Positions 1 to 64,000 of a stretch of DNA of 64,000 nt are shown here, piece after piece; the first letter of the stretch is position 1, and every line of letters begins with the position of its first letter. Source of the stretch: Hyphomicrobiales bacterium (GTDB lineage Bacteria > Pseudomonadota > Alphaproteobacteria > Rhizobiales > Aestuariivirgaceae). The stretch covers positions 62,001 to 126,000 of the forward strand of contig JACPNZ010000041.1 of assembly GCA_016185245.1 (NCBI GenBank). Direction: 5' to 3'. The notes under the pieces were generated by a model that worked only from the letters and a program-made list of their open reading frames with translations, was not told the origin of the DNA and made no database searches. A program made the position numbers and the translations under genes.

Positions 1-1
1 C

Positions 2-316
2 AGGCCGGGCTTTGTCACCGAGGACGGTGTATTTCTGGCGCTGGCCAAGGCGCCGGCGGCGTCTGAGGGCAGGCCGGCGATCTATGGCATCCGGCCTGAG
101 CATTTTTCCCTAGGTAGAGGGGGTATCGATGCCGATGTCGTGGTGATCGAACCGACCGGATCGGAAACCCAGGTCTTCGCCCGGCTCGGCAAGCAGAAAC
201 TGGTGGGTGTGTTCCGCGAACGCATCGCGACGCGGCCGGGAGACAAGCTTCCGCTGCTACCCAACCCGGAACTCGCCCATCTTTTCGACGAGAACACCGG
301 GCTGCGCCTGAACTGA
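2..316 (+). CDS. ABC transporter ATP-binding protein, C-terminal part (MalK/UgpC type)
   Basis: The reading frame is open from base 2 and ends at TGA 314-316, so only the last 104 residues are present and the nucleotide-binding domain lies upstream. The visible part is the C-terminal regulatory OB-fold (TOBE_2) of the MalK/UgpC family: it contains YGIRPEHF near residue 28, VVIEPTGSET, and the usual ending HLFDENTGLRLN. In this family the protein energises uptake of sugars or glycerol phosphates. No other ATPase for the importer at 6.9-10.7 kb is seen, so this is probably its ATPase, located at the head of the catabolic operon. That link is inferred from position. Confidence 0.85.
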   Translation, partial: RPGFVTEDGVFLALAKAPAASEGRPAIYGIRPEHFSLGRGGIDADVVVIEPTGSETQVFARLGKQKLVGVFRERIATRPGDKLPLLPNPELAHLFDENTGLRLN

Positions 317-333
317 CTGGAGTGCCACAACCG

Positions 334-1145
334 ATGACGACAAAATTCAGGGCGGTGTTCGACACCAGGAAGTCGGTGATCGCGATGGTTCACTTCGGCG
401 CCCTGCCCGGCTCGCCGCTTCATGATGCAATGGCAGATGTCGGCGGGATCGTCGAAGCCGCCCGCAAGGGTCTACTGGCCCTCCAGACCGCCGGTTTCGA
501 TGCGGTGATGTTCGGCAACGAAAACACCGGCCCTATGAATTCGCCGTCGATGCCGCGTCGACCGCCACCATGGCTCATGCTATCGGCGCACTCCGTTCCG
601 AGATCACTGTGCCATTCGGTGTCAATGTTCTGTGGGATGCCAAAAGTTCCATGGCGTTCGCGGTGGCCACCGGTGTTTCATTCGTGCGCGAAATCATGAC
701 CGGCACCTATGCCTCCGACATGGGTTTGTGGAACCCGGATGCCGGGGCGGCCTTGCGCTATGGCGACCGGCTCGGGCGCAGCGACGTGGCGGTGCTTTAC
801 AATATCAGCGCCGAATTCACCCATTCGCTGGACCGCCGCAGCCTCGCCGACCGAGCCCGCAGCGCGGCGTTCTCAAGCATCCCCGGCGCCATTCTGGTTT
901 CCGGCACAATCACCGGCGAGGCCGCAGCGATGTCGGATCTCGAGGAGGTCAAGAAAGCCCTTCCCGACACGCCGGTCTTGGCCAACACCGGTGTCACGCA
1001 TGCCACCGTCGCCGATACGCTGAAGATCGCCGATGGGGTGATCGTCGGCTCGCCACTCAAGTACGACGGCCACACCTGGAAAGCCGTCGATCCCGATCGG
1101 GCCGCCGAGTTCATGCGGATCGTCAGAAAGGCGCACAAGGACTGA
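334..1145 (+). pseudogene. BtpA/SgcQ-family protein, interrupted by a single-base deletion
   Basis: Two overlapping frames together give a complete BtpA-family TIM-barrel protein of about 270 residues. The first starts at ATG 334 after a GGAG site and reads MVHFGALPGSP and FGNENTGP. The second reads YEFAVDAASTATMAHAIGA through INISAEFTHSL-like, ANTGV and IVGSPLKYDG to TGA 1143-1145. Adding one C to the CCC at 531-533 restores ENTGPYEFAVDAA, so one base is missing. BtpA proteins are known from photosystem I biogenesis in cyanobacteria and as SgcQ in the E. coli sgc operon; their reaction is not firmly established. The next gene is M42-like, as with SgcX. The frameshift may be a sequencing error. 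Confidence 0.85.
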
Positions 1146-1149
1146 TCTT

Positions 1150-2280
1150 ATGGCACAAGCAAAGGCCGAACTTGCAGCGCTGGCAAAGCGATTGGGCACG
1201 GTGACTGCCGAGCTCATGCTCATTCCCGGCCTGAGCGGCCATGAGGACCGAGTGCGCCGGGCCATCGCACGATTGCTCGCCAAGCTCGGAATTACCGCAC
1301 GATCTGACCGGCTCGGCAATCTGATCGCAACACTCGACGGCGATCCGAAACTGCCCAGCGTCATGCTGTTTGCCCACATGGACCAGCTTGGATTTATCGT
1401 CCGCAAGATCGAGGCGAACGGTCTGGTCCGCGTCGAGCGGTTGGGCGGCGTGCCGGAACGGGCGCTGGCGTCACAGGCCGTGCTGCTTTGCGTCGGGGAA
1501 GGCAAAGACATCCCCGGCCTCATCGCCAACAAGAGCCACCATGCGACGATGCCTGACGAGAAATACAAGGTGTTGCCGTATCAGGAGATCGCCATCGACG
1601 CAGGATTCGCCAGCGCGGCGGAGGTTGTGGCGGCAGGCATTGATATCGGAACCCCGGTGGTCTATCGGCCGAGCGTGACACCTCTTGGCGGGGGCCGCCT
1701 GGCCGGCACGTCGATCGACGATCGCGCCGCCTGTGCGGCGATGATCGAAGTGGCCGCCGCGCTCGGCAAGGACAAGCGACGGCCGACGACGCATCTGGTG
1801 TTCTCGGTTCTCGAGGAATTCAATCTGCAAGGGGCGGTGACGGCCGCCCGGGCGCTTGCACCCGATATCGCCATTCAGCTCGATCTCATTCTGGCAACCG
1901 ACACGCCCGACATGGCCGCCCGCGGCGACGTGCGCCTGGGAGGCGGCCCCGCCATGAGCCTCTACAGCTTTCATGGCCGCGGCACTTTGAACGGAACCAT
2001 CCCGCATCCGGCCCTGGTGCATCTCTTCGAGGCGGCAGCGAGGCACGAGAGATTGAACCTGCAGCGTAGCGCCCATGTGGGAGTTCTGACCGATTCCTCC
2101 TATGTGCAGCTTCTCCATACGGGTATTGCCTGCATCGATCTGGGCTTTCCCTGCCGTTATAGCCATTCCTCGCTTGAGATGTGCGACTTGGCCGATCTGG
2201 CCGGACTGACGAAGCTCCTGGTGCGCGGCATCACCGCCATCGACAAGAGTTTCAGCCTCGACCGGGATTGCTACACGTGA
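1150..2280 (+). CDS. M42-family metallohydrolase (SgcX/FrvX-like)
   Basis: This 376-residue protein has the M42 (endoglucanase M / glutamyl aminopeptidase) pattern of a two-zinc hydrolase. Visible ligands and catalytic residues are H76 and D78 (AHMDQ), D190-D191 in GTSIDDRAA, E222-E223 in VLEEFN, D251 in ATDTPD, and a C-terminal His in YSHSSLE. The length is normal for the family. It begins 4 bases after the BtpA-like gene and its stop overlaps the start of the FGGY kinase (GTGA), so the genes are translationally coupled. M42 proteins are usually aminopeptidases, but those beside BtpA-family genes in sugar operons (SgcX) have no confirmed substrate. A role in a sugar pathway is inferred from context. 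Confidence 0.85.
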   Translation: MAQAKAELAALAKRLGTVTAELMLIPGLSGHEDRVRRAIARLLAKLGITARSDRLGNLIATLDGDPKLPSVMLFAHMDQLGFIVRKIEANGLVRVERLGGVPERALASQAVLLCVGEGKDIPGLIANKSHHATMPDEKYKVLPYQEIAIDAGFASAAEVVAAGIDIGTPVVYRPSVTPLGGGRLAGTSIDDRAACAAMIEVAAALGKDKRRPTTHLVFSVLEEFNLQGAVTAARALAPDIAIQLDLILATDTPDMAARGDVRLGGGPAMSLYSFHGRGTLNGTIPHPALVHLFEAAARHERLNLQRSAHVGVLTDSSYVQLLHTGIACIDLGFPCRYSHSSLEMCDLADLAGLTKLLVRGITAIDKSFSLDRDCYT

Positions 2281-3770
2281 AGTACTATCTCGGCATCGAC
2301 ATTGGAACCTTCGAGTCGAAGGGCGTGCTTGCCGATGCGCGCGGCAGGATCGTTGCCGGTGCCGCAACCCCCCACAAGATGCTTGTCCCCCAGTCCGGCT
2401 GGGCCGAGCACCGGGCGATCGAGGACTGGTGGCGGGATTTCACCATCCTTAGCCGCAAGCTCCTGGGTGACAGCGGCATCGATCCGCGGACCATCCGCTG
2501 TGTGGCGGCCAGCGCCATCGGCCCCTGCATGTTGCCGGTCGACGGGGACGGTACGCCGCTGATGAACGCGGTGCTCTACGGCGTCGACACTCGCGCGGCG
2601 CAGGAAATCGACGAACTCAACGGCGCGATTGGCGCCGACACGATCCTGAAAACCTGCGGCAATGCGCTCACCTCGCAGTCGGTGGGTCCGAAGATCCTCT
2701 GGCTGAAGCGCCATCGCCCGGAGATCTTCGCAAGGACCCACAAGATCCTGACATCGACATCCTTCCTGGTGTATCGCCTGACCGGCAAATTCGCGATCGA
2801 TCACTATACGGCAGCCAACGCGGCACCGCTTTACTCCGCCGAAGAGCGGGTTTGGAGCAACGCCCTGGCGCCGGACATCGTTGCGCTCGACCGGCTTCCC
2901 GATATCCTGTGGAGCACCGAGATCGCCGGCCACGTGACGGCCCGCGCCGCCGCCGAAACCGGACTGGCGGAGGGCACGCCGGTGACCTGCGGGACGGTCG
3001 ATGCAGCGGCCGAAGCGATCAGTGTCGGCATCGCCCAACCGGCCGATATGATGCTGATGTATGGCTCGACCATCTTCGTCATCTCGTTGACACCGGGCCG
3101 GGTCAGCGATGCCAGGCTTTGGTATGCGCCGTGGCTCTTTCCCGGCGAGCATGCGGCGATGGCCGGGCTGGCAACCAGCGGAACGCTCACCCATTGGTTC
3201 CGCGAACAATTCGCCCGCGAACTCGATCCGGCCGAGGCGATGGTGAAACTCGCGGCGGAAGCGGAGGCTTCGCCACCCGGCGCCAAGGGCCTCGTCATGC
3301 TTCCCTACTTTTCCGGCGAACGCACGCCGATCCACGATCCCCAGGCCAAAGGCATGGTGTTCGGACTTAATCTCACGCACCAGCGCGGCGATGTCTACCG
3401 GGCACTGCTCGAAGGCATCGCTATGGGCACTCATCACATCATCAAGACTTTCGATGATGCGGGCTGTGCAATCCGCAAGATTTTTGCGGTCGGTGGCGGG
3501 ACCAAGAACCGGATCTGGGCCCAGGCGACTTCGGATATATCCGGCAAGGCACAAATCCTGCGCGAGAAGACGCTTGGCGCCTCCTATGGCGATGCGTTTC
3601 TGGCGGCCGTCGCGGTCGGCGATGCGAAACGGAGCGACATCGAGCGGTGGAATGAGGTCAGCTCGGAAATCTTGCCGCAATCCGACACCGCTGAGACCTA
3701 TCGGAGGCAGTATGACATTTTCCGGCAGCTCTATGATCGCAATCGCGATCTGATGGCCAGGCTCGGCTGA
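2277..3770 (+). CDS. FGGY-family carbohydrate kinase
   Basis: Starting at GTG 2277, which overlaps the previous stop as GTGA, the product is 497 residues, typical for FGGY kinases (xylulokinase, glycerol kinase and relatives). The N-terminal ATPase motif LGIDIGTFESKG opens the protein. The middle carries CGTVDAAAEAISVG, and the C-terminal domain has YFSGERTPIHDP and AVGGGTKNRIWAQATSDI, the adenosine-binding segment. It should phosphorylate a sugar or polyol delivered by the local ABC importer; the substrate cannot be read from sequence. The frame is open upstream to 2181, but that part lies inside the M42 gene, so the GTG start is preferred. Confidence 0.88.
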   Translation: MKYYLGIDIGTFESKGVLADARGRIVAGAATPHKMLVPQSGWAEHRAIEDWWRDFTILSRKLLGDSGIDPRTIRCVAASAIGPCMLPVDGDGTPLMNAVLYGVDTRAAQEIDELNGAIGADTILKTCGNALTSQSVGPKILWLKRHRPEIFARTHKILTSTSFLVYRLTGKFAIDHYTAANAAPLYSAEERVWSNALAPDIVALDRLPDILWSTEIAGHVTARAAAETGLAEGTPVTCGTVDAAAEAISVGIAQPADMMLMYGSTIFVISLTPGRVSDARLWYAPWLFPGEHAAMAGLATSGTLTHWFREQFARELDPAEAMVKLAAEAEASPPGAKGLVMLPYFSGERTPIHDPQAKGMVFGLNLTHQRGDVYRALLEGIAMGTHHIIKTFDDAGCAIRKIFAVGGGTKNRIWAQATSDISGKAQILREKTLGASYGDAFLAAVAVGDAKRSDIERWNEVSSEILPQSDTAETYRRQYDIFRQLYDRNRDLMARLG

Positions 3771-3783
3771 GGGAGTGGAACGC

Positions 3784-4716
3784 ATGGCAAGAGTAAACTC
3801 GGCCGTGGCGATCCTCGGCATCTTTGTGGCCGATCTGGCATTCTGGGCCAGCCGCATGCCCGGCATCGGCGAGACCATCGCCGGGTCCGGCTTCAAGATG
3901 GGGCCGGGCGGCAAGGGCTCCAACCAGGCGGTAGCGGCGGCGCGGGCCGGGGCAAAGGTGACTTTCATTTCCAGCATCGGCAAGGACGAGTTTGGCGAAA
4001 GCGCCATGGCGACGTGGCGGCAAGATGGCATCGTCGCCCGCGTGACCAGGCGCGGCGATGCGCCGACCGGTGCGGCCTTCATTTATGTCAACGACAAGAC
4101 GGGCGACAATGCCATCATCGTGGTGTCGGGTGCGGCAGCCACCATTATGCCGGCAGACGTCGATGCGGCCGCAGACGCGATCCGCGCCGCCTCGGTTTTC
4201 GTGACCCAGCTTGAGCAGCCGGTTGCCGCAGCACGGCGCGGCCTCGAAATTGCCAAGTCCGCCGGAACCCTCACCATATTCAACCCCGCCCCGGCAGAGC
4301 CATTCGACGACGGGCTCTATCCGCTGTGCGATTTTGTCACGCCCAACGAGACAGAAGCGGCCTTTCTCACCGGTCTGGAAGTCAAATCCGTCGACGATGC
4401 CCGCAGGGCCGGCGATGTGTTTCTGGCAAAGGGCGTGGGCGCGGCCCTGATCACCCTGGGTGAAACGGGCGCCCTGCTGCACGGAAAGGGAATCTCGACG
4501 TTGATTCCGGCGTTCAAGGCCGGACCGGTCGTTGAAACGACCGGTGCTGGCGACGCATTCAACGGCGGCTTCGCCGCTGCGCTGGCGCGTGGTGCCAGTC
4601 CTCAAGAGGCGGCACGCTTCGGCTGTGCCACCGCCGGCCTGTCGGTGACCAAGGCCGGCACGGCGCCGTCCATGCCAAAGCTCATCGACATCGAGGCCCT
4701 GCTGAGGCGCGGCTAG
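3784..4716 (+). CDS. PfkB/ribokinase-family sugar kinase
   Basis: This is a 310-residue PfkB-family kinase. The substrate-binding glycine motif GPGGKGSNQAVAAARAG is near residue 40 and the ATP/anion-hole motif TTGAGDAFNGGF near residue 255, containing the catalytic Asp. The overall pattern is close to ribokinase. ATG 3784 is chosen because GGGAG at 3771-3775 sits at ribosome-binding distance; an in-frame GTG at 3775 overlaps that site. It is the last plus-strand gene of the first cluster and its stop abuts a large palindrome. A second PfkB kinase lies opposite, so the pathway has three candidate sugar kinases. Confidence 0.88.
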   Translation: MARVNSAVAILGIFVADLAFWASRMPGIGETIAGSGFKMGPGGKGSNQAVAAARAGAKVTFISSIGKDEFGESAMATWRQDGIVARVTRRGDAPTGAAFIYVNDKTGDNAIIVVSGAAATIMPADVDAAADAIRAASVFVTQLEQPVAAARRGLEIAKSAGTLTIFNPAPAEPFDDGLYPLCDFVTPNETEAAFLTGLEVKSVDDARRAGDVFLAKGVGAALITLGETGALLHGKGISTLIPAFKAGPVVETTGAGDAFNGGFAAALARGASPQEAARFGCATAGLSVTKAGTAPSMPKLIDIEALLRRG

Positions 4717-4764
4717 AGCATCGGACCCAAAAGTGGCTACCACTTGTGGGTCAATCCGATGCTC
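4716..4764. repeat. RIME-like intergenic palindrome, copy 1
   Basis: An imperfect inverted repeat starts on the last base of the PfkB stop codon. The left arm GAGCATCGGACCCAAAAGTG pairs with a right arm CCACTTGTGGGTC..ATCCGATGCTC. Arms of about 20 bases beginning GAGCATC are typical of short intergenic palindromes in Hyphomicrobiales. Lying between convergent genes, it could end transcription in both directions. Confidence 0.7.
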
Positions 4765-4778
4765 AAGCATATGAGCTG

Positions 4779-4825
4779 GCGCAACTTTTCACCCTCGAGT
4801 GGATTCCACTTGGGGTCCGTTGCGC
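4779..4825. repeat. Intergenic palindrome, copy 2
   Basis: A second inverted repeat has outer arms GCGCAAC (4779-4785) and GTTGCGC (4819-4825) and an inner AGTGG-ATT-CCACT. It ends on the stop codon of the minus-strand PfkB gene. With copy 1 it fills the space between the two convergent kinase genes. Confidence 0.6.
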
Positions 4826-5760
4826 TAAGGAGAGTGTCGCGAGAGGAAGGCGTCCACCTCGTCCCGGCCGGGCAAGGCGTCATGGGCACCGCGACGCGAG
4901 ACGACAATGGCGCCGGCCGCCGCCGCGCGGCGTAGTGCCAGTTCGATGGGATGGCCCTGCAAGAGACCCGCAACCAGCGTGCCCAGATAGGCATCCCCTG
5001 CCCCAACCGTGTCGACAACTTCGGCCGGAAAGGCCGGTTGCGTCACAACGCCGCCAGACTGTGCCGCAGCACTGCCGGCCGCCCCCCCCGTAACCACGAC
5101 CGTTTCGATCCCAAGGGTCCGGGCAAGATCGGCGGCAGCGATGCCGATGTCCCGGGGTGTCTTCACCTGGCCGAGGAGACGGCTTGCCTCGACACGATTG
5201 ACGACGAGGATCGAAACGGCCCGCCACAAGTCCCGTGGAATGGCATTGGGCGAGGCCGGGGCGGGCGAGGCATTGAGAACCACCCGCGTCCCTCCGCCAC
5301 GGGCCAGCGCGGCTGCCTGCAGGGATGCAGCGACCGGCAATTCAAGTTGCAACAGCAGCGCATCGGCCCGGCGGATATGGGCGGCGGCCTTGTCGATCAT
5401 GGCGGGCGACAATTCCGCCGCCGCACCGCTGGCGATGATCGAACAGTAGTCGCCTTCGGCCGCCAGTACTGTGCTGGCGCCGGTTGCAAACTCCCCATCG
5501 ACGGCGACGAGCGACGTATCGACACCCTTGGCAGCAAGCGCTTCGAGCAGCCGTCGGCCGAAGAAATCGTCGCCCAATCGGGTCAAGATCTTCGTCTCGA
5601 CGCCAGCAAGGACCAGCTGGCAGGCCTGGTTGCAGCCCTTGCCGCCGGGAGACATCGAGAAGCGACCACCAGCCACCGACTCGCCACGTCTTGGCAGGCG
5701 ATCGGCCGTGGCGATCAGATCCATGTGCACACTGCCGACGACGACGGCATGTTCAGTCAT
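4825..5760 (-). CDS. PfkB/ribokinase-family sugar kinase, second copy
   Basis: A 311-residue ribokinase-like kinase. Near the N-terminus it has VVVGSVHMDLIA and the glycine motif SPGGKGCNQACQLVLAG; the C-terminal ATP site is DTVGAGDAYLGTLVAGLL with the catalytic Asp. The ATG at 5760 overlaps the end of the upstream isomerase gene by 8 bases (ATGACTGA), so I prefer it to the TTG at 5772. It is clearly diverged from the PfkB kinase at 3.8-4.7 kb, so it is not a recent duplicate. It probably phosphorylates a pathway sugar after or beside the isomerase; the substrate is unknown. Confidence 0.88.
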   Translation of the reverse strand: MTEHAVVVGSVHMDLIATADRLPRRGESVAGGRFSMSPGGKGCNQACQLVLAGVETKILTRLGDDFFGRRLLEALAAKGVDTSLVAVDGEFATGASTVLAAEGDYCSIIASGAAAELSPAMIDKAAAHIRRADALLLQLELPVAASLQAAALARGGGTRVVLNASPAPASPNAIPRDLWRAVSILVVNRVEASRLLGQVKTPRDIGIAAADLARTLGIETVVVTGGAAGSAAAQSGGVVTQPAFPAEVVDTVGAGDAYLGTLVAGLLQGHPIELALRRAAAAGAIVVSRRGAHDALPGRDEVDAFLSRHSP

Positions 5761-6721
5761 CGAACGGTCCAAACAACATGTCCTGCATCAGCCGCATCGC
5801 GCCAACCGCGTCCTGGCCATTCTGTGCCGCGCGCAATTCGGCCAGCGGCACGCGATCAAGGAGATGCAGCATACGCCGCACCGTGCGGACATTGGCGGCG
5901 CATTCCTGTGCCGGGTCCACTCGATCCGGGAACGTGTCAAAGTAGATTGTTTCGGCAAATCCGCCTTTGCGCAATTCGGCCAGGAGCTCCAAAGTGTGCC
6001 AGGGGTGCACTGAACCCACCATCAGGCCATCGTCGGCTGGACCATAGCCGTCGTTCAGATGGACGCCGAGGAGCTTGCCGGCGCGCAACGCCAACGCTGC
6101 CGCTGCGGCCGGCTGTTCGCCCGCCATCAGGGCATGGCAGAAATCCAGGGTCACGCCGAAATTGGCGAGGTTAACCTCTCGCACCGCCAGCAGGCTGTCC
6201 GACATGGAGCGGATCAGCGAGGTGCGGCGCGGATCGCTGGGCTTGTATTCGACACTCACCCGCACCGCCGGATTGCGTAGGGCGACAGCGCGGAATCCGG
6301 CGATTTCCATGTCCCAGAGGGCGTCATAGTCCGTCTGGAACGGATAATCGTAGCCATCTGGACCCATCCACAGGATGACATGGCCGATGCCGTTTTCGGC
6401 CGCGACATCGACGGCATCGCAGGCGGTGGCAATTGCGCGCGAGCGAATTTCCGACGCCGGATGGGTGAAGGCACCCAGGGCGAATTGGGGCCCGTCCCAT
6501 CGCAGGTTGAGTGCCGTCACCGAAAGCCTCGCCGTAGCGGCAGCGGCAAGGATGGAGCGGTTGTCATTACCGCCAAAATGCTGCGGGTAGTTCAACTCAA
6601 CCGCCGAAATACCTTTTACGGCGGCGACGGCCTGAATCGCCTCTTCGGCCGAGAGCGTGCTGCCGCGGGCCCTGCGAAAGGAATTCAAGCGGGTTGCGAA
6701 CACGGGTGCTGTGCCGGTCAT
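5753..6721 (-). CDS. Sugar phosphate isomerase/epimerase-like TIM barrel (AP endonuclease 2 fold)
   Basis: From ATG 6721 the product is 322 residues. It has the xylose-isomerase-like TIM-barrel pattern: VELNYPQHF near the start, VEYKPSDPR (metal-binding Glu), VTLDFCHAL (Asp and His), GVHLNDGYG (His) and a late FDTFPDR. These positions fit the metal ligands of the IolE/IolI/xylose isomerase superfamily. ATG 6721 is preceded by AAGGA at a good distance; the open frame runs 29 codons further, to 6808, but that extension looks non-coding. It forms a coupled two-gene unit with the PfkB kinase. The likely role is isomerising or epimerising the imported sugar. Confidence 0.8.
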   Translation of the reverse strand: MTGTAPVFATRLNSFRRARGSTLSAEEAIQAVAAVKGISAVELNYPQHFGGNDNRSILAAAATARLSVTALNLRWDGPQFALGAFTHPASEIRSRAIATACDAVDVAAENGIGHVILWMGPDGYDYPFQTDYDALWDMEIAGFRAVALRNPAVRVSVEYKPSDPRRTSLIRSMSDSLLAVREVNLANFGVTLDFCHALMAGEQPAAAAALALRAGKLLGVHLNDGYGPADDGLMVGSVHPWHTLELLAELRKGGFAETIYFDTFPDRVDPAQECAANVRTVRRMLHLLDRVPLAELRAAQNGQDAVGAMRLMQDMLFGPFDD

Positions 6722-6801
6722 GGTCGCTCGATCCTTGTGCGCTGCGAAAGCCCTGGTTGCAAAATGACCGTATATAACAACGGTGTGCGTCCCCGCATCA
6801 A

Positions 6802-6831
6802 TTGACATCTAACAAGGCTGGCGCATAGTCT
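6802..6831 (+). promoter_or_regulatory. Candidate promoter for the solute-binding protein operon
   Basis: TTGACA at 6802-6807 is followed 18 bases later by TAGTCT at 6826-6831, pointing toward the solute-binding protein gene that starts at 6941. It lies in the 219-base divergent space between the isomerase gene and the importer. The -10 match is weak and no operator was recognised, so this is tentative. Confidence 0.3.
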
Positions 6832-6940
6832 CAATCGCCTTCGTCACCTGTCGACCGCGCTGCGCTCGTCATCGAGCATGATTGCGACTTCGACGGCGCC
6901 CGGGCAGGAAAACGACTGCGAACTACTGGGAGGAATTACA

Positions 6941-8593
6941 ATGAAAGTCGAACTTTACAACCGTCTCATGAGCATGAGCCGACGCGACATGCTGAAGGGC
7001 GCCGCCGCCGTCTCCGCCTTGGGCGTAGCCGGTGGTTACGCTGCATCCACGCCAACTTTCGCTGCCGCGGACGATCTGCGCGCCGCCATTCTGAAGATTC
7101 CGGGAGTCGGCAAGGGTTCGCCGACCGATGCCGATTGGCAGAAAGTGGGCGAGATGACCCTCGGCGCCACCAAGGCTTCGATCAAGGAAGGCGAGTTCAA
7201 GGGTGTCGAGCTCTCCTTCATGGGACTCAATAACCAGAACCTGCATAATCTGCTGTTCCGGGGCTTCCTCAAGCCATGGGAGGCATATACCGGCGCCAAG
7301 ATCACCTGGATCGATCTGGCCCAGGCCGACTACAACCCGCGTCTGCAGCAGGCTATCGCCTCTGGCACGATCGATTTCGACATCCTTGAAATGGGCGCGC
7401 CCTTCGAGGGCGATGTCGGCGGCAAGGGTCTCGCTTCCGAAATGCCCGACTGGGTCAAGAAGCAGATCGAATTCGACGATCTGGTGAATTATCTGAAACC
7501 CCCGGTCGGCACGTGGAACGGCAAGCAGATTCGCGTCACCATCGACGGCGATACCCACAACTTCAACTACCGCACCGACTACTTTGCCGATGCCGATCTC
7601 GCCAAAGCCTGGGCAGCCGAAGGCCATAAGGGCGACTGGAGCGTTCCCAACACCTGGCAGAAGGTTCAGGAAGTCACCAAGTTCCTGAAGGGCAAGAAGA
7701 TCAAGGGCCAGGATGCCTATGGTTACCTCGATGCACCGAAAGGCTGGGGCGGCTTCGGCTTCTACTTCCTCGGCAGCCGCGCCACGGCCTACGCCAAGCA
7801 TCCCGACGACAAGGCATGGCTGTTCGATATCGACACGATGAAGCCGCGCGTCAACAATCCGGCCTGGGTGCGCGCCATCCAAGACGAGATCGACGCGCTG
7901 CCTTTCGAGCCCGCCGACCAGCTCAACGCCGATCCCGGCACCACTGGCTTCCAGCAGTTCCTCGCCGGAACCGGTTCAATGCTGTCATGGTGGGGAGATA
8001 TCGGATCGAACGCCAAGACCAGCGACAGCTCGGTCGTCGGCGATGTGGTGGGGTTCTCGATCCTGCCCGGCTCCGACGATGTCTATAACTCCAAGACGGG
8101 CAAGTGGGACACGCTGGCGAGCGGCCCGAACTTCTCGCCCAACATGGCTTATCTCGGCTGGGGCGTTTACGTGATGGCCCGGGTCGACAGCGATTCCAAG
8201 AAGCACAAGGCGGCCTGGAGTGCCGCGGCCCATCTCGGCGGCAAGGATCTGTCGCTGTGGACGGCGGCCTATCCGTCGGGCTTCCAGCCCTACCGGAACA
8301 GCCATTTCAACATCCCGGAGTGGGTGGCGGCCGGTTACGACGAAAAGTTCATTACTTCGTACCTCAAGTCGGAGGCCGACTCCTATAACCACCCGAATGC
8401 GGCGATCGAACCGCGCATCCCCGGCATCTTCCAGTACTACAGCGTGGCCGAGGACGAACTGGCGAAAATCTTCGCCGGCAAGGCCACGGCGCAGGCAGGC
8501 GCCGACGCCATTGCGGCGGCATGGGAAAAGCTGACCGACCAGATCGGCCGCGACAGTCAGATCAAGCTCTACAAGGCTTCCCTGGGTATGTAG
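6941..8593 (+). CDS. Tat-exported ABC transporter solute-binding protein
   Basis: ATG 6941 follows GGGAGG at 6928 and is chosen over an in-frame ATG at 6878. The 550-residue product starts with a twin-arginine signal (SMSRRDMLKGAAAV, then a hydrophobic run and an AxA-like site before ADD). The mature part looks like a family 1 extracellular solute-binding protein, with a distant extracellular/periplasmic sugar-binding pattern such as ITWIDLAQADYNPRLQQAIASG. It is longer than usual for the family (about 420 residues). Two permeases follow, so it is the periplasmic receptor of the local importer, probably for a sugar or sugar derivative. Confidence 0.85.
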   Translation: MKVELYNRLMSMSRRDMLKGAAAVSALGVAGGYAASTPTFAAADDLRAAILKIPGVGKGSPTDADWQKVGEMTLGATKASIKEGEFKGVELSFMGLNNQNLHNLLFRGFLKPWEAYTGAKITWIDLAQADYNPRLQQAIASGTIDFDILEMGAPFEGDVGGKGLASEMPDWVKKQIEFDDLVNYLKPPVGTWNGKQIRVTIDGDTHNFNYRTDYFADADLAKAWAAEGHKGDWSVPNTWQKVQEVTKFLKGKKIKGQDAYGYLDAPKGWGGFGFYFLGSRATAYAKHPDDKAWLFDIDTMKPRVNNPAWVRAIQDEIDALPFEPADQLNADPGTTGFQQFLAGTGSMLSWWGDIGSNAKTSDSSVVGDVVGFSILPGSDDVYNSKTGKWDTLASGPNFSPNMAYLGWGVYVMARVDSDSKKHKAAWSAAAHLGGKDLSLWTAAYPSGFQPYRNSHFNIPEWVAAGYDEKFITSYLKSEADSYNHPNAAIEPRIPGIFQYYSVAEDELAKIFAGKATAQAGADAIAAAWEKLTDQIGRDSQIKLYKASLGM

Positions 8594-8620
8594 GCTTGCG
8601 GCAACGACAGAAACACCGAT

Positions 8621-8642
8621 CGGCGGCGCTTCGGCGCCGCCG
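8621..8642 (+). terminator. UUCG-capped GC hairpin after the solute-binding protein gene
   Basis: A perfect 9-bp stem CGGCGGCGC / GCGCCGCCG encloses the loop TTCG (8630-8633), without a following T run. Placed between the receptor gene and the permease genes, it probably protects the receptor mRNA end or partly attenuates, raising receptor over permease levels. This is a common arrangement in binding-protein operons. Confidence 0.6.
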
Positions 8643-8687
8643 GTTAATATGTGGTAGGCGCGTCACGCCGAAGGGGCCTCCTAAGAG

Positions 8688-9812
8688 ATGCAGACTGGGC
8701 AAGCGACTGCCGGCGGGCAGGTTTACGAAGCGGCCGAACAGAACCTTTCCGCCCGTCGCAAAGTCTGGGGCCGTATTCTAATCGTGGCCGCGAGTCTCGG
8801 CCTCGCGATCATGGTGATGTGGCAGCTTCTCGATTCGATGGGCGTCATCGCCACGGGCTTCCCGAACTGGCGGCCCGTGGCCTTTGCCTATCTCGTCTGG
8901 GCCATCGCACTCGGCGCTGGGCAGGTGATGATCCACGGCGAGAATGGCCATCGCGCTTTGTTTTTGCTGCCGGCCCTGCTGTTCACCATCGCCATGGTCA
9001 TCTTTCCTACCTTTTTCGGACTCTACATCGCTTTCACCGACTGGAACCTGAGTTCCTTCACCGGCCAGAAATTCAACGGTCTCGACAATGTCCGGGCACT
9101 GGTGGCCGACGAGTACTTCTGGAACGCTCTCCTCAACATGGTCTACTATGTGCTGTCGGTAGCGGTGCAATATGCGATCGCTTTCGGCCTGGCACTCCTC
9201 CTCAATGCCGAGATCAAGGCGCGCAAGTTTTTTCGGGTCGCCTTCCTCCTACCCTTCATGCTGAGTCCGGTGGCGATCAGCTGGATGATCGGCAAGTCGC
9301 TGATGGAATACCGCTTCGGTCCGCTTGCCACTCTCATGCGCCATCTTGGCTGGGAAAGTCCCGCCTTCTTTGCAACTCCGTGGATTGCGAGACTGAGCAT
9401 CGTGGCAATGGACTCCTGGGTGTGGATTCCCTTCATCATGATTCTGCTGCTGGCCGGGCTTCAGGCCCTTCCCAAGGAAGTACAGGAAGCCGCCAAGGTC
9501 GACGGAGCGACGCCCTGGCAATCTTTCTGGCAGATCACCTTTCCGCTCATGCTGCCGATCAGCGTAACCGCCATCGTCTTGCGTATTATTTTCCAGCTCA
9601 AGCTCGCCGACATTGTCATCAACACGACATCCGGCGGCCCGGGCGGCGCAACCGACACGGTATCGAGCTTCATTTTCCGCGAATACCGTGACCGATCCAA
9701 TGTCGGCTACGGCACGATGGTGGCGGAAGCCTATCTTATCATCATCATCATCTTCATCACCCTGTTGTTGAAGGTCCTGCGCCGCTGGATGCGCGAGGAG
9801 AACGACGCCTGA
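8688..9812 (+). CDS. ABC transporter permease, first subunit (MalF/UgpA-like)
   Basis: A 374-residue inner-membrane protein. Three hydrophobic segments occupy the first 110 residues, followed by the MetI-like permease domain. The ATPase-contacting EAA loop is visible as EAAKVDGATPWQSFWQITFPLMLP, near residues 265-290. The extra N-terminal membrane segments resemble MalF-type subunits. Its TGA overlaps the ATG of the second permease. With that subunit it forms the translocation channel for the substrate bound by the 6.9 kb receptor. Confidence 0.88.
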   Translation: MQTGQATAGGQVYEAAEQNLSARRKVWGRILIVAASLGLAIMVMWQLLDSMGVIATGFPNWRPVAFAYLVWAIALGAGQVMIHGENGHRALFLLPALLFTIAMVIFPTFFGLYIAFTDWNLSSFTGQKFNGLDNVRALVADEYFWNALLNMVYYVLSVAVQYAIAFGLALLLNAEIKARKFFRVAFLLPFMLSPVAISWMIGKSLMEYRFGPLATLMRHLGWESPAFFATPWIARLSIVAMDSWVWIPFIMILLLAGLQALPKEVQEAAKVDGATPWQSFWQITFPLMLPISVTAIVLRIIFQLKLADIVINTTSGGPGGATDTVSSFIFREYRDRSNVGYGTMVAEAYLIIIIIFITLLLKVLRRWMREENDA

Positions 9813-10723
9813 TGGCCTACCCCGCTTCGAGCGAACCCCATCCCAGCGGCCTGCTCCGGCATGTCACCGGCCGGGTATTCATCTATGGCGCCCTGCTCCT
9901 CTGGGCTTTCATCTGTATCTTCCCGATCTATTGGACCGTCTCGACCTCGCTCAAGAAGGCACCCAATGTGATGAAAGGCAATCTCATACCCTGGTTGGAT
10001 TTCCAGCCCGATTGGCTGGGTTGGCGCTCGCTCGGCCTGTCGCCGGACACGATCTTTAACGTGTCGACGGTGCGCGATGAATTCTTGCTGCGTTTCGAGA
10101 ACAGCATTCTGGTTTCGATCGGTGCCGCAGCGCTCGCCATCATCATCGGATCACTGGCCGCCTATGGTCTCAGCCGCTTTCAGTACCGCTTAGGCCCATG
10201 GCGCAACAAGGACATTTCCTTTTTCTTTCTGTCGCAACTGATTCTGCCGCCGGTCGTCCTGGCGATGCCATTTCTGGTTCTTTACAAGGAGCTTGCCCTC
10301 CTCGACACGATCACCGGGCTCGTCCTTGTCTATACGCTCATGGTTCTGCCCATCGTCATCTGGATCATGCGCGACCAGTTCGATACGATTCCGATCGAGC
10401 TCGAACAGGCGGCACTGGTGGATGGCTGCTCGGTGTGGGGGGCATTCCTGAGGATTGTGTTGCCGATCGCTCTCCCTGGCATCGTTGCGGCTTTCATTCT
10501 CGCCGTCGTTCTCAGCTGGAACGAATATTTCTTTGCCGCCCTGCTGACCAGCACCAATGCCAAGACCCTGCCGGTGATGGTGGCCAGCCAGACCGGCTCG
10601 CAAGGCATTAGCTGGTGGTCGATGGCGGCGCTGTCGACGGCGGCCATTGCACCCTTGGTGCTGATCGGAGTGTTCCTCGAGCGCTACATCGTCAAGGGTC
10701 TCACCGCCGGCGCAGTGAAATGA
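9812..10723 (+). CDS. ABC transporter permease, second subunit (MalG/UgpE-like)
   Basis: A 303-residue MetI-domain permease sharing its start with the previous stop (TGATG). It has an N-terminal transmembrane segment near residues 25-45 and the EAA-type loop EQAALVDGCSVWGAFLRIVLPIALP near residues 195-220. The C-terminal end LERYIVKGLTAGAVKGG-like (here LTAGAVK) is typical of MalG/UgpE family subunits. It is the last gene of the importer operon. No ATPase gene follows, so the ATPase that ends at 316 is the likely partner. Confidence 0.9.
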   Translation: MAYPASSEPHPSGLLRHVTGRVFIYGALLLWAFICIFPIYWTVSTSLKKAPNVMKGNLIPWLDFQPDWLGWRSLGLSPDTIFNVSTVRDEFLLRFENSILVSIGAAALAIIIGSLAAYGLSRFQYRLGPWRNKDISFFFLSQLILPPVVLAMPFLVLYKELALLDTITGLVLVYTLMVLPIVIWIMRDQFDTIPIELEQAALVDGCSVWGAFLRIVLPIALPGIVAAFILAVVLSWNEYFFAALLTSTNAKTLPVMVASQTGSQGISWWSMAALSTAAIAPLVLIGVFLERYIVKGLTAGAVK

Positions 10724-10916
10724 ACCCGTGTCAAGATCGGACAGGGGACCTTCGTTCGCTTCCAGCCAGCCACTCTATCTTCGATCATATCGATCACATT
10801 CATAGAAATTAAGACTGTCGATTTGCTCGCAGTTTCTGCACGGTGTGAACCTTGGTTTAACCGAACCATCCAAAACAACCTAAGGGCGACTTTACTTCAC
10901 CGAGACTTAACGGGGC

Positions 10917-13016
10917 ATGGCAATTGTTAGGTCGCTGCAAGAGAGCCGATCGCCAGTCATGACCGCCAACCGCCAGACTTTCAATCTAACCAAGATCGTC
11001 GCCGGCATCGTGCTGGGCATGGGCGTACTGGCCGCCTCGGTGGTGCTCGGCGTCAACTATGCCGTCGACCAGGCGGTCGGCATCGATGCCCGCACCAAGG
11101 CCGAGGACTGGGCCAAATACTTCATCAACACCCTTCCCGATCTCGATCGCCTGCTAGCGACCGGCAAGCTCGACGAGCGCCAGAACGCCGTCGTCGCCAC
11201 CGCCGCCAAGGTCGGCAATGTCTTCCGCTTCAAGCTCTACGATGCCGCGGGCAATGAGCTTCTCGAATCGGATGCGGCGAAGTTTGATAGGAATGCCGGC
11301 AACGATCACCTCGACAACGAAGCCAAGGAGGTAGCGGAAACAAAGCTTGCCCGAATCGCGCTCAACGACGGCAGCAAGGAACGCAACATGCCGCCGCTCT
11401 ATGCCGAAGCCTATGTGCCGGTTTTCAAGGCAAACGGCGCGCTGCGCACCATCGTCGAAACCTATGTCGACGAAACCAGGGTCGCGTCATTCTTCAAGAC
11501 CACCTTCCAGGCCCTGGCGATCAGCCTCGGGCTTGGCATGGCGCTCGCCTTTGGCGCCCCCACGCTCGCCTTCCTGCTGCGCACCAAGCAGGCCCGAGAA
11601 GTGAAGCAGCGGGTCGAGTTTCTCGCCAGCCACGACCCGATGACCAGCCTGCTCAACCGCCGCAGCTTGGCCGAACGGTTGTTGCAGCGCATTGCGACGC
11701 GGCCCGCCGACAATTGCCTGGCGGTGGTGTTTCTCGATGTCGACGACTTCAAGCTGATCAACGACAGCTATGGCCATGAAGCGGGGGACGAATTCCTCAA
11801 GCACGTCGCCAGCAGCATAACCGCGTTCTGCCAGCCGGACGATTTCGTCGCCCGGGCCGGCGGCGACGAGTTCATCATCACCCTCGGGCGCGACACCGAA
11901 GACAGCGTCATGGCAACCGTCGAGGCCATGATGACGGCGGTTCGCGAGCCCCTGACAGCCCGCGGCCACCGCATTTCCGGGCAGGTGAGCGCCGGCGTGC
12001 ACATCCTGGGCAACACGGTAACCAGCGTCGAGGATGCCCTGCACAATGCCGACGTGGCACTCTATCAGTCAAAACTCGACGGCAAGAACACCGCGCGGCT
12101 GTTTTCCGACGAGATGGAAGTTCGGATGCGGGCCCGGCGCGAGTTGGAACTCCTGGTCCGCGAAGCGGCGAGAGATCGCAGCTTCGAACTCTATTATCAG
12201 CCACTGGTCGACGTCAGATCCCGGTACTGCCTGGGCTTCGAGGCCCTCCTCCGCCTGAAGAACAAGGACGGCGTCCCGGTGCCGCCGACGGTCTTCATTC
12301 CGGTCGCCGAGCAGATCGGCCTGATCGAGGAGATCGGCAACTGGGTGATCGAGGAGGCAACCCGCACCGCCGCCCTGTGGCCGGATGCGATGTATGTCTC
12401 GATCAATCTATCGGTGAAGCAGTTCGCCAGCGGCCGCCTGGCCGCCACGGTGCGGGCGGCTCTCGAAAACTCCGACCTTGCTCCGGGCCGCCTCGAATTG
12501 GAAGTGACCGAGTCGCTGCTGATGGAGAATACCGCGACCGTCGCCCGCCAGCTGGCTGCCATAAAGGCCTTCGGTGCCTCGATCGCCATGGACGACTTCG
12601 GCACCGGCTACTCCAGCCTGGGCTACCTGTGGCAATTCGGCTTCGACAAGCTGAAGATCGACCGCTCGTTCATCACCGCCCTGACGGCCGACGAGAACAA
12701 GGCCCGCGACATCCTCGACACCATCGTCACCCTGGCGCATCGTCTCGGCATGAAGGTAACGGCCGAGGGCATCGAGACAGATCGCCAGGCCAGCATCCTC
12801 GAAGCCCTGTCGTGCGATCAGTTCCAGGGCTATCTTTATGGCAAGCCGTTGCCGATGGGTGACATTGGGGCATATTTGCTGCAACGGTTTCATGCTGTGG
12901 CAATCGCCCCCGTGTCGGGTGGCTTCCCGGGAGGACCACTCCGGCGAACGCCTGGCAGCGGGCTAAGGGGCCGGCATAGGCTTCGCGCCTGGCCATTCAC
13001 CTTTCCTGTTAGCTAA
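10917..13016 (+). CDS. Membrane GGDEF-EAL domain protein (c-di-GMP turnover)
   Basis: A 699-residue protein with a transmembrane segment near residues 24-46, a periplasmic sensor region, a second membrane segment near 185-215, then GGDEF and EAL domains. The cyclase site is intact (ARAGGDEF). The allosteric RxxD inhibition site is absent: QPDD stands at that position. The phosphodiesterase site looks complete: FEALLRL, EVTESLLMEN, MDDFGTGYSSLG, LKIDRSF, TAEGIET and QFQGYLYGKPLP. Both activities are therefore possible. The last 40 residues are proline/arginine-rich and unlike the family. An alternative ATG is at 10959. It stands alone, separate from the importer operon. Confidence 0.9.
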   Translation: MAIVRSLQESRSPVMTANRQTFNLTKIVAGIVLGMGVLAASVVLGVNYAVDQAVGIDARTKAEDWAKYFINTLPDLDRLLATGKLDERQNAVVATAAKVGNVFRFKLYDAAGNELLESDAAKFDRNAGNDHLDNEAKEVAETKLARIALNDGSKERNMPPLYAEAYVPVFKANGALRTIVETYVDETRVASFFKTTFQALAISLGLGMALAFGAPTLAFLLRTKQAREVKQRVEFLASHDPMTSLLNRRSLAERLLQRIATRPADNCLAVVFLDVDDFKLINDSYGHEAGDEFLKHVASSITAFCQPDDFVARAGGDEFIITLGRDTEDSVMATVEAMMTAVREPLTARGHRISGQVSAGVHILGNTVTSVEDALHNADVALYQSKLDGKNTARLFSDEMEVRMRARRELELLVREAARDRSFELYYQPLVDVRSRYCLGFEALLRLKNKDGVPVPPTVFIPVAEQIGLIEEIGNWVIEEATRTAALWPDAMYVSINLSVKQFASGRLAATVRAALENSDLAPGRLELEVTESLLMENTATVARQLAAIKAFGASIAMDDFGTGYSSLGYLWQFGFDKLKIDRSFITALTADENKARDILDTIVTLAHRLGMKVTAEGIETDRQASILEALSCDQFQGYLYGKPLPMGDIGAYLLQRFHAVAIAPVSGGFPGGPLRRTPGSGLRGRHRLRAWPFTFPVS

Positions 13017-13116
13017 AACTTGGGGCAAATTGGCAAGAGCCCGGCGATTGGGTTAGGTTGAGAGGCCCTTTTCCCGGCACGGCAGGGGCGGCAGGCGCTT
13101 GAGAGGGTCGAGTGGA

Positions 13117-13287
13117 ATGAAGACAGCCTTTGTATTGATCATGTGGTGGAGCGGGTCGCTGATCAACGGCGCGGCCATCGACCACGTCGAGTTCGGCAGC
13201 AAGGAGGCCTGCGAGAAGGCCAAGGCCGAGATTCCCTTCAGCAGCGTCTGCGTTGCCAAGGATTCGCCGGCCAGTTCCGGAAACTGA
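13117..13287 (+). CDS. Small exported hypothetical protein
   Basis: A 56-residue frame with ATG 13117 preceded by GAGTGGA. It starts with a hydrophobic stretch (MKTAFVLIMWWSGSLING) and continues with DHVEFGSKEACEKAKAEIP and SVCVAKD. The two cysteines could form a disulfide in the periplasm. The pattern of a short signal followed by 'eF.s.eaCe.ak' occurs in small proteins of rhizobia, but no function is known to me. Coding use is plausible, with no overlapping gene. Confidence 0.55.
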   Translation: MKTAFVLIMWWSGSLINGAAIDHVEFGSKEACEKAKAEIPFSSVCVAKDSPASSGN

Positions 13288-13545
13288 CCGCGCCGCCCGG
13301 ATACTGGCGTGTCCCGCGCCGACGATGGCCGCCGCCGATAAGATCGGGCGCCCCTACGGCTTTGTCGATACCATCGACTTCGTCGATGCCGCGCCAACCA
13401 CGGCGATCGCAACCTTCGGCCGCCAGCAATTCGGCCCGGGTAAGATCGGCCCGTCGGTGCTGATCGACCGAAACGACGGTATCGTGGTCAATTGCCCGAT
13501 CGCGGGGTTCGACGCTTCGGATTTCATCCTGAAGACCGCAGGCGG

Positions 13546-14349
13546 TTACGGGCAGGTCGGGGCGAGCGGCGGGTCGGGCCAGGTGGCGAGGGTGACGGCA
13601 ATCGATGCGGTCTGCTCGACGATGCCGACCATCACCCCGGCGAGTTTGAGTTCGCCGCCCTCCTCCACCAGCAGCGGGCCGCCGGAACTGCCGAAATTTG
13701 TATCGCAATCGGTGAAAAGATGCGTGCCATCGCGATAGATGACGCTGCAATTGCGGTGCACCGTCAGAATATAGCGGTGATCGATCGGATAGCCCGCGTG
13801 CGTGATGTGACTTCCGACAGAGAGGTCATCGGCAGCAACCAGCGGCACGGTGCCGGCGGCGGCAAGATCGCGGTCGAGCACGATCAGCGCCAGGTCGCTG
13901 CGAAAGCTTTCGAGTGGGACTTGCTGATAGGGCAGACCGGGCAGCGGTCTCTGGGCCCCGATATAGCGATATCCGGGCGCAAATTTTACGCATCTGGCGG
14001 TGGCGCGCCCGGCGGTCTTGTCGCGCCTGACGCCGGCGGCGAAGTGGATGTCCTTCGCCAAAAACGGCAACTTCGTCGGGGGATTGATGAGACAATGGGC
14101 TGCGGTGAGGACCAGCCGCGAGCCGATGAGCGTTCCCGAACATTCGCCCCGCGACCGATAGCCACCCATGTTGACCTGTCCGATCGCCGGCCAGGGTGGG
14201 CCGTCGCTGTCGATTGTCTGACGATCGTCGTTGCCGATGATGCCGGGCTTTACCGGCAACTCGGAGGCTGCCGCAGACCCTGCAAGGATTAGACCCGAGG
14301 CCAGCCAGCCCAAGATGCGAAGTGCCGGCCCGGCAAAGCTCGTCGTCAT
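13546..14349 (-). CDS. Secreted trypsin-like serine protease
   Basis: A 267-residue S1/V8-like protease starting at ATG 14349. A signal peptide covers residues 1-29 (hydrophobic, ending AAASE). The catalytic triad is visible as H85 (LTAAHC), D152 (RSDLALI) and S222 (FGSSGGPL). Cysteine pairs such as C70/C86 and C201/C215 suggest disulfides and a periplasmic or extracellular location. The protein ends soon after the Ser motif (about 45 residues), which is near normal for short bacterial trypsin-like proteins. It stands alone between two small plus-strand genes; its substrate is unknown. Confidence 0.85.
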   Translation of the reverse strand: MTTSFAGPALRILGWLASGLILAGSAAASELPVKPGIIGNDDRQTIDSDGPPWPAIGQVNMGGYRSRGECSGTLIGSRLVLTAAHCLINPPTKLPFLAKDIHFAAGVRRDKTAGRATARCVKFAPGYRYIGAQRPLPGLPYQQVPLESFRSDLALIVLDRDLAAAGTVPLVAADDLSVGSHITHAGYPIDHRYILTVHRNCSVIYRDGTHLFTDCDTNFGSSGGPLLVEEGGELKLAGVMVGIVEQTASIAVTLATWPDPPLAPTCP

Positions 14350-14630
14350 GGTTGCAAGGTCCTGAACCACCCCGGTTTATGGGCAGCCTCACCGCTTTGC
14401 GGTTTTAGGTTCGATCGTCCTTGCCCGCAAGCCGGATCGGATTTCGTCCCGTAGGCTAAGCCCAGGCGCTCGGTTCGGCCGGTGTTCCCCGCCTGACCGG
14501 TTAGAAGCCGGCGATGGTTCTGCCACCCGTTCATTGTTGGTCGAGGCAAAATTGCTGCGTTGCAAGACAAATATTGCATCGCACCACGATTTGGCCTATG
14601 GGAAGGTCGACTCAATCTGGGAATCACGCC

Positions 14631-14855
14631 ATGCCGAACAACCCCGCCGTTTCGATTGAAGACCGCGTCCGTGCCGTCGCCTATGACCTGTGGGTCGCCG
14701 AAGGCCAGCCCGAGGGCCGCGCCGAAGCCCACTGGCTCAAGGCTTATGAGCTGGTCAACGCCGAAGCGGGTGCCGCCGCCAGGCCGAAGCGCGCCGCGGC
14801 CAAGACTGCGACCGTACCGGTCAAAAAGGCCGCGGCACCGCGCCAGCGTTCCTGA
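14631..14855 (+). CDS. DUF2934 small protein
   Basis: A 74-residue protein from ATG 14631. Residues 8-46 match the DUF2934 pattern: EDRVRAVAYDLWVAEGQP, then AEAHWLKAYELV. A Lys/Ala-rich basic tail follows (PKRAAAKTA...KKAAAPRQRS), reminiscent of nucleic-acid-binding tails. The function of the family is unknown. A strong terminator follows at 14894. A second DUF2934 protein is encoded at 27.8 kb in this window. Confidence 0.8.
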   Translation: MPNNPAVSIEDRVRAVAYDLWVAEGQPEGRAEAHWLKAYELVNAEAGAAARPKRAAAKTATVPVKKAAAPRQRS

Positions 14856-14893
14856 TTCACCACGCTCGTTCACCGCGGCGCAATTTCAGACAG

Positions 14894-14925
14894 CAGGACT
14901 GCCTCGCGGCGGTCCTGTTTTTTTT
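14894..14925 (+). terminator. Rho-independent terminator after the DUF2934 gene
   Basis: Stem CAGGACTGCC (14894-14903) / GGCGGTCCTG (14908-14917), with one G-U pair, loop TCGC, and eight T residues at 14918-14925. It is a textbook intrinsic terminator isolating the DUF2934 gene from clpS. Confidence 0.92.
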
Positions 14926-14990
14926 GGCGGGACCGCCCCCCGCGATTACCCTCTCCCATTTCGGGCCAAAGAACCTATATAATCGCTTCC

Positions 14991-15314
14991 ATGCCGAAGC
15001 GCGATGCACAGAGGGACGGAAACCAGACCGGCGTCATCACCCGCACCGAGGTGAAGACCAAAAAGCCTTCGCTCTACAAGGTGCTGTTGCTGAACGACGA
15101 TTACACGCCGATGGAATTCGTCGTCCATGTGCTCGAACGCTTCTTCGGCAAAGGACGCGAAGAGGCAACCCGCATCATGCTGCATGTCCACCAGAAGGGC
15201 GTGGGCATCTGCGGGGTCTATACGTTTGAGGTGGCGGAGACCAAGGTGACCCAGGTGATGGATTTTTCACGCAATCATCAGCATCCTCTGCAGTGCACGA
15301 TGGAAAAGGAATAG
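14991..15314 (+). CDS. clpS: ClpS, ATP-dependent Clp protease adaptor
   Basis: A 107-residue protein with the ClpS core: [25 protein letters not shown], then a Glu/His region ([21 protein letters not shown]). ClpS delivers N-end-rule substrates, those with bulky N-terminal residues, to ClpAP. The flexible N-terminal tail of about 25 residues precedes the core as expected. The clpA gene starts 7 bases downstream, so the two are co-transcribed, as in most proteobacteria. Confidence 0.96.
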
Positions 15315-15321
15315 GCGCCGA

Positions 15322-17712
15322 ATGCCCACGTTCTCCCGCAGTCTGGAACAGGCCCTGCACCGCGCGCTGGCCATCGCCAACGAGCATTCCCACGAGTATG
15401 CAACGCTCGAGCATCTGCTGCTGGCGCTGGTCGAGGACAAGGACGCCGCCGCGGTGATGCGGGCCTGCAATGTCGACCTCGATTCGCTGCGCAAGTCGCT
15501 CGAGACCTATATCGACAATGAGCTCACCGGCATGATCACCGCCGAGCGCGAGGATTCCAAGCCGACCGCCGGATTCCAGCGGGTGATCCAGCGCGCCGTC
15601 ATCCATGTGCAGTCGTCGGGCCGCGAGGAGGTGACCGGGGCCAATGTGCTGGTGGCGATCTTCGCCGAGCGCGAGAGCCATGCCGCCTATTTCCTGCAGG
15701 AGCAGGACATGACCCGCTACGACGCGGTCAATTACATTTCCCACGGCATCGCCAAGCGGGCCGGGCTGTCGGAAACGCGGCCCGTGCGCGGCGTCGACCA
15801 GGACCAGCAGCAGGGCGGCGGCTCCGACGGCGAGGACCGCGAGGCGGCCAAGAAGAAGGCCGACGGCGATGCCCTCGATGCCTATTGCGTCAATCTCAAC
15901 CGCAAGGCCGGCGAAGGCCGCATCGATCCGTTGATCGGCCGTGAGGCGGAGGTCAACCGCACCATCCAGATTCTCTGCCGGCGACAGAAGAACAATCCGC
16001 TGTTCGTGGGCGACCCCGGCGTCGGCAAGACGGCGATCGCCGAGGGGCTGGCTCGCAAGATCGTCAAGGGCGAGGTGCCGGAGGTCCTGGCCGATTGCAC
16101 CGTGTTCCAGCTCGACATGGGGGCGCTGCTTGCCGGCACCCGCTATCGCGGCGATTTCGAGGAACGCCTCAAGGCGGTGATCAAGGAGATCGAAGCGCGC
16201 CCCGGCGCCATCATGTTCATCGACGAAATCCATACGGTGATCGGCGCCGGCGCCACCTCGGGCGGCGCCATGGATGCCTCCAATCTGCTGAAGCCGGCGC
16301 TCGCCGGCGGGGCGCTGCGCTGCATCGGCTCCACCACCTACAAGGAGTACCGCCAACATTTCGAGAAGGACCGGGCGCTGGTGCGGCGGTTCCAGAAGAT
16401 CGACGTCAACGAGCCGACTATTCCCGACGCCATCGCCATCCTCAAGGGCCTCAAGCCCTATTACGAGGAGTTTCACAAGGTGAAGTTCACCGACCAGGCG
16501 ATCGAAAGTGCCGTGCAGCTGTCGGCCCGCTACATGAGCGACCGCAAGCTGCCCGACAAGGCGATCGACGTGATCGACGAGACCGGCGCCTCGCAGATGC
16601 TGGTGGCCGAGAGCAAGCGCCGCAAGACTATCGATGTGCCGGAGATCGAGGCGACCATCGCCACCATGGCCCGCATCCCGGCCAAGAACGTCTCCAAGGA
16701 CGATGCCACGGTCCTCAAGAATCTCGACGCCGAATTAAAGCGCCTGGTATTCGGGCAGGATAAGGCGATCGAGGCACTGACCTCGGCGATCAAGCTCGCC
16801 CGGGCGGGCCTGCGCGAGCCGGAAAAGCCGATCGGCTGCTATCTCTTCTCCGGGCCGACCGGAGTGGGCAAGACCGAGGTGGCACGGCGGTTGGCGGAAG
16901 TGCTGGGCGTAAACATGCTGCGCTTCGACATGTCGGAATATATGGAGCGCCACTCGGTCTCGCGGCTGATCGGCGCCCCTCCCGGCTACGTCGGCTTCGA
17001 CCAGGGCGGCCTTCTGACAGACGGCATCGACCAGCATCCCTACAGCGTGCTGCTGCTCGACGAGATCGAGAAGGCCCACCCGGACCTGTTCAACATCCTG
17101 TTGCAAGTGATGGACCACGGCAAGCTCACCGATCACAACGGCAAATCGGTCGACTTCCGCAACGTGATCCTAATCATGACGACCAATGCCGGCGCCCAGG
17201 ATCTGGCCCGCGAGGCCATGGGTTTCACCCGCAACAAGCGCGAGGGTGACGATCAGGAGGCGATCATCCGCATGTTCTCGCCGGAGTTCCGCAACCGGCT
17301 CGACGCGGTCATCGGCTTTGCCCATCTGCCGCCGGAGATCGTCCGTAAGGTGGTTGAGAAGTTCGTCCTCCAGCTCGAGGCCCAGCTGGCCGAGCGCCAA
17401 ATCAACATCGAGCTGTCGCCGGAAGCCGCCGACTGGCTGGCCGCCAAGGGCTATGACCAGCAGATGGGTGCCAGGCCCTTGGCCCGGGTCATCCAGGAAC
17501 AGGTGAAGAAGCCCCTGGCCGAGGAAGTTCTGTTCGGCAAGCTCGCCAAGGGCGGCACGGTGCGCATCCTGCTCGATGGCGATGCGCTGGCCTTCCAGTA
17601 TCTGAGCCGCGACGAGGAAAAGGCCCTGCCCCGGACGCCTGAGCGCAAGGCCCTGCCGCGCGCCAAGGCCGATCCGGGAGAGAAGAAGAAACCGAAGGCC
17701 AAGGCGAAGTAG
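15322..17712 (+). CDS. clpA: ClpA, ATP-binding subunit of the Clp protease
   Basis: A 796-residue AAA+ unfoldase. It has a Clp_N repeat domain (residues 1-150), a first AAA module with Walker [14 protein letters not shown] near residue 230 and [12 protein letters not shown], and a second module with [13 protein letters not shown] near residue 511 and [11 protein letters not shown]. It lacks the long middle domain of ClpB, and its pairing with clpS confirms ClpA. It unfolds substrates and feeds them to ClpP, which is not encoded here. The C-terminal tail is rich in Lys and Pro (about 30 residues), longer than in E. coli. Confidence 0.96.
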
Positions 17713-17841
17713 CAGACAAGGCCCCCGTCACATTGCCGGGCCATTTGCGGCCATCCGGCAAATCGCCGAATTGCAAGTGCCGGTTTTCTTGCTAGATTGC
17801 CGGAAACCATAAGGGCTCCGGCCCACCGGGGAGACGCAAGA

Positions 17842-18636
17842 GTGGCAATCGAAGCGAAGGCGGCGGGCAAACAGCCCGTCGCAGTCAAGGTCGACGACCT
17901 TCACAAGTATTTCGGCCAACTCGAAGTCCTGAAAGGCGTTTCGCTCACCGCCCGGGAAGGCGAGGTGGTCTCGATGATCGGCGCTTCGGGCTCGGGCAAG
18001 AGCACCTTCCTGCGCTGCATCAATTTCCTCGAAATGCCGACCCAGGGGCGCATTCAGGTGACCGGCGAGGATGTGGCCCTCAAGCCGGGAAAGGATGGCA
18101 ACCTCCATCCGTCCGACCGCAAGCAGCTCGAACGCATCCGGACGAGGCTTGGCATGGTGTTCCAGAGCTTCAACCTGTGGCAGCACATGACGGTGTTGCA
18201 GAACGTGATCGAGGCGCCGGTCCATGTTCTCAGAGTTCCCACGGCCGAGGCCATCGCCCGGGCCGAGAAGCTGCTCAACAAGGTCGGCCTCTATGAGAAG
18301 CGCGACCAGTATCCGGCCTTCCTGTCGGGCGGCCAGCAGCAGCGCGCGGCTATCGCCCGGGCACTGTGCATGGAGCCCAAGGTGATGCTGTTCGACGAGC
18401 CCACTTCGGCGCTCGATCCTGAGCTCGTCGGCGAAGTGCTGCGGGTGATCCGCGATCTCGCCGAGGAAGGCCGCACCATGATCCTGGTCACCCATGAGAT
18501 GAAATTCGCCCGCGACGTGTCGAGCCACGTGATCTACCTGCACCAGGGAGTGATCGAGGAAGAAGGCCCGCCCAAGCAGGTGTTCGGTGTGCCCAAGAGC
18601 GAGCGCTGCCGCCAGTTCGTGTCCACCATCCACTAG
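17842..18636 (+). CDS. Polar amino acid ABC transporter ATP-binding protein (HisP/OccP type)
   Basis: From GTG 17842, after GGGGAG, the product is 264 residues. It carries Walker A GASGSGKSTFLRC, the Q-loop in GMVFQSFNLWQHMTV, signature LSGGQQQRAAIARAL, Walker B VMLFDEPTSALDPE, and the H-loop VTHEMKFARD. The insert KPGKDGNLHPSDRKQLERIR is typical of the histidine/octopine/arginine subfamily. It heads an operon with a receptor, two permeases and an amidohydrolase, giving amino-acid or opine-like uptake. Confidence 0.92.
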   Translation: MAIEAKAAGKQPVAVKVDDLHKYFGQLEVLKGVSLTAREGEVVSMIGASGSGKSTFLRCINFLEMPTQGRIQVTGEDVALKPGKDGNLHPSDRKQLERIRTRLGMVFQSFNLWQHMTVLQNVIEAPVHVLRVPTAEAIARAEKLLNKVGLYEKRDQYPAFLSGGQQQRAAIARALCMEPKVMLFDEPTSALDPELVGEVLRVIRDLAEEGRTMILVTHEMKFARDVSSHVIYLHQGVIEEEGPPKQVFGVPKSERCRQFVSTIH

Positions 18637-18731
18637 AACGAGACCCTCTCGCACCGACCGATCGCCGGATAGAAAACGTGCCTAATCAACGCCAAGCGGG
18701 TCATGTCGGCCTCGCCGCAAACAGGGAGAAG

Positions 18732-19529
18732 ATGATGAAGTTTTCACGTCGTGTAGTGTTCGCAGCCGCGGCCGTCGCCATGATGGCCTCGGCGGGCTCC
18801 GCCATGGCCGAAATCCGCTTCGGCGTCGCCGCCGAGCCCTATCCGCCCTTCACTTCGAAGGATGCCTCGGGCAAATGGGTGGGCTGGGAAGTCGACCTGA
18901 TGGACGCGGTCTGCGCCGAGCTCAAGGAGAAATGCTCGATCGTCGAGGTCGCCTGGGACGGTATCATCCCGGCGCTGCAGGCCAAGCAGTTCGACCTCAT
19001 CTGGTCGTCGATGACGATTACCGACGAGCGCAAGCAGACCATCGATTTCACCAACTTCTACTATGATACGCCGACGGTGCTGATCGGCGCCAAGAACGGC
19101 GACATGGACATCACGCCCGAGCACCTCAAGGGCAAGGTGATCGGCGCCCAAGTCTCCACCATCCATCAGAAGTATGTCGAAGCCCACTACGTGGCGGCGG
19201 GGGCCGAGATCAAGACCTACCAGACCCAGGACGAAGTGAATCAAGACATGGCGGCCGGCCGCATCGACTATGACCAGGCCGATGGCGCCGCCCTCGATGC
19301 CTTCCTCAAGACCGACCAGGGCAAGGCCTGCTGCGAACTCAAGGGCCAGGTGGCGGACGATCCGCATATCCTGGGCGCCGGTGTCGGCGCCGGGGTCCGC
19401 AAGGAAGACACAGCTCTCAGGGACCGTATCAACGGCGCTCTGGCCGCGCTCGCCAAGGCCGGCAAGTTCCAGGAGATCACCGCCAAGTATCCCGACCTGG
19501 CGCCGCAAATCGTCCTGCCAAAGCCGTAA
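18732..19529 (+). CDS. Amino acid ABC transporter solute-binding protein (family 3)
   Basis: ATG 18732 (a second ATG at 18735) follows AGGGAGAAG. The 265-residue product has a signal peptide (KFSRRVVFAAAAVAMMAS, ending AMA-EIRFGV). The mature part shows family 3 features: AEPYPPFTSKDASGKWVGWEVDLMDA, WDGIIPALQAKQFDLIWSSMTITDERKQTIDFT and IGAQVSTIHQKY. It should bind a polar amino acid or derivative in the periplasm. A UUCG-capped hairpin follows the gene, as it does after the sugar receptor gene. Confidence 0.92.
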   Translation: MMKFSRRVVFAAAAVAMMASAGSAMAEIRFGVAAEPYPPFTSKDASGKWVGWEVDLMDAVCAELKEKCSIVEVAWDGIIPALQAKQFDLIWSSMTITDERKQTIDFTNFYYDTPTVLIGAKNGDMDITPEHLKGKVIGAQVSTIHQKYVEAHYVAAGAEIKTYQTQDEVNQDMAAGRIDYDQADGAALDAFLKTDQGKACCELKGQVADDPHILGAGVGAGVRKEDTALRDRINGALAALAKAGKFQEITAKYPDLAPQIVLPKP

Positions 19530-19543
19530 GCCAAATCGTCGGG

Positions 19544-19567
19544 CCGTCCCGGCTTCGGCCGGGGCGG
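19544..19567 (+). terminator. UUCG-capped GC hairpin after the amino acid receptor gene
   Basis: A 10-bp stem CCGTCCCGGC / GCCGGGGCGG (one G-T) encloses the loop TTCG (19554-19557). There is no T run, and permease genes continue downstream. It is therefore more likely an mRNA-stabilising or attenuating hairpin than a full stop. Confidence 0.6.
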
Positions 19568-19626
19568 CGCAACCGGGACACGAGAACATTACAACAGTGC
19601 TCGCCGCCTCCACATCGATCTTCACC

Positions 19627-20343
19627 ATGCTGTCGTGGGGCGACCAAGGCTATGGCGACGAGATAGCACTCGGCACGCTGGTGACGCTTCAAGTCTCGTT
19701 TCTTGCATATCTTCTCGGCTTTGCCATCGGCTTGGTCGGAGCCGTGGGAAAACTCGCCGGCGGAGCCATCACCCGCGGTGCGTTCAACGTCTACACCACG
19801 CTGGTGCGGGCCGTTCCGGAACTGGTGCTGATCCTGCTCCTCTACTATGCCGGAAGCGACTCGCTGAACCGGCTGCTCGGCGGCGTCGGGCTCGGTCCGG
19901 TGCGGATCAACGCGCTGGTCGCCGGCATCGTAGTGCTGGGCTTCGTCCAGGGTGCCTATCAGACCGAAGTCATCCGTGCCGCCATCCAGGCTATCCCAAT
20001 CGGCCAGATCGAGGCGGCGCGGGCCTATGGCATGGGCCCGTTGTTGCGCTTCCGTCGCGTCGTGCTGCCGGCCATGCTGCCCTTCGCCATTCCGGGCCTT
20101 GCCAATCTGTGGCTCAACGCCACCAAGGACAGCGCGCTCATTTCCGTCGTGGGACTGTCGGAGCTGGCTCTGACCACCAAGCAGGCGGCGGGCTACATCA
20201 AATACACCCAGGGAAATCCACTCTACCTGCTGGTGTTTTATGCGCTGACGGCGGCGATTTATCTCGCTATTTCCCTCGCTTCCAACCAGTTCTTCGCCTG
20301 GCTCGAACGGCGCACCCGCCGCGGCCAGCGCCAGCCCGCATGA
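19627..20343 (+). CDS. Amino acid ABC transporter permease (HisQ/OccQ type)
   Basis: From ATG 19627 the product is 238 residues. It begins MLSWGDQGYGDEI like octopine/histidine permeases and has several membrane segments. The EAA loop is IEAARAYGMGPLLRFRRVVLPAMLP near residues 125-150. A GTG at 19597 would add 10 residues but has no clear ribosome site. It is separated from the second permease by only 9 bases. It forms half of the membrane channel for the 18.7 kb receptor. Confidence 0.88.
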   Translation: MLSWGDQGYGDEIALGTLVTLQVSFLAYLLGFAIGLVGAVGKLAGGAITRGAFNVYTTLVRAVPELVLILLLYYAGSDSLNRLLGGVGLGPVRINALVAGIVVLGFVQGAYQTEVIRAAIQAIPIGQIEAARAYGMGPLLRFRRVVLPAMLPFAIPGLANLWLNATKDSALISVVGLSELALTTKQAAGYIKYTQGNPLYLLVFYALTAAIYLAISLASNQFFAWLERRTRRGQRQPA

Positions 20344-20352
20344 GGTGAACCC

Positions 20353-21042
20353 ATGGATTGGAGCTGGCTTCTTGTTTACTACCCGCAACTCCTCCACGGA
20401 TTGTGGATCACCCTGGCACTCCTCGTGCTGTCGGTGTTTTTCGGCATGCTCATGGCCGTGCCGATTGGCTTCGCGCAGGCGGCGGGTCCGCGCTGGCTCG
20501 CCTGGCCGGCCAAGGCCTTCTGCACCTTCATCCGCGGCACACCGCTCCTGGTGCAGATATGGTTCTTCTATTATGGCCTCGGCATCCTGTTCCCGTTGAT
20601 CCCGGAACTGCGCACTAGTTTCCTCTGGCCCGTCCTACGCGAGGGATTTTTCTATGCCGTCGTGGCCTTTTCGCTCTCCTATGCGGGTTATGAGGGCGAG
20701 GTGATGCGCGGCGCCTTTCTTGGCGTTCCCAAGGGCGAGATCGAGGCGGCCCGCGCCATCGGCATGTCGCCCTTCACGCTGGTACGCCGCATCTGGTTCC
20801 CGCGTGCCGTGCGTCTGGTGCTGCCGACGCTTGCCGGCGAAACCGTGGGCCAGCTCAAGGCGACGCCACTCGCCTTCACCATCACCGTCATGGACCTGAT
20901 GGGGGCGACCAACATGATCCGTCAGAATACTTATCGAACCTATGAGCCGTTGATGCTGGTGGCCCTTTTCTACATGATCATCACCTTCATCATGGTGTTG
21001 GGTTTCAACTGGCTCGAACGCCTGGTGCCGCAGAAACGATGA
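20353..21042 (+). CDS. Amino acid ABC transporter permease (HisM/OccM type)
   Basis: A 229-residue permease preceded by GAGGTG. It contains TFIRGTPLLVQIWFFYYGLG, the classic polar-amino-acid permease motif, and the EAA loop IEAARAIGMSPFTLVRRIWFPRA. Four or five hydrophobic segments are visible. Its TGA overlaps the ATG of the M20 amidohydrolase (ATGA), so uptake and hydrolysis are translationally coupled. Confidence 0.9.
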   Translation: MDWSWLLVYYPQLLHGLWITLALLVLSVFFGMLMAVPIGFAQAAGPRWLAWPAKAFCTFIRGTPLLVQIWFFYYGLGILFPLIPELRTSFLWPVLREGFFYAVVAFSLSYAGYEGEVMRGAFLGVPKGEIEAARAIGMSPFTLVRRIWFPRAVRLVLPTLAGETVGQLKATPLAFTITVMDLMGATNMIRQNTYRTYEPLMLVALFYMIITFIMVLGFNWLERLVPQKR

Positions 21043-22202
21043 TCGAGGACCGCGTCGAAACCTACAAATCGGATCTGGTGGCCATCCGCCACGATCTCCA
21101 TATGCATCCGGAACTCCTGTTCGAGGAGCACCGCACCAGCGCCATCGTGGCGAAAGAACTGGCCCGGCTGGGCTATCAGGTGACGACCGGCATCGCCGGC
21201 ACCGGCGTTGTCGGCACCATGCGCAATGGCACCGGCCGCCGTTCCCTCGGCATTCGCGCCGACATGGATGCACTCCCCATCCACGAGACGACCAACCTGC
21301 CCTACGCTTCCAGGACGCCCGGCAAGATGCACGCCTGCGGCCATGACGGCCACACCACGATGCTTTTGGGGGCTGCCCGCTATCTGGCCGAGACGCGCAA
21401 TTTCGACGGCACCGTGCATCTGATCTTCCAGCCGGCCGAAGAGGATGTGAGCGGCGCCAAGCGGATGATCGAGGAAGGCCTGTTCCAGCGTTTTCCCTGC
21501 GACGCGGTGTTTGCGCTCCACAATCTGCCGGGCGAAGCGGCGGGGCAAGTGGTGGTCCGCCCCGGCGCCATCACCGCCGCCGTCGACATTGTCAACGTCA
21601 TCGTGCGCGGTGTTGGTGGCCATGGCGCCATTCCCCACAAGGCGGTTGACCCGATCGTAGCGGCTTCCGGCATCGTCCTGGCGCTGCAATCGATCGTTGC
21701 CCGCAATGTCGATCCGCACGATCCCGCCGTTATCACCGTGGGCGCTTTCAATGCCGGCAGCATGGCGACGGTTATCCCCGGCGAGGCGCAGTTGCAGATC
21801 GGGGTGCGCAGCTGCACGGCCGAGGTGCGCGAACTCCTGCGCAAACGCATCCCCGAGGTGATCGCCGGCCAGGCGAAATCATTCGGCTGCGAGGCCGAGA
21901 TCGCCTATGGCCATGGCTACAGCTATCCGCCGGGATTCAACAGCGCGGCCGAGGCGGCGCTGGTGCGCGAAGTGGCGATCGACCTCGGCCAAGAGCCCGC
22001 CCGCATCGACATGCGCGGGCCTTTCATGTTTTCCGAAGACTTCGCCTATATGCAGGAGGTCGTGCCTTCCTGCTATTTCGGCCTCGGCAATGGCGCCAGC
22101 CGCATGCTGCATGACGCCGGCTACGACTTCAACGACGAGCTCCTCGTCCATGGCCCATCCTTCTGGGCCAGCCTGGTGGAGAAGTTCTTGCGGGCCGGCT
22201 AA
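21039..22202 (+). CDS. M20-family amidohydrolase (hippurate hydrolase-like)
   Basis: A 387-residue M20D metallo-amidohydrolase. Metal-binding motifs seen are ADMDALP, HACGHDGHTTMLLGAA (Cys-Gly-His), FQPAEEDVSGAKRMIEEG and VGGHGAIPHKAVDP, with a late MFSEDFAYM and His. Family members cleave N-acyl or N-carbamoyl amino acids, hippurate or IAA conjugates. It is coupled to the transporter, so the imported compound may be an N-acylated amino acid, cleaved in the cytoplasm. The substrate is inferred only. Confidence 0.9.
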   Translation: MIEDRVETYKSDLVAIRHDLHMHPELLFEEHRTSAIVAKELARLGYQVTTGIAGTGVVGTMRNGTGRRSLGIRADMDALPIHETTNLPYASRTPGKMHACGHDGHTTMLLGAARYLAETRNFDGTVHLIFQPAEEDVSGAKRMIEEGLFQRFPCDAVFALHNLPGEAAGQVVVRPGAITAAVDIVNVIVRGVGGHGAIPHKAVDPIVAASGIVLALQSIVARNVDPHDPAVITVGAFNAGSMATVIPGEAQLQIGVRSCTAEVRELLRKRIPEVIAGQAKSFGCEAEIAYGHGYSYPPGFNSAAEAALVREVAIDLGQEPARIDMRGPFMFSEDFAYMQEVVPSCYFGLGNGASRMLHDAGYDFNDELLVHGPSFWASLVEKFLRAG

Positions 22203-25171
22203 GCCAGCGGCCCTTCCAGCCCGAGCTTGCGCATCAGCGTGCCGTAGCGGTTGGAGTTCATGATAAGCGCCGCGCCGTGGCGCTCGATCAGTTCCTTGCG
22301 GCGGTCGGGATCGGTCGTCGAGGCAAGCGCCCCCCAGATGGCGGCGATCGTCTCTGCCGCGTCGCGGAGCTTGGCCAACGACTCTTGATCGGCGACGGCG
22401 CGGGCGATTGTCTCGCCCGTTACCTTGCCGACGCAGGGCACCGTCGCCGCTCCGGCATCGACATAGCCCGCGGGCAGGCTGCCCTTGAGATTGGTCACCC
22501 TCCGGCAGCGAATCGCCGCGATAATCTGGTCGACTGCCTGCTTGGCCCCCTCGACGCGACTCACATGCTCGGTGTCGGCTGCCGCGTGGGGCAGGAGTTC
22601 AAGCTTGCCGGGGTGCCGCTTGGCCAGTTCGAGGTAGGGCACCATGGGGCCCGACAACTTGCCGGTCGCTGCATCCTTGAAGAGATCGGCATCGATTGCC
22701 GCATGGCGCACCTTGCCGCTGGCGAGGGCTGCATCAAGCGCGGCGGCATCGACCAGCTCGCTGCGATCATAGTTGATGACGATGGCGCCGTCGCTCATGG
22801 CGTCGAGCACGGCAGCATCGACCACGCCGGCATTGGCGTATTTCCCGGTGACGGCATTGAGCGGTCCAAGCCCCGTGTGCGGGCTCAGCACATCGGCGCC
22901 GCGGGCGGCCTCTACTGGCGTTGCCGCGAAGCTGAAACCTTCCGACTCGATCCAGTCGCGATGCCGGGGCCTAGCATGGATTGCGACCTTCATACCGAAG
23001 GCGGCAGCGATGCGCGCCACCTCGCGGCCGATGTTACCGTAGCCCAAGACCGCCAGCTTCTTGCCTTCGAGCTTTTCGGTGGGAAATTCACGCAAGTTCC
23101 GGCCGGTGTCGAAATCGCCGGCCACGACCCGGGCGTGCAACCTGTCGACGGGAAGATCGGGGGCAACCTTGAGTAGCGCCTTCATCACCATCTGCGCCGT
23201 TGCCCGGCTGTTGAAGGAGGGCGTGTTCATCAGCGGTGCTTCGCCGGCCTCGCCATTGCCACCGCCCCAGGAGGCCGACGCCATGTTGCCGGTGCCGGCG
23301 CCGATCCGGACACCACCCAGCGGAAACCGGCTCGCCTTGGGGATGAAAGTCGCCGCGGCGATCACCGCGTCATATTGGCCCCTGTCGGTCTGCGACAGGA
23401 TGTCGGCCTCGGTCGACAGATCGGGCTGGTAGAAGAAATGGATCTTGCCCGTTTCGAGCTTCGCCTTCTCGGCATGGGGCCCCTCGTGGAACACGCCTCC
23501 TCTCGCCTCGGTATGGGCGCGAACCTCCGAGCAATCGGGCCTGCCGTGAGCATCGAATCGAAGGCCGACGAGGTCGCACATCAGCACTTTGTAAGCGCGA
23601 TTGGGATCGTCGGTGCGCGGACGGGCATGGTCGACCCGTTGCGGCGGGAAGGTGATGCCCTGCTTGGCCAGATCTTCCTCCAGCACCACGATCTTGGCGC
23701 GTGTGTAGGCGTATTTGAGATTGTCGAGGAGGGCGAAGATATCCTCGATCGGGCGTATGCCGCCGATCCAGGCCCGGTAGTCGCCGGGCGTGCCTGGAAA
23801 GGCGTTGACATAGCGGGCGACATCGAGGCCCGGCTCGTGGTCGCCGTTGGGATGAGTGATGCCATCAGTGGCGAGAAGCTGCTTGGAGCGGGCGATGATG
23901 CGGGCGTGAATCGCCGGATCGCTGATGAAAGGGTCCTTGACCTTGAGGAGTGTTACCGCCGCACCGCGATGGTCGGCATCGGCGACCCCCGGCTCGAACA
24001 GCGGGTTCGACGAAATCCACTCGTTGATCGCCTCGCGGTTGGCAGCCGAGCGGCGGTTGAGTTCGGCGACGGGCCCGATCCGCCGTTCGGCCCGGAGCAG
24101 GCCGAAAGTCGTTTCGGCGAAGGCGAGCGTCGAGAAGGTATTGATGACGCCGCCCAGCATCTTGTTCTGGGCCGGATCGTAGATCGGTCCCACATTCACC
24201 GTGCGTTCGCCGGTCAGCGGCTTCCGGGGATCGACGGGGGCGGCGATCTTGAGCTGGCGCGGGATGGCCCAGGATGGCTGCTTCTGGTTTTGCTCGATGA
24301 ACGCCAAAGCCTGCGGGGTGAAGCTCGCGACGTAATAGCCCGAGATACCGCCGATCGCCTTCTGGAAGGGCATGAACAGGCAGCACTTGGCCATCACTTC
24401 GGCGACCAGCGTCTCGCCCCAGGGCATAGCGCCCAACATGGAGGTCGCATCGAGCACCGCATGGTGCTCGGTCGGATTGTGATCGATCCAGTCGATGAGG
24501 TTGGCGATGTCGGCGGCCGAATAGGTGGTGGCCCCGGTGGTTTCGTGGCCAACGCCGAAGAACAGCTTGATGCCCATGCGCTCCAGCCTATCGGATGGGG
24601 GCACGGCACCTTCGGCGGGGGCGAAATGGATGCGGGCTTCGTCGCCACCCCTGGCATGGCGCATCATTTCGACAATTTGCGCCCCCCAGGACTGGCGGAA
24701 GAAGCCGGCGGCTTTCGCCGCCTCCGATTCGGGCGCCGGCGTGTCGACGAAGACATGTTGGGCCTCATCGTGGACGGTCATCAGATGCAGGGCGCAGACG
24801 GTGAAGCCCGAGTGGCCGCCGCCCAACCCCACCGCCATCCTGTTGGTCTTGGGAAAACCGAAATAACGATGAATCTCGCGCATCATGTCGAGCAGAAACT
24901 TGTCGGCCGGGTAGCCCCGATGCATCGAGCGGCCAATCTCGGCGGCGGTGAAGGCACCGACGTCGCGGCCCTGGTCGTCGAGCTTGCGGTAGTTGTGCTC
25001 GAGCCAGCGCTCGAACTCGAAGCGGAGGAGCCGGCTTTCCACCTCGTCGGCAACACCGTCGGTGATCGGCCCCACGCCGAAAAATGGATTTCTGGTGCGT
25101 TGCGGCGGACCGGCTTTGGTGGCCGCTATCGATGCTTCACGCTCTGCCGTCAGCCGCGCCGTGTTGGTCAT
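22199..25171 (-). CDS. Fusion protein: phosphoserine aminotransferase-like + phosphoglycerate dehydrogenase-like
   Basis: A single 990-residue frame. Residues 1-490 form a class V aminotransferase similar to SerC: VGLGGGHSGF (113-123), HETTGATTY (209-217), LDATSMLGAMPWGE (240-253) and the likely PLP lysine K271 in MPFQKAIGG. Residues 525-880 form a D-2-hydroxyacid dehydrogenase: NAD site VLGYGNIGREV (708-718), SPHTGLGPLN (763-772), R803 in INYDRSELVD and H862 in LLPHAAADTEH. Against E. coli SerA by eye, the catalytic Glu position is K832. An extra 110-residue C-terminal region replaces ACT domains. It could join two steps of serine synthesis or act on an analogue. It converges on the M20 gene with a 4-base overlap. 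Confidence 0.8.
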   Translation of the reverse strand: MTNTARLTAEREASIAATKAGPPQRTRNPFFGVGPITDGVADEVESRLLRFEFERWLEHNYRKLDDQGRDVGAFTAAEIGRSMHRGYPADKFLLDMMREIHRYFGFPKTNRMAVGLGGGHSGFTVCALHLMTVHDEAQHVFVDTPAPESEAAKAAGFFRQSWGAQIVEMMRHARGGDEARIHFAPAEGAVPPSDRLERMGIKLFFGVGHETTGATTYSAADIANLIDWIDHNPTEHHAVLDATSMLGAMPWGETLVAEVMAKCCLFMPFQKAIGGISGYYVASFTPQALAFIEQNQKQPSWAIPRQLKIAAPVDPRKPLTGERTVNVGPIYDPAQNKMLGGVINTFSTLAFAETTFGLLRAERRIGPVAELNRRSAANREAINEWISSNPLFEPGVADADHRGAAVTLLKVKDPFISDPAIHARIIARSKQLLATDGITHPNGDHEPGLDVARYVNAFPGTPGDYRAWIGGIRPIEDIFALLDNLKYAYTRAKIVVLEEDLAKQGITFPPQRVDHARPRTDDPNRAYKVLMCDLVGLRFDAHGRPDCSEVRAHTEARGGVFHEGPHAEKAKLETGKIHFFYQPDLSTEADILSQTDRGQYDAVIAAATFIPKASRFPLGGVRIGAGTGNMASASWGGGNGEAGEAPLMNTPSFNSRATAQMVMKALLKVAPDLPVDRLHARVVAGDFDTGRNLREFPTEKLEGKKLAVLGYGNIGREVARIAAAFGMKVAIHARPRHRDWIESEGFSFAATPVEAARGADVLSPHTGLGPLNAVTGKYANAGVVDAAVLDAMSDGAIVINYDRSELVDAAALDAALASGKVRHAAIDADLFKDAATGKLSGPMVPYLELAKRHPGKLELLPHAAADTEHVSRVEGAKQAVDQIIAAIRCRRVTNLKGSLPAGYVDAGAATVPCVGKVTGETIARAVADQESLAKLRDAAETIAAIWGALASTTDPDRRKELIERHGAALIMNSNRYGTLMRKLGLEGPLA

Positions 25172-25381
25172 CTCGTCCCCCTGGGCTTGTGGGCACGCAA
25201 ACTAGAGGAGCGTTGGCGCCACAACGGCACAAAAGCGTCATCGAAGAAGCCGGACACGGCATTGGCGATTCCGGCGCAAGCAAGCGGGAGTGGAGAAACT
25301 GGCTACCACAATTGACAAAAAATGCCGTTGCGGCAGACTCGGTCTATGCGGGCCGACAGCGGCTGCAGATGGAGAAGAATT

Positions 25382-26943
25382 ATGGCCGATACGCCCACAA
25401 GCGCCCATACGCCAATGCCAGCTGGTTCCGCCGCTGGCTTCGGCCTCGATTCCGGTTTTGCCGTGAAACTGCAGCAGCTCCTCGATATCTGCCGGCAGGC
25501 CAAGCTCGATTTTCGCATTTCCCAGGGCCTGCGGACGCCGCAGGTCCAAGCGCAGTATTTTTGCCGGTGGGAAAAACATCCCGCCGATCTGATCGACCGG
25601 AAAATCGCCATGCTGGCCGATAACGGCGCGCCGTGGCTGGCATCGCTGTTGAATGAATACCGCGACGTGCCACGGCAGAAGGCTTTCCTCACCGGCCAGC
25701 TGCCGGGGTCGGGCTGGCATCAATGGGGGCTTGCCGCCGATTGCTATTGCTATCGCAATGACAAGATGATCGAGAACGGCAGCGATCCGGTTTATGCGCG
25801 TTACGCCAAGGAGGCGGTCAAGCTCGGACTGACCGCTGGCTATTATTTCAAGGACCGGGATGCCGGCCATGTGCAGAACCCGGCCGAGCCCGGCGCCGAT
25901 TCGGTCTACACTTGGAGTTACATCGACCGCGTCATGCAGGAACGCTTTGCCGAGAAGACCGTTGTCGCGTTGCCGGCATCGGCAAAGAAGGCGCTCGCCG
26001 CCGCGTCCAAGATGAGGCCTACGACGGCGGTGAGCAATGTCCCGCCCGAAGCCAAGGAGTCGGACATCACGGTGTCAGGTTCATCCGTCCTGGGCCCCGG
26101 CGGACTCGTCTTCGGCAAACTTCACAAGCTCGGCCTCTACAATGGCGGGGCAACTTCCATCGACCAATTCTTCAGCTATGACCCGGGGGCCTTTCCCGGC
26201 GTCTCGCCGAGCCTGCAACGGGTCATCCGCTCGGTGTCGATAAACGAAGGCAAGATCGAGGCGATCAACACCTGGGACAACGCCATATTGTCTTGCGGCA
26301 TCTTCCAGTGGACCCTGGCCGCCGGCGGCGAGGCGGGCGAGCTGGCGGGATTGCTGGAACTCTTGCAGCAGCGCTCCCCTACAGCTTTCCAATCCTATTT
26401 CGGTTCCCTCGGGCTGACAGTGGCGATGAATGCATCGCCCGCCGGCGCCTTGCGGCGGGGTTATCTGGTGCTCAACGGCAAAAAGCTCGACAACGCCGTC
26501 GCCAAGACCCAGATGCGTGAGCATATCTGGGCCTATCGTTTCTGGCGTGCCGCCCATGATACGGAGGTGCGCCGGGCCCAGGTGGCGCTCGCCATGTCGC
26601 GGGTTGGGGCTTTCTTCGGCGGCGCCATCGCCGCGGCGGGCGGCAAGACATTCGCCGATTGCATCACCTCGGAGATGGCGTCGCCCTGGTACTGGACGAG
26701 CATGTCAACCGGCCGAGCCATGTGCCGGCAACACTCAATAGCGCGGTCGTCGCCTTCGTCGCCAAAACCGGCAAGGCGGATCCGACTAAATGGACGACGG
26801 CCAACGAGCGCGACATTCTTTCACGTTATCTGGCGGAGCGGGCCAAAACCAACATGACCGACAGCGACAAACGCGCCCAGAACACCGCAGCGGCGGTCAA
26901 GGCTGGCCAGCTCTCCGATCAGCGCGGCAGCTACTTGCCGTAG
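25382..26943 (+). pseudogene. M15-type peptidase with C-terminal muramidase-like region, frameshifted near its end
   Basis: Two frames make one protein of about 520 residues starting at ATG 25382, after GGAG. Residues 20-190 resemble the M15 D-Ala-D-Ala carboxypeptidase / L-Ala-D-Glu endopeptidase family: RISQGLRTPQVQAQYF, then the zinc motif SGWHQWGLAADCY and a late DAGHVQN His. The second half (VIRSVSINEGKIEAINTWDNAILSCG, then FQWTL) looks like a lysozyme-like phage/Vgr-associated domain, not firmly assigned. One G is missing around 26676-26678. Restoring it joins TSEM to GVALVLDEHVNRPSHVP, ending at 26943 (QRGSYLP). It is probably a cell-wall hydrolase; there is no clear signal peptide. 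Confidence 0.7.
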
Positions 26944-26961
26944 CGCCGTCATGAACCGGGG

Positions 26962-27789
26962 TTAGCGGCCGGCGAGCTCGGCGAGCCTTAGGGTCATGGG
27001 GCTTGCCGGATCGGCGAGCTGGCTGGGAATGGTGAAATGATTGGCGCCCGGAACCTCAACCACCTGGGCCTCCAGACCAAGGCCGGACCACGCCACCGAA
27101 AGGCTCCGCGACTGGCGGTGGAACTCGCTGGTCTCTTCGCCTCCCACCCACAGATCGAAGGCCAGTTGCTGCGGCATCGGCCAGAGCAACGGGCTTGCCA
27201 ACATGGCATCGGCGGCATCGAGGCGAAGATCGTCATTGACCGGCAAGACCAGCAGCGGCCGCAGATCGAAGACCCCGGAGACCGACATCCCGGCGGTGAC
27301 CAGATCGGTGGGCGCCCCATGGTCCTGCCAGGGCGTTGCCGCCATGCAGGCGGCAAGGTGTCCACCTGCTGAATGGCCCACCACGACGAGGCGCCGGCCG
27401 AATTTCCGCCAGAGAAACAGGCAGCACACCCGAAGTTCGGCGATGATCGCCGGCAGGGTGACCGATGGACACAGGGAATAGCTCGGCACCGCAACGTCAA
27501 ACCCTTGCATCAGCGCACCTCGTGCCAGGTGGCTGAAATATGACTTGTCGAAAGTCCGCCAGTAGCCGCCATGGATGAAGACAATCACCGGCGCCCGTGG
27601 TGCAGCCTCGGTCTTGAACAGATCGAGCCGGTTCCGCGGCGCTCTGCCGTAGACAAGATCATACTCGGCCTTGCTAGCCGAGCGCCGAAAAGCCTCTGCA
27701 TCGTGGTTCCAGCCGTCGATAATGGCCGGATGCTCGGGCACCCGGGCCCGGTTATCGTATTCGGCAGCGAGCGAGAAGTCCGCCATCAC
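26962..27789 (-). CDS. Alpha/beta hydrolase (arylformamidase/esterase-like)
   Basis: A 275-residue alpha/beta hydrolase. The oxyanion-hole motif FIHGGYWRTFDKS and nucleophile GHSAGGHLAA (Ser) are visible, with an acid in VGGEETSEF and the catalytic His in PGANHFTIP. The HGGYW form and length fit the kynurenine formamidase (arylformamidase)-like esterase group. No tryptophan catabolism genes are adjacent, so the substrate is open. ATG 27786 is an equally good start, one codon in. Its stop lies just after the M15 gene, in convergent arrangement. Confidence 0.85.
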   Translation of the reverse strand: MMADFSLAAEYDNRARVPEHPAIIDGWNHDAEAFRRSASKAEYDLVYGRAPRNRLDLFKTEAAPRAPVIVFIHGGYWRTFDKSYFSHLARGALMQGFDVAVPSYSLCPSVTLPAIIAELRVCCLFLWRKFGRRLVVVGHSAGGHLAACMAATPWQDHGAPTDLVTAGMSVSGVFDLRPLLVLPVNDDLRLDAADAMLASPLLWPMPQQLAFDLWVGGEETSEFHRQSRSLSVAWSGLGLEAQVVEVPGANHFTIPSQLADPASPMTLRLAELAGR

Positions 27790-27837
27790 CCCAGTCTGGC
27801 AAGAATTTGCCGCTAGGGCCAGAGGCCGAGCTTCCGG

Positions 27838-28152
27838 TCAGGCGACCCGGGCGGCGGCGATACGGCGGGCGACCTGCTCGAGGCTTGGCCGCTTTTCGAC
27901 CGGCGCTTTCTCCATCGGCGCTTCGGCAACAAGCTTGTCGCGCTTCAACCAATCCGGCTCCGTGACCGGCGCCTGCACCGGGTCGACGGCTGCCTCGCGG
28001 GGAGCCGCCTCGGCATCGACCAGCTGCTCGGCTTTCAGCCAGTGGTCTTCGGCGCAGCCGTCGGGGCGGCCCTCTTCTTCCCAAATCGCATAGGCGATGG
28101 CACGGACGCGTTCTTCTCTCTCGATGTGACTGATTTCGGGATGCACGCTCAT
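27838..28152 (-). CDS. DUF2934 protein
   Basis: A 104-residue protein from ATG 28152, preceded by AAGGATGG. The open frame extends to 28218, but the ribosome site supports the shorter form. Residues 12-50 carry the DUF2934 signature EERVRAIAYAIWEEEGRP then AEDHWLKAEQLV, close to the protein at 14.6 kb. The tail is acidic/basic and low-complexity. The family's role is unknown. Confidence 0.8.
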   Translation of the reverse strand: MSVHPEISHIEREERVRAIAYAIWEEEGRPDGCAEDHWLKAEQLVDAEAAPREAAVDPVQAPVTEPDWLKRDKLVAEAPMEKAPVEKRPSLEQVARRIAAARVA

Positions 28153-28404
28153 GATAGGCCATCCTTTCTTGTAGGCTATCACGCCGATGGCAATGCGGCA
28201 CAATACGCCGCGAATCACTTACCGGCGGAGCCTTTCTTCTATTTGGCCAAACTTGCGCCGGCTTCAAGGCAGTTTCGGGGTTTTGGACAATTTTCTTTTA
28301 TTTTTTCAGTTGATGTGCCGTTCACGTGAGAAAGCCATCTACAGCAGATGGAGATGGCTCACTCAGCGTATAGAAGCTATTGTAATTATTGGCGCGAATA
28401 GCCG

Positions 28405-28893
28405 CTACTTGGTCACAGTGAAGGTCGTCCACATGCCGGCCATGTAGTGGCCGGGGATATTGCAATAGAGCACGTAGAAGCCCGGCTTCATGGTGATGGT
28501 CAGGCTTCCCGATTTGCCCGGCTCGAGTTCCGAGACCTCACCAAGATGCGCGCCATGTTCCTCGTCGATGCGATTCTCGTTGTTGAGATAGGGCAACGTC
28601 TCATCGACGGTCTTGGCCGGGGTTATGATCAGTTCATGGACCATTTCCTTGCTGGTGTTGGTCGCATCGAAGGTGACCTTGCCGGCCTTCACCGTCTTCT
28701 TGTCGACATCGACTCCCATCGGGGCCTTTGTCATGTCGGCCTTCATGCCCATTCCCATGCCCATGCTCTTGCTCAGATCCAACTGGCCGCCCTTGTCCCA
28801 GAGCTTTACCTTGACCACGCTGGTGGCGGCGGCGGCGGGGACGGCAAGGGCCACGGCAAACAGGAGCGGCACGGCGAATTTGGCGAGTTTCAT
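28405..28893 (-). CDS. Secreted cupredoxin (type 1 copper protein) with a Gly-Met repeat
   Basis: From ATG 28893, with GGAGAAG upstream, the product is 162 residues. The signal peptide is residues 1-23 (LLFAVALAVPAAAA). The C-terminal half has type 1 copper ligands: H86 (MVHEL), C144, H149 and M154 in LYCNIPGHYMAGM. Residues 44-50 are a MGMGMGM stretch followed by further Met (M54, M59), resembling copper-chaperone Met-rich sites. It is a periplasmic electron-transfer or copper-handling protein of the plastocyanin/auracyanin-like group. No copper genes flank it. Confidence 0.88.
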   Translation of the reverse strand: MKLAKFAVPLLFAVALAVPAAAATSVVKVKLWDKGGQLDLSKSMGMGMGMKADMTKAPMGVDVDKKTVKAGKVTFDATNTSKEMVHELIITPAKTVDETLPYLNNENRIDEEHGAHLGEVSELEPGKSGSLTITMKPGFYVLYCNIPGHYMAGMWTTFTVTK

Positions 28894-28994
28894 GATCTTC
28901 TCCATTTAGCAACCGGCGCGGAATGCTGCCGTTTCATTATATTGCTAGGCCACCGACCCATGGCGGTCTTTGATACGGGTCAAATTGCCCAAGA

Positions 28995-30326
28995 TTAAAG
29001 AAAGGCCCTGGCGGCCGCGCCATGGGCGGCCTTCAGCCGCGCAACATCGATGCCGACCGGATGGCCGTCCACCACCTTCCAGGCGCCGGCAATCATCACC
29101 CGGTCGGCCCGATGGGCGCCGCACAATACCAGTGCCGCCAGCGGGTCGCCGACGCCGCTGAAGCGCAATTCGTCGAGTTTGAACAAGGCCAGATCGGCCT
29201 GCTTGCCCACCGCGATTTGGCCGAGGTCAGACCGGCCGAGACAGCGGGCCGAGCCAACGGTTGCCCAACGGAAGACGTCGAAATGCGAGACCGTTGCGTC
29301 ATAGGTGAGCCGGTTCAGCATCAGAGCATGGCGAACCCCCTCCATCAGGTTGGAACTATCGCTCGAAGCCGAGCCGTCGACGCCTAGTCCCACCGCTACG
29401 CCGGCCTTCTCAAGCTCACGGGTGCGGCACTGGCCGGAAGCCAGCACCATGTTGGACGACGGGCAGTGGCTGACGCCGACCCTGGCGCGTCCCAGCCTGG
29501 CGATGTCGGCATCGGAGAAATGAATGCCATGGGCGAGCCAGGTCCGCCCATTGAGCCAGCCGACGCTTTCGAGATAGTCGACCGGTCCCATACCGAACCT
29601 GCTGTGGCAGAAGTCGTCCTCGTCGTGGGTCTCGGCCAGATGGGTGTGCAGCCGGCAATCGTGTTTCTCGGCCAGTTCACTGCAGGCACACATCAGCGAC
29701 TTGGTGACCGAGAAGGGCGAGCACGGCGCCAGCCCCACCTGCACCATGGCCCCCTCGCCCCGCTCATGATATGTGCCGATTACGCGCTCGCAATCGGCGA
29801 GGATCGCATCCTCGTCCTGCACCACGCTGTCGGGTGGCAGCCCGCCATCCTTCACCGAGAGGTTCATCGAGCCCCGCGTCACGGTCAAGCGCATGCCAAG
29901 CTTGCGGGCCTCGTCCACCTGGATGTCGATGGCCTCGTCGAGGCCCCGGGGAAAGAGATAGTGATGGTCCGAGGTGCAGGTCACCCCCGACATCATGAGT
30001 TCGACCAGGGCAACGCGGGTGGCCAGGCGGTGGGCCTCGGGGGTGAGCCTGGCCCACACCGGATAAAGCGCCTTCAGCCAGTCGAACAGCTTCTTGTTGA
30101 TCGCCTGGGGATGGGCCCGAGTGAGCGTCTGGTAGAAATGGTGATGGGTGTTGATCAATCCCGGCAGGATCACGTGGGCGCTGGCATCGAAGACCTCATC
30201 GACCGGCAGGCGCGGGGTACTCCCCTTGGGCACCAGTTCGGCGATACGGCCGCCTTCGATCACGATGCCACCGCCGGCCGGGTCGGCCAGGCATGCCAGG
30301 GGCGACTTGAGGTAGAGGTTTGCCAT
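28995..30326 (-). CDS. 8-oxoguanine deaminase-like amidohydrolase
   Basis: A 443-residue cytosine-deaminase/TRZ-ATZ type amidohydrolase. Metal ligands are visible as HHHF in GLINTHHHFYQTLTRA, HTHLAETHDED, WLAHGIHF and GVDGSASSDSSN. The early segment INTHHHFYQTLTRAHPQA and the length closely resemble characterised 8-oxoguanine/guanine deaminases of proteobacteria. It would deaminate 8-oxoguanine to urate, or a related purine or triazine. It is divergent from the ABC transporter starting at 30462, sharing a 135-base intergenic space, so joint regulation is plausible. Confidence 0.85.
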   Translation of the reverse strand: MANLYLKSPLACLADPAGGGIVIEGGRIAELVPKGSTPRLPVDEVFDASAHVILPGLINTHHHFYQTLTRAHPQAINKKLFDWLKALYPVWARLTPEAHRLATRVALVELMMSGVTCTSDHHYLFPRGLDEAIDIQVDEARKLGMRLTVTRGSMNLSVKDGGLPPDSVVQDEDAILADCERVIGTYHERGEGAMVQVGLAPCSPFSVTKSLMCACSELAEKHDCRLHTHLAETHDEDDFCHSRFGMGPVDYLESVGWLNGRTWLAHGIHFSDADIARLGRARVGVSHCPSSNMVLASGQCRTRELEKAGVAVGLGVDGSASSDSSNLMEGVRHALMLNRLTYDATVSHFDVFRWATVGSARCLGRSDLGQIAVGKQADLALFKLDELRFSGVGDPLAALVLCGAHRADRVMIAGAWKVVDGHPVGIDVARLKAAHGAAARAFL

Positions 30327-30461
30327 TTTCGCCCTCTTTGCTTCGCCGCGCCGCTCGGGCTAGAAATGGCCCAGGGCCCATGCGGGCTCGAAAACATGGC
30401 ATGGTCCGGCCGGTTGCGCCAAGGGGCGGCGGCGGTCCATCCACAGGGAGAAGGAACCATC

Positions 30462-31616
30462 ATGCGCGTCTTCAAAACGACGTTGATTTCACTCGCCGCC
30501 ATCGCGGCAACCGGCGGCATCGCCGCGGCCCAGGAAATGATGAAAGAAATCGGCAAGGGCGAGGGCCAGGTCGATATCGTCGCCTGGCCCGGCTACATCG
30601 AGCGCGGCCAGAGCGACAAGGCCTATGACTGGGTGACCGAATTCGAGAAGTCGACGGGTTGCAAGGTGACGGTGAAGACCGCCGCCACCTCCGATGAAAT
30701 GGTAACCCTGATGAACCAGGGCGGATTCGACCTAGTGACCGCTTCGGGCGATGCCTCGCTCCGCCTCGTCGCCGGCAAGAAGGTGCAGCCGATCAATATC
30801 GACCTCGTTCCCAATTGGAAGAACGTCGACGACCGGCTGAAGAATGCACCCTGGCACACGGTGGACGGTGTCCACTACGGCACGCCCTACCAGTGGGGGC
30901 CGAATGTGCTGGCCTACAACACCAACGTGTTCAAGGAAGCGCCGAAGAGCTGGTCGGTGGTGTTCGAGGAGCAGAACCTGCCCGACGGCAAGAGCAACAA
31001 GGGGCGGGTGCAGGCCTATTACGGCGCCATCTACATCGCCGATGCGGCCCTCTATCTGATGCGCAAGAAGCCAGAGCTCGGCATCAAGAACCCCTACGAG
31101 CTGAACAAGGACCAGTATGCCGCGGCGATCGATCTCCTCAAGGCGCAGCGGGCCCTGGTCGGCCGCTACTGGGGCGACGCCGCCGTCCAGGTCGACGACT
31201 TCAAGAACGAAGGCGTCGTCGCCTCGGCCTCCTGGCCCTATCAGGTGAACTTGCTCCAAGCCGACAAGCGACCCATTGCCTCGACCATTCCGGAAGAAGG
31301 AGCGACGGGCTGGGCCGACACCACCATGATGCACGCCTCGGCGGCACACCCCAATTGTGCCTACCTGTGGCTCAACCACTCGCTCGAACCCAAGGTGCAG
31401 GGCGATGTGGCCGCCTGGTTCGGCTCGGTGCCCGCCGTACCCGCGGCCTGCAAGGGCGACGAGCTTCTGACCGACACCGGCTGCGAGACCAACGGTTATG
31501 CCAATTTCGACAAGATCTGGTTCTGGCGTACGCCGATCGGCAAGTGCGAGGCGGAAGGCACCTGTGTACCCTACTCGCAATGGGCTAAGGACTATATCGC
31601 CGTCCAGGGCCAGTAG
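30462..31616 (+). CDS. ABC transporter solute-binding protein (PotD/PotF-like)
   Basis: ATG 30462 follows GGGAGAAGGA. The 384-residue product has a signal peptide (MRVFKTTLISLAAIAATGGIAAAQ) and the family 1 polyamine-type pattern: VDIVAWPGYIERG, FEKSTGCKVTVK, EMVTLMNQGGFDLVTASGDASLRLV, PYQWGPNVLAYNTN and MMHASAAHPNCAYLWLNHSLEP. The frame is open far upstream (to 29466), but that is antisense to the deaminase gene. It serves the transporter encoded next. The substrate could be a polyamine or, given the divergent deaminase, a nitrogenous base. Confidence 0.9.
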   Translation: MRVFKTTLISLAAIAATGGIAAAQEMMKEIGKGEGQVDIVAWPGYIERGQSDKAYDWVTEFEKSTGCKVTVKTAATSDEMVTLMNQGGFDLVTASGDASLRLVAGKKVQPINIDLVPNWKNVDDRLKNAPWHTVDGVHYGTPYQWGPNVLAYNTNVFKEAPKSWSVVFEEQNLPDGKSNKGRVQAYYGAIYIADAALYLMRKKPELGIKNPYELNKDQYAAAIDLLKAQRALVGRYWGDAAVQVDDFKNEGVVASASWPYQVNLLQADKRPIASTIPEEGATGWADTTMMHASAAHPNCAYLWLNHSLEPKVQGDVAAWFGSVPAVPAACKGDELLTDTGCETNGYANFDKIWFWRTPIGKCEAEGTCVPYSQWAKDYIAVQGQ

Positions 31617-31627
31617 CATGACCATGT

Positions 31628-31664
31628 TCGCCCTCCTCCCGGTCATCGATCTGGAAGAGGGCGA
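31628..31664 (+). other. Hairpin between receptor and ATPase genes
   Basis: Arms TCGCCCTC (31628-31635) and GAGGGCGA (31657-31664) can form an 8-bp stem with a 21-base loop in the 57-base gap after the receptor gene. It may serve mRNA stabilisation, as proposed for the hairpins after the other two receptor genes. Confidence 0.45.
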
Positions 31665-31673
31665 GCTTCCAGC

Positions 31674-32684
31674 ATGACCACAGCCGTCAGCCTGCAGCAG
31701 GTGTCGCGTCACTTCGGCCCGGTGCGCGCCGTCGATAACGTGACCCTCGACATTGCCGAGGGCGAATTCTTCGCCCTCCTCGGCCCTTCCGGCTCGGGCA
31801 AGACCACCTGCCTGCGGCTCATCGCCGGTTTCGATCAGCCGACCTCCGGCCACATCGAGATCTTCGGCGAGACCGCCGAGGGCCTACCGCCCTACAAGCG
31901 CAACGTCAACACGGTGTTCCAGGACTACGCGCTGTTCCCGCACATGACGGTGGCGCAGAACGTCGCCTATGGGCTGATGATCAAGGGGCTTGCGCGGACC
32001 GAACGCGAGCCCAAAGCCGAGGCCGCTCTTGCCATGGTGAAACTTTCCGGCTTCGGCAGTCGGAGGCCCAGCCAGCTGTCGGGGGGCCAGCGCCCGCGCG
32101 TGGCCTTGGCGCGCGCCCTCGTCAATCAGCCCAAGGTGCTGCTCCTCGACGAGCCGCTGGGAGCGCTTGACCTCAAGCTCCGCGAGCAGATGCAGGAAGA
32201 GCTGAAGGCCCTGCAGAAGCAGCTCGGCATTAGCTTCGTTTTCGTCACCCATGACCAGGGCGAGGCTCTCTCGATGGCCGACCGGGTGGCGATCTTCAAC
32301 GAGGGCCGCATCGTCCAGGCCGGCACGCCGGCCGACGTCTATGAGCGGCCCCGTTCGCGCTTCGTCGCCGATTTCGTCGGCTCGTCGAATGTGATGAGCC
32401 CGGGCTTTTCCGCCGCCCACGGGGGACCAAATGCCTGGACCAGCCTCAGGCCGGAGAAAATTAGCGTGCTGAAGGCCACCCAGGCGCCCGGAACCGGGCT
32501 GGGCAGTGCTGACGGACCGGTCATCGCCATGCACTATCAGGGAGCCGTCACCCGCATCGTCATCATGGCCGGCGATACCCGCCTTACCGCGGCAATCGCG
32601 GCGGGGGCGGCGCATTTCGCCGAGGGCGAGACGGCGCGCCTGGTCTGGTCGAAGGACAGCCTCGTCGCCATGGAGAGCCCATGA
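31674..32684 (+). CDS. ABC transporter ATP-binding protein (PotA/PotG-like)
   Basis: A 336-residue ATPase with Walker A LLGPSGSGKTTCLRL, Q-loop TVFQDYALFPHMTV, Walker B VLLLDEPLGALDLKLR and H-loop FVTHDQGEALSMADR. The signature reads LSGGQRPRVALARA where QQQR is usual. The C-terminal third is a TOBE_2 domain (SLRPEKISVL). It is coupled by a 4-base overlap to the first permease. It powers the transporter for the 30.4 kb receptor. Confidence 0.92.
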   Translation: MTTAVSLQQVSRHFGPVRAVDNVTLDIAEGEFFALLGPSGSGKTTCLRLIAGFDQPTSGHIEIFGETAEGLPPYKRNVNTVFQDYALFPHMTVAQNVAYGLMIKGLARTEREPKAEAALAMVKLSGFGSRRPSQLSGGQRPRVALARALVNQPKVLLLDEPLGALDLKLREQMQEELKALQKQLGISFVFVTHDQGEALSMADRVAIFNEGRIVQAGTPADVYERPRSRFVADFVGSSNVMSPGFSAAHGGPNAWTSLRPEKISVLKATQAPGTGLGSADGPVIAMHYQGAVTRIVIMAGDTRLTAAIAAGAAHFAEGETARLVWSKDSLVAMESP

Positions 32685-33592
32685 CGGCGACGGTACGCGG
32701 CTCCTATCTGTTCTACCGGCGGCCCGGGCTCCTCACCCTCCTCCTTCTGGCGCCGCCCATCCTGTGGATCGGCATCGTCTACATCGGGGCACTGCTGGCG
32801 CTCTTGCTGCAGAGTTTCTATTCGCTCGACGATTTTTCCGGCGTCATCGTCCGCGAATTCACCCTCAAGACCTACGGCGAACTATTCGAACGCTCCAATA
32901 TCGAGATCATCGGGCGCACCGTGACCATGGCGGCGGCGGTGACCGTGACCTCGGCCGTGATCGCCTTTCCCATCTCCTACTTCGCCGCCCGCTACGCCCG
33001 CGGCAGCACCAAGGCCATGTTCTATCTCGCCGTGATGATGCCGCTGTGGTCGAGCTACCTGGTTAAGGTCTATGCCTGGAAACTGATCCTCGCCAAGGAA
33101 GGCATCATCACCTGGATCGCCGGCGAGCTGCATCTCGCCTGGGCGCTCGATGCCCTGCTGTCGACCCCGGTGATCGGCGGGCCGTCCCTGTCGATCAGCT
33201 ACATCGGCACCTATCTGGTCTTCGTCTATATCTGGCTGCCCTACATGATCCTCCCCGTGCAGGCCGCCCTTGAGCGCGTGCCCGGCAATCTGATCGAAGC
33301 CGCCGCCGATCTCGGCGCCACGCCGAAACAAACATTCCGGACCGTGATCCTGCCGCTGGCGCTCCCCGGTGTCGTTGCCGGATCGATCTTCACCTTTTCG
33401 CTGACCCTCGGCGACTACATCATTCCGCAGATCGTCGGCAATTCGCGGGCCTTCATCGGCCAGGCGGTCTACACGCTGCAAGGCAACGCCGGCAATATTC
33501 CGCTGGCCGCCGCCTTCACCGTGGTACCGATGCTGATCATGGGGCTCTATCTCGCCATGGCCAAGCGCCTGGGAGCCTTCGATGCGCTCTGA
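32681..33592 (+). CDS. ABC transporter permease (PotB/PotH-like)
   Basis: A 303-residue MetI-type permease with an N-terminal membrane segment near residues 20-45 and the EAA loop [26 protein letters not shown] near residues 205-230, followed by a [10 protein letters not shown] stretch typical of PotB/PotH. Its end overlaps the next permease by 11 bases. It forms the membrane pore with that protein. Confidence 0.9.
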
Positions 33593-34388
33593 GGCCGGCG
33601 TCGGACTGAAACTGGGTGCGGCGGCGGGGCTCCTGTTCCTGCACCTGCCGCTAGTTCTCATTTTCGTTTATGCCTTCACCACCGAGGAGAAGAGCTACCA
33701 GTTCCCGCCGCCCGGCTACACCACGCGCTGGTTTTCCGCCGCCTGGTTCGATCGCCCCGACATCTGGCCGCCGCTCATTCTGTCGCTCAAGGTGGCGCTG
33801 ATCGCCACGGTGCTGGCGCTGATCTTCGGCACGCTTGCCGCCGCCGCCCTGCACCGGGCGCGATTCTACGGGCGCGATTCGATTTCGCTCTTGTTCATCC
33901 TGCCGATCGCCCTTCCCGGCATCATCACCGGCATCGCGCTGCGCTCGGCCTTCGACATCATGGGCCTGCCGTTCTCGACCTGGACCATCGTGCTGGGGCA
34001 TGCCACCTTCACCATCGTCGTCGTCTACAACAATGTGCTGGCGCGCTTCCGCCGTACTTCGCAGAGCATGATCGAGGCGTCGATGGATCTGGGCGCCAAC
34101 GGCCCCCAGACCTTCCGCCATGTGATCCTGCCGCAGATCGCCTCGGCCCTGCTCGCCGGTGGCATGCTGGCCTTTGCCCTCTCCTTCGACGAAGTGATCG
34201 TCACCACCTTCACGGCGGGTCAGCAATCGACCCTGCCGATCTGGATGCTCAACGAACTCCTGCGCCCGCGCCAGCGGCCGGTCACCAATGTGGTGGCGAT
34301 CATCGTCATTGCCGTCACTTTCCTGCCAATCCTCGCCGCCTACTTTGTCACCCGCGAGGGTGAACACACGGCGGGCAGCGGCAAGTAG
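33582..34388 (+). CDS. ABC transporter permease (PotC/PotI-like)
   Basis: A 268-residue permease. It has an N-terminal hydrophobic segment, a periplasmic stretch with [13 protein letters not shown] typical of PotC/PotI, and the EAA loop [23 protein letters not shown] near residues 165-187. Late residues [16 protein letters not shown] also match the PotC/PotI family. It is the last gene of this transporter operon; a convergent coxG-like gene ends 1 base beyond. Confidence 0.9.
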
Positions 34389-34389
34389 G

Positions 34390-34836
34390 CTACTGGCTGC
34401 CCCCGGCAACCGCCGCGAACTTTTCGAAGAATTGCGCGGCCAGCGAGCGTGCCGTGGGATCGATGAAACGGGCGCCGAGGCTGGCGATCTTGCCACCCAC
34501 CTGGGCGTCGACGTCGTAGCTGAGCTTGGTGCCTTCCGGCACCTCTTCCAGGCGCACATTGGCGCCGCCCGCGGCGTTGCCAGCCAGCCCGCCGCTGCCC
34601 TGGCCGGAAATCCGGTAGCCCTTGGGCGGGTCGAGGTCGGACAGCGTCACGTTGCCCGAGAAGCGGGCTTTCACCGGGCCGATCTTCACCACCACCTTGG
34701 CCTCCAGCTCGGTGTCGGAAATTCGCGAAATGCTCTCGCAACCGGGGATGCACTGGCGCAGTACCTCGATGTCGTTGAGTGCCTGCCACACGGTTTCGCG
34801 GCTGGCGGAGATGGTTTCTTCACCGGACATTTTCAT
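34390..34836 (-). CDS. CoxG-like SRPBCC-fold protein
   Basis: A 148-residue protein of the carbon monoxide dehydrogenase subunit G (CoxG) family: MSGEETISASRETVWQALND, VLRQCIPGCESI and KVVVKIGPVKARFSGNVTL, ending ARSLAAQFFEKFAA. In CO-oxidising bacteria CoxG helps membrane recruitment of CO dehydrogenase; many relatives stand alone with unknown roles. No cox genes are nearby, so a general SRPBCC lipid- or quinone-binding role is as likely. Confidence 0.85.
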   Translation of the reverse strand: MKMSGEETISASRETVWQALNDIEVLRQCIPGCESISRISDTELEAKVVVKIGPVKARFSGNVTLSDLDPPKGYRISGQGSGGLAGNAAGGANVRLEEVPEGTKLSYDVDAQVGGKIASLGARFIDPTARSLAAQFFEKFAAVAGGSQ

Positions 34837-34862
34837 CGTAAGTGCACTCCCTGACGGCGTGA

Positions 34863-35986
<1,124 letters not shown>

Positions 35987-35990
<4 letters not shown>

Positions 35991-37045
35991 GGGGCCGGGA
36001 ATAGCAGGCTGGCATCGCCGTAGGAATAGAACCGATAGCCGTGGCCGATGGCATGGGCATAGGCCTCCCGCATCCGGGCCAGCCCGGCGAAGGCCGAAAC
36101 CAGCATGAACAGCGTCGACCTGGGCAGGTGGAAGTTGGTGATCAGGAGATCGGCGGCCCGAAAGCGATAGCCCGGTGTGATTAAGATGTCGGTCGTTCCG
36201 GAAAACGCTTCGAGCCCCGCCGTTTCGAGCAGGCGCAGCGACGTTGTACCGACGGCGACGATGCGGCCACCGCTGGCGCGGGCGGCCTTGAGACGCCGGG
36301 CCGTTGTGGCATCGAGGCTGCCCCATTCGGCATGCATGCGGTGGTCCTTCGTGTCCTCCGCCTTGACCGGTAAGAAGGTTCCGGCGCCTACATGAAGCGT
36401 TACGAATTCATGTGTGATACCATAGTCTTGCAATGATTTCATAAGGTCAGGCGTGAAATGCAGTCCGGCGGTGGGTGCCGCAACCGCGCCCTCTTCCCGC
36501 GCAAATATGGTCTGATAGTCCTCGCGGTCCCGCTCGTCGGTTTCGCGCTTGCCGGCGATATAGGGGGGAAGCGGCATGTCACCCACCATAGCGATCGCCT
36601 CGTCGAGAACGCTCCCGTGAAAATCGAAGGCCAGGGTCACCTCGCCCGCCTCGCCCTTCTCCTCGACCGTAGCCTCGATATGCCCCAGGAGACAGACACG
36701 TCCCTCCGCGCCGAAGCGCAGCCGATCGCCTGCCTCAAGCTTCTTGGCCGGCCTTACGAAAGCCTTCCAGCGCGAACCGTCGAGACGCCGGTGCAGCAAC
36801 GCCTCGATCTTCGGCGTGGTGCCGTGCCGGCCCAGGCGACGGCCGGTGAGGGTTGCCGGAATCACCTTGGTATCGTTGAACACCAAGACGTCGCCCGGCC
36901 GCAGCAACTGCGGCAGCTCGCGCACGATGCGGTCCTCAAGTGCCTCCGGCCTGACCACAAGCAGCTTGGCCGCATCGCGTGGGATAGCCGGGCGGAGTGC
37001 TACCTGGTCGGGCGGCAGGTCGAAATCGAAGTCGGAGACGCGCAC
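35987..37045 (-). CDS. queA: QueA, S-adenosylmethionine:tRNA ribosyltransferase-isomerase
   Basis: A 352-residue QueA from GTG 37045 ([19 protein letters not shown]). Family motifs are [42 protein letters not shown] and [32 protein letters not shown]. QueA makes epoxyqueuosine from the preQ1 inserted by Tgt, its immediate downstream neighbour. The open frame extends to 37168, but that part overlaps the cyclophilin gene, so the GTG start is chosen. Confidence 0.94.
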
Positions 37046-37056
37046 GCGCGCTTGGC

Positions 37057-37542
37057 CTATTTCGCGTCGGCGGCGACCTGCATTCTGGCGATCTTGTCGG
37101 GCTCGCGCACCGGCTCGCCGCGCTTGATGGCGTCGATGAACTCCATGCCGGATGAGACCTTGCCCCATACCGTATATTGCCGGTCGAGGAAGCCGGCATC
37201 GCCGAAGCAGATGAAGAACTGACTGTTGGCCGAATCCGGATTCTGCGAACGCGCCATGGAGCAGACGCCGCGCACATGCGGTTCGCGGCTGAACTCGGCC
37301 TTGAGGTTGGGCTTCTTCGAACTGCCCATGCCGGTGCCGGTGGGATCGCCGCCCTGGGCCATGAAGCCGTCGATGACCCGATGGAAGACCACGCCGTCAT
37401 AGAAGCCTTCGCGGGCCAGTTCCTTGATGCGGGCCACATGGTTGGGGGCGAGATCGGGGCGAAGTTCGATCACCACCTGGCCCTTGGGCGTACCGCCATG
37501 GCTGACGAGATCGACATGCAGCGTGTTTTCGGGATCGGCCAT
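37057..37542 (-). CDS. Cytoplasmic cyclophilin-type peptidylprolyl isomerase
   Basis: A 161-residue cyclophilin from ATG 37542. Visible motifs are [26 protein letters not shown] (Phe/His/Arg active site), [28 protein letters not shown] and [11 protein letters not shown]. There is no signal peptide, so it is cytosolic. Its start touches the stop of an exported paralogue (TGATG), and queA follows. The two genes are an old tandem duplication with split locations. Confidence 0.93.
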
Positions 37543-38054
37543 CAGTGCACCGTCACTTTCACCATCTTGTCGGGATTTGCCGGCGGCTCGCCGCGCTTGA
37601 TCTTGTCGACGCAGGCCATGCCGGCCTCGTCCACCTGGCCCCACACCGTATACTGGCCGTCGAGGAAGCCACCCTCGGCGAACATGATGAAGAACTGGCT
37701 GTTGGCCGAATTTGGGTCCTGGCTGCGGGCCATGCCGACGGTGCCACGAGCATAATGCTCCTTGCTGAATTCGGCCGGAAGATCGGGTTCGTTGGAGCCG
37801 CCCGTACCGGTGCCGGTCGGATCGCCGGTCTGGGCCATGAAGCCCTCGATCACCCGGTGGAAGACGATGCCGTTGTAAAAACCGGCCTTGGCCAGCTTGG
37901 ATATCTGCGCCACATGCTTGGGTGCGAGATCGGGGCGCAGCGTAATATCGAAGGAGCAGTTCGCGCTGGTCTCGACAGTAAGCTTCTCGGCCGCCAGCGC
38001 CGGCGTTGCAAGCCATGCGGCGGCAAAGGCGGCGAGGCCGAATTTCCTGATCAT
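37542..38054 (-). CDS. Exported cyclophilin-type peptidylprolyl isomerase
   Basis: A 170-residue cyclophilin beginning at ATG 38054 with a signal peptide (MIRKFGLAAFAAAWLATPALAAEK). The core matches its neighbour: [52 protein letters not shown] and YTVWGQVDEAGM. It folds proline-containing proteins in the periplasm. The frame is open upstream to 38165 without a supported start. Confidence 0.93.
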   Translation of the reverse strand: MIRKFGLAAFAAAWLATPALAAEKLTVETSANCSFDITLRPDLAPKHVAQISKLAKAGFYNGIVFHRVIEGFMAQTGDPTGTGTGGSNEPDLPAEFSKEHYARGTVGMARSQDPNSANSQFFIMFAEGGFLDGQYTVWGQVDEAGMACVDKIKRGEPPANPDKMVKVTVH

Positions 38055-38163
38055 GGAAGTCTCCGATTGTTGTTGGGAGGGGGTGTGACGAAGGCCACGG
38101 CAAAAGTCAATGAGCGCCCGGCGCATGTGTTGCAATTGAGGGCCGTGGATGCGACAGTCGGCC

Positions 38164-38586
38164 ATGCGGATTTCGGCATTCGATCACGTCTCGCTGGCGG
38201 TAATCGATCTCGACCGGTCGATCGCTTTCTATCGCGATGTCCTCGGCCTCCATCCCATTCAACGGTCGCCGTTCAGGCGCACGGGCGCCTGGATGGCGGC
38301 GGGCGGTCTCGAACTCCACCTCACCGTCAATCCGGAGGGCAACTTCCGGCGGAGCTCGCGGATCGACACGGCCGACATTCATTTTGCCGCCCGCGTGCCG
38401 GATTTCGCGGCGGCCATGCGCCATCTGGCGGCCAAGGGGTACAGCGAGGATGCGCCCGACGGCGATCCCCAGCGCCTGGTCACCCGGTTCAATGGGCCAA
38501 CCGGCTATCCGCAGGCCTATCTGATGGATCCCGACCGGCACCTGATCGAGATCAACGGGGCGGGCGCGCCAGGGCCGCGGCCATGA
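38164..38586 (+). CDS. VOC-family (glyoxalase/dioxygenase-fold) protein
   Basis: A 140-residue VOC protein: FDHVSLAVIDLDRSIAFYRDVLGL with a metal-ligand His, LELHLTV, IDTADIHFAARVPDF (second half start) and YLMDPDRHLIEIN. The pattern resembles FosX/glyoxalase-like enzymes, but substrate residues do not decide the reaction. ATG 38164 is preferred to 38149. It overlaps the end of coaD on the opposite strand. Confidence 0.82.
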   Translation: MRISAFDHVSLAVIDLDRSIAFYRDVLGLHPIQRSPFRRTGAWMAAGGLELHLTVNPEGNFRRSSRIDTADIHFAARVPDFAAAMRHLAAKGYSEDAPDGDPQRLVTRFNGPTGYPQAYLMDPDRHLIEINGAGAPGPRP

Positions 38587-39058
38587 CCGCCTGAGCTTCC
38601 TTCGGGATGAAGAGCGTGATGTCGCCGCCCATTTTGGCGATCTGCTTGACCAGCGACGAGGCGATCATCCTTGTAGCGGGTGAAGCGGCGAGGAACACCG
38701 TTTCGATGTCGGGCGCCATGGCGCCGTTCATCTGGCCCATCTGCACCTCGTAGTCGAAGTCACTGGCGTCGCGCAGGCCCCGGATGATCAGCCCGGCATG
38801 ATGGCGCCGCGCCGCATTGACGGCGAGATCGTCAAAGCTTGCCACCGAAATCTTGACGCCGGTGTGTTCGGCAATGGGCCGCGTCACCTGCTCAAGCAAT
38901 GTGATCCGGGTTTCGCCGTCGATCAGCGCCTGCTTGCCGTGATGGACGCCAACACCGAGAACGAGCTTGTCGACCAGCCGTGCCGCCCTGGCGATGATGT
39001 CGAGATGGCCGTAGGTTACGGGGTCGAAGGAGCCGGGATAGAAGCCGATGCGCGCCAT
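38552..39058 (-). CDS. coaD: Phosphopantetheine adenylyltransferase (CoaD)
   Basis: A 168-residue nucleotidyltransferase that makes dephospho-CoA from 4'-phosphopantetheine and ATP. The signature GFYPGSFDPVTYGHLDII carries the T/HxGH-type motif. Later motifs are IIRGLRDASDFDYEVQMGQMN and ASSLVKQIAKMGGDI. The length is normal. It converges with the VOC gene, overlapping by 35 bases. Confidence 0.95.
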   Translation of the reverse strand: MARIGFYPGSFDPVTYGHLDIIARAARLVDKLVLGVGVHHGKQALIDGETRITLLEQVTRPIAEHTGVKISVASFDDLAVNAARRHHAGLIIRGLRDASDFDYEVQMGQMNGAMAPDIETVFLAASPATRMIASSLVKQIAKMGGDITLFIPKEAQAVMAAALARPPR

Positions 39059-39073
39059 GGCCCGACTATTACC

Positions 39074-39685
39074 CTAGCGGCTCTTCAGTGCAAGCCAGAC
39101 CCCGCCGGCGGTGAGGCATAGCCCGCTGATTATTTCAATGGCCCGCACACGGGAGCGCGACAGGAAGCGGCCGGCACTGCCGGCGGCCAGGGCATAAGCA
39201 GTGTCGCCCACGAGCACTATGGCGGCGAAGGTGAGGCCAAGGCTGAGGAGCTGACGGGTGTAGTCGCCGTCCGGCTGGATGAAGGGCGGAATCAGGGCTC
39301 CGAACAACACCAGCATCTTGGGGTTTGACATGATGACGATGAACCCCTGCAGGAAGAAGGAGCCCTTCGGTCGCGCCCGTTCGACGGCTCCGGCAAGATC
39401 GCCCTTGGAGCGCAGGAGCTTGACCCCCAGCCACACCAGATAGGCCGCACCGGCATAGCGCAGGATATCGAAATAGACCCCCATTACCTCGATTGCCGTC
39501 CCGAGCCCAAGGGCGGCGATCGCCAGCCAGATGGCGACACCGGCCTGGGTTCCGGCGACGTTGAGGAGCCCGGCCCGGGGCCCGAAGCGCAGGCTGTTGG
39601 CGATGATCACGGTGACCGTGGGGCCCGGCACAATGGCCAATGCCGCCGCCGTCACGCTGAACGCCAGCCAGGTTTCGAGAGTCAT
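39074..39685 (-). CDS. LysE-family exporter, copy 1
   Basis: A 203-residue inner-membrane protein of the LysE/RhtB family. It starts METLETWLAF-like (MTLETWLAFSVTAAALAIVPGPTVTVIIANSL), with the conserved PGP motif in the first membrane helix, then GLLNVAGTQAG and VWLGVKLLRSKGDL. Five or six hydrophobic segments fit the family, which exports amino acids and homoserine lactones. A second LysE gene lies next to it. Confidence 0.9.
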   Translation of the reverse strand: MTLETWLAFSVTAAALAIVPGPTVTVIIANSLRFGPRAGLLNVAGTQAGVAIWLAIAALGLGTAIEVMGVYFDILRYAGAAYLVWLGVKLLRSKGDLAGAVERARPKGSFFLQGFIVIMSNPKMLVLFGALIPPFIQPDGDYTRQLLSLGLTFAAIVLVGDTAYALAAGSAGRFLSRSRVRAIEIISGLCLTAGGVWLALKSR

Positions 39686-39767
39686 CGGCGCGTCTCACCT
39701 GCATTGAATTGAAGGAACTAGCCACAGCAAAGGGGGCAAGATCAAGAGCCCCGGGTCGGGCAGAGAG

Positions 39768-40379
39768 TCACGTTCCGCCTTTCGGCCAGGCCAGCCACAA
39801 CCCGGCGATGATGATCAGGCTGCCGCTGGCGTAGTCGATCCATTTAAGCCGGTCGCCCGACAGGAAACGCCGCGTCTGCCCGGCAAGAACCGCAAGCAGG
39901 GTTCCGGCCAAGGCGCTTACCGCGATGAAAGTGGCTCCCAGAATCGCCAGCTGCGGTGCCACCGGCCTTGCCGGGTCGACGAAGGGCGGCAGGAAAGCCG
40001 CCAGAAACAGGATCACTTCCGGATTGGCCACCGCCACGATGAAACCGTCGCGGAACAATTCGCCAGTCGGGTTCTCGCCGTAGGCGAAAACTCGTCCGGC
40101 ATGGCGCAGCCGCGTGGCGCCCAGCCAGATCAAATAGAACGCGCCACCCAGCCGCAGCCAATCGAACCAAAGGCGCAGGACCTCGGCGATCCAGGCAAGA
40201 CCGAAGGCCACGACTGCGATCAGCAGCGCGAAGCCCAGCACGTTTCCCGCCACGGTGACCAGCCCGCCACGGGCACGATATTCGACGCTGTTGGCGACGA
40301 TCACCGACATGGCGGGCCCGGGCTTCAAGAACAGCAGCAGGCAGGCGCCGAGGAAGGTGAGGAAAATGTCGAGAGGCAT
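39768..40379 (-). CDS. LysE-family exporter, copy 2
   Basis: A 203-residue LysE/RhtB exporter: FLKPGPAMSVIVANSVEYRARGGLVTVAGNVLG, then FYLIWLGATRLRHAGRVF and FIVAVANPEVILFLAAFLPPFVDP. It has the same length as the neighbouring exporter but a clearly different sequence, so the tandem pair is old. The substrate is unknown. It is followed at 40390 by the end of gyrA on the same strand. Confidence 0.9.
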   Translation of the reverse strand: MPLDIFLTFLGACLLLFLKPGPAMSVIVANSVEYRARGGLVTVAGNVLGFALLIAVVAFGLAWIAEVLRLWFDWLRLGGAFYLIWLGATRLRHAGRVFAYGENPTGELFRDGFIVAVANPEVILFLAAFLPPFVDPARPVAPQLAILGATFIAVSALAGTLLAVLAGQTRRFLSGDRLKWIDYASGSLIIIAGLWLAWPKGGT

Positions 40380-40389
40380 TTACCCGCCC

Positions 40390-43104
40390 TCAGCCTTCGC
40401 CGTTCTCGCCTTCTTCCTCGGTGATGTGCTCGACCGAGACCACGTGCTCGTTCTCGGCCACGTCGATGACGATCACCCCTTGGGTGGCGCGGCCGGCCTT
40501 GCGGATATCGTGCACCGGGCAGCGGATCAGCTGGCCGCCATCGGTCACCAGCATGATCTGGTCCTCTTCCTCGACCGGGAAGGACGCAACCAGCGGGCCG
40601 TTCCGCTCATTGACCGCCATGGCGACGATGCCTTTGCCGCCGCGTCCGGTGATGCGGTACTCGTAGGACGAGGTGCGCTTGCCATAACCATTGACCGAGA
40701 CCGTGAGGATCACCTGCTCGGCCGCCCCCATCTGGACGTAGCGCTCGGGCGAGAGTGTGGTGTCGGCTGGGGCCTCTTCGTCGGAAGCGCCCTGCTCCAC
40801 CTCCTCGCCGGCCATGGCGCGGGCCATCTTGAGGAAGGCGGCGCGCTCTTCGGCGCTCGCCTCGACATGGCGCAGGATCGCCATGGAGATCACCCGGTCG
40901 TCGGCCTCGAGCCTGATGCCGCGCACCCCGGTCGAATCGCGGCCCTTGAAGACGCGCACATCCTCAACCGCGAAACGGATGCATTGGCCGCGGGCGGTGG
41001 TGAGCTGCACGTCGTCATGATCGGTGCAGATTTCGACCCCGGCGATCTGGTCGCCTTCATCAAGCTTCATGGCGATCTTGCCGCCGCGATTGATGCTGCC
41101 GAAATCGGAAAGCTCGTTGCGCCGCACGCTGCCCGAGCGGGTGGCGAACATGAGCTGCAGCTTGCCCCAGCTCTCCTCGTCCTCGGGCATCGGCATGATG
41201 GTGGTGATGCGTTCGCCCTGGGAGAGCGGCAGAAGATTGATCAGGGCCTTGCCGCGGGCCTGGGGATTGCCGACCGGCAGGCGCCACACCTTCATGCGGT
41301 AGACCATGCCGGCGGAGGAAAAGAACAGGATGGGCGCGTGGGTCGAGGCGACGAACAGCTTGGTGACGAAATCCTCCTCGCGCACCTGCACGCCGGCCCG
41401 GCCCTTGCCGCCGCGGCGCTGAGCCCGGTAGGCCGAGAGCGGCACGCGTTTCACGTAGCCGGCGTGGCTAACCGTCACCACCATCTCCTCACGCCGGATC
41501 AGGTCTTCGTCCTCGACCTCGCCTTCGTTGTCGACGATCTCGGTGCGGCGCGGCGTGGCGAACTCGGCCCGCACCGTGGCGAGCTCGTCCTTGATGATGG
41601 CAAGAACCCGGGCCCGCGAGCGCAGGATATCGAGATAGTCGGCGATCTCCTTGGCCAGGGTTTCGAGTTCTTCGCCGATCTCGTCGCGGCCGAGTGCGGT
41701 CAAGCGCTGCAAGCGGAGATCGAGTATGGCCCGGACCTGTTCGTCGGACAGCCGATAAGTGCCGCCGGCCGAAAGAGCATGGCGCGGATCGGCGATCAAG
41801 GCAATGAGCGGCGCCATGTCGCGGGCCGGCCAGTTCCGCGCCATCAGGGCCTCGCGGGCGGCACCGGCATCCTTGGCGCCGCGGATGAGTGCGATCACCT
41901 CGTCGATATTGGCAACAGCGATGGCGAGGCCGACCAGCACATGGGCCCGGTCGCGGGCCTTGCCGAGCAGGAACTTGGTGCGCCGGGTAACCACCTCTTC
42001 GCGGAAGGCGATGAAGGCCTGGATCAGGTCCTTCAGGTTCATCAATTCCGGCCGACCGCCGGTCAGGCAGACGTTGTTGATGCCGAAGGTCTGCTGCAGG
42101 GCGGTGAAACGGTAGAGCTGATTGAGCACGATGTCGGCCATGGCGTCGCGCTTAAGTTCGATCACCACCCGCATGCCCTGGCGATCGCTTTCGTCGCGAA
42201 TGTCGGAAATGCCTTCGAGCTTCTTCTCGCGCACCAGTTCGGCCATGCGCTCGATCATCTGGGCCTTGTTCACCTGATAGGGAATTTCGCTGACGATCAG
42301 CGCCTCGCGCTCCTTGCGCAATTCCTCGGTATGGACGCGGGCCCGCATGACCACCGAGCCGCGGCCCGTGTGGAAGGCCTGCTTGATGCCGGCGCGGCCG
42401 AGGATGATGGCGGCGGTCGGGAAATCCGGGCCCGGCACGATGTCGATCAATTCTTCGATGGAGACGGCCGGATTGTCGATCACCGCCACGCAGGCATCGA
42501 TCACCTCGCCCAGATTGTGCGGCGCCATGTTGGTCGCCATGCCGACGGCGATGCCACTGGAGCCGTTGACCAGAAGATTGGGAAAGCGCGCCGGCAGCAC
42601 CTTGGGCTCGCGCTCGGAATTGTCGTAGTTGGGCTGGAAATCGACGGTCGCCTTGTCGATGTCATCGAGGAGCGCGTGGGCGGGCCGGCCCATGCGCACT
42701 TCGGTGTAACGCATGGCCGCCGGCGGATCGCCGTCGACCGAACCGAAGTTGCCCTGGCCGTCGAGCAGCGGCAGCCTGAGCGAGAATCCCTGGGCCATGC
42801 GGACCAGCGCGTCATAGATCGACTGGTCGCCGTGCGGGTGATACTTGCCGATGACGTCGCCCACCACCCGGGCCGACTTGCGATAGGGCTTGTTCCAGTC
42901 GTAACCGTTCTCGTTCATCGAGAACAGGATGCGGCGGTGGACCGGCTTCAGGCCGTCGCGCACGTCGGGAAGAGCGCGACTGACGATCACGCTCATGGCG
43001 TAGTCGAGATAGCTCCGTTTCATCTCCTCTTCGATGGAGATGGCCGAAATCTCGCCCGGATTGGCGGGCGGAACGGCACCCGTCCTGTCGTCGTCCTGTG
43101 CCAC
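40390..43104 (-). CDS. gyrA: DNA gyrase subunit A
   Basis: A 904-residue GyrA from GTG 43104, preceded by AAGGG. The N-terminal breakage-reunion domain shows [28 protein letters not shown] and the catalytic Tyr in [10 protein letters not shown]. The quinolone region reads [17 protein letters not shown], so Gln stands at the position of E. coli Ser83 and Asp87 is kept. The C-terminal beta-pinwheel has the GyrA box QRRGGKG. Gyrase supercoils DNA with GyrB, which is not here. A structured leader lies upstream (43140-43208). Confidence 0.96.
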
Positions 43105-43139
43105 AAAATTCCCTTGGAAAGAGGCCACGGTGGCCTGCG

Positions 43140-43179
43140 CGAATCGTCTCCCGCAAGGATGCGGGAGGGCCACGATTCG
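43140..43179 (-). promoter_or_regulatory. Long hairpin in the gyrA leader
   Basis: Nested stems CGAATCGT/ACGATTCG (43140-43147, 43172-43179) and CTCCCGCA/TGCGGGAG (43148-43155, 43160-43167) enclose a 4-base loop, with a 4-base bulge GGCC on one side. That makes a 16-bp helix 36-75 bases before the gyrA start. It could be a transcript structure or a protein site. Confidence 0.6.
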
Positions 43180-43180
43180 A

Positions 43181-43208
43181 GAGGCCTCCCAGTCTAGAAG
43201 GGAGCCTC
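43181..43208 (-). repeat. Second inverted repeat in the gyrA leader
   Basis: GAGGCCTCCC (43181-43190) pairs with GGGAGCCTC (43200-43208), with one bulged base and a 9-base loop, directly next to the longer hairpin. Confidence 0.5.
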
Positions 43209-43616
43209 ATTCAGAGCAATCGAAACCTATGGTTTTGCAGCGAAAACCCGCGCATTACCGAAGCCTGGAAAGGCCCCTCAGATCTTGCGGAATCGGACCC
43301 CCTGGCCGTGGTCCAGACTATCGGCGCTGCGGCCCCCCAGCTCGCCATTGCTCTTGGCGAGGAAGGTGCCAATCAGCTTGTCGTTGACCACTGCCAAAAA
43401 AGGTCCTGGGAAAGAACTCTGCAATTGCGCCTGGGGCATGGACAGGTCGACCTGAGTGGAGGCAGCCGTCGCCAGGTGCCGTATTGCGCCAACCCTTCAT
43501 TGCAAGCATCCCCTCTCGGCCGGTCACTGCCGTGAGATTACACCAGGGCGCTGCGTTGCAGCGGCGAGAGGTCGATCAGGGCAACTCGCAAGTCACCCAA
43601 GCCCGGCGAGTTTTCC

Positions 43617-44096
43617 CTAAAACGGTACTTCGTCGTCGAGATCGCGGGCAAAGCTCTTGGCCCCGCCGGCGGCCGCCGCGCGTGGCCGCTCGATCGGCGA
43701 GGACTGGCCGAAATCGTCGCCCGAGGCAGCGCCTTCACCGCCGCCACGGCCACCCAGCAGGGTCAGCTCGCCGCGGAAATTCTGCAGCACCACTTCGGTC
43801 GAATATTTCTCGACGCCATCCTTGTCGGTGTATTTGCGGGTCTGCAACTGGCCCTCGATATAGACCGAGGAACCCTTCTTCAAATACTGCTCGGCAATCT
43901 TCGCCAGATTCTCGTTGAAGATCACCACCCGGTGCCATTCGGTCTTTTCCTTGCGCTCGCCGGTCTGCTTGTCGCGCCAGGATTCGGAGGTGGCGATGCT
44001 CAAATTGACGATCGTCTTGCCGTCCTGGGTGTGGCGGACCTCCGGATCCCGCCCCAGATTGCCCAGCAGAATTACCTTGTTCACCGACCCGGCCAT
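43617..44096 (-). CDS. ssb: Single-stranded DNA-binding protein
   Basis: A 159-residue SSB. The OB-fold covers residues 1-115 ([54 protein letters not shown]). A Gly-rich linker follows, and the partner-binding tip DLDDEVPF ends the protein. It binds single-stranded DNA in replication, repair and recombination. A LexA-type box lies 85 bases upstream, so SOS induction is likely. Confidence 0.97.
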
Positions 44097-44180
44097 TTCA
44101 CTCTCCTTCTGTCCCGTGCACTCTAGTCAAAGCCGACCTGCCATGCGTTCAGCATGGACAGGTTATCCACATCAGTATAT

Positions 44181-44195
44181 GTTCGTGTTTTGTTC
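44181..44195. promoter_or_regulatory. LexA (SOS) box upstream of ssb
   Basis: GTTCGTGTTTTGTTC is an exact match to the alphaproteobacterial LexA site GTTC-N7-GTTC. It lies between ssb (start 44096, minus strand) and the Rid gene (start 44236, plus strand), so it could control either or both. SOS control of ssb fits known biology. Confidence 0.75.
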
Positions 44196-44235
44196 TTGGC
44201 AATGAGTCTATGCTGGGTCGCCATAGGAGAATCCC

Positions 44236-44628
44236 ATGCTGACCCCGATAACTACCGGCGCTGCGCCCAAGCCGTTTTCCGCCTATTCCCAGGCGATCGC
44301 CGTCGATCCCGGGGCGCGCTATCTGTTCGTCGCCGGCCAGGTAGGAGCAACCGTCGATGGCGACATTCCGGGCGATGCCGCCCGCCAGCATGAACTGGCT
44401 TGGCAGAATGTCCTGGCGATCCTCGCGGCCTCCGCCATGGACCATCGCAACATCGTCGATGTCCATGTCTACATCACCGACCGGGGCCATCTGTCGCTCT
44501 ATCGCGAAATCCGCGACCGGATGCTCAAGGGGCACCGCCCGGCGGCAACCCTTTTGGTGGTTTCGGGCCTCGCCGACCCGCGATTCGTGGTGGAAGTCGC
44601 GGTTGTGGCAGCGGCCCCGGCCACATGA
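44236..44628 (+). CDS. Rid-family protein (RidA/YjgF-like)
   Basis: A 130-residue Rid protein: FSAYSQAIAVDPGARYLFVAGQVG, the family NVLAILAASAM helix, DVHVYITD and a final VVEVAVVAA. RidA hydrolyses reactive imines from PLP enzymes using an Arg in PART/PARS. Here the site reads RPAATLLV, so the Arg appears replaced by Ala, and deaminase activity is doubtful. It may be one of the Rid subgroups without that activity. The gene stands alone. Confidence 0.85.
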   Translation: MLTPITTGAAPKPFSAYSQAIAVDPGARYLFVAGQVGATVDGDIPGDAARQHELAWQNVLAILAASAMDHRNIVDVHVYITDRGHLSLYREIRDRMLKGHRPAATLLVVSGLADPRFVVEVAVVAAAPAT

Positions 44629-44654
44629 GCCGGAGCCGCCGAAAACGGTCGAAA

Positions 44655-44798
44655 TCAGCGACGAACCAAGCGTCCGAAAAAGGTTGAGCGCTTGCCATGG
44701 GCCCGCTCCTTCGCAGTTGCAGCATGATCTGCATAGTTTACATCCTGCATCATGGCAGCCTTGTAAACGTTTGAATAAGTGTCAAATACCCAGTTCAT
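44655..44798 (-). CDS. Small hypothetical protein (47 residues) with a strong ribosome site
   Basis: ATG 44798 is preceded by AAGGAGA at ideal distance, the best Shine-Dalgarno match in this stretch. The product begins MNWVFDTYSNVYKAAMMQD and ends basic (KRSTFFGRLVRR). It is short, with an amphipathic-looking N-terminal half and a positive tail, suggesting membrane or nucleic-acid contact. It lies between the Rid gene and a divergently transcribed LysR gene. I do not recognise the family. Confidence 0.55.
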   Translation of the reverse strand: MNWVFDTYSNVYKAAMMQDVNYADHAATAKERAHGKRSTFFGRLVRR

Positions 44799-44911
44799 AA
44801 TCAGTCTCCTTATTGTCCTCGTTGGTAATGGTGTCAATATGGCTGTTTCGCGCTTGCAATACAAACGGCATTATCCTACGCTGCCTGTAACAAAAACTTA
44901 CGAGTCTTCTC

Positions 44912-45844
44912 TTGGCCCGCCGCCTGCCATCGCTCAACGCCCTCAAGGCCTTCGAGGCCGCCGCCCGCCATGGCAGCTTCAGCGAGGCGGCGGCCGAGCT
45001 TTTCGTCAGCCATGCGGCGGTGAGCCGCCATATTCGCGACCTTGAGGAATGGCTCGGCACCAAACTGTTCCGCCGCACCGGCCGGGGCGTCGAAGCTACC
45101 GACGCCGGGCGCCGCTTCGGGGCCAAGCTCACCCCCCTGTTCGATACCCTTGCCGAGGCCACCCGCGAGGCCGCCGCGGTGGGCGACGTGCGCCAGCTTA
45201 AGGTCTCGGTCGAACCGGCCTTTGCCTCGCGCTGGCTGGTGGCCAGGCTCGGGCGCTTCCACGACCTCCACCCCGACATCGAGCTGGCGATCGATCCCAC
45301 CAACCAGCTGGTCGACTTCCGGGCCGGCGTGGCCGATCTCGGCATCCGCTACGGCGCCGGCCCGTGGGAGGATGTCGAGGCGGTCAAGCTTTCCGATGTG
45401 GTGATCTTTCCGGTCGGCGCACCGGCTGTGGTTCCCGATGGCGCGCCGCTCAAGCCCGAGGACCTGAAGGATCACAACCTTCTGCACGAGCAGCGCAAGC
45501 AGTGGTGGGCCGACTGGCTGGCGGCGGCGGGCGTGACCGGTGTCGAGGACTGGCGCGGCACCCTGTTCCACAACCACCTCGCCATCGAGGCGGCCGAAGC
45601 CGGCCAAGGATTTGCGCTCGGCGACCAGATCCTGTGCACCGATTCGCTCCTCGAAGGCTGGCTCAGGCGGCCCTTCAATCGCGACATGAAGGACCACGGC
45701 AGTTACTGGATCGTGCGCGCCAAGGGCTCGAAGGAAAGCGCTCCGGCGCGCTCCTTTCGCGAATGGCTGATGGCCGAGATGGCCGAGACCAACCGCAAAT
45801 TCGCCAGCCTCAAGGCGCAACAGGGCAAAAGCGCCAGCCGATAG
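44912..45844 (+). CDS. LysR-type transcriptional regulator (GcvA-like)
   Basis: A 310-residue regulator starting at TTG 44912. The N-terminal helix-turn-helix reads LNALKAFEAAARHGSFSEAA then VSHAAVSRHIRDLEEWLGTKLFRRTGRGVEATDAGRRF. The effector domain follows with SRWLVARLGRFHDLHPDIELAI and ADLGIRYGAG, typical of the GcvA group. Its target is unclear; the divergent 47-residue gene is one candidate. No ATG lies near the helix-turn-helix, so TTG is accepted. Confidence 0.9.
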   Translation: MARRLPSLNALKAFEAAARHGSFSEAAAELFVSHAAVSRHIRDLEEWLGTKLFRRTGRGVEATDAGRRFGAKLTPLFDTLAEATREAAAVGDVRQLKVSVEPAFASRWLVARLGRFHDLHPDIELAIDPTNQLVDFRAGVADLGIRYGAGPWEDVEAVKLSDVVIFPVGAPAVVPDGAPLKPEDLKDHNLLHEQRKQWWADWLAAAGVTGVEDWRGTLFHNHLAIEAAEAGQGFALGDQILCTDSLLEGWLRRPFNRDMKDHGSYWIVRAKGSKESAPARSFREWLMAEMAETNRKFASLKAQQGKSASR

Positions 45845-45901
45845 TTGCGCTGGCCTTGTGGCTTCACTAGCGTCGCCAGGCTCACTGACGGATTCGAAGG
45901 C

Positions 45902-46279
45902 ATGGCGCGAAAGCTCTACGACTGCAACAAATGCCCGGGCTATTGCTGCTCCTATCCGGTGATCGAGGTGAAGGACCGCGATGCCCAGCGCATCGCCAAG
46001 CATTTCGACATGCCGTTGAAGCAGGCCGAGAAGAAATACTTCAAGGCGGCCCATGGCTACAAACGCGTCATGCGGCGCAAGAAGGACCAGCATTACGGCA
46101 AGATCTGCCAGTTCTTCGATACCGAGGCGCGGCGCTGCACCATCTATGCGGCGCGGCCATCGACCTGCCGCATTTTCCCCGGCGAGGGCCGTTGCGGCTA
46201 TTATGACTTCCTCAAGTTCGAACGCTCGGGCCAGGAGGACGAGCAATACATCTCGACCACCAATCACTCCGGCAATTGA
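45902..46279 (+). CDS. YkgJ-type cysteine-cluster protein
   Basis: A 125-residue protein from ATG 45902 of the YkgJ (CxxCxGxCC) family: LYDCNKCPGYCCSYPV near the start, then ICQFFDTEARRCTIYAARPSTCRIFPGEGRCGYYD. The eight cysteines probably bind an Fe-S cluster or zinc. The role of the family is not settled. The Asp/Asn hydroxylase-like gene follows 16 bases later, suggesting one transcript. Confidence 0.85.
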   Translation: MARKLYDCNKCPGYCCSYPVIEVKDRDAQRIAKHFDMPLKQAEKKYFKAAHGYKRVMRRKKDQHYGKICQFFDTEARRCTIYAARPSTCRIFPGEGRCGYYDFLKFERSGQEDEQYISTTNHSGN

Positions 46280-46295
46280 GCCTTCAGGAGGTGAT

Positions 46296-46982
46296 GTGAC
46301 CAAGCTTTACGACCGGGTGTCGGCCGTGATTCGCACCATCTATGAAAGGCGCATCAATGCGCCCGCCGTGCTCGATGCGCCCCACGACTTTCCCAACTCC
46401 CAGCGCTTCACCGAAGCCTGGCAGGCGATCCGCGACGAAGCGCTTGCCGTGCGGCTCGAAAAGGTGCCGCGCTTTCACGACCTGATGCCGGAGCAGGCCG
46501 AGATTTCAGCCAACGACAATCGCGACTGGCGCATGTTCATCCTCAAGGCCTATGGTGTCGAGGTCCCGGAAAACATCGCGCGCATGCCGGTGCTGGCAAG
46601 ACTTCTGAAGAAATGCCCGGAGGTGACTTCGGCCACTATCTCCTTCCTGGCACCGCGCAAGCATATTCCCCGCCACCGGGGCCCGTTCCGTGGCGTGATG
46701 CGCTTCCATCTTGGCCTGCAAATCCCGCGGGAGGCCGACGGCCAGCCGGCCACCCGCATGATGATCGACGACCGCGAATATCGCATCGCCGACGGCGAAT
46801 GCCTGCTTTGGGACGACACCTTTCCGCATGAGGTGACGAACGAGGCCGACGAGCCGCGCATCGCCCTCCTCCTCGATGTCTGGCGGCCCAACATGCCGCT
46901 CGACATGGAGATCCTGTCACGCGCTATCGTGCGTGCCGTGCGGATCGGCATGCGTTATCGTGGCGTGTCATTCACCGGATGA
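46296..46982 (+). CDS. Aspartyl/asparaginyl beta-hydroxylase-like protein
   Basis: A 228-residue protein from GTG 46296, preceded by a perfect AGGAGGTGAT. It matches the aspartyl/asparaginyl beta-hydroxylase fold (2-oxoglutarate/Fe): SATISFLAPRKHIPRHRGPFRGVMRFHLGL carries the first His, and CLLWDDTFPHEVTNEADEPRIALLLDVWRP the second His and the 2-oxoglutarate region. Bacterial members act on lipids or proteins; the substrate here is unknown. It is probably co-transcribed with the Cys-cluster gene. Confidence 0.85.
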   Translation: MTKLYDRVSAVIRTIYERRINAPAVLDAPHDFPNSQRFTEAWQAIRDEALAVRLEKVPRFHDLMPEQAEISANDNRDWRMFILKAYGVEVPENIARMPVLARLLKKCPEVTSATISFLAPRKHIPRHRGPFRGVMRFHLGLQIPREADGQPATRMMIDDREYRIADGECLLWDDTFPHEVTNEADEPRIALLLDVWRPNMPLDMEILSRAIVRAVRIGMRYRGVSFTG

Positions 46983-47403
46983 CCGGCTGAAACGATCAGC
47001 CCCGCCGCGACATTCATGCGCCGGCGGGGCCCTCGATCCTTCGAGTATGTGACTTGATACGCTCCGGCTTATGCCGGAGGATTGCAAGGTATTGGAGTTC
47101 ACTTCCAACTCCACAGCCTCGCTTTGCTGATTCTATGCAGGCGGCATTCCAGCCTAGCGTCGAAAGACTGCTGCAGCGCGCGAGCCGGAATGTGATCGCT
47201 AGCTTTGCTGCGATCCAAGGTAGTGACCCGGTGGCGTCATGCTCCCTCCCTTGGTTGTTGCATCGGTTCGCCGCTTCAATGCACCAGCGACGATAGAAAC
47301 ATTTTGGACCTGGCTGTGGCTTTGTCAAGTGCACCAAAAAGGCAGGGTCACTATTTCGTAATCATCTGCGGCACGCCTGCAACGCTGGCGCTCAACCCGG
47401 AGT
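46983..47403. other. Intergenic region between the hydroxylase gene and recQ
   Basis: About 420 bases. It starts with a 9-bp stem GCCCCGCCG/CGGCGGGGC (46999-47007, 47022-47030), a possible terminator without a T run. The rest is less GC-rich, with no supported gene. I see nothing else in it. Confidence 0.5.
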
Positions 47404-49275
47404 CTACGACGGGGCCGCCGAATTGATGTTTCCGCCGGTAGAGGTCTCCACCGCGAAGCTACGGATCTCGGTGAGGAAGATGTCGCCCAACTGCTCGAGC
47501 TTCGCTGCCCCAACGCCATGCACCTCGCCGAAGTCCCATTTAGTGAGCGGCCGCTTCGCCGCCATGTCGATGAGCGTGCGGTCGGAAAAGATCACAAAGG
47601 CAGGAACCCGGCGCTGCCGGGCAAGCTTGGCGCGCAGGCTCTTCAGCCGCTGCAGCAGGGCATCGGAAACGCCCTCCTCCGTCACGGCCTTGGCCAGCCG
47701 CTCGGCACGCCTGGCTTTCTTCGTCGTCTTCGCCACCAGCGGCCGGTAGCGGAACAGGGCCTTGCCGGCCAAAAGGGCCCGGCCCTTGGGCGAGATCGAA
47801 AGACCGCCATAACCCGCCACATCGATGCTGACGAAGCTGCCGCCGACCAGCTGGCGGATCAGCGCCTGCCATTCGCCTCGGCCGCGATCCTTGCCGATGC
47901 CGAACACAGGCAAGCCGGTGTGACGGAGGGCGGTGGCCTTGTCATTGGCCTTGCCCTCCAGCAGGTCGATCACATGGGCGGCGCCGAAGCGCTCGCCGGT
48001 CAGCCTCATCGTCTCGAAAATCTGGCGCGCCTCGAGCGTGCCGTCGATCAGCGCGGCGGGATCGAGGCAGACATCGCAATTGCCGCAGGGTTCGGAGAAT
48101 TCGCCGAAATAGGCCAAGAGTGCCTGGCGCCGGCACTCGGGGGCCTCGCAATAGGCGACCAGGGAATCGAGCCGCTTGTGCTCGCGGCGGCGGCGCTCCT
48201 CGCCGCCCTCCTCCTGGTCGATGAAGCGGCGGCGCATCTGGATATCGGAAAGGCCGAACACCATGTGGGCCTCGGCCGGCTCGCCGTCGCGCCCGGCCCG
48301 GCCGATTTCCTGGTAGTAGGCATCGAGCGAGGACGGCAGGTCGGCATGGAAGACAAAGCGCACGTCGGGCTTGTCGATGCCCATGCCGAAAGCGATGGTG
48401 GCGCAGACGATGACGGCCTTCTCGGTCATGAACAGGTTCTGCGCTTCGGCTCGGGCCTCAGGGCTAAGTCCCGCATGATAGGCCACGGCGCGATGGCCCT
48501 TCGCGCAAAGGGCCGCCGCCAGCTCCTCGGTGCTCTTGCGGGAGAGCGCATAGACGATGCCGCTTTCGCCGGCGTGATCGTCGAGAAAGCCGAGCAGCTG
48601 CTTTCTGGCGTTCGACTTGACCTCGACGGTGAGCCGGATGTTGGGCCGGTCGAAGCCGGCCACGAACACCTCGGCTTCGCCGCCAAAAATCTTGGCGACA
48701 ATATCACGCCGCGCCGTTTCGTCGGCGGTCGCCGTGAAGGCGCCGATGGGCAGGCCGGGAAAGGCCTGGCGCAGGCTCTGCAACGCATCGTATTCCGGCC
48801 GGAAGGAGGCGCCCCATTGGGAAATGCAATGGGCCTCGTCGATGGCAAACAACCTGATGTCGAGAGATTGAAGTGCGGCGATCATCCGCTCGGTCATCAG
48901 CCGCTCCGGCGCGAGGTAGAGGATGCTCACCTCGCCCCGCGCCACCCGCTTCCAGATCGCCACGTTCTCCTGGCGCGAGGCCGTGGAGTTAATGGTCTCG
49001 GCGGCAACGCCCGCAAGCTTGAGCGCCGCCACCTGATCCTGCATCAGCGCCACCAGCGGCGAGACCACGACGGTGAGCCCGCCTTTGACCAGCGCCGGCA
49101 CCTGATAGCAGAGCGACTTCCCCGACCCCGTCGGCATCACCGCCAGCACATGTTTGCCGCCCAGCAGCGCCTCGATGATCTCTTCCTGGCCGGGGCGGAA
49201 GGAATCGTAGCCAAAGATTTGACGGAGAATTGTGCAGGGTTGCAAAGCGGATTCCAAAGTCTTGCGAAGCTGCAT
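47404..49275 (-). CDS. recQ: ATP-dependent DNA helicase RecQ
   Basis: A 623-residue RecQ. Helicase motifs are MPTGSGKSLCYQVPA, IDEAHCISQWG, FTATADETARRDI and the QIGRAGRDG-like EIGRAGRDGEPAEAH. The zinc-binding region has CEAPECRRQALLAYFGEFSEPCGNCDVC. The winged-helix (RQC) and C-terminal HRDC domains (PAFVIFSDRTLIDMAAKRPLT) complete it. It acts in recombination and fork repair. After IDEAHCISQWG the sequence reads ASFRPEY instead of the common HDFRPEY, which may be lineage variation. Confidence 0.95.
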   Translation of the reverse strand: MQLRKTLESALQPCTILRQIFGYDSFRPGQEEIIEALLGGKHVLAVMPTGSGKSLCYQVPALVKGGLTVVVSPLVALMQDQVAALKLAGVAAETINSTASRQENVAIWKRVARGEVSILYLAPERLMTERMIAALQSLDIRLFAIDEAHCISQWGASFRPEYDALQSLRQAFPGLPIGAFTATADETARRDIVAKIFGGEAEVFVAGFDRPNIRLTVEVKSNARKQLLGFLDDHAGESGIVYALSRKSTEELAAALCAKGHRAVAYHAGLSPEARAEAQNLFMTEKAVIVCATIAFGMGIDKPDVRFVFHADLPSSLDAYYQEIGRAGRDGEPAEAHMVFGLSDIQMRRRFIDQEEGGEERRRREHKRLDSLVAYCEAPECRRQALLAYFGEFSEPCGNCDVCLDPAALIDGTLEARQIFETMRLTGERFGAAHVIDLLEGKANDKATALRHTGLPVFGIGKDRGRGEWQALIRQLVGGSFVSIDVAGYGGLSISPKGRALLAGKALFRYRPLVAKTTKKARRAERLAKAVTEEGVSDALLQRLKSLRAKLARQRRVPAFVIFSDRTLIDMAAKRPLTKWDFGEVHGVGAAKLEQLGDIFLTEIRSFAVETSTGGNINSAAPS

Positions 49276-49422
49276 CCGCGCTCCTATAGCTTGATTCAGT
49301 CCCTCGGCGAGTGCCGGCTACCGTACAAATTGGCTAACGGCGGCCAGAACTGCCGATTGTCGGGACGTTCGATAGTGTTTTATATTGAGTGTCAATTGAC
49401 CGACGACATAAGAGCGAAGATC

Positions 49423-50049
49423 ATGCAATCCGCGGATGCGAGTTCAAAGCAATTGCGTGTCGGCAATCCTGGCGCAGGCAGGTCGGTGAAACCAGATAAC
49501 TTCACGCTGTCTTATGTAGTGTGGCTGGGGCTCTATTTCTCTCCATTTATTGCCGCCTTGTCGATCCCGGTATTTCTCGGCGGTCTTGACGCCGTCTTGG
49601 TTGCATTAGTTGTGTTTTATCCGCTTCTGTTCCTTGCGTACCTGTTGGGCATGTTGGCATTTCTCGTTGCGCGTTTCGTTCGACATTGGCGGAACCGCCA
49701 ATGGCGCCGTGCCCTATCGGTGATATTTTCACCATTCATTCTCGTGGTTGTTGTTGCGCTTGTGCTGGTGTTTCATGTGCCAAACTGGGTGTATTTCCAA
49801 CTGCACAAATCGTCCTACATTGCCGAGATTTCCCGAATTCCACGGGAAGGTGGAAATTCACGAGCCAAGATGTTTGTCGTAGGAGGATATGGAATAGTAA
49901 CGTCGAGCACTACCGAAGCGATCCTCTACGATGAGAGCGATGCAATCGGCACCTCCTACAAGGCGGATGACTGCACGGCATTCAGGAGGATTGAGGCGCA
50001 TTTCTATTACGTAACAATGAATGATCAATGTTCGAATTTCTGGATGTGA
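49423..50049 (+). CDS. Hypothetical membrane protein
   Basis: A 208-residue product from ATG 49423. Three long hydrophobic stretches are visible (near residues 30-55, 60-80 and 95-118), then a polar C-terminal half with WVYFQLHKSSYIAEISR and a late FYYVTMNDQCSNFW. Base composition is lower in GC than the flanking recQ and uvrA, suggesting acquired DNA or weak constraint. I do not recognise the family; it could be a small envelope or immunity-type protein. Confidence 0.6.
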   Translation: MQSADASSKQLRVGNPGAGRSVKPDNFTLSYVVWLGLYFSPFIAALSIPVFLGGLDAVLVALVVFYPLLFLAYLLGMLAFLVARFVRHWRNRQWRRALSVIFSPFILVVVVALVLVFHVPNWVYFQLHKSSYIAEISRIPREGGNSRAKMFVVGGYGIVTSSTTEAILYDESDAIGTSYKADDCTAFRRIEAHFYYVTMNDQCSNFWM

Positions 50050-50175
50050 TTCCGCGTGACCACTAGCGGCAGTTCGCGCCTGTCAGCTCCTATTGCCATA
50101 AAACATGTGGATATCGCCGACTGCTGACAGCAGCTGACGACCAATGACGGCAAGGTGGAGGCCATCCTTGTCCCC

Positions 50176-50190
50176 GTTCACCTTTTGGTC
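50176..50190 (+). promoter_or_regulatory. Degenerate LexA box upstream of uvrA
   Basis: GTTCACCTTTTGGTC matches GTTC-N7-GTTC with one mismatch in the second half, 13 bases before the uvrA ATG. SOS control of uvrA is common in alphaproteobacteria, so the site is plausible but not certain. Confidence 0.45.
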
Positions 50191-50202
50191 TAGTCAGTGC
50201 CC

Positions 50203-53124
50203 ATGGCCGAGCCGAAAAAAGTCATTTCCATTCAGGGGGCGCGCGAGCACAACCTGAAGAACGTTTCCCTCGAACTGCCGCGCGACCGGCTGATCGTGTT
50301 CACCGGCCTGTCGGGTTCGGGCAAGTCGTCGCTCGCCTTCGATACGATCTATGCCGAGGGCCAGCGCCGCTATGTCGAAAGCCTGTCGGCCTATGCCCGG
50401 CAGTTCCTCGAGATGATGCAGAAGCCCGACGTCGACCAGATCGACGGGCTGTCGCCGGCCATTTCCATCGAGCAGAAGACCACCAGCCGCAATCCGCGCT
50501 CGACCGTCGGCACCGTCACCGAAATCTACGACTACATGCGCCTGCTCTTTGCCCGCATCGGCATCGCCTATTCGCCGGCCACCGGGCTTCCCATCGAAAG
50601 CCAGACGGTGACCCAGATGGTCGACCGCACTTTGGCGCTGCCCGAGGGCACACGGCTCTATCTGCTGGCGCCGATCGTCCGTGGGCGGAAGGGCGAGTAC
50701 CGCAAGGAGCTCGCCGATTTGCGCAAGAAGGGCTTCCAGCGGGTCAAGGTCGACGGCCGCTTCCACGAGATCGAAGCGGTGCCGGCACTTGACAAGAAGT
50801 TCAAGCACGACATCGACGTGGTGGTCGACCGCATCGCGGTCAGGCCCGATCTCGGCACCAGGCTCGCCGACAGTTTCGAGACGGCGCTGAAACTGGCGGA
50901 GGGCCTGGCCATCGCCGAGTTCGCCGACAAGCCCCTGCCCGCCTCGCAAACCACCGAAGACGGCGCCAACAAGTCGAAGAACGACACCCATGAGCGGCTG
51001 CTGTTCTCGGAGCGTTTCGCCTGCCCGGTGTCGGGCTTCACCATCGACGAGATCGAGCCGCGACTCTTCTCCTTCAACAATCCCTTCGGCGCCTGTCCCA
51101 AATGCGACGGGCTCGGCACCGAACTGAAGTTCGAGCCGGACCTGGTGGTACCGGACGAGACGCTGTCGCTCCGCGACGGTGCGGTCCTGCCCTGGGCCAA
51201 GACCGGCAACACTTCGCCCTACTACACCCAGACCCTCGAGGCGCTTGCCAAGCACTTTAAATTCTCGATGAACGTCGCCTGGCGGGACCTGCCGAAGAAG
51301 GGCCGCGACGCCATTCTGTTCGGCACGGGCGAAGAAGAAATCTCCATCACCTATGACGACGGCATCCGCTCCTACAAGACCAAGAAGCCTTTCGAGGGAG
51401 TGATCGGCAATATCGAGCGGCGCTGGCGCGAGACCGATTCGCAATGGATGCGCGAGGAATTATCGCGCTTCCAGTCGGACCACCCGTGCGATGCCTGCGG
51501 CGGCTTCCGCCTCAAGCCCCAGGCGCTGGCGGTGAAGATCGACAAAAAGCACATCGGCGAAATCTCGGCCATGTCGATCCGCGATGCCAACCAGTGGTTT
51601 GGAGCGCTGCCCGCCAGGCTCAAGCCCAAGGACAACGAGATCGCCGCCCGCATCCTCAAGGAAATCCGCGAGCGGCTGAAATTTTTGGTCGACGTCGGCC
51701 TCGACTATCTCAACCTGTCGCGCACTTCCGGCACTCTGTCGGGCGGCGAGAGCCAGCGCATCCGCCTTGCCTCGCAGATCGGCTCCGGCCTCACCGGCGT
51801 TCTCTATGTGCTTGACGAGCCGTCGATCGGCCTGCACCAGCGCGACAATGGCCGGCTCCTCGAAACCCTTGTCCACCTCCGCGATCTCGGCAACACGGTG
51901 ATTGTCGTCGAGCACGACGAGGATTCGATCCGCCAGGCCGACCATGTGGTCGACATCGGTCCCGGCGCCGGCATCCATGGCGGCGAGGTGATAGCCCAGG
52001 GCACGCCGGCCGAGATCATGGCCTGTCCGCGCTCGCTCACCGGGCAATATCTGGTGGGTCTGCAGCAGGTGCCGCTGCCCGCCTACCGGCGCAAATGGGA
52101 GAAGGGCCGCTCGATCCGAGTGAAGGGGGCGCGTGCCAACAATCTCAAGAACATTTCGGCGGAAATTCCGCTGGGCGTCTTCACCTGTGTCACCGGCGTC
52201 TCGGGCGGCGGCAAGTCGACGCTGCTGATCGACACGGTCTATCGCGCCGTGGCGCGGAAGCTGATGGGTACCCGCGAGCCGCCCGCCGAGCACGACCGCA
52301 TCGACGGCCTCGAGATGCTCGACAAGATCATCGACATCGACCAGAGCCCCATCGGCCGCACGCCGCGCTCCAATCCCGCCACCTATACGGGCGCTTTCAC
52401 GCCGATCCGCGACTGGTTCGCCGGCCTCCCCGAGGCCAAGGCGCGGGGCTACGAGCCGGGGCGGTTTTCCTTCAATGTCAAGGGCGGCCGCTGCGAAACC
52501 TGCCAGGGCGACGGCGTCATCAAGATCGAAATGCACTTCCTGCCCGACGTTTATGTGACTTGCGACGAATGCCACGGCCACCGCTACAATCGCGAGACCC
52601 TCGAGATCAAGTTCAAGGACAGGTCGATCGCTGACGTGCTCGACATGACGGTGACCGAGGCTGCCGAATTCTTCCGCGCCGTGCCGAGTGTCCGCGACAA
52701 ATTCGAAACGCTGGAGCGTGTCGGCCTGGGCTACATTCATGTTGGCCAACAGGCGACGACGCTGTCCGGCGGCGAGGCCCAGCGGGTGAAGCTCGCCAAG
52801 GAACTGTCCAGGCGGGCGACGGGGCGCACCCTCTATCTGCTCGACGAGCCGACCACCGGCCTGCACTTCCACGATGTCCGCAAGCTCCTCGAAGTGCTGC
52901 ATGAGTTGGTCGACCAGGGCAACACGGTGGTGGTGATCGAGCACAATCTGGAGGTGATCAAGACCGCCGACTGGATCATCGATCTGGGCCCCGAAGGCGG
53001 CGACGGCGGCGGCGAAATCGTGGTCGCCGGTACGCCTGAGGACGTCGCCCGCGACAAGAAAAGCTACACCGGCCAGTTCCTCAAATCGGCCCTGCGCCGG
53101 GGGAAGAAAGAAGCGGCGGAGTGA
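50203..53124 (+). CDS. uvrA: Excinuclease ABC subunit A
   Basis: A 973-residue UvrA from ATG 50203 (GTG 50197 is an alternative). Two ABC ATPase halves are seen: Walker [20 protein letters not shown] near residue 32 and [11 protein letters not shown] near residue 665, with signatures [14 protein letters not shown] and [15 protein letters not shown]. The first zinc module reads CPVSGFT, so its first CxxC is broken while CPKC is kept. The second has CETCQGDG and CDECHGHRY. UvrA finds bulky DNA lesions with UvrB. Confidence 0.97.
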
Positions 53125-53347
53125 GGTGGTACGACAGCCCGTGCAATTGCGCGGACTGACGAGCGGTGTATGCTGGGAGGGTATTTGTCAAACAGTTTGG
53201 CACACCAGGGAGGCGCGTCTCTGTAGATTGATGCTTGGGTGGCCCTTCCTGTACACTACGTCACACTCGTGAAGGCTCAGCGATCTACCAAGGCAATGGA
53301 AATTTGATACGCGATTTCGTTGCACCGATTGCCAGGAGGGCGCAATA

Positions 53348-54508
53348 GTGGAAACAGCCGGCACACATTCAGAAAACTCTGGGCAAAACAGCGGCACCAC
53401 CGAACAGCGAGGACCAGGGATGGTTGATGCAGGTATCGCAATAGTTTTTTCGAATCTGAAAAGAGCAGTAGTGGGTCTGTTTGAGGAATACAAATTACCG
53501 GGCGAATTATGGGGTTATTTTAAGAAAAGAACAAATCTCGACGAAAATATCGAGCGATTCATTGGCAAACTGAGATCTTCAAGCAAGCAATTCAAAACGG
53601 ATTCACGCCTATTGTCGGATGTGTTTCAACTCAATGAACCTACGAACACGCATTTTGTATTGGGAAACGCACATCCTAATTATGACAAGTCTGATGTCCA
53701 TCCTGCGCACAACGAAAGTATGCAGCCGTTTAGAGAGTATATGAGATCGCAACAAATCCCTGCGGCACAGGCTAACGATCTGATCTTTGCTGCAGACATG
53801 TTGGACTTAGATGACACAGCAAAGTTGTCGCGGTTTCTCGCGAAGAACTTGGTGGTTTTTGGGAGTCCCATTTCCAATCATCTTCCAAGATTATTATTTG
53901 ACTATGCTGAAAGTGAAGCGTCGCCCGGCACTTTCCCTCTATCGTTGCGATCATCATCTGGCTCTCCTTTCGACTTGAGATTTGAGTTTATTTTGGATCA
54001 GGAGACCATACTGGCCGACTTTCCAATTGATCAAAGATATACTATTACGAGAAATGGCAGCAAAATCTTGAATTGGGGAATATTGGACAATGATCAAGCG
54101 AAGCGAAGCCAAAAACGATATGTGGTACCATGCGTATCTGGAAGCATTGTCGAGATTGATTACCTCCTATTGACGAGCACTCCGAATGTGTTTTCGGGGG
54201 GAACGACTAGGATTTTGAATATCGCCGGCTGTCATGGCATGGGCACAGCCGCAACTGAATTGTTATTTAACGATAATAAAGTAATGAGAAACATAGCCGA
54301 ACAAACCAAAAACTTCGGGGCTTGGCAGTGTCTGATTCCAATTAAAAAATCGAGTGACAGTTTCTTGCCCGGGCATATTCAGTTTGATGGAATCAGATAC
54401 GGACGGTGTGAGCTCAAAAAGACGTCAATGCTCAGAAACACCCAATCCAATGTCAAGAAGTATGTGTCCATGCTTACAAATAGAAAAAATGATTCGAAGC
54501 CCGTCTGA
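53348..54508 (+). CDS. AT-rich orphan gene, unknown function
   Basis: A 386-residue product from GTG 53348, which has an excellent AGGAGGG site upstream. Its codon use is far more AT-rich than its neighbours, suggesting recent transfer. Two notable motifs are VVFGSPISNHLPRLLF (170-184) and LNIAGCHGMGTAATELL (290-306), with DYLLLTSTPN before the second. The pair of a G-x-P-x-x-N motif and a later G-x-H-G-x-G-T motif recalls uncharacterised bacterial regulators or conflict proteins, but that is only resemblance. No membrane segment is obvious. A toxin-antitoxin pair follows. Confidence 0.8.
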   Translation: METAGTHSENSGQNSGTTEQRGPGMVDAGIAIVFSNLKRAVVGLFEEYKLPGELWGYFKKRTNLDENIERFIGKLRSSSKQFKTDSRLLSDVFQLNEPTNTHFVLGNAHPNYDKSDVHPAHNESMQPFREYMRSQQIPAAQANDLIFAADMLDLDDTAKLSRFLAKNLVVFGSPISNHLPRLLFDYAESEASPGTFPLSLRSSSGSPFDLRFEFILDQETILADFPIDQRYTITRNGSKILNWGILDNDQAKRSQKRYVVPCVSGSIVEIDYLLLTSTPNVFSGGTTRILNIAGCHGMGTAATELLFNDNKVMRNIAEQTKNFGAWQCLIPIKKSSDSFLPGHIQFDGIRYGRCELKKTSMLRNTQSNVKKYVSMLTNRKNDSKPV

Positions 54509-54661
54509 GGGTATAAGATGTGCACAAGAACAACAATCTCCTGACATTTTCCGCTCATTGAAGGTTCAGGCGGCAGACTGGCTTGGTCGGCGGCGGTGAT
54601 TCCTTCGTTAGCGGGCTTGGTCTTTGGCCGTTCTTGGGTGAGGGTGGATTTGTGCAGGGCC

Positions 54662-55048
54662 TCACCACACCGTCTCCACGCCCCAGGCCTTGAACGCGGC
54701 ATCGCTGGTTACCAGAGGTATCCCCTCGACCAGCGACTGCCCGGCGAGCAGCCGGTCGAAGGGATCGCAATGGGCGCCGTCGAGCAGTCCGCCGCGTATT
54801 GCGTGCGATGGGCTGAGGGGCAAAATCTCAAAATTTTCGCTGGCGACCGCCTCCTCAAATCTCCCCACCAGATTGCCGATGTCCGGCCACTTGCCGATGC
54901 GGAATTTGGTCGCCATTTCAAAGGCCGAAACCGCACTCACCAGCACCTGATTTCCGGGCTCGATGATCAGCGCGCGCATTGTTTGAGACAGCCGGCGATC
55001 GTCGAGAAGCCACCAGGCCAATGTATGGGTATCACAGAGGATCCTCAT
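54662..55048 (-). CDS. vapC: PIN-domain toxin (VapC family)
   Basis: A 128-residue PIN-domain ribonuclease. Acidic active-site residues are D6 (LCDTHTLAWW), E44 (SAFEMATKFR), D95 (HCDPFDRLLAGQ) and D116 (LVTSDAAF). The start overlaps the antitoxin gene by 17 bases, the classic coupled toxin order. Family members cut tRNA or rRNA when freed from the antitoxin. It is the toxin of the pair with the gene at 55.0-55.3 kb. Confidence 0.9.
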   Translation of the reverse strand: MRILCDTHTLAWWLLDDRRLSQTMRALIIEPGNQVLVSAVSAFEMATKFRIGKWPDIGNLVGRFEEAVASENFEILPLSPSHAIRGGLLDGAHCDPFDRLLAGQSLVEGIPLVTSDAAFKAWGVETVW

Positions 55049-55286
55049 CGCTGCCCTCCCAGGCAGCCAGTTCCTCTTCCGGCAGCGGATCGAAGAAACT
55101 GTCGGGTAGGGTGAACTTACCCTTCCAGGCGCCCGGCACGCGCGGTTTCCTGGCCGGCTGCTCGGCCGGAGTAAGCTTGGCGATTTGCTTGTCGCCGCGG
55201 GCGATAATGATCTCCTCGCCCGCCTCGACGCGCTTCAGGAGTTTCGACAGCTCGGTCTTGGCCTTGTGGATGGTGACGACGGTCAT
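55032..55286 (-). CDS. Phd/YefM-type antitoxin
   Basis: An 84-residue protein from ATG 55286. The N-terminal half is a Phd-fold DNA-binding domain: VVTIHKAKTELSKLLKRVEAGEEIIIARGDKQIAKL. The C-terminal part (FTLPDSFFDPLPEEELAAWEG) is acidic and would neutralise the toxin. Two TTAGCTAA sites lie just upstream, a likely autoregulatory operator. Confidence 0.9.
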   Translation of the reverse strand: MTVVTIHKAKTELSKLLKRVEAGEEIIIARGDKQIAKLTPAEQPARKPRVPGAWKGKFTLPDSFFDPLPEEELAAWEGSDEDPL

Positions 55287-55295
55287 CAAAGCATC

Positions 55296-55315
55296 TTAGC
55301 TAACCAGTTAGCTAA
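55296..55315. promoter_or_regulatory. Operator of the toxin-antitoxin operon
   Basis: Two identical palindromes TTAGCTAA (55296-55303 and 55308-55315), spaced by CCAG, lie 10-30 bases upstream of the antitoxin start. Phd/YefM antitoxins bind such short palindromes to repress their own operon. The sequence is visible; the binding is inferred. Confidence 0.7.
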
Positions 55316-55321
55316 TATCAA

Positions 55322-56062
55322 TCAAACCACCAATGTGAACACCGCCCCGAACATCCGTCCCTCGACATTGCCCTTATCCTTGGCCGCCGCCTCGCGCCAG
55401 GCGATGGCGCGCGGTTCGGCACTGTCGATGATCGACGCCTCGAGCACGGCGCGCTCTGCCAGAGCGCGATCCGGGCGGCACAGGAACAGCTTGTTCTGCA
55501 CATAGGCGAAAGGCGCCAGTTGCCGTTTCGCGGCAAAAAACAGGTTCACCGCCTCATTGACTCCGAGGGTCAACGGATTGAGGAAATCATCGACCGCGAC
55601 GATCCCCTCCTCATGCAGCAGCGCATCGGCGAGCCCTAGGTCCCACAGCACGTCGTCTTTCTCGTGCGAGCCGTCGATGCTGACGAAACGCGGCGGGGCG
55701 GCTAGCCGGGCCATGAGATCGGCGGCGGAGAAATCGCGCGACCGGCCGGTGATGAGGGTAACGATTCCCGGCTGGTGAATGTGATTGAGGTGGTGGTCGA
55801 TCACCGCCGGCAACGCCACGAACTGGAAGGTGTCGAGCCCGAAAACCTGGTCGCCGGCATTGGCCCCCGAGCGAATGAGCAGGCTGAAGTAGCGGCCGGC
55901 GAACACGCCAATTTCGAACAGCGGCCCGCGGATGCCGAAATTCTCCTGGCGCTCGAGCATCTGGGCCGAGACCAGTGCCGTGATATCGTGCAACCAGCCC
56001 GGGATGTGATTGGTCACGGCATCGATGTAGCCACGATGATCGAGGCGGAACAGGTTATTCAT
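55322..56062 (-). CDS. Class I SAM-dependent methyltransferase-like protein
   Basis: A 246-residue protein from ATG 56062. It has the methyltransferase_24-like motif GPLFEIGVFAGRYFSLL (SAM-binding glycines), then VFGLDTF (motif II Asp), FVSIDGSHEKDDVLWDLGLAD and GIVAVDDFLNPLTLGVNEAVN. This pattern is common in sugar- or antibiotic-linked methyltransferases. There are no pathway partners nearby; the AT-rich gene and TA pair suggest an accessory setting. Confidence 0.75.
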   Translation of the reverse strand: MNNLFRLDHRGYIDAVTNHIPGWLHDITALVSAQMLERQENFGIRGPLFEIGVFAGRYFSLLIRSGANAGDQVFGLDTFQFVALPAVIDHHLNHIHQPGIVTLITGRSRDFSAADLMARLAAPPRFVSIDGSHEKDDVLWDLGLADALLHEEGIVAVDDFLNPLTLGVNEAVNLFFAAKRQLAPFAYVQNKLFLCRPDRALAERAVLEASIIDSAEPRAIAWREAAAKDKGNVEGRMFGAVFTLVV

Positions 56063-56252
56063 TGCGGCACAGTCTTTTCTTCGTCGGCCACGTTCTACAC
56101 CGACCTCGCCTGCGGCGACAGTCTCCCCAAGTATTCCTTCCAAATGGGAAACAGTAGAATTCCGAAGTTATTCGGCGCTGTTATTTGTTATAATTCTTGC
56201 AGTGGCATATTTCATGGCTACAAATCAACTCCATCCCCAAAAGGAAAAACCC

Positions 56253-56420
56253 ATGAAAACCGCCATCATCCCCTCCTCCTGGTCTGGCTACGTGCAGTCG
56301 TCGCTGCGTGTTATGGCTGGCCTTTTGTTCATCGCCCACGGCATGACCAAGCTCCGCGGCTAGCCGGTCACCCAGTATTTTCCGCCGCCGGCCCCGTGAG
56401 CCTCGACGCCCGCCGCGCCT
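56253..56420 (+). pseudogene. DoxX-family remnant
   Basis: The frame from ATG 56253 gives a DoxX-like start (VQSSLRVMAGLLFIAHGMTKLRG) and then stops at TAG 56361. The sequence beyond still reads PVTQYFPPPAP, as in intact DoxX, before a second stop. The rest of the gene, about 100 residues, is missing. It is a decayed membrane-protein gene between the methyltransferase and the dehydrogenase genes. Confidence 0.65.
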
Positions 56421-56431
56421 AAGCGCCCGGC

Positions 56432-58849
56432 CTAACTTCGCATCCGGTGTCCGGCGGGGTCGTAAAGCGGCCTCGCCGTCACCGTCGCCGGATAGAATTC
56501 GCCGAGAAGTTCGATTTCCAGCCTGGTGCCGTCCGCGGCACAGTCCGGCGGCACGTAGCCGAGCGCCATGCTCTTCTTCACCCAATGGGCATAGCCGCCG
56601 GAGGTGACATTGCCCACGCATTTGCCAGCGTGGAAGATGGGCTCGTCGGCGACGCAGTCGATATCCCTGGTGTCGACGATCATGGTCACCAGCCGGCGCT
56701 TCGGCCCCGCCGCCTTCTCCTTGAGTGCTGCCCTCTTGCCGATGAAGTCGACCGGCTTGTTGTAGGAGACGAACATATCGAGGCCTGACTCGGCAGCGGT
56801 GAAATCCGGGCGGAAATCCATGGTCCACACCCCCCAGTTCTTTTCCAGCCGCATCGACATCAGCGCCCGGCCGCCGAACAGCCCAAGGCCCAGATCGCGG
56901 CCCGCCTCCTCGATCGCTTCGAACAACCGCAGCTGATACTGCGGCGCGCAGTAGATTTCATAGCCCAACTCGCCGGTGAAGGAGACCCGCGCCAGCAGCA
57001 CCGGCACAGTGGCGACGACGCTGCGGCGGATGTCGAGGAACCTCAACGCTTCGTTGGAAACATCATCGCGGGCGAGGCGGGAGAGGAGTTCCCGCGAATT
57101 CGGCCCGGCGATCGACAGACCCTGTAAATCGTCGGTGCGGTTGGCATAGGTAACGCCCTCTGTCGGCAGATGCATTTCGAACCAGCGCCGGTGCATGTTC
57201 TGCACTGCACTCGATCCAAACAGCATGAATTGCTCCGGCCCCAGGCGAGCGACGGTGAGATCGCCATAGAGCTTGCCCGCCGGCGTCAACATTGGCGTCA
57301 GCCCCAGCCGTCCTTCTCTCGGCAGGCGGTTGGCGAGCATGGTATCGAGAAACGCCTCGGCACCGGGTCCCGTCACTTCGTGCTTCGCGTAGTTGGCGAT
57401 CTCGATGACGCCGACACTTTCGCGCACGGCGCGCACTTCCTCGGCCACATGGGCAAAGGCGTTGGAGCGCCGGAAAGTCGGCGTCTCCTTCGCCTTGTCG
57501 GGGGAGCCGGAAAACCACAAGGCGTGCTCGAGACCGTAACTCACGCCCATGACGGCGCCGCGCCCAATGAGGCGATCATAGAGCGAAGTGGTTTTCTGGC
57601 GGCGCCCGGCGGGAAGCGTCTCGTTGGGATAGGTGAGGATGAAGCGGCGCGAATAGTTCTCGGCCGACTTGACGGTGCCCCAGTCGCGCGTGGCGTAAGC
57701 GCCGAAGCGGGCCACATCCATGCCCCAGACGTCGATCCCCGGTTCGCCGTTGATGATCCATTCGGCCATACACAGGCCGACGCCACCGCCCTGGCAAAAG
57801 CCCGCCATCACCCCCACGGCGGTCCAGTAGTTCCGCAAGCCCGGCACCGGGCCGATCAGCGGGTTACCGTCGGGCCCGAAGGTGAAGGGCCCGTTGATCA
57901 CCTTCTTGATGCCGGCGCGACCCAAGGCCGGCATGCGCTCGAAGGCCAGTTCAAGGCGCTCCGACACGCGACCAAGATCGTCCGGCAAAAGCTCATGGCC
58001 GAAGTTGAGCGGCGTGCCCGCGATCGCCCACGGCACACAATTGGTCTCATAGGTGCCGAACACCATGCCAAAGTGTTCCTGGCGGGTGTAGGCGTTGCCC
58101 TCATAGTCGACCGTCACCGCGGCTTCCTTGCCATGGGCCTTGAGCTCGGGGATATCTTCGGTGATCAGATAATGGTGTTCCATCGGCTGCACCGGCAGCT
58201 CGATGCCGGCCAGGCGCCCAACCTCACGGGCCCACAGACCCGCCGCATTGACCACGATCTCGGCGCGGATGGTGCCGCTGGGTGTTACCACATCCCAGCC
58301 GCCATCGGCCCGCGCCTTGGTCTCGATCACCGGCGTGTCGCGATAGACCTTGGCGCCATAGTGGCGCGCCGCCTTGGCATAGGCGTGGGTAACACCCGAA
58401 GGATCGACATGGCCGTCGACCGGCTCGAACAGGGCGCCCAGATATTTGGAAGGATCGATCAGCGGATTGAGATCGCGGGCATGCTGGAGGGAAATGAAAT
58501 CGGTGTCGAGCCCCATATAGCGGGCCTTGGCGCGCTCCTGTTTCAGATAGTCGAGACGCTCCGGCGTCGAGGCAAGGTAGATGCCGCCCGGCCGGTGGAT
58601 GCCGCAGGACTGGCCCGAGAGCTCCTCGATCTCCTTGTAGAGATTGATGGTGTAGCCCTGCAGCCGGGCGATGTTCGAATCTGCATTGATGGTGTGGATC
58701 ATGCCGGCGGCGTGCCAGGAGGAGCCCGAGGTCAGTTCCTTGCGCTCCAGCAGGATCGCATCCTTCCAGCCGAGCTTGACCAGATGGTAGAGGATCGAAC
58801 AGCCGACCACGCCTCCGCCGATCACCACGACACGCGCCTCGCTTTCCAT
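56432..58849 (-). CDS. FAD-dependent sarcosine/dimethylglycine dehydrogenase-like protein with GcvT domain
   Basis: An 805-residue protein from ATG 58849, preceded by GGAG. Residues 1-380 are a DAO-type FAD domain (RVVVIGGGVVGCSILYHLVKLG, GSSWHAAGMIH). A linker and a C-terminal aminomethyltransferase (GcvT) fold with folate-binding barrel follow (GLSIAGPNSRELLSRLA, FTGELGYEIYCA, AHWVKKSMALGYV). This architecture demethylates sarcosine or dimethylglycine and passes the one-carbon unit to tetrahydrofolate. The 30-residue upstream part of the frame (to 58912) is not used. Confidence 0.9.
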   Translation of the reverse strand: MESEARVVVIGGGVVGCSILYHLVKLGWKDAILLERKELTSGSSWHAAGMIHTINADSNIARLQGYTINLYKEIEELSGQSCGIHRPGGIYLASTPERLDYLKQERAKARYMGLDTDFISLQHARDLNPLIDPSKYLGALFEPVDGHVDPSGVTHAYAKAARHYGAKVYRDTPVIETKARADGGWDVVTPSGTIRAEIVVNAAGLWAREVGRLAGIELPVQPMEHHYLITEDIPELKAHGKEAAVTVDYEGNAYTRQEHFGMVFGTYETNCVPWAIAGTPLNFGHELLPDDLGRVSERLELAFERMPALGRAGIKKVINGPFTFGPDGNPLIGPVPGLRNYWTAVGVMAGFCQGGGVGLCMAEWIINGEPGIDVWGMDVARFGAYATRDWGTVKSAENYSRRFILTYPNETLPAGRRQKTTSLYDRLIGRGAVMGVSYGLEHALWFSGSPDKAKETPTFRRSNAFAHVAEEVRAVRESVGVIEIANYAKHEVTGPGAEAFLDTMLANRLPREGRLGLTPMLTPAGKLYGDLTVARLGPEQFMLFGSSAVQNMHRRWFEMHLPTEGVTYANRTDDLQGLSIAGPNSRELLSRLARDDVSNEALRFLDIRRSVVATVPVLLARVSFTGELGYEIYCAPQYQLRLFEAIEEAGRDLGLGLFGGRALMSMRLEKNWGVWTMDFRPDFTAAESGLDMFVSYNKPVDFIGKRAALKEKAAGPKRRLVTMIVDTRDIDCVADEPIFHAGKCVGNVTSGGYAHWVKKSMALGYVPPDCAADGTRLEIELLGEFYPATVTARPLYDPAGHRMRS

Positions 58850-59003
58850 CTTGTCTTCTCCTTCGCCCGGGCTGCCACGTCCTTCTTCGCTTTGCCATGT
58901 CTTCCGAGGCAACAGGATAGTTTCTCAAGCATCGAATGAGAATTCCGAATTGCGCCGCAGGCGGCCGGGCGGTTAGCATTGCCCGGCCGTGTAGAGGGAG
59001 CCG

Positions 59004-59815
59004 ATGAGGGTTGCTGGCATGCTTGAGGCCCATGGCGGCCGCCACCATTTCATGATGGAGGGCGAGGGCAGTGCCGTGGTGATGATCCCCGGCTTCACCC
59101 TCGATACATGGATGTGGGAGGCGCAGGCCACGGCCTTTTCCCAGCGTCATCGGGTGATCCGCTACGATCTGCGCGGCGCCGGCAAATCCAGCGTCCCCGC
59201 CGACCCTTACCGCTACGAGGAGGACCTTGTGGCCCTTCTCGATCATCTGGAAATCGAGACCGCCCATGTGATCGGCCTATCGCTCGGCGGCGCCATCGCC
59301 ATCGACTTCGCCCTCACCCATCCCGAACGGGTGCGCTCGCTGGTGCCGGTAGCGGCGTCAGCGGTCACGGGCTATCCGTGGCCCGACGAGATCAACCAGT
59401 GGTTCGTCGGCATCGGCGCGGCGGCGGCCCGCGGCGACATGGCGAGGCGAAACGACAATGGCTCGCCACCGGCTGGTTTGCCCCTGCAATGCGCCATCCC
59501 ACCGTGGCCGCCAAGCTCAAGGCAATCGCCGCCGGCTATTCGGGCTGGCATTTTGCCAACAAGAACCCGGTCGTGCGTCCGCAGCCGCCGGCCAATGGGC
59601 GGCTGGCGCAGATCGCTGCCCCAACCCTGGTCGTTTCCGGCGGCCTCGATCTGGCCTCCTACAACCTGCCGCTGGACGACCGTCTTGCCGCCACCATCCC
59701 GGGCGCCCGGTTAGTACGCATCGCCGAGGCCGGCCACATGACCAATATGGAAGCCCCGGAGGCGTTCAATGCGGCGGTGATGGCGTTCCTGGCCGAGGTC
59801 GATGCACAGCCCTGA
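59004..59815 (+). pseudogene. Alpha/beta hydrolase, interrupted by a single-base deletion
   Basis: Two frames together form an approximately 270-residue alpha/beta hydrolase. The first (ATG 59004, or 59019 with better GAGGG spacing) reads MIPGFTLDTWMWEAQATAFS, YDLRGAGKS and the nucleophile VIGLSLGGAIAID. The second carries LVVSGGLDLASYN (acid) and EAGHMTNMEAPEAFN (His). One base is missing around 59440-59450; restoring it joins GDMA to AKRQWLATGWF. All triad residues are then present. It may be an assembly error. Confidence 0.78.
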
Positions 59816-59821
59816 CAGCGA

Positions 59822-59845
59822 AGGGGCCGCAGCGTTGCGGCCCCT
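59822..59845. terminator. Hairpin between convergent hydrolase and rpsI
   Basis: A perfect 10-bp stem AGGGGCCGCA / TGCGGCCCCT with loop GCGT. It sits between two convergent gene ends and likely ends transcription in both directions, although no T run is present on either strand. Confidence 0.65.
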
Positions 59846-59869
59846 CCCAATCCGGCGATGGAACCTGGC

Positions 59870-60358
59870 CTAGCGCTTCGAGAACTGGAAGCTGCGGCGG
59901 GCCTTGGCACGGCCGTACTTCTTGCGCTCGACGGCGCGGCTGTCGCGGGTGAGGAAGCCGGCCTTTTTGAGCACGGCGCGAAGCTCCGGCTCGAAGTAGG
60001 TGAGAGCCCGCGAAATGCCGTGGCGAACCGCACCGGCCTGTCCCGAAAGCCCGCCGCCCACCACGGTGCATTCGACGTCGAACTGGGTGGCGCGGTTGGC
60101 GGTGACCAGCGGCTGCTGCACCAGCATGCGCAGCACCGGACGGGCGAAATAGGTCTCGATCGGCTTGCCGTTGACGGTGATCTTGCCGCCGCCGCGTTTC
60201 ACCCAGACACGCGAGATCGCATTCTTACGGCGGCCGGTGGCATAGGAGCGGCCCTTGCCGTCGAGCTTGGGCTTGGCCGGAGCGGTCGCCCCCGGAGCCT
60301 GGGCCGTGGGCAGGCCCATGGCCTTGCCGAGATCAGCCAGTGTAGTTTGTTCAGCCAT
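59870..60358 (-). CDS. rpsI: Ribosomal protein S9
   Basis: A 162-residue S9. The conserved core starts at [28 protein letters not shown], includes [19 protein letters not shown] and ends RRSFQFSKR, the tail that reaches the ribosomal P site. An N-terminal extension of about 35 residues is typical for alphaproteobacteria. It follows rplM by 5 bases as one operon. Confidence 0.97.
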
Positions 60359-60363
60359 GTGCG

Positions 60364-60828
60364 TCAGCCTCTCGCCGCATTCTTGGGATTCATCGACCGG
60401 ATGTCGAGCTTGACCGGGCTCTGGGCCTCATGGGGATGGGCCGCGCCCTTGTAGATGCGTAGGTGCGTCGTCTGCTGGCGTTTCAGGGGCCCGCCCGGCA
60501 GCATGCGCTTCACCGCCGCCTCGAGCACCCGCTCGGGGAACTTGCCGTCGAGGATCTTGTCGGCCTTGCGCTCCTTGATGCCGCCTGGGTAACCGGTGTG
60601 CCAGTAATAGGTCTTCTGCTGGCGCTTGCGGCCGGTGAGCAGCACCTTCTCGGCATTGATAACAACGATGTGGTCGCCGCAGTCCATATGCGGGGTGAAG
60701 GTCGGCTTGTGCTTGCCGCGCAGGCGATTGGCGATGATCGCGGCGGCGCGGCCGACGACCAGCCCTTCGGCGTCGATCAGCACCCAACCCTTCACGATAT
60801 CCTTGGCTTTCGCCGAATAGGTGGTCAT
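60364..60828 (-). CDS. rplM: Ribosomal protein L13
   Basis: A 154-residue L13: [65 protein letters not shown] and [32 protein letters not shown]. It heads the rplM-rpsI operon, as in nearly all bacteria. A candidate promoter sits 37 bases upstream. Confidence 0.97.
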
Positions 60829-60864
60829 ATGAATGTCTCGAGGCGTTGGCGTTTCGGAGCCCGC

Positions 60865-60893
60865 TTCCTAGAGATTCGATGCCGGGGTGTCAA
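60865..60893 (-). promoter_or_regulatory. Candidate promoter of rplM-rpsI
   Basis: On the minus strand, TTGACA (60893-60888) is followed 17 bases later by TAGGAA (60870-60865). This predicts a leader of about 30 bases before rplM. The -35 is a perfect consensus, the -10 is weaker. Confidence 0.5.
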
Positions 60894-60901
60894 GAAAAAT
60901 C

Positions 60902-60917
60902 ACGCTATATATAGCGT
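60902..60917. repeat. AT-rich perfect palindrome upstream of rplM
   Basis: ACGCTATATATAGCGT is a perfect 16-base palindrome followed by a T run on the plus strand. It sits just upstream of the candidate rplM promoter and before the divergent secreted-protein gene. It could be an operator; the function is unknown. Confidence 0.5.
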
Positions 60918-61038
60918 TTTTTGATGTGGTAACGTGATACCTGCGCATGTGGCAGGAAAGCAACAGGCCGTCTATTCCTCGGCCCGACACTTTTCCGCCA
61001 AGGGCCCGTCCCATAGTGTGAGTTTCGAGGGAAGCTTC

Positions 61039-61770
61039 ATGTCGTCGACCATCCGCATCCTGATGTGCCTGGGTTTTTTCGCCGCGGCAGCGATGGCGGC
61101 TGCGGCCGCGCCAAAGGACCGGTCCCGTCTGGCGGGCGATGAGCAGTTATTGGCCCAGCAGGCCGATCCGGCCCAGCCGGCCGTTCCGATGCCGCTTCCC
61201 GATGCCAACGGCAACAACGCAGGACCAACCGGCAGCGATCAGGCCCCTGCCGATGACGGCACCACTCCCGATACCGGCACGGGCAATGACACTTCCTATC
61301 CGAATGACATGAGCCTGGGCGAGATTCCGGAAATTCACACCATGGAATTGACTGTCGACATCGCCAAGCGGGCGATCGACACCTTCGGCCTGATCAAGAC
61401 CAAATACGCCAACACCGATCTCGAGCAGTACGACAAACTCCAGGATTTCGTCGACCAGAACGCCAAGGGCAAGGAATTCGAAGCCGACATCAAGGCGGCG
61501 GGCTTCGCCAATGTCAACGACTGGAACCTGGCCATCACCACGCTGGGCTTCGCCTACAGCGGTGTGACCAACGATCCGACCGCTGACATCAAGCAGCAGA
61601 TCGGCGAGATCGAAGCCGATACCCAGCTCGCCCAGGACATGAAGGACCGGATGATCTTGTCGCTCAATGCCATGATTCCGTCGGAGAACAACCGCAAGGT
61701 CGTGCAGGAGCTGCTGAAGGACCCGACCTACGTGGAAAAGCTCAAGCAGCTCGACACCGAGGAAGAATGA
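61039..61770 (+). CDS. Secreted hypothetical protein
   Basis: A 243-residue product from ATG 61039. The signal peptide is residues 1-25 (ILMCLGFFAAAAMAAAAAPKD). A low-complexity Pro/Asp/Gly/Thr-rich stretch (about residues 45-95) follows, then a helical, acidic region with KRAIDTFGLIKTKYANTDLEQYDKLQDFVDQ and ADIKQQIGEIEADTQLAQDMKDRMIL. It is probably periplasmic, and I do not recognise the family. Its stop overlaps the start of the enoyl-CoA hydratase-like gene (ATGA). Confidence 0.75.
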   Translation: MSSTIRILMCLGFFAAAAMAAAAAPKDRSRLAGDEQLLAQQADPAQPAVPMPLPDANGNNAGPTGSDQAPADDGTTPDTGTGNDTSYPNDMSLGEIPEIHTMELTVDIAKRAIDTFGLIKTKYANTDLEQYDKLQDFVDQNAKGKEFEADIKAAGFANVNDWNLAITTLGFAYSGVTNDPTADIKQQIGEIEADTQLAQDMKDRMILSLNAMIPSENNRKVVQELLKDPTYVEKLKQLDTEEE

Positions 61771-62558
61771 GCGAGCTTGTGATCGCCGCCCGGCAGGCGG
61801 GCGTGCTGCGCCTCACCCTCAACGATTCCGTCACGCGCAACAGTCTTTCCGAAGCGATGATGGCGGCCCTCCATGCCAGCCTCGACGCGGCGGCGACCGA
61901 TGCGAGCGCGCGCGTCGTCGTGATTGCGGCAACCGGCCCCGCCTTTTGCTCCGGCCACAATCTCAAGGAGATTACTGCCCACCGCGCCGACCTCGACCAC
62001 GGAGCCGCCTGCTTCGAGCGACTGTTCAACGCTTGTTCTGCGCTGATGCTGACCATCGTCAATCATCCCAAGCCGGTCATCGCCGAAGTTCAAGGCCTAG
62101 CGAGTGCCGCCGGCTGCCAGCTGGTGGCGAGTTGCGATCTGGCAGTCGCCGCCGACACTGCGAGCTTCTGCACGCCCGGCGTCAATATCGGTCTCTTCTG
62201 TTCGACGCCGATGGTGGCCCTCTCCCGTACCGTGGCGCCCAAGCACGCCATGGAAATGCTGCTGACCGGCACGACCATTCCGGCGGCCGAGGCCCGCCGC
62301 ATCGGGCTCATCAATCGTGTCGTATCGCCAAACAGCTTGAGCGAAACCGTAGATGAATTGGCACAAAAGATTGCCGGAAAATCGCAAACCACATTGCGCC
62401 TGGGCAAGGCCGCCTTCTACCGGCAGCTCGATTTGCCGCTCGCCGAAGCCTATGCGATGACCGCCCGGGTGATGACGGAAAACCTCTTGAAGCACGATGC
62501 CGAAGAAGGCATCGCCGCCTTCATCGACAAGCGTGCCCCCAGTTGGAGCGACGAGTGA
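61767..62558 (+). CDS. Enoyl-CoA hydratase/isomerase-like protein (ECHDC3-type)
   Basis: A 263-residue crotonase-fold protein: TRNSLSEAMMAALHASLD, FCSGHNLKEI, HPKPVIAEVQGLASAAGCQLVASCDLAVAA and TPGVNIGLFCSTPMVALSRTV. The two catalytic Glu residues of classical hydratases are not at their usual places (GLASAAGCQL, NIGLFC). The CSTP pattern fits the ECHDC3-like group of unclear activity. The start overlaps the upstream stop, and the stop overlaps the next start (GTGA). Confidence 0.85.
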   Translation: MSELVIAARQAGVLRLTLNDSVTRNSLSEAMMAALHASLDAAATDASARVVVIAATGPAFCSGHNLKEITAHRADLDHGAACFERLFNACSALMLTIVNHPKPVIAEVQGLASAAGCQLVASCDLAVAADTASFCTPGVNIGLFCSTPMVALSRTVAPKHAMEMLLTGTTIPAAEARRIGLINRVVSPNSLSETVDELAQKIAGKSQTTLRLGKAAFYRQLDLPLAEAYAMTARVMTENLLKHDAEEGIAAFIDKRAPSWSDE

Positions 62559-62980
62559 CGCCGCGCATCAACTTTGTCACGCTCGGCGTCGCCGATGTCG
62601 GGCGGGCCCGCGCCTTCTATGAGCGGCTGGGTCTCAAGGCGTCATCGGCCAGCAATCCGCAGGTCGCCTTCTTCGATATCAACGGCGTGGTGCTCGGCCT
62701 CTTCGGCTACGCATCGCTGGCCGAGGATGCCGGTCTCGAGGCGGGCGAACCCCCGGCGTTCCGCGGCATGTCGCTGGCCTGGAATGCCGCGAGCGAGGCC
62801 GAGGCCGATGCCATCATGGCCCAGGCCGAGACGGCGGGCGCCAGGATCGTCAAGCCGGCCCAAAAGGTGTTCTGGGGCGGCTATTCCGGATACTTTGCCG
62901 ACCCGGACGGGCACCTGTGGGAAGTGGCCTACAATCCCTATTTCCCCTTCGATGCCATGGGCCGCCTCGTCCTTCCATGA
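62555..62980 (+). CDS. VOC-family protein
   Basis: A 141-residue VOC-fold protein from GTG 62555 (VTPRINFVTLGVADVGRARAFYERLGL), with AFFDINGVVLGLFGY and a late GGYSGYFADPDGHLWEVAYNP. It has the metal-ligand-like Glu near the end, but no specific reaction can be assigned. It is coupled to both neighbours by 4-base overlaps. Confidence 0.85.
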   Translation: MTPRINFVTLGVADVGRARAFYERLGLKASSASNPQVAFFDINGVVLGLFGYASLAEDAGLEAGEPPAFRGMSLAWNAASEAEADAIMAQAETAGARIVKPAQKVFWGGYSGYFADPDGHLWEVAYNPYFPFDAMGRLVLP

Positions 62981-63507
62981 ACCACGACAGTTACGATCCG
63001 AACTATATCCGCACCATCCTGCGGAGTGTCAAACGCATCGCCCTGGTCGGGGCCTCGGAAAGTGCGGTCCGGCCCTCCTACCTGGTGATGCTTTATCTGA
63101 TCGACAAAGGCTATGACATCGTACCAGTCAATCCACTGCTGGCCGGGAAAAACATACTCGGGCGCCCCGTCTGGGCACGTCTTGCCGATGTCCCGGGCGC
63201 CATCGACATGGTCGACATCTTCCGCCGGTCGAGCGAGGCGGGGCGAATCGTCGACGAAGCGCTCGCGCTCGATCCCCTGCCCCAGGTCATCTGGATGCAG
63301 CTCACCGTCCGCGACGATGCTGCCGCTGGGCGCGCCGAGGCCCGCGGCGTCAAGGTGGTGATGAACCGCTGCCCCAAGATGGAATATGGCAAGCTGTCGG
63401 GCGAATATGCCTGGGTCGGCGGCAATTCGGGAGTGATCTCGTCGCGCCGCCAGACCTTGCATGAGAGCGGCCGGGTCCAGAGCCTGGGTCTTGCCGGGAG
63501 AGAATGA
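62977..63507 (+). CDS. CoA-binding domain protein (YccU-like)
   Basis: A 176-residue protein from ATG 62977 with a Rossmann-like CoA-binding domain: KRIALVGASESAVRPSYLVMLYLIDKGYDIVPVNP, MVDIFRRSSEAGRIVDEAL, VIWMQLTVRDDAAAGRAEARG and VVMNRCPKMEYGKL. This matches YccU-type proteins, whose role is unknown although they are often linked to acyl-CoA metabolism. With the hydratase-like and VOC genes it forms a tight unit. Confidence 0.9.
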   Translation: MNHDSYDPNYIRTILRSVKRIALVGASESAVRPSYLVMLYLIDKGYDIVPVNPLLAGKNILGRPVWARLADVPGAIDMVDIFRRSSEAGRIVDEALALDPLPQVIWMQLTVRDDAAAGRAEARGVKVVMNRCPKMEYGKLSGEYAWVGGNSGVISSRRQTLHESGRVQSLGLAGRE

Positions 63508-63531
63508 GACTCTTGCTGAAAGGATTGGCTG

Positions 63532-64000
63532 ATGCACACAATTGCCCGCAGCCGCTATGATCTGGTGGCGATGACCTTGCACTGGGTGATCGCCGTCATG
63601 TTGATCTTCATGGTTTTCTTCGGCGGCGATTTGATGCGGGGCGGTACCGACGTGAGTGCCGAGAGAAAAGTGTTTCTGGCCTCGTTGCATGTGAGCTTCG
63701 GCACCATCATTCTTCTGCTCTCGGTTTTCCGGCTCGCCTGGCGGCTGATCAATCCGCCCCCGCCCCTGCCCGCCACCATGGCTCGCTGGGAGGTGGCGCT
63801 CGGCAAGGCCACGCATCTTGCCTTCTACGCCATGATGACCGGCATGCCGGTGACCGGCTGGCTGAGCCTGCCAAGCCATGTGGCGCGCCACCCCTATTAT
63901 GCGGAAACCAGCATTGTCGGCCTGATCCTGACCCCGCTGGCGCCCGATCTCGGTCTGCCGGCAGGACGGCTGCACAGCCTCGGCGCGAAATTGGGCATGG
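63532..64000 (+). CDS. Cytochrome b561-type protein, N-terminal part
   Basis: The frame from ATG 63532, after AAGGA, is open to the window end (156 residues seen). It begins MHTIARSRYDLVAMTLHWVIAVMLIFMVFF, and has ASLHVSFGTIILLLSVFRLAWRL and ATHLAFYAMMTGMPVTGW, giving three membrane helices with heme-ligand His residues. Such bacterial b561 proteins transfer electrons from quinol at the membrane. The C-terminal part is outside the window. Confidence 0.88.
   Translation, partial: MHTIARSRYDLVAMTLHWVIAVMLIFMVFFGGDLMRGGTDVSAERKVFLASLHVSFGTIILLLSVFRLAWRLINPPPPLPATMARWEVALGKATHLAFYAMMTGMPVTGWLSLPSHVARHPYYAETSIVGLILTPLAPDLGLPAGRLHSLGAKLGM

Follow-up and report, generated by a model that had tools for sequence, protein, structure and literature searches.

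The 64-kb stretch of DNA analysed here (the window) carries on its minus strand, from position 25171 to 22199, an open reading frame (ORF) of 990 amino acids without interruption, in which an aminotransferase half (N-half) is joined to a dehydrogenase half (C-half). The initial annotation had described a single polypeptide of this length with a PLP lysine at residue 271 and an NAD site at residue 710; the intact ORF bears out the former, and both sites (QKAIGG and, at residues 710–715, GYGNIG) lie where it had placed them. The features are given below, with PSAT residues in human numbering and counts referring to aligned sequences.

22199..25171, minus: 990-aa fusion gene, coordinates with the stop codon (single ORF; full-length homologues)
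25176..25182, minus: AGGGGGA, putative ribosome-binding-site-like stretch 4 bases ahead of the ATG (direct reading)
23654..25171, minus: residues 1–506, SerC-like PLP fold type I aminotransferase domain (hhalign and predicted model)
24917..24922, minus: His84-Arg85, counterpart of PSAT phosphate-site His44-Arg45 (kept 50/50)
24449..24451, minus: Asp241, counterpart of the PLP-pyridine Asp (50/50)
24359..24361, minus: Lys271, predicted PLP Schiff-base lysine (50/50; aligned with SerC QK)
23807..23809, minus: Val455, where PSAT has phosphate-binding Arg336 (Val in 38 and Ile in 12 of 50; loop alignment unsure)
23774..23776, minus: Arg466, counterpart of substrate-carboxylate Arg342 (50/50)
23600..23653, minus: residues 507–524, variable low-confidence linker (pLDDT <50 at 507–521)
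22454..23599, minus: residues 525–906, D-2-hydroxyacid dehydrogenase domain (PF02826; VIA)
23351..23356, minus: Ala606-Ala607 in place of the SerA phosphate-binding Arg-Ser (Ala-Ala 54/54; alignment with the genome's own SerA, IRSAT)
23027..23044, minus: GYGNIG dinucleotide-binding motif, residues 710–715 (sequence)
22970..22972, minus: Arg734 after beta-B, NADP(H)-type signature, an Asp in NAD-type families including SerA (54/54)
22763..22765, minus: Arg803, catalytic Arg (54/54)
22685..22687, minus: Asp829, invariant acidic residue, a possible stand-in for the usual catalytic Glu (54/54)
22586..22588, minus: His862, catalytic His (54/54)
22202..22453, minus: residues 907–990, mostly helical, less conserved C-terminal extension (predicted secondary structure; alignment)

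A scan of positions 24900–25500 returned no promoter-like site and one terminator-like site (0.5 in shuffles), and Rfam at gathering score gave no match in the window or in the eight fusion loci supplied. The fusion is a genuine, recurring bacterial protein, carried by plasmids of rhizobia and scattered among the Alpha- and Gammaproteobacteria; Rhizobium johnstonii 3841 has a homologue at NC_008379.1:194716–197679. Sought across genomes, the domain pair shares a single reading frame in 79 of the 80 named contigs examined, which are the best 80 of 182 relatives (a few of the 79 frames end at a contig end), and 31 plasmid records hold full-length homologues, those of rhizobia being labelled just ‘NAD(P)-dependent oxidoreductase’. 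These counts exclude the frame error joining two genes that had earlier been raised. Shortened relatives (L037, 582 aa; L073, 504 aa) could speak for an assembly error or a decaying gene, an explanation to which the in-frame recurrence and the invariant active-site columns leave hardly any credence. The union of the halves has been made or undone more than once: on a tree of the C-half the ‘fused’ state costs three changes, with starred branches forcing two, the fused L036 groups with the lone L183 (100) and the lone L179 is placed amid fused rows. This is a quick tree, its careful search incomplete, of the 61 rows that remained once the short fusions L059, L066 and L087 had been dropped; neither L073 nor the second copy of L078 is among them.

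Profile–profile comparison supports both folds, as do searches of the PDB with two AlphaFold models. Fold comparison was required because the A1 profile gave no match to PDB sequences at E 0.1; the N-half alone likewise had no Pfam match at E 0.001. The top 50 Foldseek hits of the whole model were dehydrogenases only, as in VIA, and the N-half was afterwards folded separately (pLDDT 87, pTM 0.87). Its best PDB chain is Mycobacterium tuberculosis SerC (3vom_A; Z 27.4, rmsd 2.9, 357 residues), and hhalign against the SerC profile gave a probability of 98.8% (E 1.1e-16). In a class V comparison in which each template was a single sequence, the genome’s own SerC scored 96.9%, whereas two Sga-like proteins (1.7% and 1.0%), PhnW, SufS, kynureninase and an unassigned class V protein (the last three labelled by eye) reached at most 2.1% and were rejected as sources of the N-half. 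The earlier description of this half as a SerC-like aminotransferase is correct.

The N-half is a divergent relative of SerC. With the SerC_2 phosphoserine transaminases (TIGR01365/NF002841; M. tuberculosis SerC 3vom and 2fyf) it shares the fold, the PLP Lys, the Asp, an Asn-Thr, the carboxylate Arg and the phosphate-site His-Arg, but it has only 26% identity (profile alignment), is about 130 residues longer and matches the NCBIfam models weakly (NF002841, E 1.2e-13; TIGR01365, E 1.5e-7), far under both curated cut-offs (50.8 versus 477 bits; 30.9 versus 448.2 bits). The PLP Lys, pyridine Asp and carboxylate Arg of SerC/PSAT are all present. The full substrate-phosphate site, for which residue roles follow the accessible part of PMC10031235, is absent: His84-Arg85 is retained, and Arg336, an Arg in 8/8 canonical SerC proteins aligned and invariant as SerC Arg343, is Val or Ile throughout in an uncertainly aligned loop. 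This loop is also poorly predicted in the model, the genome’s own SerC and the N-half agree at three of the four phosphate-site positions, and the invariant Arg453 could substitute for the missing Arg; such points count against a substrate without phosphate.

The C-half is set off by the linker (mean majority fraction 0.62 at residues 500–524, versus 0.79 and 0.78 in the domains) and followed by the extension (0.58), which nine of the other ten rows in alignment A2 contain, the row of L034 having been cut before it; four lone or short forms (L179, L180, L182 and L189) end near residue 911. Pfam matches to the fusion are to dinucleotide-binding families only, chiefly PF02826 (residues 676–827, E 1.3e-25), whose 90.3 bits against a cut-off of 25.1 place it in the superfamily. 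In VIA, the C-half reaches Z 26.1 to both 3dc2_A and 5tx7_A, and 25.8 to the glyoxylate/hydroxypyruvate reductase 5aov. ‘SerA-like dehydrogenase’, as this half had been called, thus holds for the D-2-hydroxyacid dehydrogenase and fails for SerA, as Ala-Ala replaces Arg-Ser and Arg734 the Asp; scores also fall short of the SERA cut-offs (63.4 versus 454 bits; 57 versus 404 bits). According to the available portion of PMC6303947, the Arg of the Arg-Ser motif binds the substrate phosphate in SERA, PDXB uses the motif too, and the conserved Asp after beta-B, found in both, marks NAD preference. With the GHRA, GHRB and GHRC glyoxylate/hydroxypyruvate reductases the C-half shares the Rossmann fold, the catalytic Arg and His and a cofactor loop without Asp, its Arg being as in the GHRA motif. 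It differs from them in its roughly 20% identity (structure alignment), an insertion ahead of the catalytic His and the helical tail, and in that alignment of the C-half finds no catalytic Glu in the usual place, with invariant Asp829 nearby; the missing Glu weighs against the serine–glycerate function proposed below.

In E. coli, PdxB and SerC catalyse successive steps. PdxB profiles match the fusion weakly. A fusion of this type, leading from 4-phosphoerythronate to 4-phosphohydroxythreonine in pyridoxal phosphate synthesis, is nevertheless very improbable given the glycerate kinase links described below, and we rejected it on the missing Arg-Ser motif (Ala-Ala 54/54), which PDXB has together with the NAD-type Asp, also missing, in the portion of PMC6303947 cited.

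The halves had first been assigned to consecutive steps in serine synthesis, which would make the protein a second copy of that route, with 3-phosphoglycerate dehydrogenase and phosphoserine aminotransferase in one chain. SerC is indeed closest to the N-half in sequence and fold, the dehydrogenase fold ties with PGDHs, His84-Arg85 is kept and, in the accessible parts of PMC2705460 and PMC5715807, PGDH–PSAT fusions are described in oomycetes, brown algae and Thecamonas. Those proteins (Ps142688, PITG_00133) likewise combine a 2-hydroxyacid dehydrogenase with an aminotransferase (SerC_2-type in stramenopiles), but with the domain order reversed, a PGDH domain that clusters with animals, a role in the phosphorylated pathway and, in oomycetes, a mitochondrial location. 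Against serine synthesis stand the loss of the SERA-invariant Arg (54/54) and of PSAT Arg336 (50/50), the Arg in place of the NAD-type Asp, scores far under the SerA and SerC cut-offs, the glycerate kinase links of lone C-half and fusion, and an ordinary serC–serA pair elsewhere in this genome, as adjacent genes (623 and 683 bits); canonical SerC occurs in 20 of 21 related genomes, this one included. We therefore set back a true SerA–SerC fusion as improbable. The accompanying statement that canonical genomes keep the two genes separate does not hold everywhere, given the published eukaryotic fusions. We found no bacterial fusion of this kind in the open-licence PMC literature, which in the text available is weak evidence of absence; the accessible parts of PMC5764234, PMC7311316 and PMC3901274 hold nothing on one.

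Gene context points to glycerate. A glycerate kinase (DUF4147+MOFRL) directly follows the fusion in two clades, at L093, where it shares 66% identity with the plasmid kinase, and at G485/L192, where PF13660 matches once in the genome; remnants directly follow the fusion at three Sinorhizobium loci (L090, L101 and L105). A kinase also follows the lone C-half on pMET1 and pTAV1, in one shared operon (kinases 96% identical), and in Pseudochrobactrum the C-half and glycerate kinase form one 819-aa ORF, so that on three plasmids the kinase adjoins a lone C-half or is joined to it. Across genomes, the kinase occurs in 37/37 with the C-half family versus 341/397 of the order (P 0.0027, not corrected for kinship; genomes matched by eye). 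Other neighbours point the same way. At L105 the fusion has upstream of it two genes named by eye as malate thiokinase subunits, a gene for a class V aminotransferase, one for an HpcH/HpaI lyase and one for a BCCT transporter, the thiokinase-like gene recurring at seven loci of a single cluster; L036 has a dimethylglycine-dehydrogenase-like gene upstream, and the lone C-halves L033 and L183 follow an HpaI-type aldolase. In this genome a malate-CoA ligase beta gene adjoins an Sga/BhcA-like gene.

Other context weighs against serine and glycerate as the pair. Glycerate kinase is widespread in the order regardless, and the two intact and three remnant adjacencies are a minority of fusions, at least 1.2 kb of downstream sequence being present in 77 of 85 fused loci examined (a count without L073, in which the distance for L078 runs from its second N-copy). 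Among lone C-halves, 3 of 16 distinct sites have the kinase, and two of these are the same operon. No glycerate kinase lies next to the fusion in the 64-kb window; that of this genome is on contig 45. Gene calls at L105, G485/L192 and the cluster representatives come from an in-house codon-usage script, not a tested gene finder. Among the matches listed, fusion surroundings are mostly varied across 34 cluster representatives. This variety, including hydroxyproline-epimerase-like genes near the fusion at L071 and L102 (named by eye, among the matches listed), would fit another unphosphorylated amino acid/hydroxyacid pair, such as glycine/glyoxylate/glycolate or one with a longer beta-hydroxy amino acid (for example, 4-hydroxythreonine to erythronate); GHR-type reductases accept both glyoxylate and hydroxypyruvate in the available text of PMC6303947. 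Glycerate kinase is, however, the enzyme that repeatedly adjoins in unrelated settings, and we regard such a pair as unlikely, if less so than serine synthesis.

The fallback suggestion that the fusion may act on a related substrate is thus favoured by the residue losses, the canonical serine genes and the kinase context. Because both halves keep catalytic residues, yet each lacks one phosphate-site Arg, we infer that the fusion is somewhat likely to be a bifunctional serine–glycerate enzyme, combining a serine aminotransferase with an NADPH-type hydroxypyruvate reductase; the nearest folds, phosphoserine aminotransferase for the PLP half and PGDHs among those of the dehydrogenase, count against it. 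NADPH would be preferred because Arg734 is invariant and the Asp absent (the rule in the portion of PMC6303947 cited), and glycerate would be the product because the recurrent neighbour is glycerate kinase; that context suggests a hydroxypyruvate reductase in the C-half, and degradation of serine to glycerate rather than its synthesis. The altered, SerC-derived PLP domain would transfer the amino group of L-serine to a 2-oxoacid, probably glyoxylate or pyruvate, releasing hydroxypyruvate; the dehydrogenase domain would reduce this with NADPH to D-glycerate, which would enter glycolysis through a glycerate kinase, whose gene is adjacent in some genomes and at another site in the rest. Joining the domains may keep the reactive intermediate low, and channelling between the halves is possible.

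In the serine cycle, serine-glyoxylate aminotransferase and hydroxypyruvate reductase are encoded by separate genes. The reactions proposed here are the same, in the same order, but the aminotransferase subfamily differs from the N-half, as the Sga-like comparisons indicate. We tentatively propose a dedicated one-chain enzyme for L-serine to D-glycerate, in which a SerC put to new use is coupled to an NADPH-dependent hydroxypyruvate reductase, and which with the kinase would form a compact serine-to-glycolysis shunt bypassing serine dehydratase and the separate SgaA and HprA of the serine cycle. If so, SerC has switched from serine synthesis to serine breakdown, the phosphate grip being partly lost in both joined domains, and the fusion would provide an enzyme that takes serine carbon to glycerate with little free hydroxypyruvate. 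SerA and SerC annotations of the fusion would be corrected, and a protein labelled only as an oxidoreductase would gain a testable two-step function.

The gene under study is encoded by a single frame in the window (G000:C38:62001-126000, from an assembly of 3.5 Mb in 58 contigs), running convergently towards a neighbour that it overlaps by 4 bases:

25171-22199, minus strand: fusion ORF, 990 residues, stop-free.

That neighbour (21039-22202) encodes an M20-type amidohydrolase. An amidohydrolase-like gene facing the fusion recurs at four of the loci whose neighbours were read (L038, L040, L042 and L052), with amino-acid ABC transporter genes, named by eye, behind it; as the two genes face each other, we read the pairing as shared descent. 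A 646-residue open frame antisense to the fusion (window 23375-25315, plus strand) is taken as spurious, a common occurrence in G+C-rich genes. The divergent neighbour (window 25322-26857, plus strand) gave a borderline VanY match (25.1 bits, cut-off 25).

The initial annotation had allowed for a frame error joining two genes; the recurrence of the domain pair dispels this. Searching with all 990 residues (tblastn), we found 31 plasmid records in which one place spans at least 80% of the query at 61–68% identity. A profile scan of genome contigs with the aminotransferase half (N-half) returned 182 relatives, and in 79 of the best 80 examined both halves lie in a single ORF at E 1e-30, some of these frames being shortened by contig ends or lacking the tail (L045, L059, L066, L081 and L087). 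The sole exception among those 80, L073, has a 504-residue N-half terminated by a stop. Full-length identity to the window protein is 63–75% (53 relatives), and Aestuariivirga litoralis is among the closest named N-half relatives in the best 80 of 182 (77%), so the window's organism probably belongs within or close to this group. Three fusions (L076, L089 and L098) belong to Gammaproteobacteria, as presumably does L087, judging from the genus name Cocleimonas. Across a phylum-wide sample, matches at 1e-60 occur in 8 of 398 genomes, own included. The dehydrogenase half (C-half) is present in 37 of 397 genomes of the order, at 39 places: 28 frames of at least 839 residues, 10 of 396–546 residues and 1 cut by a contig end. 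From the one-ORF count and these frame sizes, the N-half is fused in nearly all relatives seen and the C-half also exists alone. The surroundings of L058, which carries a fusion, and L180, which has a C-half alone, look alike by eye (a DMT-type transporter upstream, a rubrerythrin-like gene downstream), so loss or gain of the N-half took place in situ. In L078 (11027-12859) and on contig 3 of genome G400, a further N-half occupies a 610-residue frame near the fusion; the L078 copy carries a basic tail and lacks a dehydrogenase.

The N-half has no Pfam match at E 0.001, and its assignment comes from profile and structure comparison. Comparison by hhalign with a profile built from eight canonical SerC sequences gave 98.8% probability (E 1.1e-16, 26% identity, 378 columns). 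The AlphaFold model of residues 1–507 (pLDDT 87, pTM 0.87) is closest in the PDB to Mycobacterium tuberculosis SerC (3vom_A, Z 27.4, rmsd 2.9, 357 aligned; 2fyf_A, Z 27.2), followed by alanine-glyoxylate aminotransferases at Z 25.8 and lower. The PLP-site residues Lys271, Gln270, Asp241, Asn344-Thr345 and Arg466 are invariant in 50/50 aligned rows. In the excerpted account of human PSAT (PMC10031235), phosphate is held by His44, Arg45, His335 and Arg336, for which the fusion has His84, Arg85, Tyr454 and Val455. The SerC of the same genome also has Tyr at the place of Tyr454. Val fills position 455 in 38 of the 50 rows and Ile in the other 12; the corresponding Arg is invariant in canonical SerC (8/8). 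This apparent loss of the Arg336 counterpart is strong but not final, because the loop is longer in the fusion and of low confidence (residues 457–462, pLDDT <50 in the full model) and Arg453 is invariant.

For the C-half (PF02826 at residues 676–827), structure comparison by VIA-align is a tie: the model scores Z 26.1 against PGDH 3dc2_A and against 5tx7_A, and 25.8 against glyoxylate/hydroxypyruvate reductase (5aov). It is separated from SerA by sequence. As excerpted from PMC6303947, SERA and PDXB share an Arg-Ser motif in which the Arg is the phosphate ligand (demonstrated in SERA and proposed for PDXB), an Asp after beta-B goes with NADH in SERA, PDXB, LDHD, CTBP and FDH, and many of the GHRA reductases carry an NADP(H)-type Arg motif. 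The Arg-Ser place is Ala-Ala in 54/54 fusions and in the seven lone C-halves aligned with them, and reads IRSAT in the SerA of the same genome; the cofactor loop has Arg734 in 54/54. Of the catalytic residues, Arg803 and His862 never vary; Glu is missing from its usual place, with an invariant Asp829 nearby. The same excerpt gives natural oxidation for FDH, SERA, PDXB and two GHRB enzymes, and ketoacid-reducing members for most subfamilies, one GHRC enzyme also working in reverse. Of the proposed union of SerC-like and SerA-like domains catalysing consecutive serine-synthesis steps, the SerC-like part is upheld (hhalign, best fold) and the SerA-like part is not supported (Ala-Ala, Arg734). Each half is without one phosphate-gripping Arg, which argues against 3-phosphoglycerate/phosphoserine as substrates and against a PdxB–SerC pair; the SerC-like half probably has a new substrate.

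Annotated plasmid records call the protein 'NAD(P)-dependent oxidoreductase', and our searches of open-licence PMC papers found no description of it. A PGDH-PSAT fusion is reported in oomycetes, brown algae and Thecamonas, in the reverse domain order (excerpts of PMC2705460 and PMC5715807). On these grounds the bacterial protein is a new union of known enzyme classes.

The recurrent partner is a glycerate kinase (DUF4147+MOFRL). The tblastn search for it (1e-10) covered the loci gathered, and 77 of 85 fused loci offer at least 1.2 kb of downstream sequence. It directly follows the fusion in L093, and in genome G485, which has one match to PF13660 in all, it begins 67 bases past the fusion stop. 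Broken kinase remnants directly follow the fusion in three Sinorhizobium loci (L090, L101 and L105; about 10983-11404), which form one fusion cluster with L093. Plasmids pMET1 and pTAV1 carry a nearly identical operon of TRAP transporter, class II aldolase, lone C-half and kinase. On Pseudochrobactrum algeriensis plasmid L034 (8998-11457), C-half and kinase form one 819-residue ORF; the PLSDB gene table, which describes itself as incomplete, gives only the kinase part. No kinase was found within the 766 downstream bases of L172 (G562, same genus as G485), nor around ten lone C-halves (L179–L188, flanks up to 6 kb). The association recurs and is not general. By genome, the kinase family is present in 37/37 with a C-half against 341/397 of the order (P 0.0027, kinship ignored), and in 4/14 controls.

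In the proposed mechanism, the PLP-dependent N-half would convert L-serine and a 2-oxoacid to hydroxypyruvate and an amino acid, the C-half would reduce hydroxypyruvate with NADPH to D-glycerate, and the kinase would yield phosphoglycerate. The linker (507–524) is variable and of low confidence in the model and thus gives no indication of a fixed tunnel; for coupling, nothing beyond proximity of the two domains can be claimed.

Canonical SerC and SerA adjoin on contig 22 of the same genome, and canonical SerC is above cut-off in 20/21 genomes searched. The fusion is an additional weak SerC match in 8/12 other same-genus genomes (frames of at least 998 residues in seven, 669 in G402). Another genome of the genus, G409, given as 99% complete, has a lone C-half and no TIGR01365 match, canonical or fused. 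Elsewhere in the window's genome (G000:C33:42918-43769), a Sga/BhcA-like aminotransferase just below the BhcA cut-off adjoins malate-CoA ligase beta, which suggests a serine cycle in this organism.

Beyond the neighbourhoods described here, no common theme was seen among the fusion loci whose neighbours were read. Upstream of the L105 fusion lie genes for a BCCT transporter, an HpcH/HpaI lyase and a class V aminotransferase, together with two that, judged by eye, encode malate-CoA ligase subunits; at L036 there is a dimethylglycine/sarcosine dehydrogenase-type protein (DAO+GCV_T). An HpcH/HpaI aldolase precedes the lone C-half in L033 (6722-7504, one gene between) and L183 (4977-5834), probably as catabolic clusters; ABC transporter genes lie further upstream in both. 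These four neighbourhoods fit a flow of carbon to glycerate that starts either with serine of C1/betaine origin or with the product of an aldolase.
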